Of a DNA stretch of 64,000 nt, positions 1 through 64,000 are shown piece by piece. The position numbers were made by a program, and so were the translations under genes. Below the pieces are notes generated by a model, which was not told the origin of the DNA, searched no databases, and was given only the letters and a program-made list of their open reading frames with translations. Source of the stretch: Candidatus Merdivicinus intestinigallinarum (GTDB lineage: Bacteria > Bacillota > Clostridia > Oscillospirales > Ruminococcaceae); the NCBI GenBank assembly GCA_018713335.1, contig DVOW01000050.1, forward strand, positions 62,001 to 126,000, in the 5' to 3' direction. Every line of letters begins with the position of its first letter. Position 1 is the stretch's first letter.

Positions 1-681
1 CTGCTTTCCCAGGTGGATTCCTCCGTGGGGGGCAAGGTGGCGGTGGACTTAAAGCAGGGCAAAAACCTGGCCGGGGCCTTTTACCAGCCCAAGGCGGTGC
101 TCATCGACCCGGACACCTTAAACAGCCTGCCGGACCGGGTGTTCTTTGACGGCATGGCCGAGGTGGTGAAGTACGGCTTCATCGGCGACCGGGGGCTTTT
201 GGAACTGCTGGAAAGCTGCGCCGGGCGGAAGGAGCTTTCCGAAAAGATTGAGGAAATCATTTTCCGCAGCTGCGACCAGAAACGCCGGGTGGTGGAAGCC
301 GACGAGCAGGACAACGGCGGCCGGATGGTCTTGAATTTCGGCCACACCCTGGGCCACGCATACGAAAAATTGGGCAATTACAGCCGCTACATGCACGGGG
401 AGGCGGTTTCCTGCGGCGTGGCGTCCATCTTAAAAATGGGGGAGGCCCACGGCCTGACAAAGCCCGGCGCGGCGCATCGGGCGGAAGCACTCCTTTCCCG
501 CTGGGGCCTGCCGGTGAAAGCGGAGGCGATCCCGGCAAACCTTCTGCGGGAAACCCTGGCCTACGACAAAAAGGGCAGCGGCGGCGACATTACGGCGGTG
601 TTCTGCAAGGAACCGGGGGAGGCCGTCCTGCACAAAATGCCCCGGGCCGAATTTGCAAAATGGGCGGAGGAGCTTTTATGA
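1..681 (+). CDS. aroB: 3-dehydroquinate synthase, C-terminal part (5' end outside window)
   Basis: Second step of the shikimate pathway: cytoplasmic NAD- and metal-dependent cyclisation of DAHP to 3-dehydroquinate. The reading frame is already open at base 1 and the ORF-track start at 13 is only an internal methionine. The visible 226 residues include the family segments DSSVGGKVAVD and FYQPKAVLIDP, and the metal-ligand regions MAEVVKYG, NFGHTLGHA and MHGEAV. Roughly the N-terminal third is missing because of the window edge, not a mutation. The stop overlaps the aroA start as ATGA, so the two are translationally coupled. Confidence 0.96.
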   Translation: MLSQVDSSVGGKVAVDLKQGKNLAGAFYQPKAVLIDPDTLNSLPDRVFFDGMAEVVKYGFIGDRGLLELLESCAGRKELSEKIEEIIFRSCDQKRRVVEADEQDNGGRMVLNFGHTLGHAYEKLGNYSRYMHGEAVSCGVASILKMGEAHGLTKPGAAHRAEALLSRWGLPVKAEAIPANLLRETLAYDKKGSGGDITAVFCKEPGEAVLHKMPRAEFAKWAEELL

Positions 682-1889
682 ACCTGCTGATTACCCCGGC
701 AAAGCTCCAGGGGACGGTGAAAATCCCGGCCTCCAAAAGCGCGGCCCACCGGCTCCTGCTGTGCGCCGCTTTCGCCAACGGGGAGAGCCGCCTTTCCGGC
801 TTTTCCCCCTCAGCGGACATGACAGCCACCAGAAACGGCCTCAAGGCCCTGGGGGCCGAAACGGAGCTTTCCGGCGACACGGTCCTTGTCCGCCCCGGCG
901 TGCCCACAGGCGGGGAAATCGACTGCGGCGAGTCCGGCTCCACCCTGCGGTTTTTGATCCCTCCGGCCCTGGCCCTTTCCGGCGGAAAGGAAATCGCCTT
1001 TGTGGGCCACGGGCGGCTCATGGAACGGCCCTTGTCCCCCTACTTTTCCCTTTTTGAGGAAAAAGGCGTCCGATGGCAACAGGAGGGGGACCGGCTGGTC
1101 ATTCAGGGAAAACTTCTCCCCGGAAAATACGCCCTCAGCGGGAAAATCAGCTCCCAGTTTGTCACGGGGCTGCTGCTGGGGTTGGCCCTTTTGGAAGGGG
1201 ACTCGGAAATCTGTATCACCGACCGGCTGGAATCCAAAGGCTATGTGGATCTGACCCTTTGTGCCATGAAAAGGGCAGGGGTTTCGGTGGAAAATCAGGA
1301 TCACCGGCGGTTTTTTATCCCCGGCGGGCAGAAATTCCGGCCTGTTTCCGGGGAAATCGAGGGGGACTGGTCCCAGGCGGCCTTTTTCCTGGGGATGGAT
1401 TTTCTGGGCAGTCAGGTTTCCCTGTCCGGCCTTCGGGAGGATTCCCTGCAAGGGGATAAAGCGGTTTTGGGCATCCTCCAAAAGATGGAAACGCCCGGGG
1501 ATTTGGAGATCGACGCTTCGGAGATCCCGGACCTGATTCCGGCCCTGGCCGCGGCCGCCGCCGGACGGAAGGGAAACACCAGGTTTTGTAACGCCGCCCG
1601 GCTGCGGTTAAAGGAAAGCGACCGGATTTCTTCCACCGCAAACCTCATCCGTTCCCTGGGCGGGGAAGCCAAGGAAGGCCCGGATTTTCTGGAAATTGCC
1701 GGGATGGGCCGCCTTTCCGGCGGCACGGCGGACTGCGCAAACGACCACCGCATCGCCATGGCGGCGGCGGAACTAAGCGTCATCTGCCAAAACCCGGTGA
1801 CCCTTCTAGGGGCGGAATGCGTGAAAAAATCCTACCCGGGGTTCTGGGAGGACTTTGCCCGGCTGGGCGGAAAGGCGGAAGAACGATGA
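678..1889 (+). CDS. aroA: 3-phosphoshikimate 1-carboxyvinyltransferase (EPSP synthase)
   Basis: Transfers enolpyruvate from PEP to shikimate-3-phosphate. I use the ATG at 678, which overlaps the aroB TGA and gives the usual N-terminus MNLLITPAKLQGTVKIPASKS; the track start at 660 lies inside aroB. Motifs in order are PASKSAAHR, CGESGSTLRFLIP, RLKESDRIS and DHRIAMAAAEL, in a protein of 403 aa, near the usual 420-430. The glycine-loop segment is GESGSTLRF, not NAGTxxR, so its inhibitor sensitivity class cannot be read with confidence. It overlaps aroC by four bases. Confidence 0.96.
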   Translation: MNLLITPAKLQGTVKIPASKSAAHRLLLCAAFANGESRLSGFSPSADMTATRNGLKALGAETELSGDTVLVRPGVPTGGEIDCGESGSTLRFLIPPALALSGGKEIAFVGHGRLMERPLSPYFSLFEEKGVRWQQEGDRLVIQGKLLPGKYALSGKISSQFVTGLLLGLALLEGDSEICITDRLESKGYVDLTLCAMKRAGVSVENQDHRRFFIPGGQKFRPVSGEIEGDWSQAAFFLGMDFLGSQVSLSGLREDSLQGDKAVLGILQKMETPGDLEIDASEIPDLIPALAAAAAGRKGNTRFCNAARLRLKESDRISSTANLIRSLGGEAKEGPDFLEIAGMGRLSGGTADCANDHRIAMAAAELSVICQNPVTLLGAECVKKSYPGFWEDFARLGGKAEER

Positions 1890-2944
1890 CCTATGAGATT
1901 TTTGGGGAATCCCACGGCCCGGCCGTCGGCGTGGTGCTGGACAAGGTCCCGGCGGGGTTTGCCCTGGACATGGAGGAAATCAGCCGGCAGATGGAAAGGC
2001 GGCGGGCAAAAGGAGGACTCTCTACCAGCCGTATCGAAGGGGATGTGCCGGAAATCCTAAGCGGCGTTTATCAGGGGAAAACCACGGGCACCCCCCTCTG
2101 CGCCGTCATCAAAAACAGCAACACTCGGTCGGAGGATTACGCGAAAACCCAGAACCTGCCCCGGCCCTCTCACGGGGATTATGCCGGGCATGTGCGCTAT
2201 AAGGGGGCCAACGACCCCCGAGGGGGCGGCCATTTTTCCGGGCGGCTGACTGCCCCCTTGGTTTTCGCCGGAAGCATCGCCCGGCAGTTTCTGCGGGAAA
2301 AGGGCGTGGAAATCGGGGCCCATCTCCTCCAAATCGGAAGGATCTGCGACACTCCCTTTGACCCGGTAAGCATCCCGGAAGCACTTCTGCGGGAATTGCA
2401 GCAGGAGGCCTTCCCGGTGCTGGACAAAGCGGCCGGGGAGGCTATGAAAGCGGAAATCCTGGCAGCGGCGTCAGAGGGGGATTCTGTGGGCGGCGTCATC
2501 CAGTGCGGCGTGTCCGGGTTCCCCTGCGGCGTTGGGCAGCCGGGGTTGGACTGCGTGGAAAGCGTCCTTTCCCGGCACATGTTCGCCGTCCCGGCGGTGA
2601 AGGGAATTTCCTTCGGCTTAGGGTTTGATTTTGCCGGGAAACGTGGCAGCGAGGTAAACGACCCCATGCGGGTGGAAAACGGCAAAGTGATCTGCACCAA
2701 AAACAACAACGGCGGCATTACCGGCGGCATTGCAAACGGGATGCCCATCGTGTTCCAGACGGTGCTGAAACCCACCCCTTCCATCGCCAAGCCCCAGGAA
2801 ACCGTGGACCTAAGCGCCATGGAAAACGCGGAGCTTGTGATTCACGGCCGCCACGATCCCTGCATTCTGAGCCGGGCGGCGGTGGTCATTGAAAGCGCGG
2901 CGGCCCTGGCCCTGTGGGAAATGATGTCAGGAGGGAATTTATGA
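1886..2944 (+). CDS. aroC: chorismate synthase
   Basis: Last common step of aromatic synthesis, converting EPSP to chorismate with reduced FMN. The start at 1886 overlaps the aroA stop (ATGA) and gives MTYEIFGESHGPAVG, the family N-terminus; the longer track ORF reads out of aroA. Signature stretches are the Arg-rich RRRAKGG, RPSHGDYAG, GGGHFSGRLTAP, GGITGGIANG and GRHDPC near the C-terminus. At 352 aa it is full length. Confidence 0.96.
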   Translation: MTYEIFGESHGPAVGVVLDKVPAGFALDMEEISRQMERRRAKGGLSTSRIEGDVPEILSGVYQGKTTGTPLCAVIKNSNTRSEDYAKTQNLPRPSHGDYAGHVRYKGANDPRGGGHFSGRLTAPLVFAGSIARQFLREKGVEIGAHLLQIGRICDTPFDPVSIPEALLRELQQEAFPVLDKAAGEAMKAEILAAASEGDSVGGVIQCGVSGFPCGVGQPGLDCVESVLSRHMFAVPAVKGISFGLGFDFAGKRGSEVNDPMRVENGKVICTKNNNGGITGGIANGMPIVFQTVLKPTPSIAKPQETVDLSAMENAELVIHGRHDPCILSRAAVVIESAAALALWEMMSGGNL

Positions 2945-3513
2945 ACGGTGTAGATTTAGAAACCTCCCGGCTTTTGCTGCGGCGGTTTGAGATGGATGAC
3001 CTGGAGGACCTTTACGAATATGCCTGCCGCCCGGAGGTGGGGCATGCCGCCGGGTGGAAGCCTCATGAGTCCCGGCGGGAAACAGGGCAGATTTTAGCGG
3101 GGTTCATGCACGGCACGGAGGTTTGGGCCGTGGTCTGGAAAGAAACCGGCAAGGTTATCGGCTCTGTGGGCCTCCACGGGGATTCCCACCGGAGCAGCTC
3201 CCCGGACGTGAAAATGCTGGGCTACGTCCTTTCCCCGGATTACTGGGGCAGAGGCGTTATGACGGAAGCCGCCCGGCGGGTGATCTCCTACGCCTTTGAG
3301 GAACGGGGCGTCCGGCTTGTCAGCGTTTCTCATTTTTCCTTTAACAATCGTTCCAGGCGGGTCATTGAAAAATGCGGCTTTGCCTATGAGGGGACCTTCC
3401 GGCGGTGCTTTCTGCGCTATGACGGGGAGTGGCTGGACGAGTGCTGCTACTCCATGACCCGGGAGGAATATTTTCTGGAAGGGGCGGAGGATTTTGCTGA
3501 AAGCGGTATATAG
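2941..3513 (+). CDS. GNAT N-acetyltransferase, RimJ/RimL type
   Basis: Predicted acetyl-CoA-dependent acetyltransferase of 190 aa. The ATG at 2941 follows a good SD (AGGAGGG) and overlaps the aroC stop. Visible family segments are the N-terminal ETSRLLLRRF, the central GYVLSPDYWGRGVMTEA acetyl-CoA-binding loop, and NNRSRRVIEKCGF with the YEG that usually follows. The substrate cannot be read. It sits inside an aromatic operon and overlaps both neighbours, so it is co-transcribed, but it has no obvious pathway role. Confidence 0.85.
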   Translation: MNGVDLETSRLLLRRFEMDDLEDLYEYACRPEVGHAAGWKPHESRRETGQILAGFMHGTEVWAVVWKETGKVIGSVGLHGDSHRSSSPDVKMLGYVLSPDYWGRGVMTEAARRVISYAFEERGVRLVSVSHFSFNNRSRRVIEKCGFAYEGTFRRCFLRYDGEWLDECCYSMTREEYFLEGAEDFAESGI

Positions 3514-4318
3514 CGGCATCCCCGGTTCTTACGCCGAGGAAGCGGCGTTAGCCTTTTTCCCCGCGGGGACGCCCCTTTTGCAGGCCTCCTCCTTTGGGGA
3601 CGCCTGCAAAAAGCTGGCAGAGGGGGAAGCGGACCGGGTGGTCCTGCCGGTGGAAAACAGCACCACCGGGGCCATTGCGGAGGTTTACGACCTGCTTTCC
3701 CGGTACGGCTTTTTCATTGTGGGGGAGCAGTACGTCCGCATCGAGCACTGCCTCATGGCCCTGCCGGGGGCGGATCTTTCCCAAATCCGGGAGGTGGCTT
3801 CCCATGAGCAGGGGATTTCCCAGTCGGCGGAGTTCTTAGGGAATTACCCGGACTGGGTGCGCCGCCCGGTTTACAACACCGCCGCGGCCGCCCAAATGGT
3901 TGCCCAAAGCGGGTCCCCCCACATGGCCGCCATCGCGTCCCGGCGGGCGGCGGAATACTATGGGCTGTCCATTTTGGCCGGCAATATCAACCAGAAAGCG
4001 GAAAACTACACCCGTTTTATCATTGCGGCCCGGGAACCGGAGTTTGAAGAAAACAGCCGGAAAATCTCCCTGCTGTTCACCCTGCCCCATACGGTGGGGA
4101 GCCTTTGCCGGGTCCTGCGGCTCTTTGAGGAAGCGGGGATGAACTTAGTAAAAATCGAGTCCCGGCCCATGGCCGACCGGAACTGGGAGTACCTGTTTTT
4201 CTTGGATTTTGTCACAGACCGGCCGGATTCCCCGGAGAAGCTGTTTGAACATGTGCGGGAATGCACCCAGACCTTCCGGTTTTTGGGGCGGTATCCCCAT
4301 AAAGAGCCGGGAAAGTAA
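3494..4318 (+). CDS. pheA: prephenate dehydratase
   Basis: Converts prephenate to phenylpyruvate for phenylalanine. The start is a TTG at 3494, behind GGCGGAGGA inside the end of the acetyltransferase gene. The catalytic domain carries the conserved TRF (ENYTRFIIAA) after about residue 170. A C-terminal ACT domain contains ESRP (VKIESRPMADR), the allosteric phenylalanine site, so feedback control is likely. There is no chorismate mutase domain, so it is a monofunctional PDT of 274 aa. Confidence 0.94.
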   Translation: MLKAVYSGIPGSYAEEAALAFFPAGTPLLQASSFGDACKKLAEGEADRVVLPVENSTTGAIAEVYDLLSRYGFFIVGEQYVRIEHCLMALPGADLSQIREVASHEQGISQSAEFLGNYPDWVRRPVYNTAAAAQMVAQSGSPHMAAIASRRAAEYYGLSILAGNINQKAENYTRFIIAAREPEFEENSRKISLLFTLPHTVGSLCRVLRLFEEAGMNLVKIESRPMADRNWEYLFFLDFVTDRPDSPEKLFEHVRECTQTFRFLGRYPHKEPGK

Positions 4319-4330
4319 GGAGGGGCCCAT

Positions 4331-4834
4331 TTGAAAGACAACATTGTGCTCATCGGGATGCCCGGCTGCGGCAAAACCACCGTGGGGAAAAAGCTGGCCC
4401 GGCTCACCGGGATGGCTTTCCTGGATTTGGACGCGGAAATCGAAAAGGCCGCCGGCTGCTCCATCCCAAAAATCTTTGAAGCCCAGGGGGAGGAGGCCTT
4501 CCGGCGGCTGGAAACCCTCTGCGCCAAGGAAGCGGCCCGGCTGAAAGGACAGGTCATCGCCTGCGGCGGCGGCATCGTCCTCCGGGAGGAAAACATGGCC
4601 GCTTTGAAGGAAACCGGCGTCATTGTGTTTTTGGACCGGAAGGTTTCGGACATCTGCTCGTCCAATTTAAGCGGGCGGCCCTTGATCGCCGGGGATTTGA
4701 GCCGGGTGCAGGCCCTATATGACCAGCGCATCGGCCTTTACCGGAAATATGCGGAAATCGCCGTGGACTGCTCCTGCGCGCCGGAGGAGGCGGCCCGGAG
4801 GGTGCGGCGCACGGCAATGAAACGGGAGGAATAG
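4331..4834 (+). CDS. aroK: shikimate kinase
   Basis: ATP-dependent phosphorylation of shikimate. TTG start at 4331, preceded by AAGGAGG. It has a Walker A (GMPGCGKTTVGKK), the DLDAEIE shikimate/Mg site, the RRLET arginine and the ACGGGIV glycine loop, followed by a lid with SGRPLI. Length 167 aa is normal. It lies 12 bp after pheA and 2 bp before aroE, in one operon. Confidence 0.95.
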   Translation: MKDNIVLIGMPGCGKTTVGKKLARLTGMAFLDLDAEIEKAAGCSIPKIFEAQGEEAFRRLETLCAKEAARLKGQVIACGGGIVLREENMAALKETGVIVFLDRKVSDICSSNLSGRPLIAGDLSRVQALYDQRIGLYRKYAEIAVDCSCAPEEAARRVRRTAMKREE

Positions 4835-4836
4835 AA

Positions 4837-5703
4837 ATGAAGTGGAAGCTGGCAGTCATCGGCGACCCCATCGCCCACAGCCTGTCCCCTGTGATTCAGG
4901 GGCAGATCATGGAAATCCTGGGGGTTTCCGGGGAATACAAGGCCGTTCATGTCAAGGCGGAGGAGCTGGCCGGGTTTATGGAATACGCCCGGGAAAATCT
5001 CTACGGCTTTAACGTCACCATCCCCCACAAAGGGGCCGTCATCCCGTTTTTGGACGAAATCGACCCCTATGCCCAAAGCTGCGGGGCGGTGAACACCGTC
5101 CGGATCCGGGACGGGAAAATGACCGGCTTCAACACCGACGGCGACGGCATCCGGGCGGCCTTGCTGCAAATGGGGGCGGATTTTGCCGGGAGCCGGGTGG
5201 CGCTGCTGGGGGCTGGAGGCGCGGCCCGGTCCATCTGCCGGAAGGCGCTTAACTGCGGGGCGGGATCGGTGCGGGTCTTCTGCCGGGATTTGGAAAAGGG
5301 GAGCCTGCTCACCGGCGGGGACAGCAGGGGGGAGGTTCTGCCTTTTTCTGCGCTGTCGGCGGAAAACTGCGGCGGCTGGGCGGATATTGTCATCAACGCC
5401 ACGCCTTTGGGCATGGAGGGGATCGGGCAGGATTTTGCAGATTTTTCCTTCCTGGACGGCGGGAAGCCTTATGTCTGCGACATCGTGTACAAGCCCGCCG
5501 AAACGAACCTTTTAAAGGTCTGCCGGGAACGGGGGATAACCTGCAAAAACGGGCTGGATATGCTGGTTTACCAGGCGGTTTACGCCTTTATGCATTTCAC
5601 CGGCCTGTCTTTTGACCCGGATAAAGTGGCCCGCCAGATTACATCTGGAGGAAATCCGACGCGGCCGCACAGCCTTTGTCCAACCGCTGGAACGGCGCGA
5701 TAA
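4837..5703 (+). CDS. aroE: shikimate dehydrogenase (NADP+)
   Basis: Reduces 3-dehydroshikimate to shikimate. Motifs are the substrate site IAHSLSPVIQ and NVTIPHK with catalytic Lys, NTDGDG, the Rossmann loop GAGGAARS, and NATPLGM. SD is GGAGGAAT before the ATG. The last ~18 residues (GGNPTRPHSLC...) do not resemble the family C-terminus and run towards the repeat region, so the 3' end may have drifted or been extended by rearrangement. No convincing terminator follows. Confidence 0.95.
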   Translation: MKWKLAVIGDPIAHSLSPVIQGQIMEILGVSGEYKAVHVKAEELAGFMEYARENLYGFNVTIPHKGAVIPFLDEIDPYAQSCGAVNTVRIRDGKMTGFNTDGDGIRAALLQMGADFAGSRVALLGAGGAARSICRKALNCGAGSVRVFCRDLEKGSLLTGGDSRGEVLPFSALSAENCGGWADIVINATPLGMEGIGQDFADFSFLDGGKPYVCDIVYKPAETNLLKVCRERGITCKNGLDMLVYQAVYAFMHFTGLSFDPDKVARQITSGGNPTRPHSLCPTAGTAR

Positions 5704-5781
5704 ACGCGCCGTCATGGGAAGGTAATCGCCTTTAACCAGCACCCTTGTGTGCCTGATTACATAGGGGCGTTTTTACAAATT

Positions 5782-5859
5782 CGCGGGCTGGGCAACACCC
5801 CTACAAACCCTTCCGAAACATCTCAGCAAAATTGTAGGGGCGGCCAATGGCCGCCCGCG
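5782..5859 (+). repeat. REPIN-like element A: two inverted REP palindromes around a 29-nt linker
   Basis: Left REP, minus strand 5782-5804, begins GTAGGGG and is degenerate. The linker is 5805-5833 and contains TTCCGAAACATCTCA. Right REP, plus strand 5834-5859, is GTAG followed by the perfect palindrome GGGCGGCC-AAT-GGCCGCCC and GCG. The linker recurs in elements B and C. The GTAG foot matches the known hallmark of REP sequences processed by RAYT transposases. Family assignment is inference from structure. Confidence 0.75.
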
Positions 5860-6075
5860 ATTTTTCCGAAACGATCTGTTTTTGGGGGAATGTGGGGCGC
5901 GATGCCCACATCGCCCCGGGAAAACCGGACCTGTGCGGAATACAGTGGGCGGATGTAGGTATCCGCCCCTACAAACTCTTCCGAAACGTCTCAGTAAAAT
6001 TGTAGGGGCGGCCAATGGCCGCCCGCGATTTTCCCGAAACGATCTGTTTTGGGGGGAATGTGGGGCGCGATGCCC
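5805..6075 (+). repeat. 103-nt direct duplication (5805-5907 and 5973-6075)
   Basis: The two segments lie 168 nt apart, align without gaps and differ at about five positions by eye. Each starts at the REPIN linker, runs through the right REP, and continues through CCGAAACGATCTG and GTGGGGCGCGATGCCC. A further REP-like half (minus-strand GTAGGAACGGATATC) ends at 6090. The rest of 5704-6199 holds no credible gene. Confidence 0.8.
5945..6027 (+). repeat. REPIN-like element B
   Basis: Left REP, minus strand 5945-5972, has stem GGGCGGAT/ATCCGCCC and ends CTAC. Linker 5973-6001 matches element A with three differences. Right REP, plus 6002-6027, is identical to that of element A (GTAG, GGGCGGCC-AAT-GGCCGCCC, GCG). 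Confidence 0.75.
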
Positions 6076-6199
6076 GATATCCGTTCCTACAGTCCCGCGT
6101 TGGCGGCAGCCCCGTGATGTGTGCCTATATCATATAGCCATTCCGGGAAACGGCATCACTTGATGTTATGAATTATAAAATATGCACAAAAATAATGAT

Positions 6200-6215
6200 T
6201 TGTAACCGTTTACAA
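6200..6215 (+). promoter_or_regulatory. cre-like operator (CcpA/LacI-family palindrome)
   Basis: TTGTAACCGTTTACAA is a 16-bp near-palindrome and fits the catabolite-responsive consensus WTGNAANCGNWNNCW at every constrained position. It ends 6 bp upstream of the -35 box of the sugar isomerase promoter. A cre just upstream of -35 fits activation by CcpA or regulation by a dedicated LacI-type repressor. Which protein binds is not visible here. Confidence 0.6.
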
Positions 6216-6221
6216 TTCGTC

Positions 6222-6250
6222 TTGCAATCCGCCGCCGGATTTGCTATACT
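6222..6250 (+). promoter_or_regulatory. sigma-A-type promoter of the sugar isomerase gene
   Basis: TTGCAA at 6222, a 17-bp spacer, and TATACT at 6245, about 60 bp before the start codon. Confidence 0.8.
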
Positions 6251-6309
6251 AAAAGAAAACTGGGAGAATCTCCCCAACCGGTGAATTTTGGAAAGGAATG
6301 GTGATTCCC

Positions 6310-7224
6310 ATGAAATTAGGTTTTGTCAGCGCGATTTTAGCCGATCTCTCTTTTGAGGAAATGATCGATTTTGCCTCTGAAAACGGCTATGAGTGCGTGG
6401 AAGTGGCCTGCTGGCCCAAGGGCAAGGCGGAGCGCCGTTATGCCGGCGTGACCCACATCAATGTGGATGAGGTGGACCAGGCCAAGGCCGCGTATATCAA
6501 CGACTACTGCGCCAAAAAGGGCGTGGAGATTTCCGCCCTGGCCTACTACCCCAACACCATGGACCCTGACCTGGAGAAACGGGCCGTTTACATTGCCCAC
6601 ATCAAAAAGGTCATCAAAGCCGCGAAGCTCTTAGGCGTCGGCACCGTCAACACCTTTGTCGGCCGGGACCCCCACAAAAACGTGGACGAGAACATTGAGA
6701 TTTTCAAGGAAGTCTGGCCGGACATTATCGCCTGCGCCGAGGAAAACGGCATCCGCATCGGCATTGAAAACTGCCCCATGCTGTTTACCAACGACGAGTG
6801 GCCCGGCGGCCAGAACCTGATGACCACCCCGGCCATCTGGCGGAAGCTCTTTGAGATCATCCCCAGCAAGAATTTCGGCTTGAACTACGACCCCTCTCAC
6901 TTTGTATGGCAGCAGATCGACTATATCCGCCCCATTTACGAGTTCAAGGACCGGATCTTCCACGTCCACTACAAGGACATCAAGGTTTACCCCGACAAGC
7001 TCCGGGATGTGGGCATTATGGCGACGCCTTTGCAATATATGTCCCCCAAGCTGCCCGGCCTTGGCGATGTGGACTGGGGCAAATATGTGTCCGCCCTGAC
7101 CGACATCGGCTACGACGGCTACACCTGCATTGAAATTGAGGACAAAGCCTTTGAAGGCTCCTTTGAAGCGGTGAAGAAGTCCCTGATCCTCAGCCGCGAC
7201 TACATGCGCCAATTCGTTATTTAG
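6310..7224 (+). CDS. sugar phosphate isomerase/epimerase (AP endonuclease family 2 TIM barrel)
   Basis: Predicted metal-dependent sugar isomerase or epimerase, 304 aa. I start at ATG 6310 ([13 protein letters not shown]). AGGA at 6294-6297 is spaced 12 nt from it but would abut the track ATG at 6298, and the family begins at this point. Barrel and metal motifs are visible: [28 protein letters not shown] and CIEIEDKAF, giving the Glu/Asp/His/Glu metal set. It is monocistronic with its own cre-like operator and terminator, which suggests carbon-regulated catabolism. The exact sugar is unknown. Confidence 0.85.
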
Positions 7225-7285
7225 CGGCGAGCCGCCGCAGGCAAGACGCCGCGGCCGCACACTCCGCGGGGGACATCCGGGAACG

Positions 7286-7327
7286 GCGGGATGAACCGCC
7301 GTTTCGGCGGAGGTTCCCCGCTTTTTT
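7286..7327 (+). terminator. intrinsic terminator after the sugar isomerase gene
   Basis: Long hairpin of GCGGG, GAACC and CCGCCG arms around TTT, closing with CGGCGG, GGTTC and CCCGC, followed by TTTTTT. Confidence 0.85.
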
Positions 7328-7374
7328 GTTGCCGCAGGCGTAGTACTCCATAATTTGACTACCATAACTGTTCT

Positions 7375-7452
7375 GGGGCGGCCACTGGCCGCCCCTACAA
7401 TTTTGTTGAGATGTTTCGGAAGGGTTTGTAGGGGCGAGCATTGCTCGCCCGC
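7375..7452 (-). repeat. REPIN-like element C, opposite orientation
   Basis: REP at 7375-7398 (stem GGGCGGCC/GGCCGCCC, ending CTAC), linker 7399-7427, and REP at 7428-7452 (GTAG, GGGCGAGC-ATT-GCTCGCCC). The linker is the reverse complement of that in element A with one mismatch in 29, so the whole unit, not just the palindromes, has been copied in both orientations. Confidence 0.78.
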
Positions 7453-7493
7453 TGTCTATAAATCACGATATTTTCGGCCTTTGGAATGAACCC

Positions 7494-7523
7494 TTGACAG
7501 CCCGGCGGGGCAGGCGGTATAAT
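7494..7523 (+). promoter_or_regulatory. promoter of the rlmA-like gene
   Basis: Consensus TTGACA at 7494, 18-bp spacer, consensus TATAAT at 7518. It starts about 40 bp after REPIN-like element C. Confidence 0.85.
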
Positions 7524-7578
7524 CGGGATAGCAAGCCCTTCAAAGGGGCGGCATTTCTGGAAACGGAGGAAACGGAAC

Positions 7579-8349
7579 ATGACAGGATGGCTCTGCCCCT
7601 TGTGCGGCGGGATGCTGCGGCCAAACGGCAACTCCCTTTGCTGTGAGAACCGCCACACCTTCGACCGGGGGAAAAGCGGGTATGTGAACCTTTTGCTGGT
7701 CAACGAAAAGCGGTCCAAAATCCCCGGGGACAACAAGCTCATGGTCAATGCCCGGCGGGAATTTCTGGACAAGGGCTATTACGCGCCTCTGGCGGAGGAA
7801 TTTTCAAAAGAGGCGGCGGAAGCCATGGCCGGGGTACCGGGACCGGCGGTGCTGGACGCCGGGTGCGGCGAGGGGTATTATACCGCTTACTTAAAGGCGG
7901 CTTTGGAAAAGGCCGGGGGCCTGCCCCAGATTTTCGCCGTGGATATTTCCAAATTCGCGGCGGACAAGTGCGCCCGCCGGTGCAAAGGGGTGGAGTGCGC
8001 CGCGGCCAGCGTGTTCCGGCTGCCCATGGCGGACGCCAGCTGCGACCTGGTCACCTGCCTGTTCGCCCCTTACGCCGGGGAGGAATACCGGCGGGTGCTG
8101 AAGGAGGCCATCTATGACCAGCCCTACCGCAACGAGGTCAAGGGCTATGAGCTGGAGGGCTTCGATTTTTTGAACAAAAGGGCGGTGGACCGGCGGATTT
8201 TGCTGGATAACCCGGCGGACATCCGGAGCCTGTTCCAGATGACGCCTTATTACTACAAAAGCGGGGTGGACACGGACGCCCGGCTGGAGGCGCTGGAACG
8301 GCTGGAAACCCAGGTTTCCTTTGAAATCCTCACTTATCGGAAAAAATAG
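7579..8349 (+). CDS. RlmA-type 23S rRNA (guanine-N1) methyltransferase with internal deletion
   Basis: SAM-dependent rRNA methyltransferase family (RlmA of E. coli modifies G745). The N-terminal zinc ribbon CPLCGG...CENRHTF (~residues 6-27), the GYVNLL...KRS.IPGDN signature and the SAM loop LDAGCGEGYYT (~92-102) are intact. After RVLK (~173-176) the sequence goes directly to EAIYDQPY; relatives have a further ~18 residues (PGG...PGP.HL.ELK) here. The gap is in frame and lies in the methyltransferase core, so activity is doubtful. SD GGAGGA before ATG 7579; 256 aa versus ~270. Confidence 0.85.
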   Translation: MTGWLCPLCGGMLRPNGNSLCCENRHTFDRGKSGYVNLLLVNEKRSKIPGDNKLMVNARREFLDKGYYAPLAEEFSKEAAEAMAGVPGPAVLDAGCGEGYYTAYLKAALEKAGGLPQIFAVDISKFAADKCARRCKGVECAAASVFRLPMADASCDLVTCLFAPYAGEEYRRVLKEAIYDQPYRNEVKGYELEGFDFLNKRAVDRRILLDNPADIRSLFQMTPYYYKSGVDTDARLEALERLETQVSFEILTYRKK

Positions 8350-8374
8350 GCGGTTTTTTATGAATACGGAAAAG

Positions 8375-8408
8375 ACGGCAGGAGGCTTTTTGGCTTCCCG
8401 CCGTTTTT
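8375..8408 (+). terminator. terminator-like hairpin after the rlmA-like gene
   Basis: Arms ACGGCAGGAGGC and GCTTCCCGCCGT with one mismatch and one wobble around a TTTTTG loop, followed by TTTT. Confidence 0.65.
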
Positions 8409-8489
8409 ATATGGACATTTTGGAATATTTTCCAGCAAACGCGCCAGACTATGGGGGTAGAGCCATCAATTTGCAAAGGAGGATGCGGG

Positions 8490-9623
8490 ATGGACCGAAA
8501 CTGGATGCTGGAAAAGGGCGCCCTCTGCCGGACGGACGGGCGGCCCCTGACGGCGGAGGACGCCCTGCGGGCCGGGGAAGCCCTGGGCCGGATGAAGCCC
8601 GGCGGCGCTGTGGGGGCCGGAAGGGCGGATTCCCCGGCGGCAAAGGCCCTGTTGCTGGCTGCGGAAAGCGGCGTGCTGCAAAACGGCGGGGCCCTGTGGG
8701 GCTTTAGCGGGTGCTTTGAGAGCCAGTTTTCCTATTGCTGCGGCCGTTCCGGGGCGGATTTCGGGATTTTTGCGGATTTTTCCGGGGAACTGCGGCTGGT
8801 TTCCGCAGGGGGGATGCCCCTTTCCTGTGAGGAGGAAGGGCGTTTTCTGCAAAATATGGAGGAGCCGGGCCGGAAAGGGCGCCGGGGCGGATGGGGGACC
8901 CAGGTTTCCATGAGCAATCTGCGGGAGCTTTACCCCATTGAGCTCATCAAGGCCGCCGAAACCAGCCTTTCCGGGATGCGGGCCTGCGTCAAGTGCCCCA
9001 ACCCCGTGATCCGGGGCTTAATGGAGGACGCCATGGAAAAACTGGGCTGCCGCCTGACAGAGGGGGGCCTGACCCTCCAGGTTTCCGGGGACGGCCGGGA
9101 TGTTTCCGTTTATGACCGGGTGCAGGATTATATTTTCACCGACCGGGTCCTGTTCTTGGTCTGCATGGACTTATTTCAGCGGGGGCAGGATGCGGCTGTT
9201 CCTTCCTCCGCCCCGCTGGCTTTGGAGGGGGCCGCCGCGCTTTATGGGCGGAAGGTGTTCCGTTATGAGGACGGCTTCCCGAGCCAGACAAACCAGAAGG
9301 CTCGGGCGTTGGGCTCCCGCCAGCTCTTTTTGCGGGACGGCCCCATGCTGGGGCTGCGGCTTTTATCTATCCTGCGGCGCAGCGGCGGCTCCCTTTCCCA
9401 GCTGGAACAGCGGCTGCCCCGTTACGGCCGGGTTTCCCGGATGGTCCCGTCCCCGGTGGCCCAGGCGGCGGTGCTGGCCTTCCCCTTGGGGGAACTGCGG
9501 GTGCGGCCCGCCAAAAACGGGAAGTTCGCCTTCCTTTCCGCGGAAGCCGGGGACATGGAAACGGCAGAGGAGCTCTGCCGCATGGGGGAGGAAAAGCTGG
9601 CCGGGGGCCGGGGCCTCTCTTGA
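8490..9623 (+). CDS. degenerate phosphohexomutase-like protein
   Basis: 377 aa. ATG 8490 follows AAAGGAGG by 7 nt; the upstream part of the track ORF has no SD. The alpha-D-phosphohexomutase pattern is recognisable: a domain-1 core (VGAGRADSPAAKALLLAAESGVLQNGGAL split over the strand-helix unit), a DFGIFADFSG segment where active enzymes have the phosphoserine loop TASHNP, SGDGRDVSVYD where they have the metal loop DxDGDR, and a late LRDGPMLGLRLLSIL. Both catalytic loops are lost, so it is probably non-enzymatic. Recognition is by pattern only. Its neighbours are an rRNA modification gene and rnj. Confidence 0.6.
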   Translation: MDRNWMLEKGALCRTDGRPLTAEDALRAGEALGRMKPGGAVGAGRADSPAAKALLLAAESGVLQNGGALWGFSGCFESQFSYCCGRSGADFGIFADFSGELRLVSAGGMPLSCEEEGRFLQNMEEPGRKGRRGGWGTQVSMSNLRELYPIELIKAAETSLSGMRACVKCPNPVIRGLMEDAMEKLGCRLTEGGLTLQVSGDGRDVSVYDRVQDYIFTDRVLFLVCMDLFQRGQDAAVPSSAPLALEGAAALYGRKVFRYEDGFPSQTNQKARALGSRQLFLRDGPMLGLRLLSILRRSGGSLSQLEQRLPRYGRVSRMVPSPVAQAAVLAFPLGELRVRPAKNGKFAFLSAEAGDMETAEELCRMGEEKLAGGRGLS

Positions 9624-9648
9624 CAGGGCTGGGAAAAATTGCTATACT
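9620..9648 (+). promoter_or_regulatory. promoter of rnj
   Basis: TTGACA at 9620, 17-bp spacer, TATACT at 9643. The -35 overlaps the TGA stop of the preceding gene. It yields a leader of about 320 nt before rnj. Confidence 0.85.
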
Positions 9649-9719
9649 GAAAGTAACTATTTGTTCGGATTTCCACTGGTTGACATGAAAACAGTTTGTA
9701 CGGATGCTTTGCAAATAGG

Positions 9720-9744
9720 ACCGCCCGGATGATGAGGGCGGTTT
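9720..9744 (+). promoter_or_regulatory. GC hairpin in the rnj leader
   Basis: ACCGCCC and GGGCGGT arms enclose GGATGATGA and are followed by only TTTC. It is probably a leader stem, not a terminator. Confidence 0.45.
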
Positions 9745-9821
9745 CCGGCGCGGGGCGGCGGGTTCGGAATTTTATCCCGCCTCCGCCGGAGGGAAGAACG
9801 GGATTTTATTTACTACATAGC

Positions 9822-9890
9822 GGGAGCATCAGCTGGCCAAAGGTGAAACCATCGCTCCGGTTTCTCGGAAAACCTCTGGCTTTGATGTTG
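9822..9890 (+). ncRNA. candidate structured RNA element in the rnj 5' UTR
   Basis: Nested pairing is visible: GCATCA with TGATGT, GCC with GGC, AGGT with ACCT, and GAAACC with GGTTTC closing an 8-nt loop ATCGCTCC. The GCTCC of that loop can pair with GGAGC just 5' of the element, giving a possible pseudoknot. Just downstream, AGAAGG/CCTTCT and GAAAAG/CTTTTC are alternative pairings in a C/T-rich stretch at 9901-9930. I recognise no known riboswitch class. The structure was drawn by eye without an energy calculation. Confidence 0.4.
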
Positions 9891-9972
9891 TGCGAACAGA
9901 GAAAAGAAGGGGCCCTTCTGCGCCCTTTTCCAGCTGTGCCTTCCTGCTCATTTGACGAAAGGAAAGAACTGC

Positions 9973-12000
9973 ATGAACGACAACAATCAAAACAACTCCG
10001 AAATGAAGATCATTGACGCCATCCTCTCCGATACGGCCAAGCCGGCTTCGGGCCGCGCCCGCACCGGTTCCCGCCGGGGACGGGGCCGCACCCTCCGGCC
10101 TGCCGCGCCCTCTGTTTCGGAAAATCAGGCGGAAGCGAAACCTGCGGCTGCGGAACCTGCCGCAGAACAGCAGCCCGCCAAGGCTCCGGCCAGACGCCAG
10201 AGCGCCCGCCGGGCCAAACCCCGGACGGCAGCGGCTGAAGCTGCCGCCGTTTCCGGCGAAACCGCCGCAAAACCTGCCCGGAATGCCAAAAACGCGCCTC
10301 AGAAGGGGCGCCGGGGCGGAAGAACCGCCAAAAAACTCCCCACGGTCCGGATTATCCCTCTGGGCGGCTTAAACGAGATCGGCAAAAACATTACGGCCTA
10401 TGAGTGCGGCAACGATATCCTTATTGTGGACTGCGGCATGGGCTTCCCCGACGCGGATATGCTGGGGGTGGACATCGTGATCCCGGACTTTTCGTGGCTG
10501 GAAAAGAACGTGGAGCGCATCCGGGGCATGGTCATCACCCACGGCCATGAGGACCACATCGGCTCTATCCCCTATTTCTTAAAACGCCTGGGGACGGATA
10601 TCCCCATTTACAGCGCCGCCTTGACCATCGGCCTCATTGAGGGGAAACTCAAGGAACACGGCCTTTTGAGCAAGGCCAAACTCAACGTGGTCAAATCCCG
10701 GGACGTGGTGAAGCTGGGCTGCATGTCCGTGGAATTCATCCATGTGAACCACTCCATCCCCGACGCCATGGCGGTGGCCATCACTACCCCGGCGGGCGTC
10801 ATTATCCAGACCGGCGACTTTAAGGTGGACTACACCCCCATTGAGGGCGGCCCCATCGACATCGCCCGGTTCGCGGAGCTGGGCCAGCAGGGGGTCCTCT
10901 GCCTTCTGGCCGACTCCACCAACGCCGAACGGGCCGGGTTCTCCGAAAGCGAGCGCCAGGTGGGCTTTGCCTTTGAAAACCTCTTTGCCCAGGCGGGGGA
11001 CCGGCGGATCATCATCGCCACCTTCTCCTCCAACATCCACCGGATCCAGCAGATCATCAACATGGCGGCCCGCACCGGCCGTAAGGTGGCCGTATCCGGC
11101 CGGAGCATGGTTAACGTGGTGGCCAAGGCCATTGAGCTTGGTTATTTAAACGCCCCCAAGGATATTCTCATTGACATCGACAACATCGGCCGCTACCCGT
11201 CCAACCGCCTGGTCATCTGCACCACCGGCAGCCAGGGCGAGCCCCTGTCCGCCCTGTCCCGTATGGCCGCCGGGGAGCACCGTAAGGTCAGCGTTACGGC
11301 AAACGACTATATCATCATTTCCGCTACCCCCATTCCCGGCAACGAAAAGCACGTGACTCGGGTCATCAACGACCTGTTAAAGCTGGGGGCGGAGGTCATT
11401 TACAAATCCATGTATGAGGTCCATGTTTCCGGCCACGCCTGCCAGGGGGACTTAAAAATGATGCTCTCCGTCACCAAGCCTAAGTTCTTTATCCCGGTCC
11501 ACGGCGAATACAAGCATCTGCGGGCTCATTCCCAGATCGCCCGGGATATGGGCATTGCGCCGGACCACATCCTCATTACCGACATCGGCCAGGTCATTGA
11601 GCTGGACGCCGAGAATATGCGCCAGGCCGGCACCGTGGAGGCCGGACGGGTCTTTGTGGACGGCTACGGCGTGGGCGACGTTGGCTCCATTGTCCTCAGG
11701 GACCGCCAGCACCTGGCCCAGGACGGCCTGATCATCGTGGTGGTCACCATCGAAAGCGAATCCGGGGCGGTTGTGGCCGGGCCGGACATTGTTTCCAGAG
11801 GCTTTGTCTACGTCCGGGAGTCCGAGGCCCTGATGGAGGAAGCCCGCCTTTTGGTCAAACGGGTGCTGGACGACTGCCAGGACAAACACATCCGGGAGTG
11901 GAGCGCCTTGAAAATCAGCATCAAGGACCAGCTTTCCTCCTTTATCTACAAGAAGACCAAGCGCGGCCCCATGATCCTGCCCATTATCATGGAGATTTAA
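9973..12000 (+). CDS. rnj: ribonuclease J (metallo-beta-lactamase/beta-CASP RNase)
   Basis: Endo- and 5'-exonuclease for mRNA decay and rRNA maturation. Start ATG 9973 behind GAAAGGAAAG; the track start at 9952 is upstream of the SD. Residues ~1-118 are a low-complexity Ala/Arg/Pro/Lys-rich extension, absent from typical ~555-aa RNase J. The core begins at VRIIPLGGLNEIGKN and contains HGHEDHIG, GDFKVDYTP, the beta-CASP segment GSQGEPLS, and SGHACQGDL...VHGEY. The C-terminal domain is complete. 675 aa in total. Confidence 0.95.
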   Translation: MNDNNQNNSEMKIIDAILSDTAKPASGRARTGSRRGRGRTLRPAAPSVSENQAEAKPAAAEPAAEQQPAKAPARRQSARRAKPRTAAAEAAAVSGETAAKPARNAKNAPQKGRRGGRTAKKLPTVRIIPLGGLNEIGKNITAYECGNDILIVDCGMGFPDADMLGVDIVIPDFSWLEKNVERIRGMVITHGHEDHIGSIPYFLKRLGTDIPIYSAALTIGLIEGKLKEHGLLSKAKLNVVKSRDVVKLGCMSVEFIHVNHSIPDAMAVAITTPAGVIIQTGDFKVDYTPIEGGPIDIARFAELGQQGVLCLLADSTNAERAGFSESERQVGFAFENLFAQAGDRRIIIATFSSNIHRIQQIINMAARTGRKVAVSGRSMVNVVAKAIELGYLNAPKDILIDIDNIGRYPSNRLVICTTGSQGEPLSALSRMAAGEHRKVSVTANDYIIISATPIPGNEKHVTRVINDLLKLGAEVIYKSMYEVHVSGHACQGDLKMMLSVTKPKFFIPVHGEYKHLRAHSQIARDMGIAPDHILITDIGQVIELDAENMRQAGTVEAGRVFVDGYGVGDVGSIVLRDRQHLAQDGLIIVVVTIESESGAVVAGPDIVSRGFVYVRESEALMEEARLLVKRVLDDCQDKHIREWSALKISIKDQLSSFIYKKTKRGPMILPIIMEI

Positions 12001-12015
12001 CTGAATCTTTCCAAA

Positions 12016-12046
12016 TACCCCGCCAACCCCTTGCATTGGCGGGGTA
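12016..12046 (+). terminator. perfect 11-bp hairpin between rnj and gdpP, overlapping the gdpP promoter
   Basis: TACCCCGCCAA and TTGGCGGGGTA enclose a 9-nt loop. No T-run follows (AAATG), so termination would be weak. The 3' arm and loop contain the -35 box of the next promoter. Confidence 0.5.
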
Positions 12047-12059
12047 AATGTCATATAAT
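12031..12059 (+). promoter_or_regulatory. promoter of gdpP
   Basis: TTGCAT at 12031, 17-bp spacer, TATAAT at 12054. Confidence 0.8.
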
Positions 12060-12123
12060 AGAAAGATGGACAGGCATGGCCTTTTTGGCCGCCTGCGGAA
12101 ATACGGAGAAAGGTTCGGGTGCC

Positions 12124-14097
12124 ATGAAGAACAAACGGATCGACAGCCTGAAAATCTGCCTGATTTTGCTTTCCGCCTTCAGCCTGATACTGGCGGGGGC
12201 TTCCTGGTTTATCCATCCGGTGGTGTGTTATATCGCCCTTCCGGCCGCCGGGGCGGCGGCTGGGTTTGCCATCTGGCAGATCCTGCATATCCAAAGCCGG
12301 CTCCAGACCCTTCTGGAACGGGCCGCCAGCCAGCTGACAACCAGCCAGCGGCGCTTTTTGCAGGAATTCCCTTTGCCCATTCTGATTGTCACCGGCGACC
12401 GGGAAATCGTCTGGTATTCGGACAAGTTCCGGGAGAATGTGTCCGGGCAGGAGCTTTACGGCTTCAATTTGAACCAGCTGACCCAGGAGAAATTGGACGA
12501 CCTCTGCGGGCCGGAGGGCCGGGAAATCTGCTGCGGGGACAAGTGGTTCCGGGTTTACGGCACCCGGAAAACGGAAAACGCCGTGGAGCTCTGCACCCTT
12601 TATTTTGTCAGCATTGACAAGCTCCACAAGGAAGCGGAGCTGTATGCCCAGACCCGTCCGTCGGTGATGCTCATCATGCTGGACAACTACGGGGAGGTCA
12701 TGCAGCACGCCAAGGAAAGCGAGAAATCCCGGATCTTGGGGGCCATCGACTCCACCCTGGAGGACTTTATCAGCTCCATGACCACCAGCTTTATCAAGCG
12801 GTACGACGGGGACAAGTTCCTCATTGTCACGGAAGAACGGCACCTGGAAAAGATCGTGGAGGGCCGGTTCAAGATCCTGGACGACATCCGCAAGATCCAG
12901 ACCGACGGCAACGTGCCGGTAACCCTTTCCATCGGCGTCGGCCGGGGAGAGCCCACCTTGGCCCAGAGCGAGGCTTCGGCCCGCCAGGCTTTGGATATGG
13001 CTTTGGGCCGGGGCGGCGACCAGGCGGCCATCAAAAACCAGTCCATGTATGAGTTTTACGGCGGCGTTTCCAAGGGTGTGGAAAAGCGCACCAAGGTGAA
13101 GACCCGCATCGTGGCCAACGCTTTGTCGGAGCTCATCCAGAACGCCGACCGGGTGCTGGTCATGGGCCACAAGTTCGGGGACTTAGACTGCGTGGGCGCG
13201 GCGGTTGGCCTTGCTTATGCCATCCGCACCATCGGCAAGCAGGCGGACGTGGTCATCGACCGGGACAAGACCCTGGCCAAGATTTTGGTGGACATGGTCA
13301 CCGGGGAAGGCTGCGGCAACCTGTTTACAGACCCCACCGAGGCCCTTTACTCCATTACTGAGGACACCCTGCTCATTGTCTGCGACACCCATACGGTGAA
13401 CCTGGTGGAATCCGCCGAGGTGTACAGCCGGTGCAAAACAGTTGTGGTCATCGACCACCACCGGAAGATGGTCAACCATATTGACAACGCGGTGATCTTC
13501 TATCACGAGCCCTACGCCTCCTCCGCTTCGGAGATGGTGACGGAGCTCATCCAGTACATGGGGGACAACTGCCGCATCAACACGGTGGTGGCCCAGGCCC
13601 TGTTGTCCGGCATTATGCTGGACACCCGGAATTTCGTCCTCCGCACCGGCGTCCGCACCTTTGAGGCGGCGGCGTATCTCCGGCGCATCGGGGCGGACAC
13701 CATCACCGTCCGCAAGCTCTTTTCCAGCACCATGGATTCCTACCAGCGCCGGAGCCGCATTGTGTCCGCGGCCCAGATTTACAAAAAATGCGCTGTGGCG
13801 GAAAGCGACTTCTACTCCGACGACATGCGCATCGTGGCGCCCCAGGCGGCGGACGAGCTGCTGGGCATCGACGGGGTGGACGGCTCCTTCGTCCTGTATG
13901 AAAAGGACGGTACCATCAGCATCTCCGCCCGTTCCATGGGGGCCATCAACGTCCAGATCATTATGGAGAGCTTAGGGGGCGGCGGCCACCAGACCATGGC
14001 GGCCACCCAGATCCGGGGCGTGGAGATGGAAAAGGTCAAACAGCAGCTTTTGGAAGCTATTGACAAATATTACGAAACCCACCCGCAATCATCATAA
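12124..14097 (+). CDS. gdpP: cyclic-di-AMP phosphodiesterase GdpP (PAS-GGDEF-DHH/DHHA1)
   Basis: Membrane-bound hydrolase of c-di-AMP, 657 aa, the family length. ATG 12124 gives MKNKRIDSLK followed by two TM helices (~residues 9-28 and 33-50). Next come a PAS-like domain (~80-160), a degenerate GGDEF domain in which GGDEF is replaced by YDGDKF, and a DHH domain with GHKFGDLDCVGAA, CDTH and VIDHHR. DHHA1 ends with GGGGHQTMAATQ. It lies directly upstream of rplI-dnaB, the common Firmicute order. Confidence 0.94.
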   Translation: MKNKRIDSLKICLILLSAFSLILAGASWFIHPVVCYIALPAAGAAAGFAIWQILHIQSRLQTLLERAASQLTTSQRRFLQEFPLPILIVTGDREIVWYSDKFRENVSGQELYGFNLNQLTQEKLDDLCGPEGREICCGDKWFRVYGTRKTENAVELCTLYFVSIDKLHKEAELYAQTRPSVMLIMLDNYGEVMQHAKESEKSRILGAIDSTLEDFISSMTTSFIKRYDGDKFLIVTEERHLEKIVEGRFKILDDIRKIQTDGNVPVTLSIGVGRGEPTLAQSEASARQALDMALGRGGDQAAIKNQSMYEFYGGVSKGVEKRTKVKTRIVANALSELIQNADRVLVMGHKFGDLDCVGAAVGLAYAIRTIGKQADVVIDRDKTLAKILVDMVTGEGCGNLFTDPTEALYSITEDTLLIVCDTHTVNLVESAEVYSRCKTVVVIDHHRKMVNHIDNAVIFYHEPYASSASEMVTELIQYMGDNCRINTVVAQALLSGIMLDTRNFVLRTGVRTFEAAAYLRRIGADTITVRKLFSSTMDSYQRRSRIVSAAQIYKKCAVAESDFYSDDMRIVAPQAADELLGIDGVDGSFVLYEKDGTISISARSMGAINVQIIMESLGGGGHQTMAATQIRGVEMEKVKQQLLEAIDKYYETHPQSS

Positions 14098-14123
14098 AGC
14101 GGAAGTGAGAAAGGAAGATTCAC

Positions 14124-14570
14124 ATGAAAGTAATCCTGACCGAGGATGTAAAGGGAAGCGGCAAAAAAGGCGACCTGGTGGAGGTTGCGGACAGCTACGC
14201 CCGCAATTGCCTGTTAAAGAAGGGGCTGGCCATTGAGGCCACCGCCACCGCCATCAACAATAAAAAGACCCAGGACGCGGCCAAGGCCCACCACGCCCAG
14301 GTGGAGCTGGACGCGGCCATTGCCAACAAGGAGCGCTTAAACGGCAAGAGCGTCACTGTCACCGCCAAAGCCGGCAACGGCGGCAAGCTCTTCGGCGCCG
14401 TCACCTCCAAGGAGATCGCCGCCGCTTTGAAGGCGGAGTACAAGCTGAATGTGGATAAAAAGAAAATCGCCATCAATGGGGAAATCAAAGCCTTCGGTAC
14501 CTTTTCCTTTGATTTGAAGCTCCACAACGGCGTTGTGGCCGCCATGAAGGTAGTGGTCAAAGAAGCGTAA
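14124..14570 (+). CDS. rplI: 50S ribosomal protein L9
   Basis: rRNA-binding protein of the L1 stalk base, 148 aa. N-terminal [28 protein letters not shown] is diagnostic; the long connecting helix and C-terminal domain follow. The SD lies in GAAAGGAAG. Between gdpP and dnaB. Confidence 0.97.
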
Positions 14571-14578
14571 TTGTGTAT

Positions 14579-14612
14579 AAGGGGCGGACGGCGTCCGCCC
14601 CGGGAATTTTTT
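14579..14612 (+). terminator. hairpin plus T-tract after rplI (REP-like palindrome)
   Basis: GGGGCGGAC/GTCCGCCCC arms around GC, then GGGAATTTTTT. The palindrome resembles the GTAG repeats but is preceded by ATAA, so it may be a decayed copy that now works as a terminator. Confidence 0.6.
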
Positions 14613-14635
14613 ACGGCAGTCCCCGGAGGTGAAGC

Positions 14636-15994
14636 ATGGACGAAGCAATCAACGAATACGGGCAGAACCTGCCCTACAGCCTGGAGGCGGAACAGTCGGT
14701 TTTGGGGTCCATCCTCATTGACCCGGAAAAGCTGTCGGACGTGATGAACGTCATCAAATCCCCGGTGGTGTTCTACACCAAGGCCCATCAGGAGCTGTTT
14801 TCCCTGATGCTCAAAATGTTCGGGGAGTCCAAGCCCATCGACTTCGTGACTCTGTTGGAGGAAGCCAACCGGGCCAATGTGTTTGACAGCGAGGACAGCG
14901 CCAAAAGCTACCTGCTCCATTTGATGGAAATGGTGCCCACCACGGCGAACCTGACCAACTACTGCGAGATCGTGGTGGAGAAATACTACCTGCGGAACCT
15001 CCTGGACACGGCTTCCAGCATCGCCTCCTCCGTTCGGGAAGGGGAAGGGGACGCCAACGCCCTGCTGGACGCGGCGGAGCAGAAGATCTACGACATCCGC
15101 CAGGGCCGGCAGTCCTCGGAATTAAAGCCCATCAGCGAGGTTATTATCGGCGTTTACGATGAAATTTACCAGATGCACTCCCGGGCCGACAGCCGGTATA
15201 CCGGCCTGCCCTCCGGGTTTACGGGCCTGGACGCCATGATTTCCGGACTCAATAAATCCGACTTAATCCTGCTGGCGGCCCGCCCCGGTATGGGGAAAAG
15301 CGCCTTTGCCTTAAATATCGCCGCCAACGTGGCCTTGAAAAACGACGTGGACGTGGCAGTGTTCTCTTTGGAGATGTCCAATCCCCAGCTGGTGTCCCGT
15401 ATGCTCTGTTCCGACGCCTCCATCCCCAGCGACAAGCTGCGGACCGGCCACTTGGACACGGAGGAATGGGCAAGGCTTGCCGTTTCGGCCCAGCGCCTCA
15501 GCGGCACCCATATTTATTTGGACGATTCCGCCGGGATGACCGTTTCCCAGATGAAGGCCAAGCTCCGGCGACTAAAAAACCTGGGGCTCATTGTAGTGGA
15601 TTACCTCCAGCTTATGGGCTCCGGCTCCCGGATTGAAAACCGGGTCCAGGAGGTTTCCATGATTACCCGGAGCATGAAGATCATGGCCAAGGATTTAAAC
15701 GTCCCCATCCTCTGTCTGTCCCAGCTGTCCCGTGCGGCGGAGCAGCGCCAGGGCCACCGGCCCATGCTCTCCGACCTGCGGGATTCCGGCTCCATCGAGC
15801 AGGACGCCGACATCGTGCTGTTTTTGTTCCGGGAAGGCTATTACGCCGACGAGGAAAGCGACCAGCCGGTGAACCCCAACACCGCCACCTGCATTGTGGC
15901 CAAAAACCGCCACGGCTCCATCGGGGACGTGATGCTGGGCTGGCAGGGGGAATTCACCCGCTTCAACAACGTGGAGCTGTACCGGAATGAGTAA
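14636..15994 (+). CDS. dnaB: replicative DNA helicase DnaB
   Basis: Hexameric 5'-3' helicase at the fork, 452 aa. N-terminal primase-interacting domain starts NLPYSLEAEQSVLGSILID. The RecA-like motor has Walker A ARPGMGKSAFALN (~residues 220-232), Walker B LIVVDYLQLM, SQLSRAAEQR and the C-terminal KNRHGSIGDV. SD GGAGGTGA. The stop overlaps the tilS start. Confidence 0.96.
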   Translation: MDEAINEYGQNLPYSLEAEQSVLGSILIDPEKLSDVMNVIKSPVVFYTKAHQELFSLMLKMFGESKPIDFVTLLEEANRANVFDSEDSAKSYLLHLMEMVPTTANLTNYCEIVVEKYYLRNLLDTASSIASSVREGEGDANALLDAAEQKIYDIRQGRQSSELKPISEVIIGVYDEIYQMHSRADSRYTGLPSGFTGLDAMISGLNKSDLILLAARPGMGKSAFALNIAANVALKNDVDVAVFSLEMSNPQLVSRMLCSDASIPSDKLRTGHLDTEEWARLAVSAQRLSGTHIYLDDSAGMTVSQMKAKLRRLKNLGLIVVDYLQLMGSGSRIENRVQEVSMITRSMKIMAKDLNVPILCLSQLSRAAEQRQGHRPMLSDLRDSGSIEQDADIVLFLFREGYYADEESDQPVNPNTATCIVAKNRHGSIGDVMLGWQGEFTRFNNVELYRNE

Positions 15995-17378
15995 CAGGCG
16001 GTTAAGGGGAACCCTGGAGGAAAAGTTCCGCCTGGATTTGGCGGCCGGGAAAAAGGTCGTGGCCGGGGTTTCCGGCGGGGCCGATTCCATGGCCATGCTG
16101 CATTTTTTATGGAAAAACGGCGTTTCCGTCACCGCCGCCCATTTAAACCACTGCCTCCGGGGGGCGGAAAGCGACGGGGACGAGGAACTGGTCCGGCGGT
16201 TCTGCCGGGAAAGGGGCATCCCCTTGGTGTGCAAACGGGCGGATGTCGCCCGGCTTGCCAAAGAACGGGGCCTTGGCGAGGAAGCGTGCGGCCGGGAAGA
16301 ACGCTACGCCTTTTTCGCGGAGCTGGCGGGGGAGGACGGGCTGATCGCCACCGCCCACACCCTTTCCGACCAGCTGGAAACGATGCTGTTCCGCCTGGCC
16401 CGGGGCACCGGCCCCGACGGCCTTTCCGGGATTTCTGAATCCCGGGGAAATATCATCCGGCCCCTGCTTTTCTGTTCCCGGGAAGAGGTGGAGGACTACT
16501 GCCGCCGGGAGAAAATCCCTTTCGCGGAGGATTCCACAAACCGCGACCCCCGTTACGCCCGGAACCGCATCCGGTTGGAAGCGGTCCCGGCTTTAAAAAA
16601 GGTGAACCCCGGGGCAGAAGCCCACGCCGGGCGGCTGGCCATGGCCCTTGCCCGGGACCGGGAGTATCTGGAGGGAGAGGCAAGCCGCCTGCTCCAGTCG
16701 GCGAAAATCCCCGGCGGCCTGCTGGCGGAACCAATGAAGGAGGCCCATCCGGCCCTTTTGAGCCGCGCCTTGGCCGCTTATTTGGCGGAAAACGGCGTCC
16801 ACGCGGACTCCTTCCTGCTGGAGGATGGGGAACGGCTCATAAAAGGGGAGCTTTCCCGGCTGAACCTGCCGGGAGGGAAATGGCTTTCCCTTTGCCGGGG
16901 GATTTTATCCATCCAGCAGAATCTGCCGGAAAGCCCCTTCTTTTGGGAATTTTTCCTGCCGCCAAAGCCGGATATGCCCGTCCTCATCGGGGAATTTGCC
17001 TTTCCAGGCGGGGAACCGGCGGCCCTTTGGTGCGTGACGGCGGCGGAATTTGAAAAAAACAAAAAAATTTATAAAAACGACTTAATTTTTTCTCTGGATT
17101 ATGATACAATAATTGGGAACTTGCAATTCCGGCGCAGATTGCCCGGTGACCGGCTTTGCCTGCCCGGGCGGACGGCCTCCCGGCTTTTGAAGAAAGTGTA
17201 CAGCGAAGCGGCTCTCCCGGCGGAAGCCCGGCGGGACGCGGTCATCGCAGCGGACAGCTTGGGGCCGGTCTGGGCGGAGTATTATGGGAGCAGTTCCCGG
17301 AACACGGCCTGCGCGGCGACGGCGCGGCTTCTCATTTTGCTGCGGAAGACAAGGAAGGAGAACGACAACCCATGCTGA
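15987..17378 (+). CDS. tilS: tRNA(Ile)-lysidine synthetase TilS
   Basis: Makes lysidine at C34 of tRNA-Ile(CAU). PP-loop motif SGGADSM at ~residues 28-34, then HLNHCLRG and the conserved substrate-channel segment; the C-terminal TilS domain has RRRLPGDRL. 463 aa, normal. It starts inside the dnaB end without a clear SD, so translation is probably coupled. A Lys/Asn/Ile-rich stretch near residues 351-372 (KNKKIYKND) is strikingly AT-rich for this genome. Confidence 0.93.
   Translation: MSNRRLRGTLEEKFRLDLAAGKKVVAGVSGGADSMAMLHFLWKNGVSVTAAHLNHCLRGAESDGDEELVRRFCRERGIPLVCKRADVARLAKERGLGEEACGREERYAFFAELAGEDGLIATAHTLSDQLETMLFRLARGTGPDGLSGISESRGNIIRPLLFCSREEVEDYCRREKIPFAEDSTNRDPRYARNRIRLEAVPALKKVNPGAEAHAGRLAMALARDREYLEGEASRLLQSAKIPGGLLAEPMKEAHPALLSRALAAYLAENGVHADSFLLEDGERLIKGELSRLNLPGGKWLSLCRGILSIQQNLPESPFFWEFFLPPKPDMPVLIGEFAFPGGEPAALWCVTAAEFEKNKKIYKNDLIFSLDYDTIIGNLQFRRRLPGDRLCLPGRTASRLLKKVYSEAALPAEARRDAVIAADSLGPVWAEYYGSSSRNTACAATARLLILLRKTRKENDNPC
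17082..17110 (+). promoter_or_regulatory. possible internal promoter for hpt-ftsH within tilS
   Basis: TTAATT, 17-bp spacer, TACAAT at 17105, inside an AT-rich island (17045-17112). The -35 is weak. Confidence 0.3.
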
Positions 17379-17917
17379 ATGACGCAATTGAAAAGGTTTT
17401 AGTCAGCGAGGAAGAGCTGAAAGCAAAGGTCACATCTTTGGGCCAGCAGATTACCAAGGACTACGCGGGCAAAAACCTGCTGATGGTCAGCGTCCTCAAA
17501 GGCTCCGTGATTTTTATGGCGGACCTGATGCGGGCCATTGACCTGCCCTGCACCATCGACTTTATGTGCGTGTCCAGCTACGGCTCCGGCACCAAATCCA
17601 GCGGAGTCGTCAAGATCATCAAGGACCTGGACATCGACCTCCACGGCAAGGATCTGCTGATTGTGGAGGATATCCTGGACAGCGGCAAGACCCTCCATTA
17701 TATCACCAAGATGCTGTCCGACCGGGGCACCGCCTCTATCCGAATCGCCACCCTGTTAGATAAGCCGGACCGCCGGACCGCGCCTCTGACCCCGGATTAC
17801 AGCGGCTTTGTCATCCCCGACGAGTTCGTTGTGGGGTACGGCCTGGATTACGATGAGAAATACCGGAACCTGCCCTATATCGGTGTGCTGAAACCGGAAA
17901 TTTACGGCGGGAAATAG
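17372..17917 (+). CDS. hpt: hypoxanthine phosphoribosyltransferase
   Basis: Purine salvage of hypoxanthine and guanine with PRPP, 181 aa. ATG 17372 follows AAGGAAGGAG and overlaps the end of tilS by 7 bp; the track ORF extends upstream within tilS. Motifs are VSVLKGSVIFMADL, SSYGSGTKSSG and the PRPP loop LIVEDILDSGKT. The tilS-hpt-ftsH order is a classic Firmicute cluster. Confidence 0.95.
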   Translation: MLNDAIEKVLVSEEELKAKVTSLGQQITKDYAGKNLLMVSVLKGSVIFMADLMRAIDLPCTIDFMCVSSYGSGTKSSGVVKIIKDLDIDLHGKDLLIVEDILDSGKTLHYITKMLSDRGTASIRIATLLDKPDRRTAPLTPDYSGFVIPDEFVVGYGLDYDEKYRNLPYIGVLKPEIYGGK

Positions 17918-17981
17918 TCCTGCCTTAAAATATCCTGTCTGGAATAAAGATGGGAAATACAACATTGAGGAGTGATTTTGG

Positions 17982-19931
17982 TTGCAGAAGAAACGGACCA
18001 GTTCCATTATCCTGCTGGTCGTGGTCGTATTGGCGCTGCTGTTTATGTCCACCATGTTTATGCGGATGATGACCCCTACGGTAAGAACCTACACCTATTC
18101 GGATATCCTTTATATGTTCGAGGACCAGAAGGTATCCGAGTTCAGCCTGGATGTGGGAAGCGGCGAGCTTGCCATGAAAACAACCGATGGCAGAACGGTT
18201 TCCTACCGGCTGCCCAGCGTCAGCCTGTTTTTGGAGCAGGTGGACGCGGATATCCAGGAATACAATGACCAGCACCCGGACGCCCGGATGCAGTATAACC
18301 TGATCCCCGCTTCCGACAACAGCTGGCTCTTGAGCCTTATCCCCTATGTGCTGATGATTGCGGTCATGGGCCTGCTCTGGTACTTTATGTTCAAACAGGC
18401 CAGCGGCGGCGGGAAAATGAACCAATTCGGCAAGGCCAACATGAAAAACCCCGTCCAGATGGGCAAAAAGACCACCTTTGCCGAGGTGGCCGGCGCGGAC
18501 GAGGAAAAAGAGGAGCTGGCGGAAATCGTTGAGTTCCTCAAAAACCCCAAGAAGTTCAACGAGCTGGGCGCCCGCATCCCCAAGGGCGTGCTGCTGGTGG
18601 GCCCTCCCGGTACCGGTAAAACCCTGCTGGCCCGGGCGGTCGCCGGCGAGGCAGGCGTGCCCTTCTTCTCCATTTCCGGTTCGGACTTTGTGGAGATGTT
18701 CGTGGGCGTCGGCGCGTCCCGCGTCCGGGACCTGTTTGAGCAGGCCAAGAAAAATTCCCCCTCCATCATCTTTATCGACGAAATCGACGCCGTTGGGCGT
18801 CACCGCGGCGCGGGCCTTGGCGGCGGCCACGATGAACGGGAGCAGACCCTGAACCAGCTGCTGGTGGAAATGGACGGCTTCGGCGCCAACGAGGGCGTCA
18901 TCGTCATTGCGGCCACCAACCGCCGGGACATCCTGGACCCGGCCCTGCTGCGCCCCGGCCGTTTCGACCGGCAGGTTATTGTAAACTACCCCGACGTCAA
19001 GGGCCGCGAGGAAATCTTAAAGGTCCATGCCCGGAACAAGCCTCTGGGCTTTGACGTGGATTTAAGCGTTGTGGCCAAATCTACCGCCGGGTTTACCGGG
19101 GCGGACCTGGAAAACCTGATGAACGAGGCAGCGCTGCTGGCTGCCCGGAAGGGCCGCAAAGCCATTACAGAAACGGACATCGAGGAGGCCACCATCAAGG
19201 TTGTGGCCGGCCCCGAGAAGAAATCCAAGGTGGTTACCGAAAAGGAAAAACGCCTGACTGCTTACCACGAAGGCGGCCACGCTGTGGCGACCTTCTACAG
19301 CGAAACCCAGGACCCGGTCCACGAGGTGTCCATTATCCCCCGGGGGATGGCGGGCGGCTACACCCTGTCTTTGCCGGAGCATGACCGGAGCTATATGTCC
19401 CGCAAGGAAATGCGGGAGGAAATTGTCACCCTTCTGGGCGGCCGTGTGGCCGAATCCCTGGTGCTGGACGACATTTCCACCGGCGCTTCCAACGACCTGG
19501 AACGGGCCACCAAGCTGGCCAAGAGCATGGTTACCCGCTACGGCTTCAGCGAAAAGCTGGGCCCTGTGGTATACGGCCAGGACGAGGGCGAACCTTTCCT
19601 GGGCCGGGATTTCAACCACATCCGGGACTACTCTGAGAATGTAGCGGCGGAAATCGACAGCGAGGTCCGGGACATTATCGACACCGGCTATGAAACCGTC
19701 AAGGAGCTGCTGACCGCCCATATGGATCAGCTGCACCTGGTGGCGGCTTACCTGATGGAGCATGAGAAGATCGACGGCGCGACCTTTGATAAGCTTATGA
19801 AAGGGGAGCTGGATTATACTCCGCCTTCCGAACGTCAGCAGGAGCTTTCTGCGGACCCCATGGAAGCCCTGAAAACCGATGAAAACCCCTTTGACCACGA
19901 CGAGGACAAAGAGGCTCCTTCGGAAGAATAA
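17982..19931 (+). CDS. ftsH: ATP-dependent zinc metalloprotease FtsH
   Basis: Membrane-anchored AAA+ protease for membrane-protein quality control, 649 aa. TTG start at 17982 with GAGGAG 9 nt upstream. TM1 lies at about residues 6-26 and TM2 at 108-127 around a small extracytoplasmic domain. Walker A GPPGTGKT, Walker [10 protein letters not shown], the second region of homology near RPGRFDRQ, zinc site HEGGH, and the third ligand region in NDLERAT. An acidic tail ends DKEAPSEE. Confidence 0.97.
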
Positions 19932-19936
19932 AAAGC

Positions 19937-19976
19937 ATCCCGCCGGGCCGTATCAAAACGGTGCGGCGGGATTTTT
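19937..19976 (+). terminator. bidirectional terminator between ftsH and the M14 gene
   Basis: ATCCCGCC and GGCGGGAT arms with an inner CCGT/ACGG stem, followed by TTTTT. The convergent gene ends 5 bp later. Confidence 0.85.
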
Positions 19977-19980
19977 GCGG

Positions 19981-20853
19981 CTAAAGGAAGGCGGCGGCCG
20001 TGAGCAGGGGGAGGAGCCGCCCGTAAATGGGCTCCAGATCCTCAATGGGCAGAGGGTTTTCCCCTTTGCCGATCTCAATGGTGAAGCCCGGCCGGCGGAA
20101 TTCCTGGATGAACCAGTCCTTTAGGCCCCCGTGGGAGGCCAGGCCGCTGTTTTTCACCAAGGTGTAGCCGGACAGGGCGCTCAAGGCCCGGGCGATGGAT
20201 TCCGCCTGGGGGACTTGCAGGCCGCCGTATTCCCAGAAAATTTCTTCCCCCTGGGAGTGGAAGGAATAAAGGCGACGGGGCTGGAAAGCATAGATCAAAT
20301 TGATGATCCCCCGGGTTTCCGGCTCGGAATGGGGGTACGGCCCGCCGTACCGGGTGGCGGCCGGGCCTGTGATGCCGGAAACGGTTTCCATTTCCCGGAG
20401 AATGTTCCACCCGGCGTCAAAATTGTGGTTTATATCCACGCCCCGGGCGTTGGCCTGCCACTTGCCTCCGTTTGCCCGGTATAGGGGTTCCGTCCGGTCC
20501 CGGAAAGGGCCCGCCTTCCGGGGGCCGTCCAGGGCGATTTCCACCCCGTCCGGGTTCAGCATGGGGACGATGATCAGGCCTTTCCCCTGAGTGACCCCGG
20601 CAAATGAGGGGGCTTCGTCCGTCCAGGCGGCGGCAATCTCCCAGGCAAAGCGCATGAGGAGCAGGGAGGTGAGCCATTCCTCCCCGTGAGTGGCCCCCAC
20701 AAAGAGGGCGGCGTTTTTTAAGCGCCCCATGCCCAGGGCGGGGATCTCCTTGCCCAAGGCCGATTTCCCGGCCCGGAAAACCCGGGCGGCAGGAAAGGCC
20801 TGTTCCAGCTGCCGCAGTTCCTTCCAAAGGGCGGCGCAGCTTATCGATTTCAT
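19981..20853 (-). CDS. M14-family zinc carboxypeptidase-like protein
   Basis: 290 aa. ATG at 20853 is preceded by AAAGGA at 10 nt; the TTG used by the track abuts the SD. Zinc motif HxxE in GATHGEEW (~residues 55-62), NPDGVE, NARGVDINHNF, a candidate third ligand in YSFHSQGEE, and a catalytic Glu candidate in FTIEIGKGENP. No signal peptide, so it is probably cytoplasmic. The family includes gamma-D-glutamyl-diaminoacid peptidases, and murein-peptide trimming is a plausible but unproven role. Confidence 0.82.
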   Translation of the reverse strand: MKSISCAALWKELRQLEQAFPAARVFRAGKSALGKEIPALGMGRLKNAALFVGATHGEEWLTSLLLMRFAWEIAAAWTDEAPSFAGVTQGKGLIIVPMLNPDGVEIALDGPRKAGPFRDRTEPLYRANGGKWQANARGVDINHNFDAGWNILREMETVSGITGPAATRYGGPYPHSEPETRGIINLIYAFQPRRLYSFHSQGEEIFWEYGGLQVPQAESIARALSALSGYTLVKNSGLASHGGLKDWFIQEFRRPGFTIEIGKGENPLPIEDLEPIYGRLLPLLTAAAFL

Positions 20854-20886
20854 GGCAACCAAATCCTTTCTGCTGCGGGAGGTTTT

Positions 20887-21873
20887 ATGAATTCAGCGTT
20901 TCAATATATGTGGGAAATGCTCGTCAATATGCTGGCGGCCTTGCCCCTGATTGCGGGATTCCGGTGGATCTGCGCCATTTACCGGAAAAAGAAAGGGAAA
21001 ACCGTGACGGCGGCCCATGAGGTTGGCGTGTGGATCTTTTTGGCCTATCTGGCAGGGCTGTTCAACCAGACCATCGTGCCGGAGCTCATGGCGGCTATCC
21101 AAGGGGTGGAGCAGGAGGCCGGGCGGGTGAACCTTCAGATCTTTCTGGTGTTCCGCCAGACCTGGATCGAGGTGTTCCGCAACGGCAACCCGGCCTATTT
21201 CTTCATCAATTTCCTGGGGAACATCCTGGTGTTCATACCCCTGGGGTTCTTAACGCCCCTCCTTTGGAAAGGGTTCCGGCGGTTTTGGAAAGTGACGCTG
21301 CTGGGGGCCGGGGTTTCCCTGGGGATCGAAACGGTGCAGCTTCTGCTCCCCCGGGGAACGGATATCGACGACATTTGGCTCAATACCTTAGGCGCTGTGC
21401 TGGGATACCTGCTGTGGCGTCTGGCGGATTGGGCGGCGGTTAAAGGAGGTTGGAATATGGAAAAAATTCGGGAACTCTGCAAAAAATACCAAGAGTTGAT
21501 TTCTTATTTAATATTCGGCGTGCTGACCACCGTGGTGAACTATGTGGTGTACCTCATCGCGGCCCCCTTTTTCAGCACCGCCACTATCCCCACTGCCATC
21601 GCCTGGGTTTTTGCGGTGGTGTTCGCCTATGTGACCAACCGGAAGTATGTGTTCCATTCTAAGGCCACCGGCGCGGCGGCCCTGGCGGCGGAGATCGGTT
21701 CCTTTTTCGGGGCCAGGCTCCTTTCGGGCTTGCTGGACGTGGGCTTTATGTGGGTGACGGCGGACAAGCTGGGGTTAAACGATAAAATCATGAAGCTGGT
21801 GGCCAATGTGTTTGTGGTCATCTTCAATTATATCGCCAGCAAGCTGGTGATTTTCCGCAAGAAGGCGGAGTAA
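20887..21873 (+). CDS. VanZ-like/GtrA-like membrane fusion protein
   Basis: 328 aa in one open frame. Residues ~1-185 form a VanZ-like multi-TM domain (IPLGFLTPLLW, GIETVQLLLPRGTDIDDIWLNTLGAVLGY). Residues ~192-328 form a four-helix GtrA/DPMS-like domain (LISYLIFGVLTTVVNYVVYL, VTNRKYVF). At the junction, AAAGGAGG (21442-21449) sits 7 nt before an in-frame ATG (21457), an excellent internal start, so a separate ~138-aa GtrA protein may also be made. GtrA proteins often serve polyprenol-linked sugar transfer; the VanZ role is unclear. Divergent from the M14 gene. Confidence 0.85.
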   Translation: MNSAFQYMWEMLVNMLAALPLIAGFRWICAIYRKKKGKTVTAAHEVGVWIFLAYLAGLFNQTIVPELMAAIQGVEQEAGRVNLQIFLVFRQTWIEVFRNGNPAYFFINFLGNILVFIPLGFLTPLLWKGFRRFWKVTLLGAGVSLGIETVQLLLPRGTDIDDIWLNTLGAVLGYLLWRLADWAAVKGGWNMEKIRELCKKYQELISYLIFGVLTTVVNYVVYLIAAPFFSTATIPTAIAWVFAVVFAYVTNRKYVFHSKATGAAALAAEIGSFFGARLLSGLLDVGFMWVTADKLGLNDKIMKLVANVFVVIFNYIASKLVIFRKKAE

Positions 21874-21914
21874 CTGGTCTGCGACCGGAGGAAATTCGCT
21901 GTTAGTTGTTATTT

Positions 21915-21940
21915 GTAGGGGCCGGGTTTCCCGGCCCGCA
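21915..21940 (+). repeat. REP palindrome
   Basis: GTAG followed by GGGCCGGG-TTT-CCCGGCCC and GCA. It lies between the VanZ-GtrA gene and the RHH gene; 21941-22068 holds nothing else I can identify. Confidence 0.7.
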
Positions 21941-22068
21941 TTTTTTGAAATGCTTCCGAAGAGAAGCGGCAAAATTTTCGTCCCCTTTTTTTAAAAGGCA
22001 GCAGAGGTAGAGGGAATGGAGTCCCTCTTCGCTTTCTGCGATTTATTTGCGAAAGCAAAGAACATAAG

Positions 22069-22093
22069 GCGGGCCGGGAGACCCGGCCCCTAC
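22069..22093 (-). repeat. REP palindrome providing the stop codon of the RHH gene
   Basis: Read on the minus strand: GTAG, GGGCCGGG-TCT-CCCGGCCC, GC. It is an inverted partner of the REP at 21915. The TAG of its GTAG foot is the stop codon of the neighbouring minus-strand gene. Confidence 0.72.
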
Positions 22094-22275
22094 ATTTTTT
22101 TCAAGGCAGTGATTGGTATTTCTCCGTAACGGCTTTCGTATTGCTCAACATGCTTTTTGATGCATCGCTCGATTTCCTTATTGGTGGAACGGCATTGCGA
22201 ATCTGCTATGCAACGGACTTTTTGCAGCAGAGTCCGGTCAATGCGCAGAGAGTAGCTTCGTTTATTTGTGTCCAT
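22090..22275 (-). CDS. Arc-like ribbon-helix-helix protein
   Basis: 61 aa. ATG at 22275 follows GAGGTG; the longer track ORF lacks an SD at its start. SYSLRIDRTLLQKVRCIADSQ followed by STNKEIERCIKKHVEQYE fits the beta-strand and two helices of Arc/MetJ-type DNA-binding dimers, with a short tail. Such proteins are usually antitoxins or small repressors, but no toxin is adjacent. The stop codon comes from a REP element, so the ancestral protein may have ended elsewhere. Confidence 0.7.
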   Translation of the reverse strand: MDTNKRSYSLRIDRTLLQKVRCIADSQCRSTNKEIERCIKKHVEQYESRYGEIPITALKKM

Positions 22276-22374
22276 AGAATCACCTCGTTTCCATTCTAAG
22301 AGATTTTTCGTCAAAAATAAACCTTGTGAAAAGCAGAAAAAGACGGCTGACACAAGTCATTGCGGGATTCAATC

Positions 22375-22399
22375 GCAGGCGCGCAATGCGCGCCCCTAC
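22375..22399 (-). repeat. REP palindrome
   Basis: Minus strand GTAG then GGGCGCGC-ATT-GCGCGCC. Located about 200 bp upstream of the S10 operon promoter. 22276-22591 contains no credible gene. Confidence 0.65.
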
Positions 22400-22591
22400 A
22401 TTCTTTGCGGCCGGTTGACCGCTTAATTTTTATCATCCCGTTGGTTTTATTATAATAGAAACGGCTTTCAAAAGATAGAACGAATATGCGTTGCAACCAC
22501 ACGCAAATGCGCCCATTTTGTCAAAAAAGAAAGAAATCACCAAGCCTCTTAAAGATTTACAGATTGTTCATAAATAAATTCGTAAAACCCC

Positions 22592-22620
22592 TTGCAAATC
22601 CCGCCCGAAGACTGTATAAT
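22592..22620 (+). promoter_or_regulatory. promoter of the S10-spc-alpha superoperon
   Basis: TTGCAA at 22592, 17-bp spacer, consensus TATAAT at 22615. It precedes a ~390-nt untranslated leader. Confidence 0.85.
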
Positions 22621-22626
22621 AGCTAT

Positions 22627-23015
22627 TGCGTGACTGCGACAGATATGCGATGAAGCGAGAGGTTGCCGCCGGCCGTGAGGTCAAGATCCTGTTTTTCGGA
22701 CAGGTCCCAGCGCGGGTAATTTTCGCCGAGTATGTCCGATTTTAAACCGGGCGACAAAAGAGGAATACGATGGAAGTGCCCCATGCTTGTTCTGCTTATG
22801 CGGACTGCGGGCATACTTCAAGGCAAACTGCGCCTGTTGAGGCTGCAAGTGCCCCATGCCTGCCGGATGCGGCCAACAGCGGCGGGGAATGGTTATCGGT
22901 TCGGGCTCCCGGGAAACGACTGCGTTTTTCCGGTTTTTTATTTGTCTGGACGCGAAACACACGGAAACGTGTTCCGCTTGGTCTTGTCCCCAAAAATTCC
23001 GAGGAGGCGATGACA
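22627..23015 (+). promoter_or_regulatory. long structured leader of the S10 operon
   Basis: About 390 nt lies between the promoter and rpsJ. It includes a CCTGT/ACAGG hairpin near 22690-22710, a 13-nt direct repeat AAGTGCCCCATGC at 22774 and 22847, a terminator-like hairpin at 22909-22939, and an ACACG-GAAA-CGTGT hairpin at 22960-22974 within a GGAC/GTCC-closed arm. ORF 22770..23327 in the track merges part of this leader with rpsJ. A ribosomal-protein autoregulatory leader is likely, but the ligand cannot be read. Confidence 0.6.
22909..22939 (+). terminator. attenuator-type terminator within the S10 leader
   Basis: CCGGGAAACG and CGTTTTTCCGG arms with loop ACTG, then TTTTTT, 77 nt before the rpsJ start. 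A terminator inside the leader of an essential operon implies regulated readthrough. Confidence 0.6.
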
Positions 23016-23327
23016 GTGGCAGTCAAAGAAAAGCTCAGAATCAGATTGAAAGGTTACGATCATACCTTGGTGGATACCGCCGCCGCAAAGATCGTGGAAA
23101 CAGCGAAAAGAACCGGCGCTCGCGTTGCCGGCCCCATCCCGCTGCCTACCGATAAAGAGATCGTTACCATCCTGCGTGCTGTGCACAAATACAAAGACAG
23201 CCGCGAGCAGTTTGAGATGAGAACCCACAAACGGCTCATCGACGTGCTGAGACCTTCCGCTAAGACGGTTGAAGCGCTTCAGGGCCTGGAGCTCCCCGCC
23301 GGCGTTGAAATCGAGATCAACCTGTAA
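23016..23327 (+). CDS. rpsJ: 30S ribosomal protein S10
   Basis: First gene of the superoperon, 103 aa: [46 protein letters not shown] choose GTG 23016: GGAGG at 23003-23007 lies 8 nt from it but only 2 nt from the ATG at 23010, and MAVKEK matches the family N-terminus. S10 also joins NusB in antitermination. Confidence 0.95.
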
Positions 23328-23437
23328 TCTCGACAGAAAAATCTGAACGCCTCGCGGTCCGGAACCGCAAAATTGCGGCAGCCGGAGGGTCAAGTTGGTG
23401 AAAAGCCAACCAATAGCCTTATAGGAGGAAAGAAAAG
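23328..23437 (+). promoter_or_regulatory. rpsJ-rplC spacer with mutually exclusive hairpins
   Basis: GCGGT-ACCGC (23354-23368) and CCGCAA-TTGCGG (23365-23378) share the same CCGC, so only one can form. TTGG/CCAA follows close to the rplC SD. A 110-nt gap is unusually long within this operon. Confidence 0.35.
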
Positions 23438-24070
23438 ATGAAAAAAGCAATCATCGGCAAGAAAATCGGCATGACCCAGATTTTCGACGAATCCGGAAAA
23501 GTCGTTCCGGTAACCGTCATCGAAGCCGGCCCCTGCACCGTTGTGCAGAAAAAGACCGCTGAAAACGACGGCTACGAAGCTGTCCAGATGGGCTTCGGCG
23601 ACGCAAAGGCCAACAAGGTCAACAAACCCATGAAGGGCCATTTTGACAAAGCAGACGTTGCTCCCAAGAAATCTCTCCGGGAATTCCGGTTTGACGACTG
23701 CGGCGCGTACAACGTTGGCGATATCATCAAGGCCGACACCTTCGCCTGCGGCGACATGGTTGATGTCTGCGGCACCAGCAAAGGTAAAGGCTATGCCGGC
23801 GCCATCAAACGGCACGGCAACCGGACCCTGCGCGCTTCCCACGGTACCGGCCCCGTTGAACGGCAGCCCGGCTCCATGGGCGCCATCTCCGATCCTTCCC
23901 GTATCTTCAAGGGCAAGGGCATGGCTGGCCATATGGGCGCAGAGCGCGTCACCATCCAGAACCTGGAAGTGGTTAAGGTTGACGCGGAAAACAATCTGAT
24001 TGCTGTCAAAGGCGCGATCCCCGGCCCCAAAGGCGGTCTGGTGTTCGTTACCGACAGCAAGAAGGCATAA
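23438..24070 (+). CDS. rplC: 50S ribosomal protein L3
   Basis: Early-assembly 23S rRNA binder near the peptidyl transferase centre, 210 aa. [15 protein letters not shown] at the N-terminus and the [17 protein letters not shown] loop are diagnostic. SD TAGGAGGAAAG. Confidence 0.97.
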
Positions 24071-24087
24071 GGGAAGGAGGAATTACG

Positions 24088-24711
24088 ATGTCGAAAATTT
24101 CCGTATTCGATATGGCCGGCAAAGCCGTTTCTGAGATCGAGCTTTCCGAAGCCGTATTTGGCATTGAGCCCAACGTGGCTGCAATGCATCAGGCAGTAGT
24201 GACCTACCTTGCCAACCAGCGCCAGGGCACCCAGTCCACCCTGACCCGTTCCGAGGTCAGCGGCGGCGGTCGCAAGCCCTGGAGACAGAAGGGGACCGGC
24301 CACGCAAGACAGGGCTCCATCCGCGCTCCCCAGTGGACTCACGGCGGTATCGCTCTGGGCCCCAAACCCCGCAGCTACCACCTGGGCCTGAACAAAAAGG
24401 TGAAAAGACTGGCCCTCAAATCCGCGTTCTCTTCCAAGGTCTTGGAAAACTCCATGATTGTGGTTGACAAGATCGAAACCGCGGAATACAAGACCAAAAC
24501 CATGGTCAACATGCTGAAGGCCCTGGGCGCCGAAAAGAAAGCGCTGATCGTTCTGAACAGCGCCGACGAGAAGGTCCTGGGAAGCCTCCGCAACATCCCC
24601 GGCGTAAAAACCGCTTATGCGAATACGCTGAACGTCTACGACGTTCTGAACTGCGATAAATTCATCGTGGCCAAAGACGCCGTGGCAACTCTGGAGGAGG
24701 TGTACGCATAA
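24088..24711 (+). CDS. rplD: 50S ribosomal protein L4
   Basis: 207 aa, with the tunnel-loop segment [22 protein letters not shown] and APQWTHGG. L4 is the classic autoregulator of S10 operons in enterobacteria; whether it binds this leader is unknown. Its stop overlaps the rplW start (TAATG). Confidence 0.97.
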
Positions 24712-25004
24712 TGAAACGTGCGAATGAAATCGTGATCGCCCCCGTTATCACCGAGAAATCCATGGCTGGCATCGCTGCCAAGAAATACACCTTCAAGGTT
24801 GCCAAAGATTCCAACAAGGTGGAAATCGCGAACGCTGTGGAGACCCTGTTCGGCGTCAAGGTCGCCAAGGTCAACACCATCAGCGTAAAAGGCCGCTTTA
24901 AGAGAATGGGCCGCAACGAAGGCTACCGTCCCGACTGGAAGAAAGCCATCGTGACCCTGACCGAGGATTCCAAGACCATCGAGTTCTTCGAGGGTATGGC
25001 GTAA
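24711..25004 (+). CDS. rplW: 50S ribosomal protein L23
   Basis: 97 aa at the tunnel exit, a docking site for trigger factor and [13 protein letters not shown] at the N-terminus and [10 protein letters not shown]. Translationally coupled to rplD. Confidence 0.96.
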
Positions 25005-25101
25005 TCCAAAGAACGGCCCGTTTTTGGGAACTCAAGTTCCCTGGGTGATGTATGAAGGAGAAACGCTCCTTCGCTAAACCGAAATAGGAGAGTGAAGATC
25101 A
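25005..25101 (+). other. rplW-rplB spacer with two hairpins
   Basis: GGGAACT-CA-AGTTCCC (25026-25041) and AAGGAG-AAACG-CTCCTT (25052-25068). Neither is followed by a T-run. They may be processing or stability stems. Confidence 0.4.
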
Positions 25102-25935
25102 ATGGCTATCAAGTCTTACAGCGCTGTGACCCCCGGCCGGCGCCAGATGACCGTAACCGATTATTCCGGCCTTTCCAAGGTTGCTCCTGAGAGAAGCCTC
25201 TTGGAGCCCATGAAGAAAAAGTCCGGACGCAACAGCTACGGCCGCATTACCGTCCGTCACCGCGGCGGCGGAAACCGCACCAAATACCGCGTCATCGACT
25301 TCAAGCGGGACAAGGTTGGCGTGGACGCCACCGTTCTGACCCTGGAGTATGACCCCAACCGTTCCGCCCATATCGCCCTGGTGCAGTATGAGGATGGCGA
25401 AAAACGCTACATCCTGGCTCCCAACGGCCTGAAGGTGGGCGATAAAGTGAGAAGCGGCGAGGATGCCGACATCAAGCCCGGCAACACCCTTCCCATGGCC
25501 AACATCCCCGTTGGTACCTTCATCCACAACGTGGAAATTTACCCTGAAAAGGGCGCCCAGCTGGTCCGCGCGGCCGGCAACATGGCTCAGCTCATGGCAA
25601 AAGAGGGCGAATACGCTCTGGTCCGTCTTCCTTCCGGCGAGCTGCGCAACTTCTCCGCCAAGTGCAAAGCGACTATCGGCCAGGTTGGCAACATTGACCA
25701 CGAGAACGTTTCCATCGGTAAAGCCGGTCGGAAACGCCATATGGGCTGGCGGCCCACCGTCCGCGGTTCTGTTATGAACCCCTGCGACCATCCTCACGGC
25801 GGTGGTGAAGGCAAGTCCCCGATTGGACATCCCGGCCCGCTGACCCCCTGGGGCAAACCTGCTCTGGGCTACAAGACCCGCAAGCAGCATCAGCGCTCCG
25901 ATAAATTTATCGTGAAACGCAGAAACGCGAAGTAA
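25102..25935 (+). CDS. rplB: 50S ribosomal protein L2
   Basis: 277 aa peptidyl-transferase-centre protein. [43 protein letters not shown] and the conserved loop HPHGGGEGK with its catalytic-centre His. SD TAGGAGAG. Confidence 0.97.
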
Positions 25936-25954
25936 TTGAAAGGAGGCAGATGAA

Positions 25955-26236
25955 ATGGGCAGAAGCGTAAAGAAAGGACCTTTCGTACAGCCGGTTCTGT
26001 ACAAAAGAGTTGTTGAAATGAACGAGAAGGGCGAGAAAAAGGTTCTCAAAACCTGGAGCCGTTCTTCCACCATTTTCCCTGAATTCGTCGGACACACCTT
26101 CGCTGTCCATGACGGACACAAGCATGTTCCCGTCTATGTAACCGAGGATATGGTTGGGCACAAACTCGGCGAGTTTGCCCCCACCAGAACTTATAAAGGC
26201 CACGCTGGATCCAAAACATCCAACAACGGAAACTAA
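25955..26236 (+). CDS. rpsS: 30S ribosomal protein S19
   Basis: 93 aa: [51 protein letters not shown]. Binds 16S rRNA in the head with S13. SD AAAGGAGG. Confidence 0.97.
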
Positions 26237-26257
26237 GGCCGAAAGGAGGATTTTTCA

Positions 26258-26593
26258 ATGGAAGCGAAAGCTTACCTTAGAAATGTGCGGATCGCGCCCC
26301 GCAAAGTGCAGATCGTCCTGGATCTGATCCGGGGAAAAGACATCAAAGTCGCGCAGGCGATCCTGCAGCAGACCCCCAAGTCTGCCAGCGAGTACCTGGA
26401 GAAACTTCTGAAATCGGCCATTGCCAATGCAGATCATAACTTCAACATGGACGTTCATAATCTGTATGTCGCGGAATGTTTCGTATGCCCCGGCCCCACC
26501 ATGAAACGGGTCCGGCCGGCTCCCAAGGGCAGCGCGCACCGGGTTCTCAAGAGGACCTCTCATGTGACCATGACCCTGAAGGAAAAGGAATAA
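26258..26593 (+). CDS. rplV: 50S ribosomal protein L22
   Basis: 111 aa. [20 protein letters not shown] and the tunnel hairpin [20 protein letters not shown] (the macrolide-resistance loop) ending [21 protein letters not shown]. Confidence 0.97.
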
Positions 26594-26613
26594 GCTGGAA
26601 GAGGAGGTAAACT

Positions 26614-27348
26614 ATGGGACAAAAAGTTAATCCCCACGGTCTTCGCGTGGGCGTAATCAAGGATTGGGATTCCCGCTGGTTTGCAAAGAAAGCCGCTTTC
26701 GGCGACATCCTGGTTGAAGATTACAAAGTCCGTAATTTCATCAAAGAGGAACTGAAGGCTGCCGGCGTTCCGCGCATCGAGATCGAGCGCGACGCGCTGA
26801 AGGTCCGGATCCACATCCACTGCGCGAAGCCCGGCATGGTGATCGGCCAGGGCGGCGCGAAAATCGACAAGCTCCGCCAGCAGGTAGAGAAAATGATCGG
26901 CAAACCCGTTCACATCAACATCATTGAGGTGAAACAGCCCGACCTGTCTGCTCAGCTGGTTGCAGAGAGCATTGCGCAGCAGCTGGAAAAACGTATTTCC
27001 TTCCGCCGCGCTATGAAACAGGCCATCGGCCGCACCATGCGCCTCGGCGCCAAGGGCATCAAGACCTGCGTTTCCGGCCGTCTGGGCGGCGCAGAAATCG
27101 CCCGCACCGAGCACTATGAAGAAGGCACCGTTCCGCTGCAGACCCTGCGCGCGGACATCGACTACGGCTTCGCGGAAGCTCACACCACCTACGGCAAGAT
27201 CGGCGTCAAGACCTGGATCTACAATGGTGAGGTTCTGAAAGGCGAAGTCACCAAGAAACCCGCGAGAGCTCCCCGCGACGAGCGCTTCAACCGCCGCGAC
27301 TCCCGCAGAGACAACCGCAGACCCCGTTCGGAAGGAGGTAACAAATAA
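26614..27348 (+). CDS. rpsC: 30S ribosomal protein S3
   Basis: 244 aa. [13 protein letters not shown], a KH domain with [18 protein letters not shown], and [13 protein letters not shown]. An Arg/Asp-rich C-terminal tail ([10 protein letters not shown]) extends about 20 residues past the usual core. The stop overlaps the rplP start. Confidence 0.97.
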
Positions 27349-27770
27349 TGCTGCTTCCAAAGCGTGTAAAACACCGCCGTCAGCAGAGAGGCCGTCTGAA
27401 AGGCACTGCTACCCGCGGCAACACCGTTACCTACGGTGATTTCGGGCTCCAGGCCCTCGAGCCCTGCTGGATCACTTCCAACCAGATCGAGGCTGCCCGT
27501 ATTGCTATGACCCGTTACATCAAACGTGGCGGTCAGGTATGGATCAAGATTTTCCCCGATAAGCCCATCACTCAGAAACCCGCTGAAACCCGTATGGGTA
27601 ACGGTAAAGGTTCTCCCGAGTACTGGGTGGCTGTGGTAAAACCCGGCCGCGTGATGTTTGAAATCGGCGGCGTATCCGAGGAGCTGGCCCGCGAGGCTAT
27701 GCGTCTGGCTATGCACAAGTTGCCGATCAAATGCAAATTTGTGACAAAAGAGATGGGTGGTGAGCAATAA
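27348..27770 (+). CDS. rplP: 50S ribosomal protein L16
   Basis: 140 aa. [35 protein letters not shown] and [16 protein letters not shown]. Helps position tRNA in the A site. ATG overlaps the rpsC stop; its own stop overlaps the rpmC start. Confidence 0.97.
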
Positions 27771-27958
27771 TGAAAGCAAAAGAGATTCGCGAGCTGTCCG
27801 TTGCGGAGCTCCAGTCCAAGCTGAACGACTTGAAAGCTGAGCTGTTCAACCTGCGCTTTCAGCTTGCCGTCAACCAGCTGGATAACCCCATGCGGATTAA
27901 GGCTGTCAAGAAGGACATTGCCCGCATCATGACTGTTCTCCAGGAGAACGCGAGATAA
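27770..27958 (+). CDS. rpmC: 50S ribosomal protein L29
   Basis: 62 aa: [46 protein letters not shown]. Short two-helix protein at the tunnel exit. Confidence 0.97.
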
Positions 27959-27976
27959 CGAAAAGGAGGAAACGCT

Positions 27977-28234
27977 GTGAGCGAGAGAAACCTCAGAAAA
28001 ACGCGGGTCGGCATCGTTGTCAGCAACAAGATGGACAAAACCGTCGTCGTTGCCATCCAGGACAATGTCCGTCACCCCCTTTACAATAAAATCGTGAAAC
28101 GCACCGTGAAACTCAAAGCGCATGATGCCGAAAACATCTGCAACGAGGGCGACAAGGTGCTGGTAACCGAAACCCGCCCCCTGTCCAAGGACAAGAGATG
28201 GAGAGTTACCGAGATCATCACCAAAGCAAAATAA
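27977..28234 (+). CDS. rpsQ: 30S ribosomal protein S17
   Basis: 85 aa, GTG start behind [29 protein letters not shown] and [20 protein letters not shown]. Binds 16S rRNA h11 early in assembly. Confidence 0.96.
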
Positions 28235-28290
28235 CTTTTGCGCCGACGCGCAGAGATTAGCTTCTTGAAATCCGAAAGGAGGAACGCACT

Positions 28291-28659
28291 GTGATCCAGA
28301 TGCAGACTCGCATGAAAGTCGCAGACAACACCGGCGCAAAAGAGCTTATGTGCATCCGTGTGCTGGGCGGTACCGGCAGACGTTATGCAAACATCGGCGA
28401 CGTGGTTGTTTGCTCTGTTAAAAAAGCAACACCTGGCGGCGTTGTGAAAAAAGGCGACGTTGTCAAAGCAGTTATCGTCCGTTCCGCGAAGGGCCTTCGC
28501 CGGGAGGACGGCACCTATATCCGCTTCGACGAGAACGCGGCCGTCATCATTCGTGAGGACAAAAACCCCAGAGGCACCCGTATTTTTGGGCCGGTAGCCA
28601 GAGAGCTTCGTGAGAAAGACTACATGAAGATCCTCTCCCTCGCTCCGGAAGTCCTTTAA
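28291..28659 (+). CDS. rplN: 50S ribosomal protein L14
   Basis: 122 aa, GTG start behind [43 protein letters not shown] and [14 protein letters not shown]. Forms part of an intersubunit bridge. Confidence 0.97.
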
Positions 28660-28675
28660 TCAGGAGGTGCAGAGA

Positions 28676-28990
28676 ATGGCAAAAATGCATGTCAAAACTG
28701 GTGATAAAGTTCAGATCATCAGCGGCAAGGATAAAGGCAAACAGGGCAAGGTCCTGGAAGTGAGCCCCAAGGAAGGCAAGATCATCATTGAGGGCTGCAA
28801 CCTGGTCACCAAGCATGTGAAGCCCCGCGCCATGGGCCAGCAGGGCGGCATCGTGAAAGCGGAAGCCCCCATGTACGCCTGCAAGGCGATGCTGGTCTGC
28901 CCCAAATGCGGCAAACCCACCCGTGTTCACCACAAAGTGAACGCTGACGGCAAAAAAGAGCGTCAGTGCAAGTGCGGAGAAACTTTCTAA
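28676..28990 (+). CDS. rplX: 50S ribosomal protein L24 with C-terminal zinc-type cysteines
   Basis: 104 aa from ATG 28676, 6 nt after AGGAGGTG; the track start at 28667 overlaps that SD. KOW motif [18 protein letters not shown]. The C-terminal half holds CPKCGK and CKCG, four cysteines fitting a zinc ribbon seen in many but not all bacterial L24. Assembly initiator for the large subunit. Confidence 0.96.
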
Positions 28991-29006
28991 GAAGGAGGAT
29001 TAAGAC

Positions 29007-29546
29007 ATGGCTCGTCTTAAAGATTATTACAAAAGCGATGTAGCCCCGGCTCTGATGAAGAAGTTCGGCTACAAAAGTGTCATGCAGATCCCGAAGCTTG
29101 AAAAGATCGTCGTGAACGTTGCTTGCGGTGAGGCTCGTGAAAACGCCAAGGTCATGGACGCGGTCGTAAAAGACCTGTCCGCCATCACCGGCCAGAAACC
29201 CGTTCTGACCACTGCGAAAAAATCCATCGCAAACTTCAAGCTCCGTGAGGGCATGGTAATCGGCGCGAAAGTAACCCTTCGCGGCGAGAAAATGTACGAA
29301 TTCATGGACCGCTTCTTCAACGTGGCTCTGCCCCGCGTCCGTGACTTCCGCGGTATCAACGCCAACTCCTTTGACGGCCGCGGCAACTACAACATCGGCC
29401 TCAAGGAACAGCTGATCTTCCCCGAGATCGAGTACGATAAGATCGACAAGATCCGCGGCATGGACATCAGCTTCATTACGACTGCGAAAACCGACGAGGA
29501 ATCCAGAGAGCTCCTCTCCCTCCTCGGCGCGCCGTTCGAGAAATAA
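29007..29546 (+). CDS. rplE: 50S ribosomal protein L5
   Basis: 179 aa. [67 protein letters not shown] and EIEYDKID. Binds 5S rRNA with L18 and L25. Confidence 0.97.
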
Positions 29547-29563
29547 GGGAGGAAAGAAAATCA

Positions 29564-29749
29564 ATGGCTAAGAAATCGATGATTCTCAAACAGCAGAGAG
29601 AGCCGAAGTTTTCCACCCGTGCTTATAACAGATGCAAAATCTGTGGTCGTCCCCACGCTTATCTGAGAAAATACGGCATCTGCCGTATCTGCTTCAGAGA
29701 GCTGGCCTATAAGGGCGAAATTCCTGGCGTAAAGAAGGCCAGCTGGTAA
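29564..29749 (+). CDS. rpsN: 30S ribosomal protein S14, zinc-binding (Z) type
   Basis: 61 aa, the short form with CKICGRPH and CRICFRELA giving a four-cysteine zinc site. This form is typical of Firmicutes and lies between rplE and rpsH as expected. Confidence 0.97.
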
Positions 29750-29776
29750 TCATACCAAGTAAAGGAGGTTGACGGT

Positions 29777-30175
29777 ATGCAGATCACCGATACTATCGCA
29801 GATATGCTCACCCGTATCCGCAACGCGAATTCGGCGAAGCACGACACGGTGGACATCCCCGCGTCCAATATGAAAAAGGCGATCGCTCAGATCCTCGTTG
29901 ACGAAGGCTTCGTAAAGAGCTTTACCGTAATCGAGGACGGCAAGCAGGGCGTTATCCGTATGACTTTGAAATACGGTGAAAATAAAACTCCGGTAATCAC
30001 CGGCCTGCGCCGGGTTTCCAAGCCCGGTCTGCGGATCTATTCCAACTGCGAGGATATGCCCAAGGTCATGAGAGGCTTAGGCATCGCAATCGTGTCCACG
30101 TCCAAGGGCGTGATGACCGATAAAAAGGCCCGCCGTGAAAACGTTGGCGGCGAGGTCCTGGCATTTGTATGGTAA
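29777..30175 (+). CDS. rpsH: 30S ribosomal protein S8
   Basis: 132 aa. [32 protein letters not shown] and [20 protein letters not shown], ending [10 protein letters not shown]8 represses spc operons in E. coli; no comparable site was identified here. Confidence 0.97.
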
Positions 30176-30189
30176 GGAGGAACTGAATA

Positions 30190-30729
30190 ATGTCTCGTAT
30201 TGGCAGAAAACCAATCCAGGTTCCTTCCGGCATCGAAGTGAAGATCGACGGCCAGCACATCACTGTGAAAGGCCCCAAGGGAACCCTGGAGCATGATTTC
30301 CATAAAGATATGACCGTGTCCTTTGACAACGGCGTTATCGAAGTTACCCGTCCCAGCGACAACAAAGCGCACCGTTCGCTGCACGGCCTGACCCGTACCC
30401 TCATCAACAACATGGTGACCGGCGTACAGAACGGCTTCTCCAAGGAGCTGGAAGTAAACGGCGTCGGCTACCGTGCTGCAAAAGAGGGCAAAAACCTGGT
30501 TATGAACCTGGGCTACTCTCATCAGGTCATTATGCCTGAGATCGACGGCATCAAAATCGACGTGCCTGCCCCCAACAAGATCATCATCTCCGGTCCCGAC
30601 AAGCAGCTGGTGGGCCAGTTCGCGGCTAACGTCCGCGAGAAACGTCCTCCGGAGCCTTATAAGGGCAAGGGCATCAAGTACGTGGATGAAGTGATCCAGC
30701 GTAAAGAAGGTAAAACCGGTAAGAAGTAA
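30190..30729 (+). CDS. rplF: 50S ribosomal protein L6
   Basis: 179 aa with two repeated domains. [38 protein letters not shown] and the C-terminal [16 protein letters not shown] near the factor-binding site. Confidence 0.97.
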
Positions 30730-30751
30730 GTAGTCAAAGGAGTGACAAGAA

Positions 30752-31111
30752 ATGGTAAATAAGCCTGACAGCAACAAGGCTCGTTTAAAAAGACACGCCA
30801 GGGTCCGCAATAAAATTTCCGGGACCCCGGAACGTCCCCGCCTTTGCGTGTTCCGCTCCGCTAAGCATATTTACGCCCAGATCATCGACGATGTGAACGG
30901 CGTAACCCTTGCCAGCGCCTCTTCCCTGGAAAAAGGCTTCGAAGGCAACGGCGGCAACAAAGAAGGCGCGTTCATCGTCGGCAAGAAAGTCGCGGAACAC
31001 GCCGCAGCAAAGGGCATCACTGAGGTAGTCTTTGACCGCGGCGGCTACATCTTCCACGGAAGAGTGGCGGAACTGGCCGCAGGCGCCCGCGAGGGCGGCC
31101 TCAAGTTCTAA
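30752..31111 (+). CDS. rplR: 50S ribosomal protein L18
   Basis: 119 aa. [33 protein letters not shown] and [14 protein letters not shown]...AREGGLKF. 5S rRNA binder. Confidence 0.97.
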
Positions 31112-31126
31112 GAGGGAGGTATTCGT

Positions 31127-31627
31127 TTGGCTAGAATAGATGGGTCTAACCTGGAACTTCAGGAAAGAGTCGTAACCATTAACCGTGTATCCAAAACGGT
31201 AAAAGGCGGCCGTATCTTCAAATTCGCCGCCCTGGTCGTCGTCGGCGACGGCAACGGCATCATCGGTTTCGGCCTGGGTAAATCCGGCGAGGTTCCGGAC
31301 GCTATCCGCAAAGGCATCGAGGATGCGAAGAAAAACCTGATCAAAGTGTCTTTGAAGGGCACCACCATTCCCCACGAAGTCATCGGCGAATTCGGCGCTG
31401 GCCGCGTTCTGCTGAAACCGGCTCCCGAAGGAACCGGCGTTATCGCCGGCGGCCCTGTCCGTGCGGTTGTTGAAACTGCCGGCATCAAGGACATCCGTAC
31501 CAAAGCTCTCCGTTCCAATAACCCCTGCAACGTGGTGAGAGCGACCATCAACGGCCTGAAATCGCTGCGCAACGTGAGCGAAGTTGCCGCCATCCGCGGC
31601 AAGACCGTTGAAGAAATTCTTGGTTAA
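31127..31627 (+). CDS. rpsE: 30S ribosomal protein S5
   Basis: 166 aa with a TTG start behind [51 protein letters not shown] and the C-terminal lobe. Involved in decoding fidelity and mRNA entry. Confidence 0.96.
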
Positions 31628-31639
31628 GGAGGCAGACTG

Positions 31640-31819
31640 ATGGCAAACCTTACTGTAAAGCTGGTCAAAGGTCTTGCAGGCAAGAAGAAAGATCAGATTG
31701 CCGTAGCCGAGTCTTTGGGCCTCAGAAAAGTCGGCGACGTCACCGTCCAGCCTGACAACGCTGCCACCAAAGGCAAGATCTTCAAAATTTCCCACCTCGT
31801 CGAGGTTACTGAAAAATAA
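31640..31819 (+). CDS. rpmD: 50S ribosomal protein L30 (below the ORF-track cutoff)
   Basis: 59 aa. ATG 31640 is preceded by AAGGAGG. Begins [20 protein letters not shown], then [13 protein letters not shown] and ISHLVEV. Fits the conserved position between rpsE and rplO. Confidence 0.95.
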
Positions 31820-31838
31820 GCAAGGAGGTGCGACTATC

Positions 31839-32279
31839 ATGAAACTGCACGAATTAGCGCCGGCCGCGGGTTCCACCAGAGAGCGTTTCCGCGTCGGCAG
31901 AGGCCATGGTTCCGGCAACGGCAAAACCGCCGGCAAAGGCCATAAAGGTCAGAACGCCCGTGCGGGCGGCGGCGTCCGCCCCGGCTTTGAAGGCGGCCAG
32001 ATGCCCCTTTACCGGCGTCTGCCCAAGAGAGGGTTTAAGAACCACTTTGCAACTCACTACGCAATTGTGAACGTTTCCGATCTGAACACCTTCGAAGACG
32101 GAGCTGTTGTGGATGCGGCGGCTTTGACTGCGGCCGGCCTGGTCAACGATCAGCTGGATGGAATCAAGATCCTCGGCAACGGCGAGCTGACCAAAAAGCT
32201 CACCGTTCACGCAACTGCCTTCTCCGAATCTGCTAAGGCAAAGATTGAGGCAGCAGGAGGAAAGGCCGAGGTGATGTAA
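31839..32279 (+). CDS. rplO: 50S ribosomal protein L15
   Basis: 146 aa. [44 protein letters not shown] and [17 protein letters not shown]. Ends one base before the secY GTG. Confidence 0.97.
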
Positions 32280-32280
32280 G

Positions 32281-33573
32281 GTGTTTGAGACGTGGAGAAA
32301 CGCATTTAAACAGGAGGATCTCCGCAAGAAGATCCTGTATACCGTCTTCATCCTCTTCATCTTCCGCCTGGGATCCGCGATCCCTACACCCTTTATTAAC
32401 CCGGACGCGCTGTCCGCTATGGTGAGCAGCGCCGACTTCCTGGGATATCTGAACATTATGACCGGCGGCGGCCTGGAGCAGGCCAACGTCTTTGCCATGT
32501 CCATTACCCCGTATATCAACTCCTCCATCATCATCCAGCTTCTGACCGTGGCGATCCCCGCCCTGGAACGGCTGGCCAAGGAAGGGTCTGAGGGGCAGCG
32601 GACACTGAAAAAGATCACCCGCTACGTCACATTCGCCCTGGCGATTATCCAGGCGCTGGGCCTGTATTTCATGATGCGGCGCACAGACGGCGTTCTGGAA
32701 TACACCACCGGCTTCTCCGGGATCTTAGCCGCCATTACCATTATCGCGGTGTTCACCGCCGGTACGGCAGTGGTTGTCTGGCTGGGCGACCGGATCAGCG
32801 AAAAGGGGATCGGCAATGGTATTTCCATGATCCTTTTCGCCGGCATTATCTCCCGCGGTCCTGCCGCGGCCCAGACCCTGTGGGCCTGGTGGCAGCTGGG
32901 CTCCAGCGAGCCTAAGTACTACTTCCTGGTTCCGTTCATTATTGTGGTCTTCATTGCCATGATTATGTTTATCGTTTTGATGAACGACGCGGAACGCCGG
33001 ATCCCGATTTCCTACGCGAAACGGGTGGTGGGCCGGAAAATGTACGGCGGCCAGAACACCCACATCCCCATCAAGGTGAACATGAGCGGCGTTATGCCCA
33101 TCATCTTCGCCATGTCCTTCCTCTCGATCCCCAACATGATCGGCGCGTTCGTGAACGTGGAAGAAGGCGGGTTCTGGGACAAATTCTTCGCGCTGTTTGA
33201 AACCAGCAGCTGGCTTTACGCCGCCCTTTACCTGGTTTTGATTATTGCGTTCAACTACTTCTATGTCGCAATTCAGTACAACCCCATTGAGATTGCCAAC
33301 AATCTCCGCAAAAACAACGGCGCGATCCCGGGCATCCGCCCCGGCAAGCCGACTTCCGACTTTATCGCCCGGGTCATTTCCCGGATCACCCTGGTCGGCG
33401 CGCTGTTCTTAGGGCTGATTGCGGTATTCCCGATCGTCTTCTCGGCCATTACGAAGACCAATGTGTCCTTGGGCGGTACGTCCATCCTGATTATCGTGGG
33501 CGTTGCGCTGGAAACCATGCGGACGCTGGAATCCCAGATGATGATGCGTCATCACAAAGGCTTTTTGGAATAA
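32281..33573 (+). CDS. secY: preprotein translocase subunit SecY
   Basis: Channel of the Sec translocon, 430 aa, ten TM segments. GTG start. TM1 FILFIFRLGSAIPTPFI, LNIMTGGGLEQANVFAMSITPYIN, the TM5 region WLGDRISEKGIGNGISMI, and PGIRPGKPTSDFI in the cytosolic loop before TM9. Placed in the spc operon as usual. Confidence 0.97.
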   Translation: MFETWRNAFKQEDLRKKILYTVFILFIFRLGSAIPTPFINPDALSAMVSSADFLGYLNIMTGGGLEQANVFAMSITPYINSSIIIQLLTVAIPALERLAKEGSEGQRTLKKITRYVTFALAIIQALGLYFMMRRTDGVLEYTTGFSGILAAITIIAVFTAGTAVVVWLGDRISEKGIGNGISMILFAGIISRGPAAAQTLWAWWQLGSSEPKYYFLVPFIIVVFIAMIMFIVLMNDAERRIPISYAKRVVGRKMYGGQNTHIPIKVNMSGVMPIIFAMSFLSIPNMIGAFVNVEEGGFWDKFFALFETSSWLYAALYLVLIIAFNYFYVAIQYNPIEIANNLRKNNGAIPGIRPGKPTSDFIARVISRITLVGALFLGLIAVFPIVFSAITKTNVSLGGTSILIIVGVALETMRTLESQMMMRHHKGFLE

Positions 33574-33620
33574 GAAGACAGCAGTGCTTTTGATGAATTT
33601 TTAATGAAGGGGGCAGAACG

Positions 33621-34253
33621 ATGAATCTGATTTTGTTAGGCGCACCCGGCGCAGGGAAGGGCACCCAGGCGGAGGTAATCTGCAAGGCGCTGAACATCCC
33701 GGCCATTTCCACCGGCAATATCCTGCGGGAAGCTATTAAGAACCAGACGCCTCTGGGCATGGAGGCCAAAACCTATATGGACGGCGGCAAGCTGGTGCCG
33801 GATGAAATCGTCATCAATATCCTGAAGGAGCGCCTTCAGGCCGATGACTGCAAAAACGGTTTTATCCTGGACGGCTTTCCCCGGACTGTCCCTCAGGCAG
33901 AGGCGCTGGACCAGATGAATGTGCGGATCGACCGGGTCGTGGACATCGAAGTCGCCGATGAGAAGATCACCGCGCGGCTGTCCGGCCGGCGGGTCTGCGA
34001 AAGCTGCGGCGCCAGCTACCACACCCAGTACAAACCTTCCAAAGTGGAAGGCGTCTGCGATGCCTGCGGCGGCAAAACCGTCCAGAGGAAGGACGACCAT
34101 CCCGACACTGTGAAGGAACGCCTGCGGGTTTACCATGAGCAGACGGAACCCTTGATTGATTACTACACCAAAGCCGGCAAGCTGGTTGTGGTGGAAGGCC
34201 AGGAGGAGGTCGCTGACACAACGGCCCTCACCCTGAAAGCTGTGGAGGCGTAA
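33621..34253 (+). CDS. adk: adenylate kinase, zinc-containing
   Basis: Interconverts AMP, ATP and ADP, 210 aa. P-loop LGAPGAGKGTQ, NMP-site STGNILREAI, DGFPRT, and a LID with CESCGASYH...CDACGG, the four-cysteine zinc site of Gram-positive enzymes. SD AAGGGGG, 48 bp after secY. Confidence 0.97.
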   Translation: MNLILLGAPGAGKGTQAEVICKALNIPAISTGNILREAIKNQTPLGMEAKTYMDGGKLVPDEIVINILKERLQADDCKNGFILDGFPRTVPQAEALDQMNVRIDRVVDIEVADEKITARLSGRRVCESCGASYHTQYKPSKVEGVCDACGGKTVQRKDDHPDTVKERLRVYHEQTEPLIDYYTKAGKLVVVEGQEEVADTTALTLKAVEA

Positions 34254-34260
34254 TTCTCTC

Positions 34261-35007
34261 ATGATCGTACTGAAAACCCATTCAGAACTGGAACGGATGA
34301 AGAAAGCCTGCCGGATCTCTGCAGAGTCCCTCAGCGTTGCCGAGGAACTGATCCGGCCGGGTATTACAACCAGGGAAATTGACCGGGCCATGCACGACTT
34401 TATCGTGCGCTCCGGCGCGAAGCCCTCCTTTTTGGGGCTTTACGGTTTCCCGGCGTCCGCCTGTATCTCCGTAAACGATGTGGTAATCCACGGGATCCCC
34501 GGCGATTATCATTTGCAGGAAGGGGATATCGTCAGCATTGACGTGGGCGCCTGCTGCGACGGCTTCCATGGGGACAATGCCTACACCTTCCCGGTGGGGC
34601 AGATCTCGGAGGAGAACCAGAGACTCCTGCGTGTGACCCAGGAAAGCCTTTACAAGGGCATTGAAGCCGCTGTCATCGGCAACCGGATCGGCGATATTTC
34701 CTTTGCCGTCCAATCCCATGTAACGCCTTACGGCTTTGGGATCGTCCGCCAGTTTGTGGGCCATGGAGTGGGCAAAGCCCTCCATGAGGACCCGGAGGTC
34801 CCGAATTTCGGGAAAGCCGGCCACGGCCCCCGGTTAGTGGAAGGAATGACTATCGCCATCGAGCCGATGATTACCCTGGAAGGGGATGCGGTTACGATCG
34901 ATGCGGACAAATGGACGACCCGGAGCAAATCCGGAAAAGCTGCCGCCCATTTTGAGCACACCATCGCCATCACCAAAGACGGCCCTGTCATCCTGACCAA
35001 ACGGTAG
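34261..35007 (+). CDS. map: methionine aminopeptidase, type I
   Basis: Removes N-terminal Met from nascent proteins, 248 aa. Metal ligands fit SIDVGACCDGFHGDNAYTF (two Asp), GHGVGKALHE (His), IEPMIT (Glu) and HFEHTIAI (Glu). No N-terminal SH3 or zinc extension. It lies 7 bp after adk without a strong SD, suggesting coupling. Confidence 0.96.
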   Translation: MIVLKTHSELERMKKACRISAESLSVAEELIRPGITTREIDRAMHDFIVRSGAKPSFLGLYGFPASACISVNDVVIHGIPGDYHLQEGDIVSIDVGACCDGFHGDNAYTFPVGQISEENQRLLRVTQESLYKGIEAAVIGNRIGDISFAVQSHVTPYGFGIVRQFVGHGVGKALHEDPEVPNFGKAGHGPRLVEGMTIAIEPMITLEGDAVTIDADKWTTRSKSGKAAAHFEHTIAITKDGPVILTKR

Positions 35008-35016
35008 GAGGGCCTT

Positions 35017-35264
35017 ATGGAACTGAAGATCGGCGCGGTTGTCCAAAGCGTGCGGGGCCGCGATGAGGGATTCTTTGCGGTGGTTCGGGCCGAAGGGAAG
35101 TTTGCTTACCTGGCAAACGGGAAACAGAGGCCCCTGGAAAAGCCCAAAAAGAAGAACATCCGGCATCTCAAGGATACCGGCCTGGCGCTGGATCTGGAAA
35201 AGATCCAAACCAACCGCCGGCTGAAAACGGCGCTGCGGACAGCAACAGAGGAGGAGGGACGCTC

Positions 35265-35283
<19 letters not shown>
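35017..35283 (+). CDS. KOW-domain RNA-binding protein (L14e/L27e-like)
   Basis: 88 aa. [23 protein letters not shown] has the KOW-like beta motif; the C-terminal half is Lys/Arg-rich ([14 protein letters not shown]). A gene of this kind commonly lies between map and infA in Clostridia and Bacilli. Its function is not established. It overlaps the infA start by 19 bp, and the infA SD is inside its coding sequence. Confidence 0.8.
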
Positions 35284-35626
<343 letters not shown>

Positions 35627-35696
35627 TTCCCGGAAATTTAGGGAATCCCAAAGCTGAAAATATGACTTTTTTAGAAATAGTTGGAGGTGCAACTAA

Positions 35697-36065
35697 ATGG
35701 CTCGTATCGCTGGTGTAGACCTGCCCAGAGAAAAACGAATCGAGATCGGCCTGACCTATATTTACGGCATCGGCCGCAAATCGGCGGACGACATCCTCGC
35801 TGCCACCGGCATCAACCCGGACATCCGCGTAAAGGACCTGTCTGAGGAAGACGCTACCAAACTTCGTGAGTACATTGACAAGCATTACGAAGTAGAAGGC
35901 GACCTGAGAAGAAACGTCGCGCTGAACATCAAACGCCTGGTTGAAATCGGCTGCTACCGGGGCATCCGGCACAGAAAGGGCCTGCCCGTCCGCGGACAGC
36001 GTACCAGAACCAATGCCCGTACCCGCAAAGGCCCGAAGAAGACCATTGCGAACAAGAAGAAATAA
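35697..36065 (+). CDS. rpsM: 30S ribosomal protein S13
   Basis: 122 aa. [26 protein letters not shown] and the C-terminal [35 protein letters not shown]. Confidence 0.97.
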
Positions 36066-36080
36066 GGAGGGATTTGAGAA

Positions 36081-36482
36081 ATGGCGAAAGTTGCTGCTAA
36101 AAAGACCACCATCCGCAAACGCCGTGAGCGCAAAAATATCGAGCGCGGAGCCGTTCATATCCAGTCCACCTTTAACAACACCATCGTCACCATCACCGAT
36201 ACCCAGGGCAACGCGATTTCCTGGGCCAGCGCCGGCGAAATGGGCTTCCGTGGCTCTAAAAAGTCCACTCCCTTTGCTGCGCAGACTGCTGCTGAGAAGG
36301 CTGCCAACGCTGCCAAAGAGCATGGCCTGAAATCCGTTGAGGTTTACGTAAAAGGCCCCGGCGCCGGCCGTGAAGCCGCTATCCGCGCTTTGCAGGCTGT
36401 GGGTCTGGAAGTTAAGATGATCAAAGACGTGACCCCCATCCCCCACAACGGGTGCCGTCCTCCCAAGAGAAGACGCGTATAA
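36081..36482 (+). CDS. rpsK: 30S ribosomal protein S11
   Basis: 133 aa with a basic N-terminus ([13 protein letters not shown]), [19 protein letters not shown], and [28 protein letters not shown]. Confidence 0.97.
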
Positions 36483-36513
36483 TTTCGGATTGATGATTAG
36501 GAGGTGCAATTAA

Positions 36514-37140
36514 ATGGCAAGATATACCGGTGCAGTATGCAGAATGTGCCGCCGCGAAGGACAGAAACTGTTCTTAAAAGGCACAAAATGCTACTCTGAA
36601 CGCTGCCCCTTTGTGTCCAGAGGCTTCGCCCCCGGACAGCATGGACAGAACCGCAAGAAAGTTTCCGAATACGGCATGCAGCTGCGCGCGAAACAGACTG
36701 CGAAACGCTACTACGGCGTCCTGGAAAGCCAGTTCTATCATTACTTCGAGCTGGCTGAGAGAAAACCCGGCCAGACCGGTGAAAACCTGCTCCGTCTGCT
36801 GGAAAGCCGTCTGGATAACGTGGTTTACCGCTTAGGCCTCGCTTCTTCCAGAGCCGAAGCCCGTCAGCTGGTTCTCCACAACCACTTCAAGCTCAATGGC
36901 AACAAGGTGAACATCCCCTCTCTGCTGGTCAAAGAAGGCGACGTCATCACCCTGTCCGATAAATCCCGCCAGAGCGAGAAATTCAAAGCCATCGAGGAGA
37001 CCTGCGGCTCCCGCCCCGTCCCCATGTGGCTGGAAATGAACCGTGAAAACTATACCGGCAAAGTCGTTCGGATGCCCAATCGTGACGACATTGATCTCGA
37101 GGTTGAGGAACACCTGATCGTTGAGTTGTACTCCAAATAA
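36514..37140 (+). CDS. rpsD: 30S ribosomal protein S4
   Basis: 208 aa. Contains [25 protein letters not shown], a cysteine-rich N-terminus of the zinc-binding form, and the S4 domain [30 protein letters not shown]4 can autoregulate its own operon in Firmicutes; no leader was identified upstream. Confidence 0.97.
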
Positions 37141-37306
37141 TGTCAGGGTTCTGCGGCAGACAGCGAGAATGGCCGCTGCGCTTTGCGGCGGGTCCCCTGA
37201 TTGGGTTTGCCGGATGGGTTTTGACAGACTTGGAAACACGATTGTCATGTTGCTGCCCCTTTGGCGTTTCTCGCCGGGGCCGCGATACTGCAAGGAGGGT
37301 AACTGA
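37141..37306 (+). other. rpsD-rpoA spacer
   Basis: 166 nt, long for this operon. It contains a CCGC/GCGG hairpin near 37173-37190 and a TTGACA at 37219 with no matching -10 at 16-18 bp. The rpoA SD (AAGGAGGG) lies at its end. No gene seen. Confidence 0.4.
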
Positions 37307-38257
37307 ATGATTGAGATTGAAAAGCCAGTAATTGAGACAGCCGAAATGAAGCCGGACGGAACGTACGGAAGATTTGTCTTGGAGCCTCTTGAACGTGGCT
37401 ACGGCACCACTTTGGGCAATAGTCTGCGGCGGGTGCTGCTCTCTTCGCTTCCCGGTGTAGCAGTGACATCGATCAAGATTGATGGTGTTCAGCATGAGTT
37501 TTCTACGGTGCCGGGCGTAAAAGAAGACGTGACCGAGATCGTCCTGAACATGAAGGGCCTTATCGCCAAGATCCACGGCGAAGCTCCCAAGACCGTCCAC
37601 ATTGAGGCGGAAGGGGAATGCGAAGTTACGGCAGGCGATATCAAGGCGGATTCTGAGGTGGAGATCCTGGACCCCGGGATGCATATTGCTACTTTGGGGC
37701 CTGGCGCAAAGCTGTACATGGAGATCGTCATCGACAAGGGCCGCGGCTATGTTCCCAGCGAACGGAACAAGCAGAAGCTCCAGAACGTCATCGGCGTGAT
37801 CCCTGTGGACAGCATTTACACCCCCGTGCTGAAAGTGAACTATACCGTTGAGAACACCCGTGTAGGACAGATTACCGACTATGACAAGCTCACCCTTGAG
37901 GTGTGGACAGACGGGACGATTTCCGCCAAGGAGGCCGTTTCCCTGGGAGCCAAGGTTCTCACCGAGCATCTCAATCTGTTTGTGGATTTGTCAGATGAAG
38001 TGTACGCAACCGATATTATGGTGGAGAAGGACGACAAGGGCAAAGAAAAAGTCCTGGAGATGACCATTGAGGAGCTTGACTTGTCTGTTCGGTCCTTTAA
38101 CTGTCTGAAACGCGCCGGGATCAATACGGTTGAAGATTTGATCAATAAATCTGAGGAGGACATGATGAAGGTCCGCAACCTCGGAAGAAAGTCCTTGGAG
38201 GAGGTTATGGCCAAGCTGGAAGGTTTGGGCTTCAGCCTCAACAAGGAAGACGAATAA
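37307..38257 (+). CDS. rpoA: DNA-directed RNA polymerase alpha subunit
   Basis: 316 aa. N-terminal dimerisation domain with [26 protein letters not shown] and the beta-contact GYVPSERN. Alpha-CTD with [23 protein letters not shown] and [12 protein letters not shown], which binds UP elements and activators. Confidence 0.97.
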
Positions 38258-38278
38258 CAGGGTAAGGAGTGAAACCGA

Positions 38279-38620
38279 ATGGCAGGCAGCAGAAAACTGG
38301 GAAGAACCTCTGACCATAGAAAAGCGATGCTTCGGGCAATGGTAACTTTCCTGCTGGAAAACGGCAAGATCGAAACTACTGTCACCAGAGCGAAGGAAGT
38401 CCGCATTATGGCCGAGAAAATGATCACCCTCGGCAAAGAAGGCTCCCTTCATTCCAAACGGCAGGTTTTCGCTTACGTCACCAAAGAGGGCGTTGCGAAA
38501 AAGCTGTTTGACGAAATCGCCCCCAAATACGCGGATAAAAACGGCGGTTACACCCGAATCGTGAAGATCGGGCCCCGTCGCGGCGACGCCGCTGAAATGG
38601 CGATCATCCAGCTGGTATAA
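38279..38620 (+). CDS. rplQ: 50S ribosomal protein L17
   Basis: 113 aa, last gene of the superoperon. [38 protein letters not shown] is diagnostic. SD AAGGAG. Confidence 0.97.
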
Positions 38621-38638
38621 TTTTATAGCAGTGCATTG

Positions 38639-38669
38639 AAAGCCTGCCGCTGTGATGCGGCAGGCTTTT
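38639..38669 (+). terminator. terminator of the ribosomal superoperon
   Basis: AAAGCCTGCCGC and GCGGCAGGCTTTT around a 6-nt loop; a 12-bp stem with T-run. Confidence 0.9.
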
Positions 38670-38724
38670 GTCATTCCCGACAGGATCTTCCGAAAAAAGA
38701 AGCGGATTATTCACAAAGTTCTCC

Positions 38725-38753
38725 TTGCTATTGCCAAATAGAAGTTGTATAAT
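38725..38753 (+). promoter_or_regulatory. promoter for the small membrane peptide and yjjG-like genes
   Basis: TTGCTA at 38725, 17-bp spacer, TATAAT at 38748. Confidence 0.75.
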
Positions 38754-38783
38754 AAAACCATCCCAAGGAATGGAGGAATTGCC

Positions 38784-38891
38784 GTGACCGAACGTCAGCG
38801 GAAAAAAAGCGCCCGGATCGTCAGTACGGTGCTGGCTGTGATCGTTATATTGGGCATTATCGCCACCAGCCTGGCAGCGCTTTTTATATAG
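38784..38891 (+). CDS. 35-aa single-TM peptide (not in ORF track)
   Basis: GTG start at 38784, 7 nt after GGAGG and 30 bp after a good promoter. The N-terminus is basic (MTERQRKKSARI), followed by one hydrophobic helix (STVLAVIVILGIIATSLAALFI). Size and layout resemble the DUF4044/Prli42-type mini-proteins of Firmicutes, some of which anchor stress-signalling complexes; that resemblance is from memory and loose. The yjjG-like gene follows after 25 bp. Confidence 0.65.
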   Translation: MTERQRKKSARIVSTVLAVIVILGIIATSLAALFI

Positions 38892-38916
38892 TCCGGACTA
38901 TATGGAGGATCGCAGT

Positions 38917-39612
38917 ATGAAGCAGTATGGAATTTACCTGCTGGACGCTGATAACACCCTGTTTGATTTTCTGAAAGCGGAACGCCGCGCCTTTTCCAAA
39001 ACTTTCGAGTCCCTGGCCGGGGAACCTTGTTCTGAGGAGCTGTACGCATGCTATAACCGTATCAACGCCTCCCTGTGGGAAGCGCTGGAACGCCGGGAAA
39101 TCACCAAGCCCCAGCTTCAGCAGACCCGGTTTGGGCTGTTTTTGAAAGAACAGGGCCTTTCCGGGGACGGGCTTACCTGGAACGAAACCTATCTGGATCA
39201 TTTGTCGGAGGGGAACTTCCTTTTTGACGGCGCTTTGGAGGTTTGCCGGGCGCTTTCCCAAAAGGCGGCCCTTTACCTTGCCACCAACGGCATTACCCGG
39301 GTCCAGAAAAAGCGGCTGCGGGATTCGGCGATCGCGCCTTATATCCGGGGGATCTTCGTTTCCGAAGAAGCCGGCGCCGAGAAGCCCAGCCCTCTCTATT
39401 TCGACTATGTGATGAAGCAGCTGGGAAACCCTGAAAAGAAGCAGATCCTCATGGTGGGGGACTCCCTGACCTCCGATATGGCCGGGGGGATCGCCGCCGG
39501 GATTGACACCTGCTGGTATAATCCCCAACGGGCCCCTCTCCCTTCTAACCTGAAAGTGACATGGCAGATCCACAGCCTGGAGCAGCTCCTTCCTTCCAGC
39601 ATGGAAAGATAG
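38917..39612 (+). CDS. YjjG-family HAD nucleotidase
   Basis: 231 aa from ATG 38917 (GGAGGAT 6 nt upstream); the track start is inside the SD. HAD motif I LLDADNTLFDF, motif II ATNGI, motif III Lys in EEAGAEKPSPLYF, and motif IV MVGDSLTSDMAGG. YjjG-type enzymes dephosphorylate non-canonical pyrimidine nucleotides; exact specificity is not visible. Confidence 0.87.
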   Translation: MKQYGIYLLDADNTLFDFLKAERRAFSKTFESLAGEPCSEELYACYNRINASLWEALERREITKPQLQQTRFGLFLKEQGLSGDGLTWNETYLDHLSEGNFLFDGALEVCRALSQKAALYLATNGITRVQKKRLRDSAIAPYIRGIFVSEEAGAEKPSPLYFDYVMKQLGNPEKKQILMVGDSLTSDMAGGIAAGIDTCWYNPQRAPLPSNLKVTWQIHSLEQLLPSSMER

Positions 39613-39661
39613 AAAAGAACCTCTGGAATTGCACTATTTTAACAAAGTTCATAAAAATCTA

Positions 39662-39690
39662 TTGCATATCAGGGGAATATATAGTATAAT
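39662..39690 (+). promoter_or_regulatory. promoter of pgi
   Basis: TTGCAT at 39662, 17-bp spacer, TATAAT at 39685, 41 bp before the start codon. Confidence 0.85.
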
Positions 39691-39731
39691 AGAAACATAA
39701 CATCCCCAAACTTTTTTCAGGAGGAATCAAT

Positions 39732-41072
39732 ATGGCCATGCATTTAAATTCTACATATTTGAAAGGATTTATGGCGGAACACGAGCTCACTGCTCTGTCC
39801 GGGGCTGTCAAAAACGCCCATGAGGCCCTCCACAGCGGCACTGGCCTTGGCAGCGACTTTTTAGGCTGGGTGGAGCTCCCCACTAATTACGATAAAGAGG
39901 AATTTGCCCGGATCCAGCAGGCGGCCGAGAAGATCCGCAATCAGGCGGACATCCTCATCGTCATCGGCATCGGCGGCTCCTATCTGGGGGCCCGGGCCGC
40001 GATCGAGCTGCTGAAATCCCAGCTGTACAACAATCTGAAAAAGGACACGCCGGACATCTACTTCGCCGGCAACAGCGTCAGCCCCTCCTATTTGCAGGAG
40101 CTTCTGTCCATCTGCGAGGGCAAGGACATTGCCGTCAACGTAATCTCCAAATCCGGCACCACAACGGAACCGGCTCTGGCCTTCCGGGTGTTCAAGGCCC
40201 TGCTGGAGAAGAAATACGGCATGGAAGGCGCAAGAGAGCGCATTTACTGCACCACCGATAAGGCGAAAGGCACTTTGAAGGAATTGGCCGACCGGGAAGG
40301 CTACGCCACCTTTGTGGTTCCCGACGACGTTGGCGGCCGGTATTCCGTTTTGACCGCCGTGGGCCTGCTGCCCATTGCCGCCGCCGGCTGCGACATCCAG
40401 AAGATGATGGAGGGCGCCAAAGCTGCCCAGGACGCCTTTATGAACCCCGATTTGGCGGAAAACGACTGCTACCGCTACGCCGCCACTCGGTTTGCCCTGC
40501 ATCAGAAGGGCAAATCTGTGGAGATTATGGCCAGCTTCGACCCCTGCTACGCTATGATGGCCGAATGGTACAAGCAGCTTTATGGCGAGAGCGAGGGCAA
40601 GGACGGCAAGGGCCTCTATCCTTCCTCGGTGATCTTCTCCACCGACCTGCACTCTTTGGGACAGTTTATCCAGGACGGCTCCCGGATCATGTTTGAGACC
40701 TTTGTGGACATCCAGAAACCCAAACAGGATTTCTTTATCGAGGCGGACCCGGAAAACCTGGACGGTTTGAATTTCTTAGCCAACCAGAATATGTCTAATG
40801 TCAACCGCAAGGTCATGGAAGCCACTATCCTGGCCCACACCGAAGGCGGCGTGCCGGCTCTGGTGCTGGAGGTCCCGGAAATCAACGAATTTGAATTCGG
40901 CTATATGGTGTATTTCTTTGAAAAGGCCTGCGCTATTTCCGGCTACCTCCTGGGCGTCAACCCCTTTGACCAGCCCGGTGTGGAAAGCTACAAGAAAAAC
41001 ATGTTCGCACTGTTGGGCAAGCCCGGCTACGAGGACCGCAAAGCGGATCTGGAAGCCCGGATTTCCAAATAA
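39732..41072 (+). CDS. pgi: glucose-6-phosphate isomerase
   Basis: Glycolytic interconversion of G6P and F6P, 446 aa, the short Firmicute form. [29 protein letters not shown] (the phosphate-binding signature), [17 protein letters not shown] and a catalytic Lys near [20 protein letters not shown]. Confidence 0.96.
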
Positions 41073-41118
41073 ACGCATCATTCAACTAAGTAAACTATTA
41101 TAAAATGGAGGGTATGTT

Positions 41119-41529
41119 ATGATTACTCTGATCGTAGGAAAAAAAGGAACCGGCAAAACCAAAATCCTGGTAGACATGGTAGCGGAAGCGGAGAAGGTTT
41201 CCAGCGGCAACGTGGTCTGCATCGAAAAGGTGCCGAAACTCACCTATGACATCCCTTCTTCCGTCCGTCTGATGGAAACTTCCAAAGACGAGATCGAAGG
41301 CTATGAAGAATTTTACGGGTTCCTGACCGGCGTTCTGGCAGGCAACTTTGACATCACCGATATGTTCATCGACTCCACCCTGCGCATCGGCGGCCGCGAC
41401 TACGACAAGCTGGGCAAATTCCTCCAGAAGCTCAACAAATCCGTGGGCGACCGGAATGTAAACATCGTGTTCACCATTTCCGCGGACAAGGAAGAACTGC
41501 CTGAGTCCGTCACCGCTTTCATCAAATAA
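41119..41529 (+). CDS. small P-loop protein of unknown function
   Basis: 136 aa. Clear Walker A at the N-terminus (LIVGKKGTGKTKILVDM) and a Walker-B-like strand MFIDSTLRIGG. C-terminal VNIVFTISADKEELPESV. There is no partner domain and it is far shorter than typical ATPases. SD GGAGGG. It may be read from pgi or its own unseen promoter. I do not recognise a function. Confidence 0.75.
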   Translation: MITLIVGKKGTGKTKILVDMVAEAEKVSSGNVVCIEKVPKLTYDIPSSVRLMETSKDEIEGYEEFYGFLTGVLAGNFDITDMFIDSTLRIGGRDYDKLGKFLQKLNKSVGDRNVNIVFTISADKEELPESVTAFIK

Positions 41530-41563
41530 GCAGCCAGATTCCATACATCCGGGCTGTCTTCTG

Positions 41564-41594
41564 CCGGGCATCCGGCGGGGGACGCCCGGTTTTT
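41564..41594 (+). terminator. terminator after the P-loop gene
   Basis: CCGGGC, TCC and GGA, GCCCGG arms with T5. Confidence 0.75.
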
Positions 41595-41627
41595 CTGTAA
41601 AATATTTCAGCGAGAAAGGAACCTTTT

Positions 41628-43190
41628 ATGAACCGGCTGGACCTTTTGGATTCCACCCTGCGGGACGGTTCCCAGGGGGAGAATATCAGTTTTTCCGTCA
41701 ACGACAAACTCAATATCGTCAGGCTTTTAGACGGCCTGGGCATCCCGTATATCGAAGCCGGGAACCCGGCCTCCAACCCCAAGGACCGGGAATTTTTTGA
41801 GAAAGCCGCGGGCCTTGCCCTGCAGAACAGCCGGATCGTGGCCTTCGGCTCCACCCGGAAGCCCGGCCTGCCGCCGGAGGAGGACAGCGGCTTGCAGGCT
41901 TTGCTGGACGCCGGGACGGACACCCTGGCCATATTCGGCAAGGCCTCGGCCTTCCATGTGGAAAAGGTTCTGCGCACCAGCCGGGAGGAGAATCTGCGGA
42001 TGGTGGAGGACAGCATCCGGTATTTATTAAGCCATGGGAAACAGGTGTTTTTTGACGCGGAGCACTTTTTCGACGGCTTCCGTCAGGACCCGGAGTATTC
42101 CATGGCGGTGCTGGAAGCCGCCCAAAAGGCCGGGGCGGCCTGCCTGGTCCTCTGCGACACCAACGGCGGCACCATGCCTGGGGAGATTTTTGAAACAGTG
42201 AAGCGGGTTAAGCAGATGATTTCTGCGCCCATTGGCATCCACTGCCACAACGACGCCGGATGCGCCGAGGCAAACTCCATCCTAGCGGTGCAGGCCGGGG
42301 CCGTCCAGGTTCAGGGGACGTTGCTGGGGTTCGGGGAACGGTGCGGCAACGCCAATCTTTCTACCCTGATTCCGTCCTTGCAGGTGAAGCTGGGGTACCG
42401 GTGTATCCCGCCGGAAAACCTTCACAATCTGACCCAGTGCGCCCGGGCGGTGGGGGAGGCCGCCAATGTGGTGCTGGACAACGGGATGCCTTATGTGGGC
42501 CGCAGCGCCTTTGCCCACAAAGGGGGAATGCACATTGACGGGGTGCTGAAGGTCCCCGCGTCTTTCGAGCACATGGACCCTTCTGCCGTGGGCAATTCCC
42601 GCAGCCTCTTGATTTCCGAAGCGGCGGGACGGGCGGCGGTTTCCCGGGTTTTGGGGACCGATGGGAAAGACCCCAGCACTGCCGAGATCCTGCGCCTGGT
42701 CAAGGAACAGGAGCACCAGGGGTACCAGTACGAGTATGCCGCCGCCAGCTTGCAGATGCTGGCTATCCGCAGCCGGCCGGATTTCCGCCCTTATTTTACG
42801 GTGGTGTATTCCCGCACTATCGGAGAGCAGCGGGGGAATGGGGAAGGCTTGGGGAACGGTTCCTCCGCTGTTGTAAAAATCCAGGCTGGGGACAGCTTTG
42901 AGGTCTGCGGCGCGGAAGGGGAAGGCCCCGTCCATGCCCTGGACCGGGCCTTGCGGCAGGCTGTGGGGAAATTTTATCCCAGCGTGGAAAAGACACGGCT
43001 GACAGACTATAAGGTAAGGGTCATCGACCCCCAGGACGCCACTGCCGCACGGGTGCGGGTCTTGGTGGAAACTACCGACGGCAAGGACGTCTGGTCCACA
43101 GTGGGGGTTTCCCGGGACGTGATCCAGGCCAGCCTGCTGGCCTGCGTGGACGCCTTGGAATATAGGCTCTGGAAGGAGGCACAGCCGTGA
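41628..43190 (+). CDS. cimA: (R)-citramalate synthase-like enzyme (LeuA/CimA family)
   Basis: Condenses acetyl-CoA with a 2-keto acid; CimA uses pyruvate in the threonine-independent isoleucine route. 520 aa. LDSTLRDGSQGENISFSV at the N-terminus, FDAEHFFDGF, CDTNGGTMPG, IHCHNDAGCAEANS (metal His pair), GERCGNANL and FAHKGGMHIDGV. The C-terminal LeuA allosteric domain is complete. SVNDKL and the EHFFDGF segment favour CimA over LeuA. No leu or ilv genes are adjacent. Confidence 0.88.
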   Translation: MNRLDLLDSTLRDGSQGENISFSVNDKLNIVRLLDGLGIPYIEAGNPASNPKDREFFEKAAGLALQNSRIVAFGSTRKPGLPPEEDSGLQALLDAGTDTLAIFGKASAFHVEKVLRTSREENLRMVEDSIRYLLSHGKQVFFDAEHFFDGFRQDPEYSMAVLEAAQKAGAACLVLCDTNGGTMPGEIFETVKRVKQMISAPIGIHCHNDAGCAEANSILAVQAGAVQVQGTLLGFGERCGNANLSTLIPSLQVKLGYRCIPPENLHNLTQCARAVGEAANVVLDNGMPYVGRSAFAHKGGMHIDGVLKVPASFEHMDPSAVGNSRSLLISEAAGRAAVSRVLGTDGKDPSTAEILRLVKEQEHQGYQYEYAAASLQMLAIRSRPDFRPYFTVVYSRTIGEQRGNGEGLGNGSSAVVKIQAGDSFEVCGAEGEGPVHALDRALRQAVGKFYPSVEKTRLTDYKVRVIDPQDATAARVRVLVETTDGKDVWSTVGVSRDVIQASLLACVDALEYRLWKEAQP

Positions 43191-43999
43191 CCTTGTTTGT
43201 ATCGGATTTGGACGGCACCCTCATCGGCGGGAAACTGACCATCCCGCCGGACAGCGCGGCGGGGATCAACGCCGCCATTGCCCGAGGGGACGGCTTTGCC
43301 GTGGCCACTGCCCGGACGCCCGCCACGGTCAAGGGGATCCTGGAACCGGTCCATGGGGCCCTGCCCGCCATTGTCATGAACGGGGCCGGGGTATTCGACT
43401 TTGAAAGGGAAGAGTACATCTGGCTGGCGGAAATGAGCCGGGAAAAAGCCCAAACGGTGCTGGACGCGTTAGACAGTCTTAACATGGACGGCTTTTTGTA
43501 CACAGTGGACGGCTGCCGCATCAACGTCTATTACCGGGAACTGGAAAACCTGAGCCAGCGGATGTTTTTGGAAGCCCGCACCGGCAAGCCCTATAAAACT
43601 TTTTTCCAGGGGGAGGCCCCGGAAAAGGCCCGGCGGGTGTTTTTCTGCGTCATCGACTCGGAGGAACGCACCGCCCGTCTGGCGGCAGCCTTAAGGGAGA
43701 TACCGGGGCTTAACGTGTTCCATTACCGGGACGTCCACGACCCGGCAAACTGGTATGTGGAAGTGTACGACAAGTCCGCCTCCAAAGCGGTGGGGGTCCG
43801 GTTTTTAAAGGAGAAGTTTCACTTTGACCATGTCGTAGCCTTTGGGGACAACTTAAACGACCTGCCCCTGTTTGCGGCGGCGGACGAAAGCTACGCCGTG
43901 GCCGGGGCGGTGGAAGAGCTGAAAAACGCCGCTTCCGGCGTCCTGGAGGAACCGGACGTCGGCGCGGTAGGCCGGTTTATCGGGGCTTATGGAAAGTAG
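43187..43999 (+). CDS. Cof-type HAD-superfamily hydrolase
   Basis: 270 aa, GTG start overlapping the cimA stop; its SD AAGGAGG lies in the cimA tail. Motif I FVSDLDGTLIGG, motif II ATART, motif III Lys in SASKAVGVRFL, and motif IV FGDNLNDLPLFAAADESYAV. C2-type cap in the middle. Probably a sugar phosphatase or flavin phosphatase, unspecified. Confidence 0.9.
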   Translation: MTLFVSDLDGTLIGGKLTIPPDSAAGINAAIARGDGFAVATARTPATVKGILEPVHGALPAIVMNGAGVFDFEREEYIWLAEMSREKAQTVLDALDSLNMDGFLYTVDGCRINVYYRELENLSQRMFLEARTGKPYKTFFQGEAPEKARRVFFCVIDSEERTARLAAALREIPGLNVFHYRDVHDPANWYVEVYDKSASKAVGVRFLKEKFHFDHVVAFGDNLNDLPLFAAADESYAVAGAVEELKNAASGVLEEPDVGAVGRFIGAYGK

Positions 44000-44028
44000 G
44001 TTTTCGGAATCAATTAGGCTAGAAAAAG

Positions 44029-44049
44029 GCGGCTCTATCAAAGAGCCGC
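44029..44049 (-). terminator. hairpin terminator (minus orientation)
   Basis: GCGGCTCT/AGAGCCGC stem with 5-nt loop. On the minus strand it is followed by CTTTTTC; on the plus strand by TAAAACTTTTT. It could serve both directions. Confidence 0.55.
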
Positions 44050-44116
44050 TAAAACTTTTTGAAAGTAAAACTGCACAATAGAGGAAAATAGAAAGTTTTG
44101 GTCAAGCTTGTTTCAT

Positions 44117-44313
44117 GTCGTGAACAAATTCACGACCGCTTGCAGGATTTCCATTCCGTGAACAAAGTTCACGGCGGACAGAGTCCTTGGCCGTTTCCCG
44201 CAGGAAACGGAACCTTATCCCTTCGCGCCTCGGGCGCGAACAAAGAGAAAAAAAGGCGGCTCGCAAGCCGCCCGCGGATGACCCCGCGCCGTCATTTTGC
44301 TTGCAAAATGACG
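44117..44313 (-). repeat. array of six perfect short hairpins downstream of tadA
   Basis: Six perfect inverted repeats with loops of 2-4 nt: GTCGTGAA (44117-44136), CCGTGAAC (44156-44174), CCGTTTCC (44191-44210), TTCGCGCC (44222-44240), GGCGGCT (44255-44272) and CGTCATTTTGC (44290-44313). The first two are variants of one sequence and two others share the loop CGCA. None has a GTAG foot, so they differ from the REPs. No ORF or known RNA explains them; 44000-44398 has no other gene. Confidence 0.75.
44247..44272 (-). terminator. tadA terminator
   Basis: On the minus strand GGCGGCT-TGCG-AGCCGCC is followed by TTTTTTT. It is one member of the hairpin array. Confidence 0.75.
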
Positions 44314-44398
44314 GGTTAGAATTTTCCAAGTTTTTCTCCACGGTGCATTTGCGCCAGCAAAGCAGAGGCTTCGTACAAATTGCCAAACAACCACATAT

Positions 44399-44860
44399 TC
44401 ACACATTCCGCAGACGCTTGAAAAAGGAGGTCAGCAGCGCGGCGGATTCCTCCGCCAAAACCCCGCCGCAGACTTCCGGATGGTGGTTGAACCGTTCCCG
44501 GAACAGGTCGGTGACGCTGCCGCAGCACCCAGCCTTCCGGTCCGGCGCGCCGTAGACCACCCGTTTGATCCGGGCGTTGATAATGGCTCCGGCGCACATG
44601 GGGCAGGGCTCTAAGGTCACATACAGGGTGGCTTTGTGGAGCCGCCAGCCGCCAAGTTTCCGGCAGGCCTCCTCAATGGCTAGGATTTCCGCGTGGGCGG
44701 TGGCGCGCTTGTCCAGCTCCCGGCGGTTGTAAGCGGAGGCCACCACCTCTCCGTCCCACACCAAAACGGCCCCGATGGGGGTTTCATCCTGGGAAGCGGC
44801 GATTTTTGCCTGCTCTAAAGCCAGGCGCATGTACATTTCGTCTTGCTCTAAAGTTGCCAA
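44399..44860 (-). CDS. tadA: tRNA adenosine(34) deaminase TadA
   Basis: Makes inosine at the wobble position of tRNA-Arg, 153 aa. I use the TTG at 44860 (MATLEQDEMYMRLAL), 7 nt after AAGGAG; the track extends upstream without support. Zinc/catalytic motifs HAEILAIE and TLEPCPMCAGAI. Ends near KRLRNV. It lies 19 bp from the CPBP gene on the same strand. Confidence 0.94.
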   Translation of the reverse strand: MATLEQDEMYMRLALEQAKIAASQDETPIGAVLVWDGEVVASAYNRRELDKRATAHAEILAIEEACRKLGGWRLHKATLYVTLEPCPMCAGAIINARIKRVVYGAPDRKAGCCGSVTDLFRERFNHHPEVCGGVLAEESAALLTSFFKRLRNV

Positions 44861-44879
44861 AGCAAGGCTCCTTTCTGAT

Positions 44880-45941
44880 TTAACCGATGATTTGGATATG
44901 GGAAAAAATCTGGACGATCCACAAAGCGGCGGCAATCAAAAAGACGGCGTTGCTGAAAAACCGCCGGAGTTTGACCGAGATGCGGGTGGCGGTATGGCCG
45001 CTGCTGAGGATAAAGGGGTTCCCTTCCAGGTGGCTGAACCGGACAAAGGCCAGCATGCCGATGAGGGTCACAGCCAAAAACAGGAGGATGCGCAGGGTGG
45101 AGCTGAGTGTCCCCGGGAAAAGGTGGGGCAGGTTTTCGGAAGCCAGGCTTAAAAGCAGGCAGCAGAACCGGCCCGCCACAGCGGTCCAAACCGAGCCGCT
45201 GCGGATCACAAAATATCCCAGCACCAGTCCCAGCAGGAAGGCCCGCAGGTCCCGGCTCAGATTATAGTGGATGAGGCTGAAGCTGAAAGCGGAAACCACA
45301 ATGGCAAAGGAATCCCCAAACTGCCGCAGGGAGCGCAGGATGACCCCCCGGAATAAAAATTCTTCCAAAATGGCCGGGACCACCAGCACCCGGATGAGAT
45401 AAAAGGGCACGGCGGCTAAAGCGGCGGGCATGCTGTTTTCCGGATGCAGCTCCACCAGGTGCAGGTTTTGCAGCAGCCCGGCGGAAGCGTCCAGGATAAA
45501 GGTGGACACCGCCCATACGGCCATGCACAGGGCGATGCCGTAGGAAAAGGTGTTGGAGGAAGGGCGCCGGGTCAGGGGGACGCTCTTCTTTCGGGGGCGC
45601 AGCAGGAACGCGGCCAGGATCAGCGGGATCCCCAGGGACAGGAGGCTCTGGGCGAGCTGCCCCAGTTCCAGATACACGGCCTGGAGGTTCATGGACTGGT
45701 ACGCCGAATCGCTCAAATAGACAAAGGGTGTAAAAATCAGGTTCAAAAGCACCTGAATGGGATAAACCGAAAACGCGGGGATAAAAAGGATCCCCAGCAA
45801 TACCAGCCCGATCACGGCGGCGTTTTTCCAAATACCCCGGCTTTCCCGGAACCAGGGGTCCTCGGAAACAAAGCCATACCCATTGACGTAGATATGTCCG
45901 GCGGGGGGCGGCGTTTTGCCGCCGGGTGTTTGGTAGTTCAT
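44880..45941 (-). CDS. CPBP-family intramembrane metalloprotease (CAAX-type)
   Basis: 353 aa from ATG 45941, 8 nt after AGGAGG; the track start lies upstream of that SD. The N-terminus is soluble and Pro/Gly-rich (PGGKTPPPAGH), followed by about eight TM helices. Abi motifs EEFLFRGVILRS (EExxxR) and FSFSLIHYN (FxxxH), then a third TM motif. Members range from prenyl-protein proteases to bacteriocin self-immunity factors; no bacteriocin gene is visible. Confidence 0.85.
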   Translation of the reverse strand: MNYQTPGGKTPPPAGHIYVNGYGFVSEDPWFRESRGIWKNAAVIGLVLLGILFIPAFSVYPIQVLLNLIFTPFVYLSDSAYQSMNLQAVYLELGQLAQSLLSLGIPLILAAFLLRPRKKSVPLTRRPSSNTFSYGIALCMAVWAVSTFILDASAGLLQNLHLVELHPENSMPAALAAVPFYLIRVLVVPAILEEFLFRGVILRSLRQFGDSFAIVVSAFSFSLIHYNLSRDLRAFLLGLVLGYFVIRSGSVWTAVAGRFCCLLLSLASENLPHLFPGTLSSTLRILLFLAVTLIGMLAFVRFSHLEGNPFILSSGHTATRISVKLRRFFSNAVFLIAAALWIVQIFSHIQIIG

Positions 45942-46090
45942 AAAAAACCCCTCCTGGAGAATTGTAGACATAGCGGGACATAAGCCCGGATGAATGATTA
46001 TTTTCATTATACCACGTCAAATGGGAAAATAATAGAGTTGTTTTGTGAACTTTCTGCCCGGCAGGGCCGGAATTTCCGCACAGGAATGGC

Positions 46091-46558
46091 TTACAAGGCG
46101 CTGCTTTCCTGTGGGAAATACCGCCTGAAAATCCCCCGGACGCCGGCCTGGACATCCCGCAGGGTATCATCGAAATTTCCGGTGTACCAGGGGTCGGCCA
46201 CTTCCCCGGGGGTGTCGGTGAAATCCAGCAAAAGGAAGACTTTTCCCGCCGGGTCGCCGCCGGCGATCCGGCGGATGTTTTGCAGGTTCCATTCATCCAT
46301 GCCAATCAGCAGGTCGTACCGGCTGTAATCGGCTTTGGTCAGCTGGCGGGCGGTTTTGCCCGCGCAGGAAATCCCCAGTTCCTGGAGCTTTTTCCGGGTC
46401 CCCGGGTGCACCGGGTTCCCGATTTCCTCGGTGCTGGTGGCGGCGGAATCCGCGTGGATCTTGCCCTCTAGGCCCAGCTTCCGGGCGGTGTCGTTTAAGA
46501 CAAATTCTGCCATAGGCGAACGGCAGATGTTGCCGTGGCAGATAAAAAGTATTTTCAT
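46091..46558 (-). CDS. low-molecular-weight protein-tyrosine phosphatase
   Basis: 155 aa. The catalytic loop at the extreme N-terminus, FICHGNICRSPMAE, fits C-x5-R-S; the general-acid Asp is in DPWYTGNFDDT. SD AAAGGAAT. Partners may be tyrosine kinases of capsule control or arginine-phosphorylation systems; none is nearby. Confidence 0.92.
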   Translation of the reverse strand: MKILFICHGNICRSPMAEFVLNDTARKLGLEGKIHADSAATSTEEIGNPVHPGTRKKLQELGISCAGKTARQLTKADYSRYDLLIGMDEWNLQNIRRIAGGDPAGKVFLLLDFTDTPGEVADPWYTGNFDDTLRDVQAGVRGIFRRYFPQESSAL

Positions 46559-46677
46559 CCTGTTATTCCTTTCTTATTTTGGTTATATACTGACGCCTAA
46601 AAACAGGCCCAAGAGGCTGAAGGGGACCAGAATCAGCAGATTCCCGTCATGAGGGACAGCAAGAAGTACGGCCGCGG

Positions 46678-47268
46678 TTATTCGTTCTGTCCATGCTCCC
46701 AGGGCGTATCAAAATCCGTCAGGGCCTTTTCCGGCACGTCATAGTAAAAAATCCGGTCCGGATAGCGTTTGAATAGGCTCCGGCCCCCTTGGTCCCCGTG
46801 AATGGAAAGCAGCTCTTCCCGGAATATGGGAGCGAAAATAGTGGGGGACCCGAACCGGTTCCCGGCTTTCACCCGCCCTAAAGGGAGCTCCTGCCTGGCG
46901 TATGCTTCCAGAAAGCCATAGAGCAGTTCCCCAGTGAAATACGGCTCATCGCAGACAAAAAAGCAGAAGGCGGCGTCTGCCCTTGCCTTTAAAATTCCCG
47001 CCCGCATGGAGGCCGCCATGCCTTCCTCCGGTGGCGGCGCTTCCACCGGGCAAAATCCCCGGCGGAGGGCTTCTTCCCGAATGGCCGGTTCCCTGGTGAC
47101 CGCCAAGATCCGGCAGAGAGGGGAAACCGCCTGGGCCGCATCGAAAGCGTACTGGAAAAGGGGCTTCCCATCAAAGTCCGCCAGCAGCTTTTTGCCTTCC
47201 GATTCCCGGGAGATTGCGGCAAACCGGCGGGAAACCCCGCCGGCCAACAAAATCAGGTCAGTTTTCAC
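46678..47268 (-). CDS. MobA/MocA-like nucleotidyltransferase
   Basis: 196 aa, GTG start overlapping the end of the molybdoenzyme gene by 11 bp. N-terminal LILLAGGVSRRF with KKLLADFDGKPLFQYAF, central VCDEP, GSPTIFAPIFREEL followed by GDQGGRSLF, and TDFDTPWE near the end. This is the pattern of CTP:molybdopterin cytidylyltransferase (MocA) and relatives. Its position as the last gene of a molybdoenzyme operon supports cofactor maturation (cytidylylated Mo cofactor). Confidence 0.82.
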   Translation of the reverse strand: MKTDLILLAGGVSRRFAAISRESEGKKLLADFDGKPLFQYAFDAAQAVSPLCRILAVTREPAIREEALRRGFCPVEAPPPEEGMAASMRAGILKARADAAFCFFVCDEPYFTGELLYGFLEAYARQELPLGRVKAGNRFGSPTIFAPIFREELLSIHGDQGGRSLFKRYPDRIFYYDVPEKALTDFDTPWEHGQNE

Positions 47269-49543
47269 GCTTTTTTAAAAGCCCCAGGGCAATCTCTTCC
47301 GGTTTGATGGGCAGTTCCCGGAAATAGAGGCCGGTGGCGTTATAAACGGCGTTGGCAATGGCCGGGGCCGGGGTGTTGATGACCAGCTCCCCGATGGATT
47401 TCGCGCCGAAGGGGCCGGTGGGCTCGTAGCTGCTTTCAAATTCCACCCGGATCTTTCCGGCGTCCAGGCGGGTGGGGATTTTATATTGCAGGAAGGAATT
47501 GTTCATCATATGCCCTGCCTGGTCGTACTGGATGTCCTCAAAAAGGGCCATGCCGATGCCCTGGACAATGCCGCCCTCGGTCTGGACGGTGGCCAGGTTC
47601 CGGTTGATGACAGTGCCGCAGTCCACGGCCGCCGCGTAATCCACCACTTCCACCTTGCCGGTTTCCGGGTCCAGGTCGATTTCCGCCATGCCCACCATAA
47701 AGGGCGGCGGCGACACCGGGGAGGAATGGGACTCGCTGGCGGAAATGCAGCGGTTGTGGCCGTCAAAGCTGGCGTAACCGATTTGGGAGAGGGTTACTTC
47801 CTTGTCTGCGCCCGGCTGGAACACCCGTTTGCCGTCAAATTCCGCGGCTTCCGGGTCGATGCCCAGCAGTTTCGCGCCGGTTTCCAGGATTTTCTGCCGG
47901 AGCTTTTCGCAGGTTTTCACCACGGCCATGCCGGTGACATAGGTGGTGGAGGAGGCGTAGGAGCCGGTGTCATAGGGAGACTGGTCGGTGTCCACCCCCC
48001 GGACGGCGATCCGGTCGATGTCGCAGTCCAGGCAGTCGGCGGCCATTTGGGCCAGGATGGTGTCGCAGCCCGTTCCCATGTCGGTGCAGCCCACCAGCAG
48101 GGTGTAAAAGCCGTCGTCGTTTAAGCGGATCTCTACGCTGGCGATGTCCACTCCGGAAATGCCGCTGCCCTGCATGGCCATAGCCACGCCGACGCTGCGG
48201 ATGTGGCCGTTTTCCAGGACTTTGGCCGGGAATTTTTCCTGCCAGTTCATCATTTCCTTGGCTTTGGCCATACATTTGTCCAGGGTGCAGCTCTGGCAGG
48301 TTTCGTTATAATAGGTGCGCATGACCTGGCCTTCCAGCACCATGTTTTTCTCCCGGATGGCGCAGGGGTCCATGCCCAGCTCCGCCGCCATTTCGCTGAC
48401 GGCGGATTCCACGGCGAAGATGCCCTGGGTGGCCCCGTAGCCCCGGTAGGCCCCGCCGCCCATGGTGTTGGTGTAAACCACGTCGCAGGAGAACCGGGCC
48501 GCCTCAATGCCCCCGTAGAGGGACAGGGATTTGTGGCCCACTAAGCCGATGGTGGTGGGGCCGTGCTCCCCGTAGGCCCCGGCGTTGGACAGGGCGTACA
48601 GGTCGATGGCCCTGATGACGCCGTCTTTGGTTGCGCCGATGCGGACGGTCATCTGCATCTGGTGCCGGGGGGAGCCGTTGGTCATGGATTCCTCCCGGGT
48701 GTAGACAATGGCCGCCGGACGGCCGGTTTTTAAGGTGACAAAAGCGGGGTACACCTCGCTGACGGCGCTTTGCTTGGCCCCGAAGCCGCCGCCGATGCGG
48801 GGCTTCACCACCCGAATCTGGGATTTGGGGATTTCCAGAGCATTGGAGAGGATCCGCCGCACATGGAAGGGGACCTGGGTGGAGCTCACAAGGCTCAACC
48901 GCCCGTATTCGTCCAAATAGGAGTAGGTGCGGAAGGTTTCCATCATGGCCTGGTTGTTGGCCTTGGTCCGGTAGGTGCGGGTGAGCACCACGTCGCACCG
49001 GCTGAGGGCTTCCTCCACATCGCCCACCTCAAACACATCGGTGCTGCAAAGGTTCCGGCGGTTGTCCGCCCCAACAGGGCAGAGGGCTTTGAAGTCCTCC
49101 TCCGGATGCACCAAAATGGGGTTGTCCTTGGCCTTGGTAAAGTCCAGCAACGGCTCCCGGACGTCGTATTTCACCTTGATGAGATTCATGGCCTTCAAAG
49201 CGGCGGCTTCCGTTTCGGCGGCAATAATGGCCACCGGGTCCCCGGCGCAACGCAGATGCCTGTCCAGAATCAGCCGGTCGTAGGGGCTGGGCTCCGGATA
49301 GGTCTGGCCCGCCGTGGTGAACCGGGATTTGGGCACATCGTGGTAAGTGAAAACGGCGGCCACCCCCGGAACCTTCAAGGCCGCCGCGGTGTTAATGTCC
49401 TCAATAAAGGCGTTGGCATGGGGGCTGCGGAGAAGTTTTACCACCAGGGTATTCTGGGGAATCAAATCGCCGGTGTAGACCGGCTTGCCGGTGACCAGGC
49501 TCATGGCATCCTTTTTCCGGACGCGGCTGTTGACATAGCTCAT
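47258..49543 (-). CDS. xanthine dehydrogenase-type molybdenum-binding subunit
   Basis: 761 aa from ATG 49543 (AGGAGGGGAG upstream; the track extends into the previous gene). N-terminal aldehyde-oxidase/XDH hammerhead (KKDAMSLVTGKPVYTGDL), then Mo-cofactor segments IGGGFGAKQ, GGGAYRGYGATQG and MGTGCDT. The catalytic Glu is in FGAKSIGEL at about residue 719. Substrate is probably a purine, given the neighbouring permease, but related enzymes hydroxylate nicotinate or aldehydes. Forms a heterotrimer with the next two genes. Confidence 0.92.
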   Translation of the reverse strand: MSYVNSRVRKKDAMSLVTGKPVYTGDLIPQNTLVVKLLRSPHANAFIEDINTAAALKVPGVAAVFTYHDVPKSRFTTAGQTYPEPSPYDRLILDRHLRCAGDPVAIIAAETEAAALKAMNLIKVKYDVREPLLDFTKAKDNPILVHPEEDFKALCPVGADNRRNLCSTDVFEVGDVEEALSRCDVVLTRTYRTKANNQAMMETFRTYSYLDEYGRLSLVSSTQVPFHVRRILSNALEIPKSQIRVVKPRIGGGFGAKQSAVSEVYPAFVTLKTGRPAAIVYTREESMTNGSPRHQMQMTVRIGATKDGVIRAIDLYALSNAGAYGEHGPTTIGLVGHKSLSLYGGIEAARFSCDVVYTNTMGGGAYRGYGATQGIFAVESAVSEMAAELGMDPCAIREKNMVLEGQVMRTYYNETCQSCTLDKCMAKAKEMMNWQEKFPAKVLENGHIRSVGVAMAMQGSGISGVDIASVEIRLNDDGFYTLLVGCTDMGTGCDTILAQMAADCLDCDIDRIAVRGVDTDQSPYDTGSYASSTTYVTGMAVVKTCEKLRQKILETGAKLLGIDPEAAEFDGKRVFQPGADKEVTLSQIGYASFDGHNRCISASESHSSPVSPPPFMVGMAEIDLDPETGKVEVVDYAAAVDCGTVINRNLATVQTEGGIVQGIGMALFEDIQYDQAGHMMNNSFLQYKIPTRLDAGKIRVEFESSYEPTGPFGAKSIGELVINTPAPAIANAVYNATGLYFRELPIKPEEIALGLLKKREN

Positions 49544-50007
49544 TTGCTCCCCTCCTGTTTCCATGCCAGATATTTTTTGATCGCCCGCAGCTGGCTTTGG
49601 TAGCCGGTGCAGCGGCAGAGGTTTCCGGCCAGGTATTCCTGGATTTCCTGTTCCGTGGGATTTTCCAGCTCCTTCACCATGGCCAGGACGTTCATAATGA
49701 AGCCGGGGCTGCAAAAGCCGCACTGCTCGCCGCCTTCGTCAGCTAAAAAGCCGCCGAATTCCTCCGCCTCTTTTTGCAGGCCTTCCAGAGTTGTGACGGA
49801 TTTGCCGTCGGCCCGGACCGCCAGGACGCTGCACGACAGCACCGGCTTGCCGTCCAGATGGACGGTGCAGAGGCCGCAGTTGGAGGTTTCACATCCCCGT
49901 TTGACGGAATAGCAGCCGTGGGCCCGGAGAAAATCCAACAGAACTAAATCCGGGGCTACATCTTCCGTATAATTTCTTCCGTTAATATTGACTGTAATCT
50001 GCATCAT
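49540..50007 (-). CDS. xanthine dehydrogenase-type [2Fe-2S] subunit
   Basis: 155 aa. Plant-type ferredoxin cysteines in GCETSNCGLC, and the second cluster in CGFCSPG and NLCRCTGY, so both 2Fe-2S sites are complete. ATG 50007 overlaps the stop of the FAD subunit and its stop overlaps the Mo-subunit start. Relays electrons from Mo to FAD. Confidence 0.94.
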   Translation of the reverse strand: MMQITVNINGRNYTEDVAPDLVLLDFLRAHGCYSVKRGCETSNCGLCTVHLDGKPVLSCSVLAVRADGKSVTTLEGLQKEAEEFGGFLADEGGEQCGFCSPGFIMNVLAMVKELENPTEQEIQEYLAGNLCRCTGYQSQLRAIKKYLAWKQEGSK

Positions 50008-50771
50008 TCCACCTCCCGCAGACGGTTGACCGCCCGTTTGGCCAAAACGCCGGCCAAATGGCGGCGGTATTCCGCGCTGGCCCGCATATTGCTCCCAAAA
50101 GGCAGGGACTGGGCCTTTTCTATAATGGTTTCCATGGGGTTGGAGAGGGAAAGCCCCTCCACTGCCAGGGCCCGCATGGGCCGCCCGCCGATCACCAGCC
50201 GCAGGTTGCCTTCTAAGGAAGACGCGGCGCAGGTCAGGACGGGGATGTCCGTTTCGGTGTTGCGGAAGCTCTCGTAAACCGCTTTCCGGCCGGTTTTGCG
50301 GACAATGACCCGGGCCAAGATGTCCCGGTCATAGGGCATAGCGGCGTACTGGGCCAGAGGCATGACCCCGGCCCCGGCCAGCTCCACGTCGCAATCCAGG
50401 GCCAAGAGCCAGGTGAGGACGTCCGAGAACCCGAACCGGGAATAAAGGCTGCCGCCTAATGTGGCGCAGTTCCGGAACTGCACCCCTACAATGTGCCGCG
50501 TCATGTCGGCAAAGCCGGAGCCGAACGCCTCTTTCAGGCGCGCGTCCGTTTCCAGCTGGCGCAAAGTCACCATGGCCCCCAAAACAAAGGACTCCCCGGT
50601 TTCTTCAATGGTGTCCAGCCCCAGGCCGGACAGGTCGATTAAAGCGCCGATGCGTCGTTTGCCCATTTTCATCCAGCACCCGCCGCCCAAAACGGCGCTG
50701 CTTTTCTTTTGGTTCAGGGCATAGGCTTCCTCCAAAGAGGCGGCCTTTACATATTGCTGTGCTGTAAACAA
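50004..50771 (-). CDS. xanthine dehydrogenase-type FAD-binding subunit
   Basis: 255 aa. TTG 50771 is 7 nt after AAAGGAGG and directly follows the ATPase stop; the track ORF runs out of the ATPase gene. FAD segments AVLGGGCWMKM (usually AGGTDL) and RNCATLGGSLYSRFGFSDVLTWLLAL, and the C-terminal CO-dehydrogenase flavoprotein domain. Slightly short against 280-290 aa. The diphosphate loop GGGCW is divergent. Confidence 0.9.
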   Translation of the reverse strand: MFTAQQYVKAASLEEAYALNQKKSSAVLGGGCWMKMGKRRIGALIDLSGLGLDTIEETGESFVLGAMVTLRQLETDARLKEAFGSGFADMTRHIVGVQFRNCATLGGSLYSRFGFSDVLTWLLALDCDVELAGAGVMPLAQYAAMPYDRDILARVIVRKTGRKAVYESFRNTETDIPVLTCAASSLEGNLRLVIGGRPMRALAVEGLSLSNPMETIIEKAQSLPFGSNMRASAEYRRHLAGVLAKRAVNRLREVE

Positions 50772-50772
50772 G

Positions 50773-51546
50773 TTACAGCCTCCTTTCGTGTTTCCAGTAA
50801 AAATATCCGTCCGATGATAAGGTGAAATGTTCCCCGTAAAGGGGTTTGAGCGTTTGACAAAGGGCTTCCCCAAAGTCCGGCGAAGCCGGAACATAGATAG
50901 TTTGTCCTTCCACCAGAACCAATGCCCCGTCCCCGTAGCTGAAAGCCAGGTTGGGGTCGTGGACGCTTAACAGGGCCGCTTTTTGCTCCCGGCGCACCAG
51001 ATTTTGCAGGATTTGCAGAAAATCCTGCTGGCGTTTTACATCCAGGCTGGCCGTTGGCTCGTCCAACAGAAGGAGGGGGGCGTTCTGCACCAGGGATTGG
51101 GCCAGGGCCACCAACTGGCGCTCGCCGCCGCTTAGCCGGTCCATTGGTCGGTTGGCCAGATGGGGAATGCCCAAGGTTTCCATGGCAGACCGGGCCAGTT
51201 TGCGGTGGGTTTCGCCGGGGACTTCCCCCCATTTTAAGCAGGGCGCTGCCCCCAGCGTGGCATATTCCTCCGCCGTCATATCCGTGGGCCGGATATCCTG
51301 AGGGAGATAGCTTATCTGCCTGGCCCGTTCCCGGGGAGAAAGACGGGTGAGGGACCTGCCGTTCCAGGTGATTTCCCCGAAATCCGATGGGATCAGGCCG
51401 CAAATGGCCCGGATTAGGGTGGATTTTCCCGCGCCGTTTGGCCCCAAGAGGAAAAAAAGCCCGGTTTCCGGAAGGGTAAATGTCACGTTTTGCAAAATCT
51501 TCCGCCGGTTCAGTGAAACGGAAAGGTTTTGGACAGAAAGACTCAT
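50773..51546 (-). CDS. ABC transporter ATP-binding protein (FecE-type)
   Basis: 257 aa from 51546, overlapping the permease stop. Walker A LLGPNGAGKSTLI, Q-loop YLPQDIRP, signature LSGGERQ, Walker B LLLLDEPTASLD, switch His in LSVHDPN. Partner of the downstream-listed permease and binding protein. It ends one base before the FAD-subunit start, tying the importer to the molybdoenzyme. Confidence 0.94.
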   Translation of the reverse strand: MSLSVQNLSVSLNRRKILQNVTFTLPETGLFFLLGPNGAGKSTLIRAICGLIPSDFGEITWNGRSLTRLSPRERARQISYLPQDIRPTDMTAEEYATLGAAPCLKWGEVPGETHRKLARSAMETLGIPHLANRPMDRLSGGERQLVALAQSLVQNAPLLLLDEPTASLDVKRQQDFLQILQNLVRREQKAALLSVHDPNLAFSYGDGALVLVEGQTIYVPASPDFGEALCQTLKPLYGEHFTLSSDGYFYWKHERRL

Positions 51547-52535
51547 GATTCCCCACCGCCTTTCCGCCTGGCGGCCCGGATAAGCAGCCCGCACAGGAAC
51601 ACTGCCCCAAAGAGGGAAGTGAAGATGCTCACCGGGATTTCCACAGTGGACAAAGCCCGGGCACAGAGGTCGGCGGCCATTAACAGAATCCCGCCGGTAA
51701 AAAAGCAGGCACCCATGTTCTTTGCCATATCCCTGCCGCCCAAAAGCCGCAGGATGTGGGGGGCCAGCAGCCCGATCCAGCTGACCACCCCCGCCGCCGA
51801 AACCACCGCCGCCACCAAAACTGTGGCGCAGATGACCGCCAGGAGCCGAACCCGGGAGGGCTGAATCCCTAAGCTTTGGGCCTGGTCGTCCCCCAAGGAC
51901 AGGAGCTTTACCCGGAACCGCCCGCCGTACAATAACAGATGGGCGGGAATCACAAGGAGGGCTACGACGCTTACTTCATCCCAACCGCTGATGTTCTGGA
52001 AGCTGCCCATGAGCCAGTATTCAATGGAAGCCAGCTGTTTTTCCGGGTCCGCCAGGAATTTTAAGAGCATGAGAACCGCCGAGGAAATGCTGCCCACTAC
52101 AATGCCCGCCAAGACCATGCCCAACACCCGGTTATGGCGCACAAAGGAGGACAGAAACAGGGCGAAGGCCACTGTCAGGATACCGCAGGCAAAGGAGCAC
52201 AGGGGGAGCGTCCATCCCGGCAGGAACAGGAGGGCCAGCACTGCCCCCACGGAACAGCCGCTGGCAACCCCCAGCACATCCGGGGAAACCAAAGGGTTCG
52301 AGAAAACCGTCTGGAACACCATACCTGAAACGGCCAAGGCCCCGCCGCTTACAGCAGTCAGCATCACCCGGGGCAGGCGGATGTCCCAAAACACCCCCGC
52401 CGCCGTTTGAGAAGGGGGATTTCCTAATAAAATGCCGCCCATATCCGCCAAAGACAAGGAATACCGCCCAAGGCATGCCGAAAGGACGAGCATCCCCGCC
52501 CACAGGGCCAATGTGCCCCAAAAGCGTTTGTTCAA
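51543..52535 (-). CDS. FecCD-family ABC permease
   Basis: 330 aa, TTG start 8 nt after AAAGGAGGG. About ten TM helices; RLPRVMLTAVSGGALAVSGMVFQTVFSNPLVSPDVLGVASG is the family hallmark, with GLLAPHILRLLGG late. FecCD permeases import iron chelates, B12, haem or, in the MolBCA group, molybdate/tungstate. The operon context favours the last; sequence alone does not decide. Confidence 0.93.
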   Translation of the reverse strand: MNKRFWGTLALWAGMLVLSACLGRYSLSLADMGGILLGNPPSQTAAGVFWDIRLPRVMLTAVSGGALAVSGMVFQTVFSNPLVSPDVLGVASGCSVGAVLALLFLPGWTLPLCSFACGILTVAFALFLSSFVRHNRVLGMVLAGIVVGSISSAVLMLLKFLADPEKQLASIEYWLMGSFQNISGWDEVSVVALLVIPAHLLLYGGRFRVKLLSLGDDQAQSLGIQPSRVRLLAVICATVLVAAVVSAAGVVSWIGLLAPHILRLLGGRDMAKNMGACFFTGGILLMAADLCARALSTVEIPVSIFTSLFGAVFLCGLLIRAARRKGGGES

Positions 52536-52559
52536 TGCCCGTCCCTCCTTTATTTTGGA

Positions 52560-53633
52560 TCATTCAGCCGTGTATTCCATGCCGAAATAGGTTTCATAAA
52601 ATTCCGATGCGGCGGTTTCCACTTCCTCCGCCGTCACCACATCCGGGTGCAGCTGGTTGGCAAGCCACAAAATGCCCAGCACGCTGGAGGCGGTGGGGTA
52701 GTCCCAGGCCTCTATTTCGCCGGGGAAAATCATAACACTCTCGTCCGCATCCTGAACGGCGGAAAGGCTTGCAAAACGTTCATCCGCCAGAAATTCGTCC
52801 CGGGTGTAGTCGCTGTAGGACACCAAGAAGATCTTGTCCGGGTCCCAGCTTACCAGCTCTTCCGCGGTAATGTCCGCCCACTGGGCGCTGTCCATGGACG
52901 CCGCGGCATTGACGCCGCCGGCCATTTCGATCAAATCGTTCTGGTACATGCCGGAACCGGCGGTGCGGAGCATATCGCTGCCGGCAATATAAACGGTGGG
53001 TTTGTCTTCCAAATTGGCGGTACGGGCGGAAACATCCTCCATGACCTCATGGTAATAGGAAACAAGCTGCCCGGCCTTTTCCGCACAGCCAGTGGCCAGG
53101 CCCAGCATTTCCACGGTTTCCAAGAAGGTGGGCATAGTTTCCGGATCAATGACGGCCACGGGGATATTCAGCGCCTCAAACTGCTCCACGGAGTCCTTTA
53201 ATTTCAAGGGGAGGACCACCAGGTCCGGCTCCAAAGCAGCGGTTTCCTCCACATTGACCCCTTTGCCGGAGCCTACGGCGGGAAGCTTTAACAGTTCCGG
53301 GAAAGCTTCGGTGTAAAGGGGGCGGGTCTCCGCCTTCATTTCAATGCCCACCAGCTTGTCCTCCGCGCCGATGGCGGCCAGAAGGGAGGTGGACAGGTAA
53401 TACACGGAAACCACCTTTTCCGCAGGCTTTTCTAAGGTTACGGTCCGGCCGGCGTGGTCGGTGAAGGTAATGAGGGAGGTTTCCTCCGCTTTGCTTTCCT
53501 CGGAGGGTTCCGCGGGGGCTTCGGAGGATACGGCGGCGGTCGAGGAAGAAGTTTCCGTCTGGGCGCACCCGGCCAAGGCCGAAAGGGCCAGCAGGGAAGC
53601 TAAGGTCAGGGAGAGGAACTTTTGCAGTTTCAT
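52560..53633 (-). CDS. ABC transporter substrate-binding lipoprotein
   Basis: 357 aa from ATG 53633 (AAAGGA upstream). Lipobox LSALAGC at ~residues 17-23, an acidic/Ser linker, then a cluster-A-3 fold of the FecB/BtuF type: TFTDHAGRTVTLEKPAEKVVSVYYLS, EPDLVVLP, and a long connecting helix region. Substrate not evident from sequence; molybdate or tungstate is inferred from the adjoining molybdoenzyme genes. Confidence 0.9.
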   Translation of the reverse strand: MKLQKFLSLTLASLLALSALAGCAQTETSSSTAAVSSEAPAEPSEESKAEETSLITFTDHAGRTVTLEKPAEKVVSVYYLSTSLLAAIGAEDKLVGIEMKAETRPLYTEAFPELLKLPAVGSGKGVNVEETAALEPDLVVLPLKLKDSVEQFEALNIPVAVIDPETMPTFLETVEMLGLATGCAEKAGQLVSYYHEVMEDVSARTANLEDKPTVYIAGSDMLRTAGSGMYQNDLIEMAGGVNAAASMDSAQWADITAEELVSWDPDKIFLVSYSDYTRDEFLADERFASLSAVQDADESVMIFPGEIEAWDYPTASSVLGILWLANQLHPDVVTAEEVETAASEFYETYFGMEYTAE

Positions 53634-53652
53634 CGAATCAATCCTTTCTTTT

Positions 53653-53681
53653 ATTGTAGCAAAAATACTTTGCCTTGTCGA
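53653..53681 (-). promoter_or_regulatory. promoter of the importer-molybdoenzyme operon
   Basis: Minus strand TCGACA, 17-bp spacer, TACAAT, about 20 bp before the binding-protein start. It separates this operon from the NCS2 permease transcript. Confidence 0.65.
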
Positions 53682-53766
53682 TAGGGAGAACGGACGGGTT
53701 TTAGGTGGAAAAAGGGCCGCCTGCAACGCACCGGCATTACAGACAGCCCCGGAAATCCTGTCGGAA

Positions 53767-55071
53767 TTATTCTTTGTCTTTGGGAAGGATCAAATTCATC
53801 ACCGTCGCGATGACGAAGGTCATGATGATGCCGTTCTGGGCGAAAATCTGGCCCACCCAGGCGGGCATCTGGTCCAGCGCGCTGGGAACCATGCCGATTC
53901 CTACGCCCAGGCCTAAAGCCAGGGCCACGATCATGCCGTTGCGGCCGTTTAATTTTTCCCGCTGCAAGGACTGCATGCCGCTGACCAGGATCATGGCGAA
54001 CATGATGACGGCGGCGCCGCCCAGCACCGACTGGGGCATGGCGGAGAAGATGGCCGACAATTTGGGAATGAAGCCGCAGAGGAGTAAGAACACGGCCCCG
54101 GTCATGATGCAGAATCGGTTCACCACCTTGGTGACAGTGACCAGGCCCACGTTCTGGCTGAAGGAGGTGTTGGGCAGGACGCCGAAGAGGGCGGCCAGCA
54201 AGCTGCCCACGCCGTCGGCGATGACGCCGCCGGAAAGCTCCTCATTGGTGGGCTCCCGGTCTAAGCCGCCGTTGGTGATGCCGGAAATGTCGCCCACCGT
54301 TTCCACGGCGGTGGCCACGAACATAATGGCCATGGCGATCATGGCCTGCCAGTGAAATTCCATCCGCATATCCAGAAGGAAAATGGGCTTGGGCAGGCTG
54401 AACCAGGCGGCGTCCGCAATGGGCTGGAAGTCCACCATGCCCAAGGCGATGGCAACCAGGTAGCCTACGACAATGCCGATTAAAATAGCGGAAACGCTTA
54501 AGAAGCCTTTGGTGAATTGCTTCAGCACCACAATGACCACTACCACAATGAGGCCCACCAGCAGATGCTTCCAGTGGCCGAAGTCCGGCGCGCCGGAGCC
54601 GCCGGCGAAATAGTTAATGCCAACGGGCAGCAGGGACAGGCCGATGGACATGATGACCAGGCTGGTGACAACGGGGGGGAACAGCTTTTTCAGGGGTTTG
54701 ATGAAGAAGCCCAGGATGATTTCCAGAATGGCGCCGGTTAAGGACGCGCCGATAATGGCGCCGTAGCCGAAATTGCTGCCGATGGATTTGCAGGTGCCGA
54801 TAAATCCGGAGCTGGTGCCCATGACCACCGGCAGGCGGCAGCCCACCTTCCAGATGGGATACAGCTGAATTAAAGTGACCACACCGGCGATGAACATGGA
54901 ATTTTGGATCAATGTGGTTTTGAGCCCAACGTCCATGTTCAGCATCCCGCAGATGATCAGCAGAGGGGACACGTTTCCCAAAAACATGGCCAGGACATGC
55001 TGGATGCCCAGGGGGATGGCCCGGGAAAGGGGGACCCGCCCGTCCAGGCGGTAAACGTTTTGTACTGACAT
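53767..55071 (-). CDS. NCS2-family xanthine/uracil permease
   Basis: 434 aa, about 12-14 TM segments. RVPLSRAIPLGIQHVLAMFLGNVSPLLI at the N-terminus, SSGFIGTCKSIG, the NCS2 loop FATAVETVGDISGITNGG (here FVATAVETVGD), and QNVGLVTVTKVVNR. SD AAGGAG. A guanine-class riboswitch lies in its leader, and XDH-type and xpt genes flank it, so xanthine or guanine is the likely substrate. Confidence 0.92.
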   Translation of the reverse strand: MSVQNVYRLDGRVPLSRAIPLGIQHVLAMFLGNVSPLLIICGMLNMDVGLKTTLIQNSMFIAGVVTLIQLYPIWKVGCRLPVVMGTSSGFIGTCKSIGSNFGYGAIIGASLTGAILEIILGFFIKPLKKLFPPVVTSLVIMSIGLSLLPVGINYFAGGSGAPDFGHWKHLLVGLIVVVVIVVLKQFTKGFLSVSAILIGIVVGYLVAIALGMVDFQPIADAAWFSLPKPIFLLDMRMEFHWQAMIAMAIMFVATAVETVGDISGITNGGLDREPTNEELSGGVIADGVGSLLAALFGVLPNTSFSQNVGLVTVTKVVNRFCIMTGAVFLLLCGFIPKLSAIFSAMPQSVLGGAAVIMFAMILVSGMQSLQREKLNGRNGMIVALALGLGVGIGMVPSALDQMPAWVGQIFAQNGIIMTFVIATVMNLILPKDKE

Positions 55072-55138
55072 AAAAAATCTCCTTACCGTTTTTTGCGCGC
55101 TGCCAGCAGGGCTTTTGTTCCCGCGGCCGGTGAGGATG

Positions 55139-55182
55139 ACAAAACAAAACGCCTGCCCCGGGGTAACTCGTGGATGGCGTTT
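55139..55182 (-). terminator. riboswitch expression-platform terminator
   Basis: Minus strand AAACGCC pairs with GGCGTTTT across a 22-nt loop containing CCCCGGGG, followed by GTTTTGT. It lies between aptamer and permease start and implies ligand-induced termination. Confidence 0.65.
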
Positions 55183-55194
55183 GATTTCCTTGGC

Positions 55195-55258
55195 GCGTAG
55201 TCTTCCGGATTCGGCCGGAAGGTAGAAACAATCAGCCCATTTTGCTGAAAATATACGC
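55195..55258 (-). promoter_or_regulatory. purine riboswitch aptamer (guanine class)
   Basis: P1 GCGTA/TACGC, P2 TCAGC/GCTGA with loop AAAATGG, the core GTTTCTACC, P3 CTTCCGG/CCGGAAG with loop CCGAAT, and the J3/1 GACTACG. The discriminating base is C (GAC), so guanine or hypoxanthine rather than adenine. GG of L2 and CC of L3 can kiss. L3 is 6 nt if P3 is fully paired, shorter than the usual 7. Confidence 0.9.
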
Positions 55259-55390
55259 TCTGTTTATCTTTAGTTTACCATATTTCGGCCCGGTTCGCCA
55301 GCCTTTTTCAAAAAATCCATGAAACCGACAAAATCTGTTCAAATCTTTTCAAAAAGGACGTGCAGAACATAGGAAAATCCCGCTTTCCGG

Positions 55391-55419
55391 TTGCCAGCCC
55401 ATGGGAAAAATGATATAAT
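55391..55419 (+). promoter_or_regulatory. promoter of xpt
   Basis: TTGCCA at 55391, 17-bp spacer, TATAAT at 55414. The xpt leader has a GCGTTTT/AAAACGC hairpin near 55447-55466 but no purine aptamer. 55259-55390 is a plain AT-rich divergent region. Confidence 0.8.
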
Positions 55420-55501
55420 GAAAGATAATTTTACTAGAAGCATTTGCGTTTTGCCGAGAAAACGCGCGGAGATAAAATTTTAAAAAAGGAGTCGGCGGAT
55501 T

Positions 55502-56080
55502 ATGGAACTGTTGAAACAGCGGATCTTACAGGATGGAAAGGTGAAGGAGGGCGGCGTTTTGAAGGTGGACAGCTTTTTGAACCACCGGATGGATATTTCC
55601 CTTTTGCAGGAAATCGGCAAGGAGTTCCGACGGCGGTTCCCCCAGCCGGAAATCAACAAGATCCTGACCATCGAGGCCTCCGGCATCGGCATCGCCGCCA
55701 TTACGGCCCAGTATTTCAATAACGCCGATGTGGTGTTCGCCAAGAAAACCAAGTCCAAGAACCTGGACGGGGAGCTTTACACGGTGCCGGTGCGCTCCTA
55801 CACCCGGGGCGAGCTTTTTGAGGTGCAGGTGGCCAAGCGTTATTTAGACGAAAACGACTGCGTTCTGGTCATCGACGACTTTTTGGCCCACGGCCAGGCT
55901 CTAAAGGGGCTCATGGAAATCGTCCGCCAGTCCGGCGCGAAGCTGGCGGGCTGCGGCATTGTCATCGAGAAGGGCTTCCAAAGCGGCGGGGAGCACCTGC
56001 GGGAGCAGGGCGTGAACCTCCAGTCCTTGGCCATTGTGGATTCTATTGAGGACGGGGTCATCACCTTCCGGAAAGATTGA
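55502..56080 (+). CDS. xpt: xanthine phosphoribosyltransferase
   Basis: Salvages xanthine to XMP with PRPP, 192 aa. MELLKQRILQDGKVKEGGVLKVDSFLNHRMD is diagnostic, with ILTIEASGI and the PRPP motif VLVIDDFLAHGQAL. Divergent from the NCS2 permease, so uptake and salvage are paired. Confidence 0.96.
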   Translation: MELLKQRILQDGKVKEGGVLKVDSFLNHRMDISLLQEIGKEFRRRFPQPEINKILTIEASGIGIAAITAQYFNNADVVFAKKTKSKNLDGELYTVPVRSYTRGELFEVQVAKRYLDENDCVLVIDDFLAHGQALKGLMEIVRQSGAKLAGCGIVIEKGFQSGGEHLREQGVNLQSLAIVDSIEDGVITFRKD

Positions 56081-56139
56081 GATTTTCCGGACGCAATTTG
56101 TTCAAAAAGCGGAAATATCCGTCCTTTGTGGAAATACAC

Positions 56140-56168
56140 TTGACTTTAAGTGGAAAATATGGTAGAGT
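56140..56168 (+). promoter_or_regulatory. promoter of the glycine riboswitch-AGCS transcript
   Basis: TTGACT at 56140, 17-bp spacer, TAGAGT at 56163. Confidence 0.6.
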
Positions 56169-56199
56169 ATTTTCCAGAACAACTGAATCAGGACAAATG

Positions 56200-56368
56200 A
56201 TGTTTGTAGGAAAAAGCGTGAGCTTGCCGAAGGAGTAACACTCTCAGGCGCCCGGATGCCGGGTGAGGACTATAAACGGATGCGGCTCTGGAGAACCCCG
56301 TTTCATCGGGTGCCGAAGGTGCAAGGCGGCAAAACCGCTAATCTCTCAGGCAAAAGGACGGAGCAGAA
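56200..56368 (+). promoter_or_regulatory. tandem glycine riboswitch
   Basis: Two aptamers in series. First (~56200-56276): GCCGAAGGAGTAA, then CTCTCAGGCGCCCGG and GAGGAC. Second (~56283-56367): GTGCCGAAGGTGCAAGG, then TCTCTCAGGCAAAAGGAC. GCCGAAGG and CTCTCAGGC are the conserved cores, repeated in order. Followed by a terminator and an AGCS symporter, a standard arrangement. Confidence 0.92.
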
Positions 56369-56413
56369 AAGACGGAAGCTGCCGGCATTTCGCCGGTTTA
56401 CCGCTGTTTTTCA

Positions 56414-56451
56414 GAGCCGGATGAGCCTTTCTTTGGTTTATCCGGCTTTTT
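56414..56451 (+). terminator. glycine riboswitch terminator
   Basis: AGCCGGAT and ATCCGGCT arms then TTTTT, 51 nt before the symporter start. Confidence 0.85.
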
Positions 56452-56501
56452 CATTGCCCGGCCCCTGATTTGGAAAACAAAACAGGAAAGGGAATCGAAG
56501 T

Positions 56502-57914
56502 ATGCAGCAGTTTACGGAAATCATCCAAGCCATCAGCGACTTTTTCTGGAACAACATCCTCTTGTTCCTCCTTTGCGGCACCGGCATTTATTTCACCATC
56601 CGGCTGAAATTCGTCCAGGTGCGGAAATTCGGGGCCGGGTTCAAGCGGGTATTCGGCGGGTTCAGCCTCCGGGGCAAAAAGGCCGACCATCGGGGCATGA
56701 GCTCCTTCCAGGCCCTGACCACCGCCATTGCCGCCCAGGTGGGCACCGGCAATATCACCGGCTGCGCCACGGCGTTGGCCTCCGGCGGGCCGGGAGCCAT
56801 TTTCTGGATGTGGGTCAGCGCCTTTTTCGGCATGGCCACCATTTACGGCGAGGCGCTGCTGGCCCAGAAATTCCGGAAGGTGAAAGACGGCCAGATTACC
56901 GGCGGCCCCATTTACTACATCCGGGCGGCTTTCCGGGGCAAATTCGGCAAAATCTTGGCGGGCTTCTTTTCCATCGCCATTATCCTGGCTTTGGGCTTTA
57001 TGGGCAACATGGTCCAGTCCAACTCCATCGGAACCGCCTTCCAGAACGCCTTCGGCATCCCGCCTCTGGTGGTGGGCGTATTCGTGGCGGCAATCGCCGG
57101 GTTTATTTTCCTGGGGGGCGTCAAGCGGCTGGCCTCCGTCACGGAAAAGCTGGTGCCCGTTATGGCGGCCTTTTACATCGTCGGCTGCTTGGTCATTTTA
57201 GTCATCAACCACGACATGGTGCTGACGGCTTTCCAGCAGATCTTCGTGCTGGCCTTCAAGCCCCAGGCCATCGCAGGCGGCGTGGCCGGCGTCACGGTCA
57301 AGGAGGCCATGCGCTACGGCGTGGCCAGAGGTCTTTTCTCCAATGAGGCCGGTATGGGCAGCACGCCCCACGCCCACGCTCTGGCCAAGGTGAAAAAGCC
57401 GGAGGAGCAGGGGGAAATCGCTATGATCGGCGTCTTTATCGACACCTTTGTGGTGCTGACCCTGACCGCCCTGGTGATCCTCACCTCCGAGATGCTTTCC
57501 TCCGGCGAAACCGGCACCACCCTGGCTCAGATGGCCTTTAACGAGGCCTTCGGCTCCTTCGGCAACATCTTTGTGGCCATCTGCATGCTGTTCTTCGCCT
57601 TTTCCACCATTATCGGCTGGTACTTTTTCGGGGAGGTCAACGTCCGGGCCATGTTCGGTAAAAAGGCCATCCCGGTGTACAGCGCCATCGTCATTGTGTT
57701 CGTGCTGGTGGGTTCGGCGCTGAAGGTGGATCTGGTGTGGAACCTGTCCGACCTGTTCAACGGCCTCATGGTCATTCCCAACCTCATCGCCCTCCTGGCC
57801 CTGTCCGGGCTGGTGGTGCGGATCTCCAAGGGGATCAAAGGGAAAAAGGACGACCAACGGTTCCCGGACGACCCGGAAGTTCAGAAGCTCATGGCGGAAG
57901 AATCGGAAAAATAA
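56502..57914 (+). CDS. AGCS-family sodium:alanine/glycine symporter
   Basis: 470 aa, about 10-11 TM helices. ALTTAIAAQVGTGNITGCATALASGGPGAIFWMW and the signature GLFSNEAGMGSTPHAHALAKV. The glycine riboswitch in its leader points to glycine as a regulated substrate. SD is weak (AGGAAAGGG). Confidence 0.94.
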   Translation: MQQFTEIIQAISDFFWNNILLFLLCGTGIYFTIRLKFVQVRKFGAGFKRVFGGFSLRGKKADHRGMSSFQALTTAIAAQVGTGNITGCATALASGGPGAIFWMWVSAFFGMATIYGEALLAQKFRKVKDGQITGGPIYYIRAAFRGKFGKILAGFFSIAIILALGFMGNMVQSNSIGTAFQNAFGIPPLVVGVFVAAIAGFIFLGGVKRLASVTEKLVPVMAAFYIVGCLVILVINHDMVLTAFQQIFVLAFKPQAIAGGVAGVTVKEAMRYGVARGLFSNEAGMGSTPHAHALAKVKKPEEQGEIAMIGVFIDTFVVLTLTALVILTSEMLSSGETGTTLAQMAFNEAFGSFGNIFVAICMLFFAFSTIIGWYFFGEVNVRAMFGKKAIPVYSAIVIVFVLVGSALKVDLVWNLSDLFNGLMVIPNLIALLALSGLVVRISKGIKGKKDDQRFPDDPEVQKLMAEESEK

Positions 57915-57919
57915 AAACG

Positions 57920-57954
57920 CAGGGACATCCAAAGGGGGTGTCCCTGTTTCTTTT
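57920..57954 (+). terminator. bidirectional terminator between the symporter and S8 genes
   Basis: CAGGGACA and TGTCCCTG arms, then TTTCTTTT; the convergent gene ends at its edge. Confidence 0.8.
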
Positions 57955-59266
57955 ACTGGTTTTGCAGGGCCGCAATCAATGCGGGCGGGTCGATGAGGTT
58001 ATAAAGGGTGTATTCCTTTCCGAATCCGTCGGTGTAGGGGATGTCGGAAGAAGTTTCCATGGCCAGCGTGTAAAATTCCTCCGGGGTGATGTCCGGCTTC
58101 ACCTGCTTAGCCAGGGCGTAAACGCCGGCCAGATAAGGCGTTGCCCAGCTTAAGCCGCCGTTCACGTAGTTTACATAATCCTCTGTGCCGGTGGGGGAAG
58201 CGGTGGCCCGGAAATCCATGGGAACCATCAGAAATTCTTGGAAGTCACTTGGAGAACGCTCATAGTCATCTGCGAAAAATGTCCCCGGCCGGTAGGCGGA
58301 ACGGTCGTCCGGGTTGGATAGTGGATCGCGGGAGGTACCCATAAAATCCATAGAATAGTTTTCTTTTATAGCAACGGTAACGACAAAAATGCCTTCCTCT
58401 TTTGCACGGTCAATTAAAGATTCCATTTCGGCGGCGCCGGGTAAATCAGACGTCCAGCCCCGGGAAATGGTAATGACGTCCAGCTTGTCCTCCTCCGGAA
58501 GAAGTTCGTTCAGGTCCAGCAAATAGGTCAATCCTTCAATGAAGGGAGCCATATTTTCTCCTGATTTGCCAAAATCATGAGAAACATAGTAAAGATTGGC
58601 TTCGGGGGCCACGCCTACAGTGCCGCCCAGGGCGATGGAAGCCACACCAGGGCCATGCATGGAGGCACATAATTCATAATCCAATGTATTGAGCTCTTTG
58701 TACATTTTCAGACGATCTTTGTACTCCACATGGCCGGTGAGAAGCGGCTGGTCCACGATGCCGATATTGATCCCTTTGCCGGTGATGCCCTGTTCGTGGA
58801 GGGAACGGACGCCTAGGCCGGGGTTGCGGTTCCGGTCCATGATCTGCTGGGGATCGAAGCCCTCGGGCAGGCTGTCCGGCCAGACGGTTTTGCTGTCAAA
58901 CTGGGTGTAAAGCAGCTTGTCCATGCTGTTTGAAAGATTTTCGCCGGAAAGGTCGCAGCAGCGGGCGTCGGGAAATTCCGCGGAAAGGTCAAATTCAATC
59001 ATATCAGAAAAATCCGCGACAGAGGTGCTTTCGTCCATGGCCAGCTGGCCGCCGGGGAGGAGCTCCTCCTCCGTAAAGGTATAGGACAACGGGATATTTT
59101 CTTCCGGCTCGCTGGGCTCGGCGGAAGAAGCTGTACTGCTTTCTTCTATGGATCCTTCCGGCAGAGAGGATCCTAGGGCGCTGGATTCCGCCGGCCCCGA
59201 GGGTTCCGGGTTCCCGCCGCAGGCCGACAGGGCCAGCAGGCAGACGCACAGCAGAAGGGGCGGCAT
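57953..59266 (-). CDS. S8 (subtilase)-like lipoprotein, start uncertain
   Basis: 437 aa from ATG 59266. Lipobox LSACGG at about residues 12-18, a Ser/Glu/Pro-rich linker to ~60, a pro-like region, then a subtilase fold: Asp in INIGIVDQPL (~170), His in SMHGPGVASIALGG (~205; usually HGTHVA), Ser in GGLSWATPYLAGV (~375; usually GTSMATP). The triad is present but its surroundings are divergent. The ATG lacks an SD and the signal peptide has no basic residue. Surface protease is likely. Confidence 0.75.
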   Translation of the reverse strand: MPPLLLCVCLLALSACGGNPEPSGPAESSALGSSLPEGSIEESSTASSAEPSEPEENIPLSYTFTEEELLPGGQLAMDESTSVADFSDMIEFDLSAEFPDARCCDLSGENLSNSMDKLLYTQFDSKTVWPDSLPEGFDPQQIMDRNRNPGLGVRSLHEQGITGKGINIGIVDQPLLTGHVEYKDRLKMYKELNTLDYELCASMHGPGVASIALGGTVGVAPEANLYYVSHDFGKSGENMAPFIEGLTYLLDLNELLPEEDKLDVITISRGWTSDLPGAAEMESLIDRAKEEGIFVVTVAIKENYSMDFMGTSRDPLSNPDDRSAYRPGTFFADDYERSPSDFQEFLMVPMDFRATASPTGTEDYVNYVNGGLSWATPYLAGVYALAKQVKPDITPEEFYTLAMETSSDIPYTDGFGKEYTLYNLIDPPALIAALQNQ

Positions 59267-59388
59267 TTTTTAGAAAAAGGTAATGGAATGCACTCCTTAT
59301 TTTATATCAAATTGATACGATTTTCTTTTACTATAATCCTGCGGAAGGGAAAAGTCAAGGCTTTTTCCCAAAGATTTTGTCGATTGCC

Positions 59389-59417
59389 TTGCGGACGCCG
59401 GAAAATTGTGCTACACT
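59389..59417 (+). promoter_or_regulatory. promoter of pth-mfd
   Basis: TTGCGG, 17-bp spacer, TACACT at 59412. Confidence 0.65.
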
Positions 59418-59491
59418 ATTTTTATAAGAATATCAGAGGAACGGAGGAATCCCAGAAACCCCGGGCAAGCGGGTTTTGGGAAACATTTGCC

Positions 59492-60088
59492 ATGCCATTT
59501 TTTACGAAAACCCCCGGCGGCATCACCCATCTGGTGGTGGGGCTGGGAAATCCGGACAAAAAATACCTGCGGACCCGGCACAACGCCGGATTCATCGCCG
59601 TGGACGAAATCGCAGCATCCTTGGGCGTGACGGTGGACAAGAAGAAATTCGACGCTTTGGTGGCGGACGTGTCCCTGGGAGGGGAACGGGTGCTTTTGAT
59701 GAAGCCCCAGACCTACATGAACCTTTCCGGCGTGGCGGTGGAAAAGGCCGCGTCCTTCTATAAGATCCCCCCGGAGAACGTCATCGTCCTCTTTGACGAC
59801 ATCTCCCTGGACGTTGGGCGGGTGCGCATCCGCCGCAAGGGCAGCCACGGGGGGCACAACGGCATCCGCAGCATTGTGGACTATTTGCAGTCGGAGAATT
59901 TCCCCCGGGTGAAAATCGGGGTGGGAGAGCGCCCCAACCCTAACTACGACCTGGCCGATTGGGTGCTGTCCGTCTTTACGGAGGAGGAAATGAAGGGCAT
60001 CCGGGAGGTTTCCTCCCACTGCCGGGAGATCGCGGAGCTGATCCTCCAGGGGAAAATCGACCAGGCCATGAACCGCTACAATTCTTAA
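59492..60088 (+). CDS. pth: peptidyl-tRNA hydrolase
   Basis: Releases peptides from stalled peptidyl-tRNA, 198 aa. ATG 59492 gives a short extension before THLVVGLGNPDKKY; the track start at 59288 lies upstream of the promoter. RHNAGF with catalytic His, LLMKPQTYMNLSG, DDISLDVG (catalytic Asp) and GSHGGHNG. No strong SD. Directly upstream of mfd, the common Firmicute order. Confidence 0.95.
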   Translation: MPFFTKTPGGITHLVVGLGNPDKKYLRTRHNAGFIAVDEIAASLGVTVDKKKFDALVADVSLGGERVLLMKPQTYMNLSGVAVEKAASFYKIPPENVIVLFDDISLDVGRVRIRRKGSHGGHNGIRSIVDYLQSENFPRVKIGVGERPNPNYDLADWVLSVFTEEEMKGIREVSSHCREIAELILQGKIDQAMNRYNS

Positions 60089-60101
60089 GGGGGTTGTTTC
60101 T

Positions 60102-63100
60102 TTGAAAATGTACGCCACGGTGGCAAGGAGGCTCACCCAGTTCGCCCAGCTTATAGAGGACCTGAAAACCGGCCGCACTCCGGCGCTGTGCGTGGGGCTT
60201 TCGGCCATCCACAAGGCCCATTTCATTGCGGCCGCGGCGGAGGAGCTGGGGAGGCCCATTCTGGTGGTGACCCAGGACGAGGTGGCGGCGGCCAGGCTTG
60301 CCGCAGACATCAACGCCATGCTGGAGGAGGAAGCCGCCGTTTTGTTCCCCTACCGGGAATTTGTTTACCGGCAGATGGAGGGGGTTTCCACCGAATACGA
60401 GCAGGTGCGGCTGGGGGTATTGTCCCGGATCGCTGCGGGGGAAGTGAAGATCGTCACCGCTTCCATCCACGGGGTCATGAGCCGGACCATCCCCAAAAAG
60501 GTTTTGCTGGAAAACACCTTCACCATCAGCCCGGAACAGTCCATCCCTTTGGAGGAACTGGTTTCCCGGCTCTCAAAGTCCGGGTATATCCGCCGGGACC
60601 AGGTGGACGGGGTGAGCCAGTTTTCCGTCCGGGGCGGCATTTTGGATGTGTTCCCGCCCAAAGAGGCGAACCCGGTGCGCATCGAGTACTGGGGCGACGA
60701 CATCGACACCATGTCCTATTTCGAGCTGGATTCTCAGCGGCGCACCGACCCGGTGGACAGCCTTTCCATTTCCCCGGCCAACGAGGTGGTGTTTGGAGAA
60801 GGGGAGCTTTTCACAAAGCTCACGGATTTTTGTGGAAAACTCGGGGACAAAAAAGTCTTTGAGGCGGCCAAGGCGGTGTTGCAGAAGGACATCGAACGGT
60901 TAGATTCCGGCATGGAGCTGGATTCCCAGGATAAATATTTCCCATTAGCTTACGACACCTTCGACACGGTGGCGGATTACTTTGAGGACGCGCCGGTGTT
61001 TTTGAGCGAACGGTCGGAGATGCGGGAAAACGCCCGGGGGCTTTTCTGGCAGTACAGCGAGGACATGAAAATCCTGCTGGATGAGGGGCAGCTCTGCAAG
61101 GGACTGGACAGCTACCTCTTAAGCCCGGAACAGGCGGAGGCCCGGCTCATGAAGCACCGGGTGGCCATGCTGGACACCTTTGCCCGGGCGGGTTCCGGGG
61201 ATGGGCTCAAGGACTTAATGAACATCAGCCCCTTGCAGTCATCCGGCTGGAACGGAGATTTGAAGCTCCTGCACAGCGACTTGATGCCCCTGCTGGAAGA
61301 GGGCTACTGCTGCGCCGTGTTGGCGGGGACGCCCAAGGCTGCGGCCAATCTGGCCTCCGACCTGTCCAAAATGGGATTGCCGGCCTCTTACGTCAAGGAT
61401 CTGAAAGCTATCCAGTACCGGAAGGTGCTGGTGCTGGCCGGGACCTTGTCGGCGGGGTTCGAGTACCCTCAGATCAAATTTTCCCTGACCACCACCGGCA
61501 AGGCCGTCACTGTTGCCGCCGCCCCGCCTAAAAAGCGCAAGGGGGAGGAGATCAAGTCCCTTTCCGACTTGACGGTTGGGGATTACGTGGTGCATGTGTC
61601 CCACGGCATCGGGATTTTTGACGGCATCCACAAGCTGGATTTGCACGGCATTGTCAAAGACTACATTAAAATCAAATACGCCGGGGCGGACACCCTGTAT
61701 GTGCCGGTTACCCAGCTGGACTTGGTCAGCAAGTACATCGGTCCCCGGGAGGATTCCAAGATCAAACTGAACCGGCTGAACTCCGGGGAGTGGCAGAAAA
61801 CCAGGGCTCGGGTCAAAAAAGCCGTGGACGAAATGGCCGACGAGCTCATTGCTCTGTACGCCCAGCGGATGAAGGTGAAAGGCTACGCCTTTTCCCCGGA
61901 CACCGATTACCAGCGGGATTTTGAGGCCCATTTCGATTATCAGGAAACCGACGACCAGCTGCGGTGCATCGCCGAGATCAAGGCGGACATGGAGAAGGAG
62001 ACCCCCATGGAACGGCTGCTGTGCGGGGACGTGGGCTTCGGCAAAACCGAGGTGGCCCTCCGGGCGGCTTTTAAGTGCGTCATGGACGGCAAGCAGTGCG
62101 CCATCCTCTGCCCCACCACCATCCTGGCCTGGCAGCATTACCAGACCCTGATCCACCGCATGGGCAATTTCCCGGTGGAAATCGAGCTGCTTTCCCGGTT
62201 CCGTTCCCCCAAGGAGCAGAAGGCCGTGGTGAAGAAGCTGGAAACCGGCCGGGCGGACATTGTGGTGGGGACCCACCGGCTGGTGTCCAAGGACGTAAAG
62301 TTCAAGGACCTGGGCCTGGCCATCATCGACGAGGAACAGCGGTTCGGGGTGGCCCACAAGGAACGGTTCAAGCAGATGCTGGCCGGGGTGGATATGCTGA
62401 CCCTGTCGGCGACCCCTATCCCCCGGACCTTAAATATGGCCATGTCCGGCATCCGGGACATGAGCGTCATCGAGGAGCCGCCCCAGAACCGCCACCCCAT
62501 TCAGACCTATGTGCTGGAATACGACGAGGGGGTCATTATGGAGGCCCTGCGCCGGGAACTGCACCGCAGCGGCCAGGCGTATTACATTTACAACAATATT
62601 GAAAATATCCACAGCCGGGCGGCACAGATCAAGGCGGCCATTCCGGAAGCCCGCATCGGGGTGGCCCACGGGAGGATGGCCGAGGAGGAGCTCTCCAAAA
62701 TCTGGAAGCAGATGATCGACCAGGAGCTGGACATATTGGTCTGCACCACCCTCATTGAAACGGGCGTGGACGTTCCCAACAGCAACACCCTGGTGATCGA
62801 AAACGCCGACCGGCTGGGGCTTTCCCAGCTGTACCAGCTCCGGGGTCGGGTCGGGCGGTCTAACCGCCGGGCCTTCGCTTACTTTACCTTCCAGAGAGGG
62901 AAAGTGCTGTCCGAGGTGGCCACTAAGCGGTTAAACGCCATCCGGGAGTTTACGAAATTCGGTTCCGGGTTCCGGATCGCCCTGCGGGATTTGGAGATCC
63001 GGGGGGCCGGGAACATCCTGGGCACCCGCCAGCACGGGCACATGGAGGCGGTGGGGTACGACATGTACCTGCGGCTCCTTTCCCAGGCGGTGGCCGAAAA

Positions 63101-63590
63101 GCAGGGGAAAGCCCCCGAAACCCAGGCGTCCGCCGAATGCCTGGTGGATATCCAGCTGGAGGCCCACATCCCCGAAACCTACATTGACAACCTGGCCCAG
63201 CGGATCGACGTGTACCGGAAGATCGCTTCTATTAAAGATGAAGCGGACAGCATGGACATCCTTGACGAGCTCATCGACCGGTTCGGCGAGCCGCCCCAGG
63301 CGGTGAAAGGCTTGGTGGATGTGGCCCTGCTGCGGAACACGGCGGCCCGGTTCGGGTTCAAGGAAATTACCCAGAAGGCGGACGCTTTGCAGATGATCCC
63401 GGAAAAGCTGGACATCAATCTGGCGGGGGCGCTGTCCGCCCGGATGAAGGGGCGGGTGACGGTCAACGCCGGAGCGCAGCCTTTTGTTTCGGTGAAGCTC
63501 AAAGGCCAAAGCTCCTTGGACACCCTGCGGGAGGTCATGGGCCAGCTGCAGGCCATTGAAAAGGACTGGAAGCAGGCCGCCGGGAAATGA
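60102..63590 (+). CDS. mfd: transcription-repair coupling factor Mfd
   Basis: Removes RNA polymerase stalled at lesions and recruits UvrA, 1162 aa. TTG start after AAGGGGG; an ATG follows two codons later. UvrB-like N-terminus (FPYREFVYRQMEGVS), RNAP-interacting domain VGDYVVHVSHGIGIFDG (~490), helicase Walker A GDVGFGKTEVALRA (~645), DEEQRFGV, LSATPIPRTLNMAMSGIRDMS, QLRGRVGRSNRRAFAYF, and a C-terminal TRCF domain. Complete. Confidence 0.97.
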   Translation: MKMYATVARRLTQFAQLIEDLKTGRTPALCVGLSAIHKAHFIAAAAEELGRPILVVTQDEVAAARLAADINAMLEEEAAVLFPYREFVYRQMEGVSTEYEQVRLGVLSRIAAGEVKIVTASIHGVMSRTIPKKVLLENTFTISPEQSIPLEELVSRLSKSGYIRRDQVDGVSQFSVRGGILDVFPPKEANPVRIEYWGDDIDTMSYFELDSQRRTDPVDSLSISPANEVVFGEGELFTKLTDFCGKLGDKKVFEAAKAVLQKDIERLDSGMELDSQDKYFPLAYDTFDTVADYFEDAPVFLSERSEMRENARGLFWQYSEDMKILLDEGQLCKGLDSYLLSPEQAEARLMKHRVAMLDTFARAGSGDGLKDLMNISPLQSSGWNGDLKLLHSDLMPLLEEGYCCAVLAGTPKAAANLASDLSKMGLPASYVKDLKAIQYRKVLVLAGTLSAGFEYPQIKFSLTTTGKAVTVAAAPPKKRKGEEIKSLSDLTVGDYVVHVSHGIGIFDGIHKLDLHGIVKDYIKIKYAGADTLYVPVTQLDLVSKYIGPREDSKIKLNRLNSGEWQKTRARVKKAVDEMADELIALYAQRMKVKGYAFSPDTDYQRDFEAHFDYQETDDQLRCIAEIKADMEKETPMERLLCGDVGFGKTEVALRAAFKCVMDGKQCAILCPTTILAWQHYQTLIHRMGNFPVEIELLSRFRSPKEQKAVVKKLETGRADIVVGTHRLVSKDVKFKDLGLAIIDEEQRFGVAHKERFKQMLAGVDMLTLSATPIPRTLNMAMSGIRDMSVIEEPPQNRHPIQTYVLEYDEGVIMEALRRELHRSGQAYYIYNNIENIHSRAAQIKAAIPEARIGVAHGRMAEEELSKIWKQMIDQELDILVCTTLIETGVDVPNSNTLVIENADRLGLSQLYQLRGRVGRSNRRAFAYFTFQRGKVLSEVATKRLNAIREFTKFGSGFRIALRDLEIRGAGNILGTRQHGHMEAVGYDMYLRLLSQAVAEKQGKAPETQASAECLVDIQLEAHIPETYIDNLAQRIDVYRKIASIKDEADSMDILDELIDRFGEPPQAVKGLVDVALLRNTAARFGFKEITQKADALQMIPEKLDINLAGALSARMKGRVTVNAGAQPFVSVKLKGQSSLDTLREVMGQLQAIEKDWKQAAGK

Positions 63591-63907
63591 GCCATCCGGA
63601 ACGGAAACAGAACCGGTTAATGGGGTACGATTATAGTCAAAACGGGGCGTATTTCATCACGGTATGCGTTCAGAACCGGGCGGAAATATTAGAAAAAATT
63701 GTGGGGGACGGCGTTGTTCCCGCGTTGATATCCACGTTAAAAAGAATGATTCATAGGAAAATTGGATTCCCCATATTCCAGCGGTCCTATCACGACCACA
63801 TTATCCCCAATGAACGGGAATATGAGAAATTCTGGAATTGCATTGACGAGACCCGTTATGCTGGGAGAAAGATTGTTTTTATCCGGGTAACGGGAAAACA
63901 TCTGTAA
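63587..63907 (+). pseudogene. REP-associated tyrosine transposase (RAYT/Y1 family), internally deleted
   Basis: 106 aa. RLMGYDYSQNGAYFITVCVQNR is the RAYT N-terminus and IGFPIFQRSYHDHIIPNEREYEKFW with IDE.R..G the C-terminal part. Between IVGDG and PALISTLKRM roughly 60-80 residues are missing, including the strand with the HUH metal motif (usually MPNH-H) that nicking requires. The gene is therefore inactive or a remnant. Its ATG overlaps the mfd stop, probably by chance. Relevant because GTAG-type REPs occur in this window. Confidence 0.75.
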
Positions 63908-64000
63908 CGAGTGAAAGAGAATACTAGAAAATAAAACTTTCAAAAGAAGTGGGACCCTTTCTACAGCGGCGCAGCTTGTCGCGTCGCTCCAGCGGTACCG
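63908..64000 (+). other. window end, no gene seen
   Basis: 93 nt after the transposase remnant. An AT-rich AAATAAAACTTTC stretch, then GC-rich sequence with no recognisable feature. Confidence 0.4.

Follow-up and report, generated by a model that had tools for sequence, protein, structure and literature searches.

A REP/REPIN population and its RAYT gene in the clostridial genome of Candidatus Merdivicinus intestinigallinarum

Introduction

Most descriptions of REPINs come from gammaproteobacteria. The 64-kb stretch of DNA analysed here (the window) comes from a member of the Clostridia and holds three elements, A, B and C, each made of two oppositely oriented hairpins with a GTAG foot around a 29-nt linker. 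The original prediction took them for members of a REPIN population, with the whole unit, conserved linker included, as the moving part. This raises the question whether the genome indeed harbors such a population and, if so, which arrangement of REPs is copied and by what. We addressed it in the organism's own genome (G000), in six other members of the genus (G001-G006, seven genomes in all) and in RAYT loci of further Clostridia.

Results

Elements A, B and C

Elements A (5782-5859), B (5945-6027) and C (7375-7452) were confirmed, and the positions, feet and linker lengths proposed for them were verified. Each consists of a REP on the minus strand, a linker of exactly 29 nt and a REP on the plus strand, and in both REPs the GTAG foot is turned toward the linker (tail-tail, TT; Table 1). 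After reverse-complementing C, its linker is one base apart from that of A, as had been claimed for these two in spite of the inversion of C. Folding z-scores were -2.9 for A, -5.2 for B and -5.7 for C, and an Rfam search at the three elements returned no family. By our own reading of the sequence, an 81-bp pair of opposite polarity, head-head (HH, feet outside), with one GTGG foot (5892-5972) lies between A and B and adjoins B. The three further REPs that had been reported in the window are real as well.

Table 1. Positions of REPs, linkers and the RAYT remnant, in window coordinates
Feature	Position	Strand	Foot	Remarks
Element A, left REP	5782..5804	-	GTAG, 5804	imperfect palindrome
Element A, tail-tail linker, 29 nt	5805..5833	.		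nearest copies only B (3 mismatches) and C (1 mismatch)
Element A, right REP	5834..5856	+	GTAG, 5834	GTAGGGGCGGCCAATGGCCGCCC
REP with degenerate foot	5892..5917	+	GTGG	81-bp head-head pair with 5947-5972; own sequence reading
Element B, left REP	5947..5972	-	GTAG, 5972	different stem, GGATACCTACATCC
Element B, linker, 29 nt	5973..6001	.
Element B, right REP	6002..6024	+	GTAG, 6002	stem as in A right REP; next ~50 nt match 3' flank of A
Degenerate double-foot remnant	6060..6090	.	GTGG, 6060 (+); GTAG, 6090 (-)
Element C, left REP	7376..7398	-	GTAG, 7398	orthologous copy in G001
Element C, linker, 29 nt	7399..7427	.		20 nt in G001
Element C, right REP	7428..7450	+	GTAG, 7428	stem GAGCATTGCTC; different stem in G001
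REP	21915..21937	+	21915	stem class of the genome's RAYT (CCGGGTTTCCCGG)
REP	22071..22093	-	22093	CCGGGTCTCCCGG; head-head with 21915 REP at 179 bp
REP	22377..22399	-	22399	GCGCATTGCGC stem
Second-RAYT remnant, just after mfd	63587..63907	+		HUH-motif stretch between its in-gene REPs missing; G001 has an intact gene at this location

About 110 bp are common to A and B, including the linker, the right REP and the 3' flank. The left REP, in contrast, is different in A, B and C, so that homology ends at its foot. From their sequences, A and B are best read as a local tandem duplication that included the flank. In G001, whose flanks are 93-97% identical, an unrelated shorter stretch replaces the A/B interval, and A and B are missing. 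The left REP and linker of C are present there at the matching place, but with the shortened linker and the different right stem given in Table 1. C is best read as an older joint that is also present in one sister species, in which the right REP differs.

The proposal that the conserved linker marks a mobile unit was not supported. Searches of the genome and of sampled stretches yielded no near-copy of the linker outside the three places; two further places match it at 76-77% only, and the genome's other tail-tail linkers differ from it in sequence. With its linker confined to three neighboring places, the A/B/C unit is not dispersed as a copied whole. Its polarity is not of the REPIN type either, in which the feet lie outside; here they point inward. 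Since the linker occurs at three places only and A and B are local duplicates, the elements are most likely joints in local REP clusters rather than a moving unit.

The REP population of the genome

Seven GTAGGGG hairpins were counted in the window against none in a first-order shuffle, and 99 in a sample of 458 kb composed of the window and 394 kb of own-genome stretches that had been chosen for REP hits, and hence not at random, again against none in shuffles. Genome-wide, TGTAGGGGC occurred 191 times and the reversed pattern 82 times. The conservation of the foot among genomic copies was checked and upheld, a T preceding GTAG in 91 of the 99 REPs. The inner stems of the sampled REPs show a wide variety, with complementary changes, over a fixed GTAGGG base.

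The pair that is abundant in the genome is head-head. We counted 23 such pairs in G000 against 2 in the control, 25 against 1 in G001 and 13 against 1 in G003; G002 has two, and G004, G005 and G006 have none. A looser head-head pattern gave 46 pairs against 1. The modal length of these pairs is 78 bp, and near-identical ones were found at several sites. Foot-to-foot spacings of neighboring REPs in the sample cluster at 66-82 bp for the HH and at 30-31 bp for the TT arrangement. Tail-tail pairs number six genome-wide in G000, about one quarter of the head-head frequency. In its many-copy GTAG-footed hairpins and in the over-representation of an inverted REP pair at narrow spacing, the population has the make-up of REPINs. 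The original prediction of a REPIN family was thus borne out for the genome but not for A, B and C as the mobile unit, the abundant pair having its feet outside.

A loose, near-palindromic core resembling GAAACGTTTC was found in the HH and in the TT linkers of G000-G003, the best match exceeding that of shuffled sequences in either set; as the motif was chosen from these same sequences after looking at them, we regard the shared core as a lead only.

Presence and absence between species

A 98-bp unit, made of a 20-nt TT joint and a 78-bp HH REPIN, lies in G003 between two copies of GCCCCTACA, whereas G000 has a single GCCCCTACA at this site. A gain in G003 would account for this, but the 9-bp direct repeat on both sides of the unit makes a deletion by slippage in G000 just as possible. 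None of the loci retrieved from other species spans this site. At a second site, G001 and G003 carry REPINs and G000 carries none. The assemblies are drafts, several of them incomplete, which makes absences uncertain.

RAYT genes of the genus and family

The own genome encodes a single RAYT with intact motifs, a protein of 169 aa with an HUH motif (NHIH) and a tyrosine motif, as expected for a Y1 HUH tyrosine transposase. Its gene is located between an NFACT-like and a valS-like gene. The protein matched the NCBIfam model REP_Tyr_transpos with E=1e-14, although the RAYT proteins considered here stay under the cut-off of that model (score 54.6 vs 80). It is 93% identical to the RAYT of Candidatus Merdivicinus excrementipullorum and 87% identical to that of faecavium (Oscillospiraceae). 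The frame is open and the HUH and tyrosine motifs are kept, and three other species have the gene at 90-93% identity. An AF2 model was confident (pLDDT 85), and its fold agrees with the Y1 HUH type indicated by the motifs: a comparison with the PDB placed 4er8, the E. coli REP transposase with its REP hairpin, in the top three folds (E 7e-7), and no other leading hit had a lower rmsd.

REPs accompany this gene. Its stop codon is followed directly by a head-head REPIN, and the frame itself contains two REPs, the first of them decayed; the genome thus holds a RAYT together with cognate REPs. The inference that a REPIN population exists in this clostridial genome is supported by the conserved GTAG foot and by this gene with its cognate REPs. 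A second RAYT follows directly on mfd; its copy in G001 is intact, that in the window lacks the HUH core, and that in G003 is broken too. Many stems of the genome (GCGCGCATTGCGCGC, GGCCAATGGCC, GAACTGTGTTC) do not match the resident RAYT, so that for some of the REPs one has to assume either a further RAYT, which may since have been lost, or a loose recognition.

RAYT and REPINs occur together. Four of the seven genus members (G000-G003) have the gene and REPINs, and the other three have neither. In a sample of 81 genomes of the family, at least two head-head pairs were present in 4 of the 9 that gave a RAYT match but in none of the remaining 72 (p = C(9,4)/C(81,4) = 7.6e-5, calculated by hand). 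This co-occurrence is compatible with RAYT as the putative mover of the REPINs.

REPs inside clostridial RAYT genes

We collected 80 clostridial RAYT loci by similarity to a REP-bearing RAYT, which is a caveat to the counts below, though the search patterns excluded the REPs; the search alignment consisted of three RAYT sequences, an alignment of eight being too diverse. For a few loci the record titles may reflect contamination (L224). All 80 have at least one in-frame REP. In-gene REPs are also present in the RAYT genes of the culturable commensals Flavonifractor plautii (L233) and Gemmiger formicilis (L235). A plus-strand REP precedes the HUH motif in 67 of them, a minus-strand REP lies between HUH and the tyrosine in 72, and 59 have both. 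The foot is GTAG in 140 of 142 in-gene REPs. Stems of the two REPs agreed at 0.91 within the same gene, compared with 0.24 upon permutation, and flanking REPs matched the in-gene stems in 32 of 46 cases where 2.5 were expected. Relatedness of the genes alone does not account for the match, which persisted at 0.87 (0.23 permuted) with one gene per stem type. Mere conservation of the protein was rejected as well: foot and hairpin survive in less than 1% of synonymous recodings, and the in-gene hairpins therefore appear to be maintained as nucleic acid. In the predicted model, the peptides encoded by them would lie in or beside loops, at about residues 40-47 and 94-101.

In one locus (L172), a minus-strand REP array with a period of 64-65 bp was observed just after the RAYT gene (3109-3303).

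Other repeats and RNA elements in the window

A second dispersed repeat family (GACGCGGCCGCACAGCC...CCGCTGGAACGGC...GCCGTCATGGG) is represented at about 5633-5723. Its copies are numerous in G000, G001 and G002, and the RAYT-less G004 has it as well. The repeat sits at the 3' end of a shikimate-dehydrogenase-like gene and may alter the C-terminus of its product. A third dispersed repeat (CCGCGGCCGCACACTCCGCGGGGGACATCCGGGAACGGCGG...) at about 7220-7329 has many partial copies in G000-G003. Rfam further identified a glycine riboswitch (56278-56371), a purine riboswitch (55178-55278, minus strand) and an S10-Clostridia ribosomal leader (22642-22757).

Discussion

The data are best explained by a live or recently live REP/REPIN system in which head-head pairs are copied by RAYT and A, B and C are joints between clustered REPs, a reading to which we assign a probability of about 0.8. 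RAYT would recognize GTAG-footed hairpins in single-stranded DNA, and the copied unit would be the head-head pair: two REPs with their feet outside and a loosely conserved inner linker of about 32 nt, mostly 66-82 bp in all. New pairs would often land beside existing REPs and thereby build up clusters, and the tail-tail pairs A, B and C would be joints in such clusters, multiplied locally.

In the reverse assignment, REP, 29-nt linker and REP with feet inside form the REPIN that moves, and the three elements go back to recent transpositions of it. This might seem attractive given that the linkers of A and C are one base apart despite the inversion of C and a distance of 1.5 kb, and that tail-tail spacing in the genome clusters at 29 nt. 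We nevertheless consider it very improbable. The linker occurs at three places only, and the left REP is different in every copy; the common 3' flank of A and B is typical of local duplicates, tail-tail pairs have only a quarter of the frequency of head-head pairs, and the left REP and linker of C already occupy the same place in G001. A host-selected origin, with the elements serving as transcription terminators, mRNA stabilizers or gyrase sites and being spread by recombination with no transposase, appears very improbable. The copies in the window do lie between genes, their GC-rich hairpins fold well, and tandem duplication accounts for A and B. Yet the unpaired GTAG foot is conserved while the stems vary freely with compensation, the occurrence of the elements tracks the RAYT gene within genus and family, and hairpins are kept inside the frame of RAYT genes.

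Whether copying still goes on is a separate matter. The same anatomy could belong to a fossil population, once mobilized by RAYTs which have meanwhile disappeared or begun to decay, with decay and slippage accounting for its present state. One of the two RAYTs is a remnant here with an intact counterpart in G001, many stems do not match the remaining one, and the first in-gene REP of the latter has decayed. Its open frame, its HUH and tyrosine motifs and its 90-93% identity in three other species speak against this, however, as do the near-identical head-head pairs at several sites. We regard present inactivity as possible but rather unlikely and retain a live or recently live system as the preferred reading.

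The REPs within RAYT genes deserve a separate comment. We tentatively suggest, with somewhat more doubt than belief, that clostridial RAYT genes have a built-in, in-frame REPIN-like pair flanking HUH, with stems that are alike mutually and with the flanking REPs at the level of DNA or RNA, though they vary widely between genes. The target would be inherited, would change with the enzyme and would perhaps act as a self-regulating binding site. In-gene REPs as such are not new: in-frame REPs, mostly between HuH and Y, were published in 2018 for TnpA-REP subclass 2.4, which that paper's text equates with RAYT group 4 (Quentin 2018, PMC6006769, mapping Bertels 2017). What our data seem to add are the two fixed sites with matched stems, of which we noticed no mention in the text of that paper. 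Stem-matched REPs in RAYT genes allow a direct test of RAYT-REP matching.

How does the system compare with known ones? In P. fluorescens SBW25, REPINs are inverted REP doublets of about 70-110 bp that are over-represented, tied to RAYT and in part arranged in tandem clusters that include flanks (Bertels and Rainey 2011, PMC3116915). The pair lengths found here fit this description, and the RAYT tie and the clusters are alike; the A/B region resembles the tandemly duplicated REPIN clusters of that species. Different are the host, a member of the Clostridia, and the stems, which are far more diverse within a single genome. The dominant pair of the genome has the head-head polarity of P. fluorescens REPIN dimers (Di Nocera 2013, PMC3733652), unlike the tail-tail elements A, B and C. 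The same work defined a super-family of GTAG-tagged REPs with a GTAG foot, a short stem and a loop of 2-4 nt, occurring as singles and as HH, TT and HT dimers with spacers mostly of 20-100 bp; its main text names no Clostridia. Its rule of thumb, by which spacers are variable in TT dimers and conserved in HH dimers, finds an apparent exception in the conserved spacer of A, B and C, which is explained here by local duplication. The predicted fold of the Merdivicinus RAYT resembles that of E. coli TnpA-REP (4er8), an enzyme of the Group 2 type with mispaired stems, to which the sequence-level match is weak (E 0.12). Closer is subclass 2.4, with which, as far as its published text goes, the REPs have in common a stem bottom of three G-C pairs. 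The in-frame REP between HuH and Y that was published for this subclass is found in the 72 loci mentioned above and in the own gene, and a second in-gene REP before HUH, at a fixed site and in opposite orientation, with stems matching each other and the flanking REPs, seems to go beyond that text. All in all, our data describe a well-supported clostridial REPIN/RAYT system with a transposase; the two co-occur at the level of genus and family, a unit of defined extent is present in one species and absent from another, and among known systems it is most like group 4.

Follow-up and report, generated by a model that had tools for sequence, protein, structure and literature searches.

A dispersed hairpin-array repeat with IS1182-type ends at gene 3′ ends in Candidatus Merdivicinus and its relatives

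Stem-loop-targeting elements and palindromic repeats of bacteria

IS1272, a member of the IS1182 family, targets stem-loops, several of them confirmed as terminators, regardless of their sequence, and its insertion removes or replaces a portion of the targeted hairpin without producing a duplication (PMC5678879, PMC4923244). The hairpin array analyzed here lies in a 64-kb window (the whole stretch of DNA under study, 64,000 nucleotides) and belongs to a repeat whose apparent partner insertion sequences (ISs) resemble IS1272/TnSha1 of staphylococci in their IS1182 transposase family and their stem-loop target. In contrast to IS1272/TnSha1, a 29- to 35-bp terminator is found here on both sides, and the repeat itself has no transposase gene and a body made of a hairpin array. 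The repeat also resembles bacterial MITEs (PMC10969869) in being short, nonautonomous and intergenic, with IS-shared ends, target duplication and tens of copies. However, its body consists of nine covarying hairpins, related cores are present across the order, and most copies have lost the ends and kept the body. Stem constraint and apparent block exchange in a hairpin body are unusual for a MITE-like repeat.

REP/BIME sequences are palindromes that likewise occupy the 3′ ends of genes irrespective of orientation, and their evolution by gene conversion was proposed by Higgins et al. in 1988, going by the citation of that work in PMC2267715. The original prediction for this locus had set the array apart from REPs. 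As regards sequence, the distinction appears to hold; in lying at the ends of genes and in apparently undergoing conversion between copies, however, the element is REP/BIME-like. What separates the element from REP/BIME is a fixed order of nine different hairpins, together with IS1182-type ends. BOX elements are modular and fold-forming. They repeat one module, whereas the present element has hairpins that differ from one another, with alleles that appear to pass from copy to copy; the likeness to BOX and RUP of Streptococcus pneumoniae is that all are small interspersed repeats (PMC3049150). Our literature search, incomplete in its coverage, found no description of this element or of such a MITE.

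Taken as a whole, we consider it probable that the array is part of a MITE of ~330 bp with IS1182-type ends that homes to terminators, with later conversion between copies and selection on its stems. The described systems would thereby gain a small element whose homing to transcription terminators duplicates them, a way of invading with little harm to host genes. Two open questions, namely how palindromes of bacterial genomes remain perfect and how frequently sequence passes between short dispersed repeats, could also be addressed in this natural setting. Both are directly testable, given the orthologous loci, the empty site and the autonomous partner described below.

The hairpin array and its dispersed copies

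The array is located between converging genes for a HAD-family hydrolase (43187–43999, plus strand; PF08282) and a tadA-type deaminase (44399–44860, minus strand; PF14437/PF00383). A scan of the window for perfect hairpins (stem of at least 7, loop of 2 to 5) revealed six within 200 nt at 44117–44314, compared with at most two per 200 nt elsewhere among the matches listed and maxima of one to three in 20 first-order Markov simulations of 64 kb. In addition, the folding energy of 44000–44330 is far below that of shuffles (z = −6.4 on the plus strand and −5.6 on the minus strand). These data bear out the original prediction of six perfect hairpins in about 200 nt at a density far above chance, and the two CGTGAA-type hairpins and the two with a common CGCA loop that it described are present. 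The hairpin it had assigned as the tadA terminator (44254–44273) scores as a minus-strand terminator toward tadA. The predicted unit, 44117–44313, falls short of the element, the core of which spans 44091–44361 on the plus strand (271 nt; 225–231 nt in its basal form) and comprises nine helices, two with an optional extra hairpin in the window copy. Besides the six hairpins, the core contains the outer helix pairing 44103–44107 with 44138–44142, the helix at 44273–44288, the palindrome at 44316–44329 and the helix at 44348–44361.

On the 5′ side of the window copy, a further perfect hairpin just outside the array (44029–44049) is terminator-like on both strands and corresponds to the hairpin that is duplicated on both sides in intact copies. 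The 5′ leader (44050–44090, plus strand), when aligned with copies that keep the terminal inverted repeat, contains the position of that repeat, which is decayed here (TAAAACTTTTTGAAAG). H1, the first covarying helix (44103–44142, plus strand), has the outer stem CAAGC/GCTTG and harbors in its loop an optional hairpin, GTCGTGAA-caaa-TTCACGAC (44117–44136). H2, the second (44150–44190, plus strand), is stretched by another, CCGTGAAC-aaa-GTTCACGG (44156–44174); both optional hairpins occur in only a part of the copies. H3 (44191–44210; loop CGCA) shows both-sided changes in six of eight pairs and is conserved across the order, while H4 (44222–44240) occurs as two main alleles, TTCGCGCC and TTCGCGGC. 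H5 (44255–44272), also with a CGCA loop, is the helix that is terminator-like toward tadA. It is followed by H6 (44273–44288; CGCGG-atgacc-CCGCG) and H7 (44289–44314), whose 12-bp stem has a variable outer 5 bp and double changes in 7 of 12 pairs. H8 (44316–44329) is a weak palindrome, TTAGAATTTTCCAA, with 86% of cells paired, and H9 (44348–44361; TTTGC-gcca-GCAAA) is almost invariant, with 99% of cells paired. The 3′ tail (44362–44398, plus strand) ends at the tadA stop codon and has no recognizable terminal repeat or second terminator copy; better-kept copies carry TTTTTCGACArnCTG at +37.

A DNA search returned ~30 matches in the same genome (G000) and more in the genus. RNA model R1, built from 23 basal copies, matches the window core at 204.5 bits and gave 97 rows in G000, of which the distinct strong matches represent ~45–50 full-length copies; low-scoring rows, mostly antisense shadows of the same sites, were left out of this count. 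Core length across copies is 225–310 nt, with no transposase gene inside. Sister species (Candidatus Merdivicinus, Oscillospiraceae) contain from 2 to ~50 copies each, with up to ~50 in G004, and R1 has weaker matches in several other genera of the family and in one other family, while most genomes have none. A shorter model for the order-wide search, R2, covers the first three helices and detects the repeat in 22 of 147 genomes sampled across the order, which represent 15 of 86 genera, often in at least 31 copies; Butyricicoccus pullicaecorum, Pseudoruminococcus massiliensis and Ruminococcus species are among the named carriers. The array, which the original prediction had proposed to seek in other genomes, is thus found in sister species and scattered across the order, where its distribution is patchy. 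Plasmid and phage collections queried with one basal copy (L049) gave no match, and one IMG/VR contig contains the order-wide head.

Many G004 contigs (e.g., C1, C46, C69 and C83) start or end within an element copy, indicating that the assemblies break at the repeat, so that true copy numbers may be higher. In the window, a weak R1 match at 21970–22096 on the plus strand (G000:C47:83970-84096; E = 4e-8) is possibly a decayed second copy.

Terminal repeats, IS1182 partners and insertion sites

In the best-preserved copies, terminal inverted repeats with the sequence CAGnyTGTCGAAAAA are located 37–38 bp outside the core on both sides, with a terminator hairpin beyond. Such repeats, with at most three mismatches at the expected position, are present in 30 of 81 copies and at both ends in 12; the other 51 have no recognizable terminal repeats, and neither has the window copy. 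In the order-wide set, an IS1182-type end accompanies 8 of 83 core copies, compared with none in a wrong-orientation control. A PF05598 search of the relatives revealed ISs of 1.5–1.6 kb with ends matching those of the element, and the three transposases tested against NCBIfam fall in the IS1182 family (NF033551; E = 1e-115 to 1e-118, well above the curated cut-off). The ISs in G003, G014, G047 and G037 have the same 29- to 35-bp terminator on both flanks; the terminators on the two flanks of the G052 IS differ. The element core was not found inside the IS elements, so the ends are the only sequence common to the two. In G000, searches with PF01609 and PF05598 were empty, revealing no IS1182-type transposase, and the terminal-repeat pattern gave no pair flanking a transposase and hits not above a reversed control; several of these hits sit at element ends. 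G004 contains three relics (L318 1261–1899, L317 and L319), which are internally deleted or fragmentary IS1182 sequences that adjoin terminators and share these ends; contig C32 carries two of the three, close to element copies.

The precise comparison of an empty with a filled site comes from one locus, L044 of G002, where a 35-bp terminator, AGGCGTCCTCCATCCGCTTGTGATGGAGGACGCCT, is present on both sides of the element. The matching empty sites in G004 (contig C67) and G000 (contig C53) each contain the terminator once, the latter as read directly and the former as deduced from overlapping match coordinates. At the window locus, G001 has a single bidirectional terminator between the two genes, and G004 and G002 carry the element. 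For the 20 copies flanked by two hairpins, the score is 12.7 when the pairs are matched and 5.6 when they are mismatched, and some copies are flanked by different terminators on either side. The 46 classified sites are 20 convergent, 24 codirectional and 2 divergent, in keeping with a location at gene 3′ ends. The bias toward convergent genes is strong, given that only 2 of the window's 41 gene pairs converge (p = 4e-5). The only sites scored divergent are those of two overlapping copies in opposite orientations in G000 (L267 1522–2022). At codirectional sites, the element has the same orientation as the genes in 11 cases and the opposite orientation in 13.

The shared IS1182 ends, the duplicated terminators and the empty site lead us to read the repeat as a MITE mobilized by IS1182-type transposases, and its history as a terminator-targeting, MITE-like insertion is well supported. 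The array would be the body of a nonautonomous transposon of ~330 bp with ends like those of IS1182-family ISs, whose transposases, presumably acting in trans, would insert it at Rho-independent terminator hairpins. Insertion appears to duplicate the hairpin on both sides, as suggested by the one empty/filled locus and by the repeated, similar flanking hairpins at several other sites. With the hairpin doubled on both sides, both neighboring genes would keep a terminator. After insertion, the ends would often decay and the stems would stay intact.

Stem pairing and block exchange

On the basis of their flanks, 12 loci of G000 could be paired with counterparts in G004. Their alignments show essentially no change at five loci and replacement of internal blocks at seven, with the leader and 3′ end nearly the same. 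The replaced block is H3–H4 in L020/L283, H2–H3 in L017/L288 and H1–H5 in the window copy, while L263/L281 has several replaced patches; L265/L297 is the least clear of the seven, as only its upstream flank matched. Across 45 copies of G000, most hairpin pairs are unlinked, i.e., near linkage equilibrium, with limited power for highly allelic hairpins; H1–H2, H4–H6 and H5–H6 alleles show some association. The sister set keeps more association, which shared descent and the mixed nature of that sample would predict.

In the R1 alignment of the 23 basal copies, 96.9% of cells in the 67 pairs are paired, compared with 82.7% in shuffles. Double changes occur in 35 of these pairs, with 225 cells changed on both sides compared with 68 in shuffles. 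The covariation score is 0.412, compared with 0.145 in shuffles and no more than 0.101 after a shift of one to three columns, and the order-wide head (R2) gives 0.407 compared with 0.134. Every helix has its own alleles, from two main ones in H4 to more than 30 arm strings in H7. Thus, stems that covary while loops stay fixed, which the original prediction had named as a check, are observed in the basal copies and in the order-wide head. In the five unconverted orthologous pairs, differences amount to 0.8% in stems, 4.5% in the unpaired core (p = 5e-5) and 7.8% in the leader, the choice of unchanged pairs biasing toward low divergence equally for stems and unpaired bases; the tail, which contains one nonhomologous sequence, was set aside. 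Within individual copies, stem divergence is therefore about sixfold below that of unpaired core bases. Stem pairing in copies without recognizable ends is 97.8%, compared with 96.6–97.5% in copies with ends (p = 0.32).

Of the origins named in the original prediction, a noncoding RNA might seem the natural source of strong covariation and conserved loops. In such a reading, a multicopy structured RNA of ~230 nt with nine helices, encoded on the plus strand, has spread by duplication, and both the constraint on stems within resident copies and the extra hairpins at helix tips, like expansion segments of RNAs, would be in keeping with it. A one-strand RNA should, however, tolerate and clearly favor G-T pairs. 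Outside H2 and H8, we counted 4,219 Watson–Crick, 42 G-T, 27 A-C and 36 other pairs (H2, whose bulged register produces spurious G-T pairs, and the weak H8 were omitted), so that the G-T excess is weak and there is little strand asymmetry. Pairing thus appears to be important on both strands or at the DNA level. Together with the unbiased orientation to genes, this makes a one-strand RNA improbable; moreover, a search of the window copy gave no promoter-like site, and Rfam gave no relevant match for the window or the relatives' copies at the gathering score or a relaxed E-value. Near symmetry between strands would suit replication slippage on imperfect palindromes, in which one arm is copied onto the other and perfect stems spread by conversion in the absence of selection, as would the paucity of one-sided intermediates and the fact that copies devoid of their ends still pair perfectly. 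We regard this as unlikely, though less so than the RNA, because the few stem differences in the five unconverted pairs mostly affect one arm, the alignments reveal no evident new double changes, and the low divergence of the stems calls for constraint. We infer instead that selection on pairing keeps the stems, and our best guess is that it does so because they probably act as a two-way barrier or stabilizer at gene 3′ ends.

The replaced blocks at orthologous loci likely reflect ectopic gene conversion between copies, most simply in short tracts that would replace whole hairpin blocks. Because terminators are the preferred target, separate copies inserted independently into the same terminator could in principle yield such differences, but the leader and 3′ end are nearly identical and the breakpoints lie inside the core, for example in L020/L283 and L017/L288, which renders reinsertion very unlikely. 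A more far-reaching form of conversion is conceivable, if doubtful: each of the nine fixed positions might draw its stem alleles from a small pool, with conversion between dispersed copies swapping blocks at breakpoints between hairpins and selection keeping both strands foldable. If so, the repeat would be not a MITE in decay but a hairpin array of a new kind, dispersed and recombining. The evenly spaced hairpin series could also recall a degraded integron-like or CRISPR-like array, yet the stems differ within the array and each position is common to dispersed copies, so that we give this derivation almost no credence. Indeed, the locus has no family of identical repeats with unique spacers, in agreement with the distinction from CRISPR drawn in the original prediction. 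Two further suggestions made there survive in altered form. A recombination target is supported in part, by the block exchange and near linkage equilibrium, and a hairpin-insertion hotspot applies in another sense, the array probably having inserted as a unit with a terminator hairpin as its target; optional hairpins also come and go within helix loops.

In two of the order-wide copies, L221 and L227, the H1–H2 region is replaced by or followed by a long repeated module, caccgaccgaaccggcaggtgagacc, which suggests further modular exchange. Elsewhere in the window, glycine (56278–56371, plus strand) and purine (55178–55278, minus strand) riboswitch aptamers score above the Rfam gathering score, and an S10-Clostridia ribosomal protein leader (22642–22757, plus strand) scores just above it.
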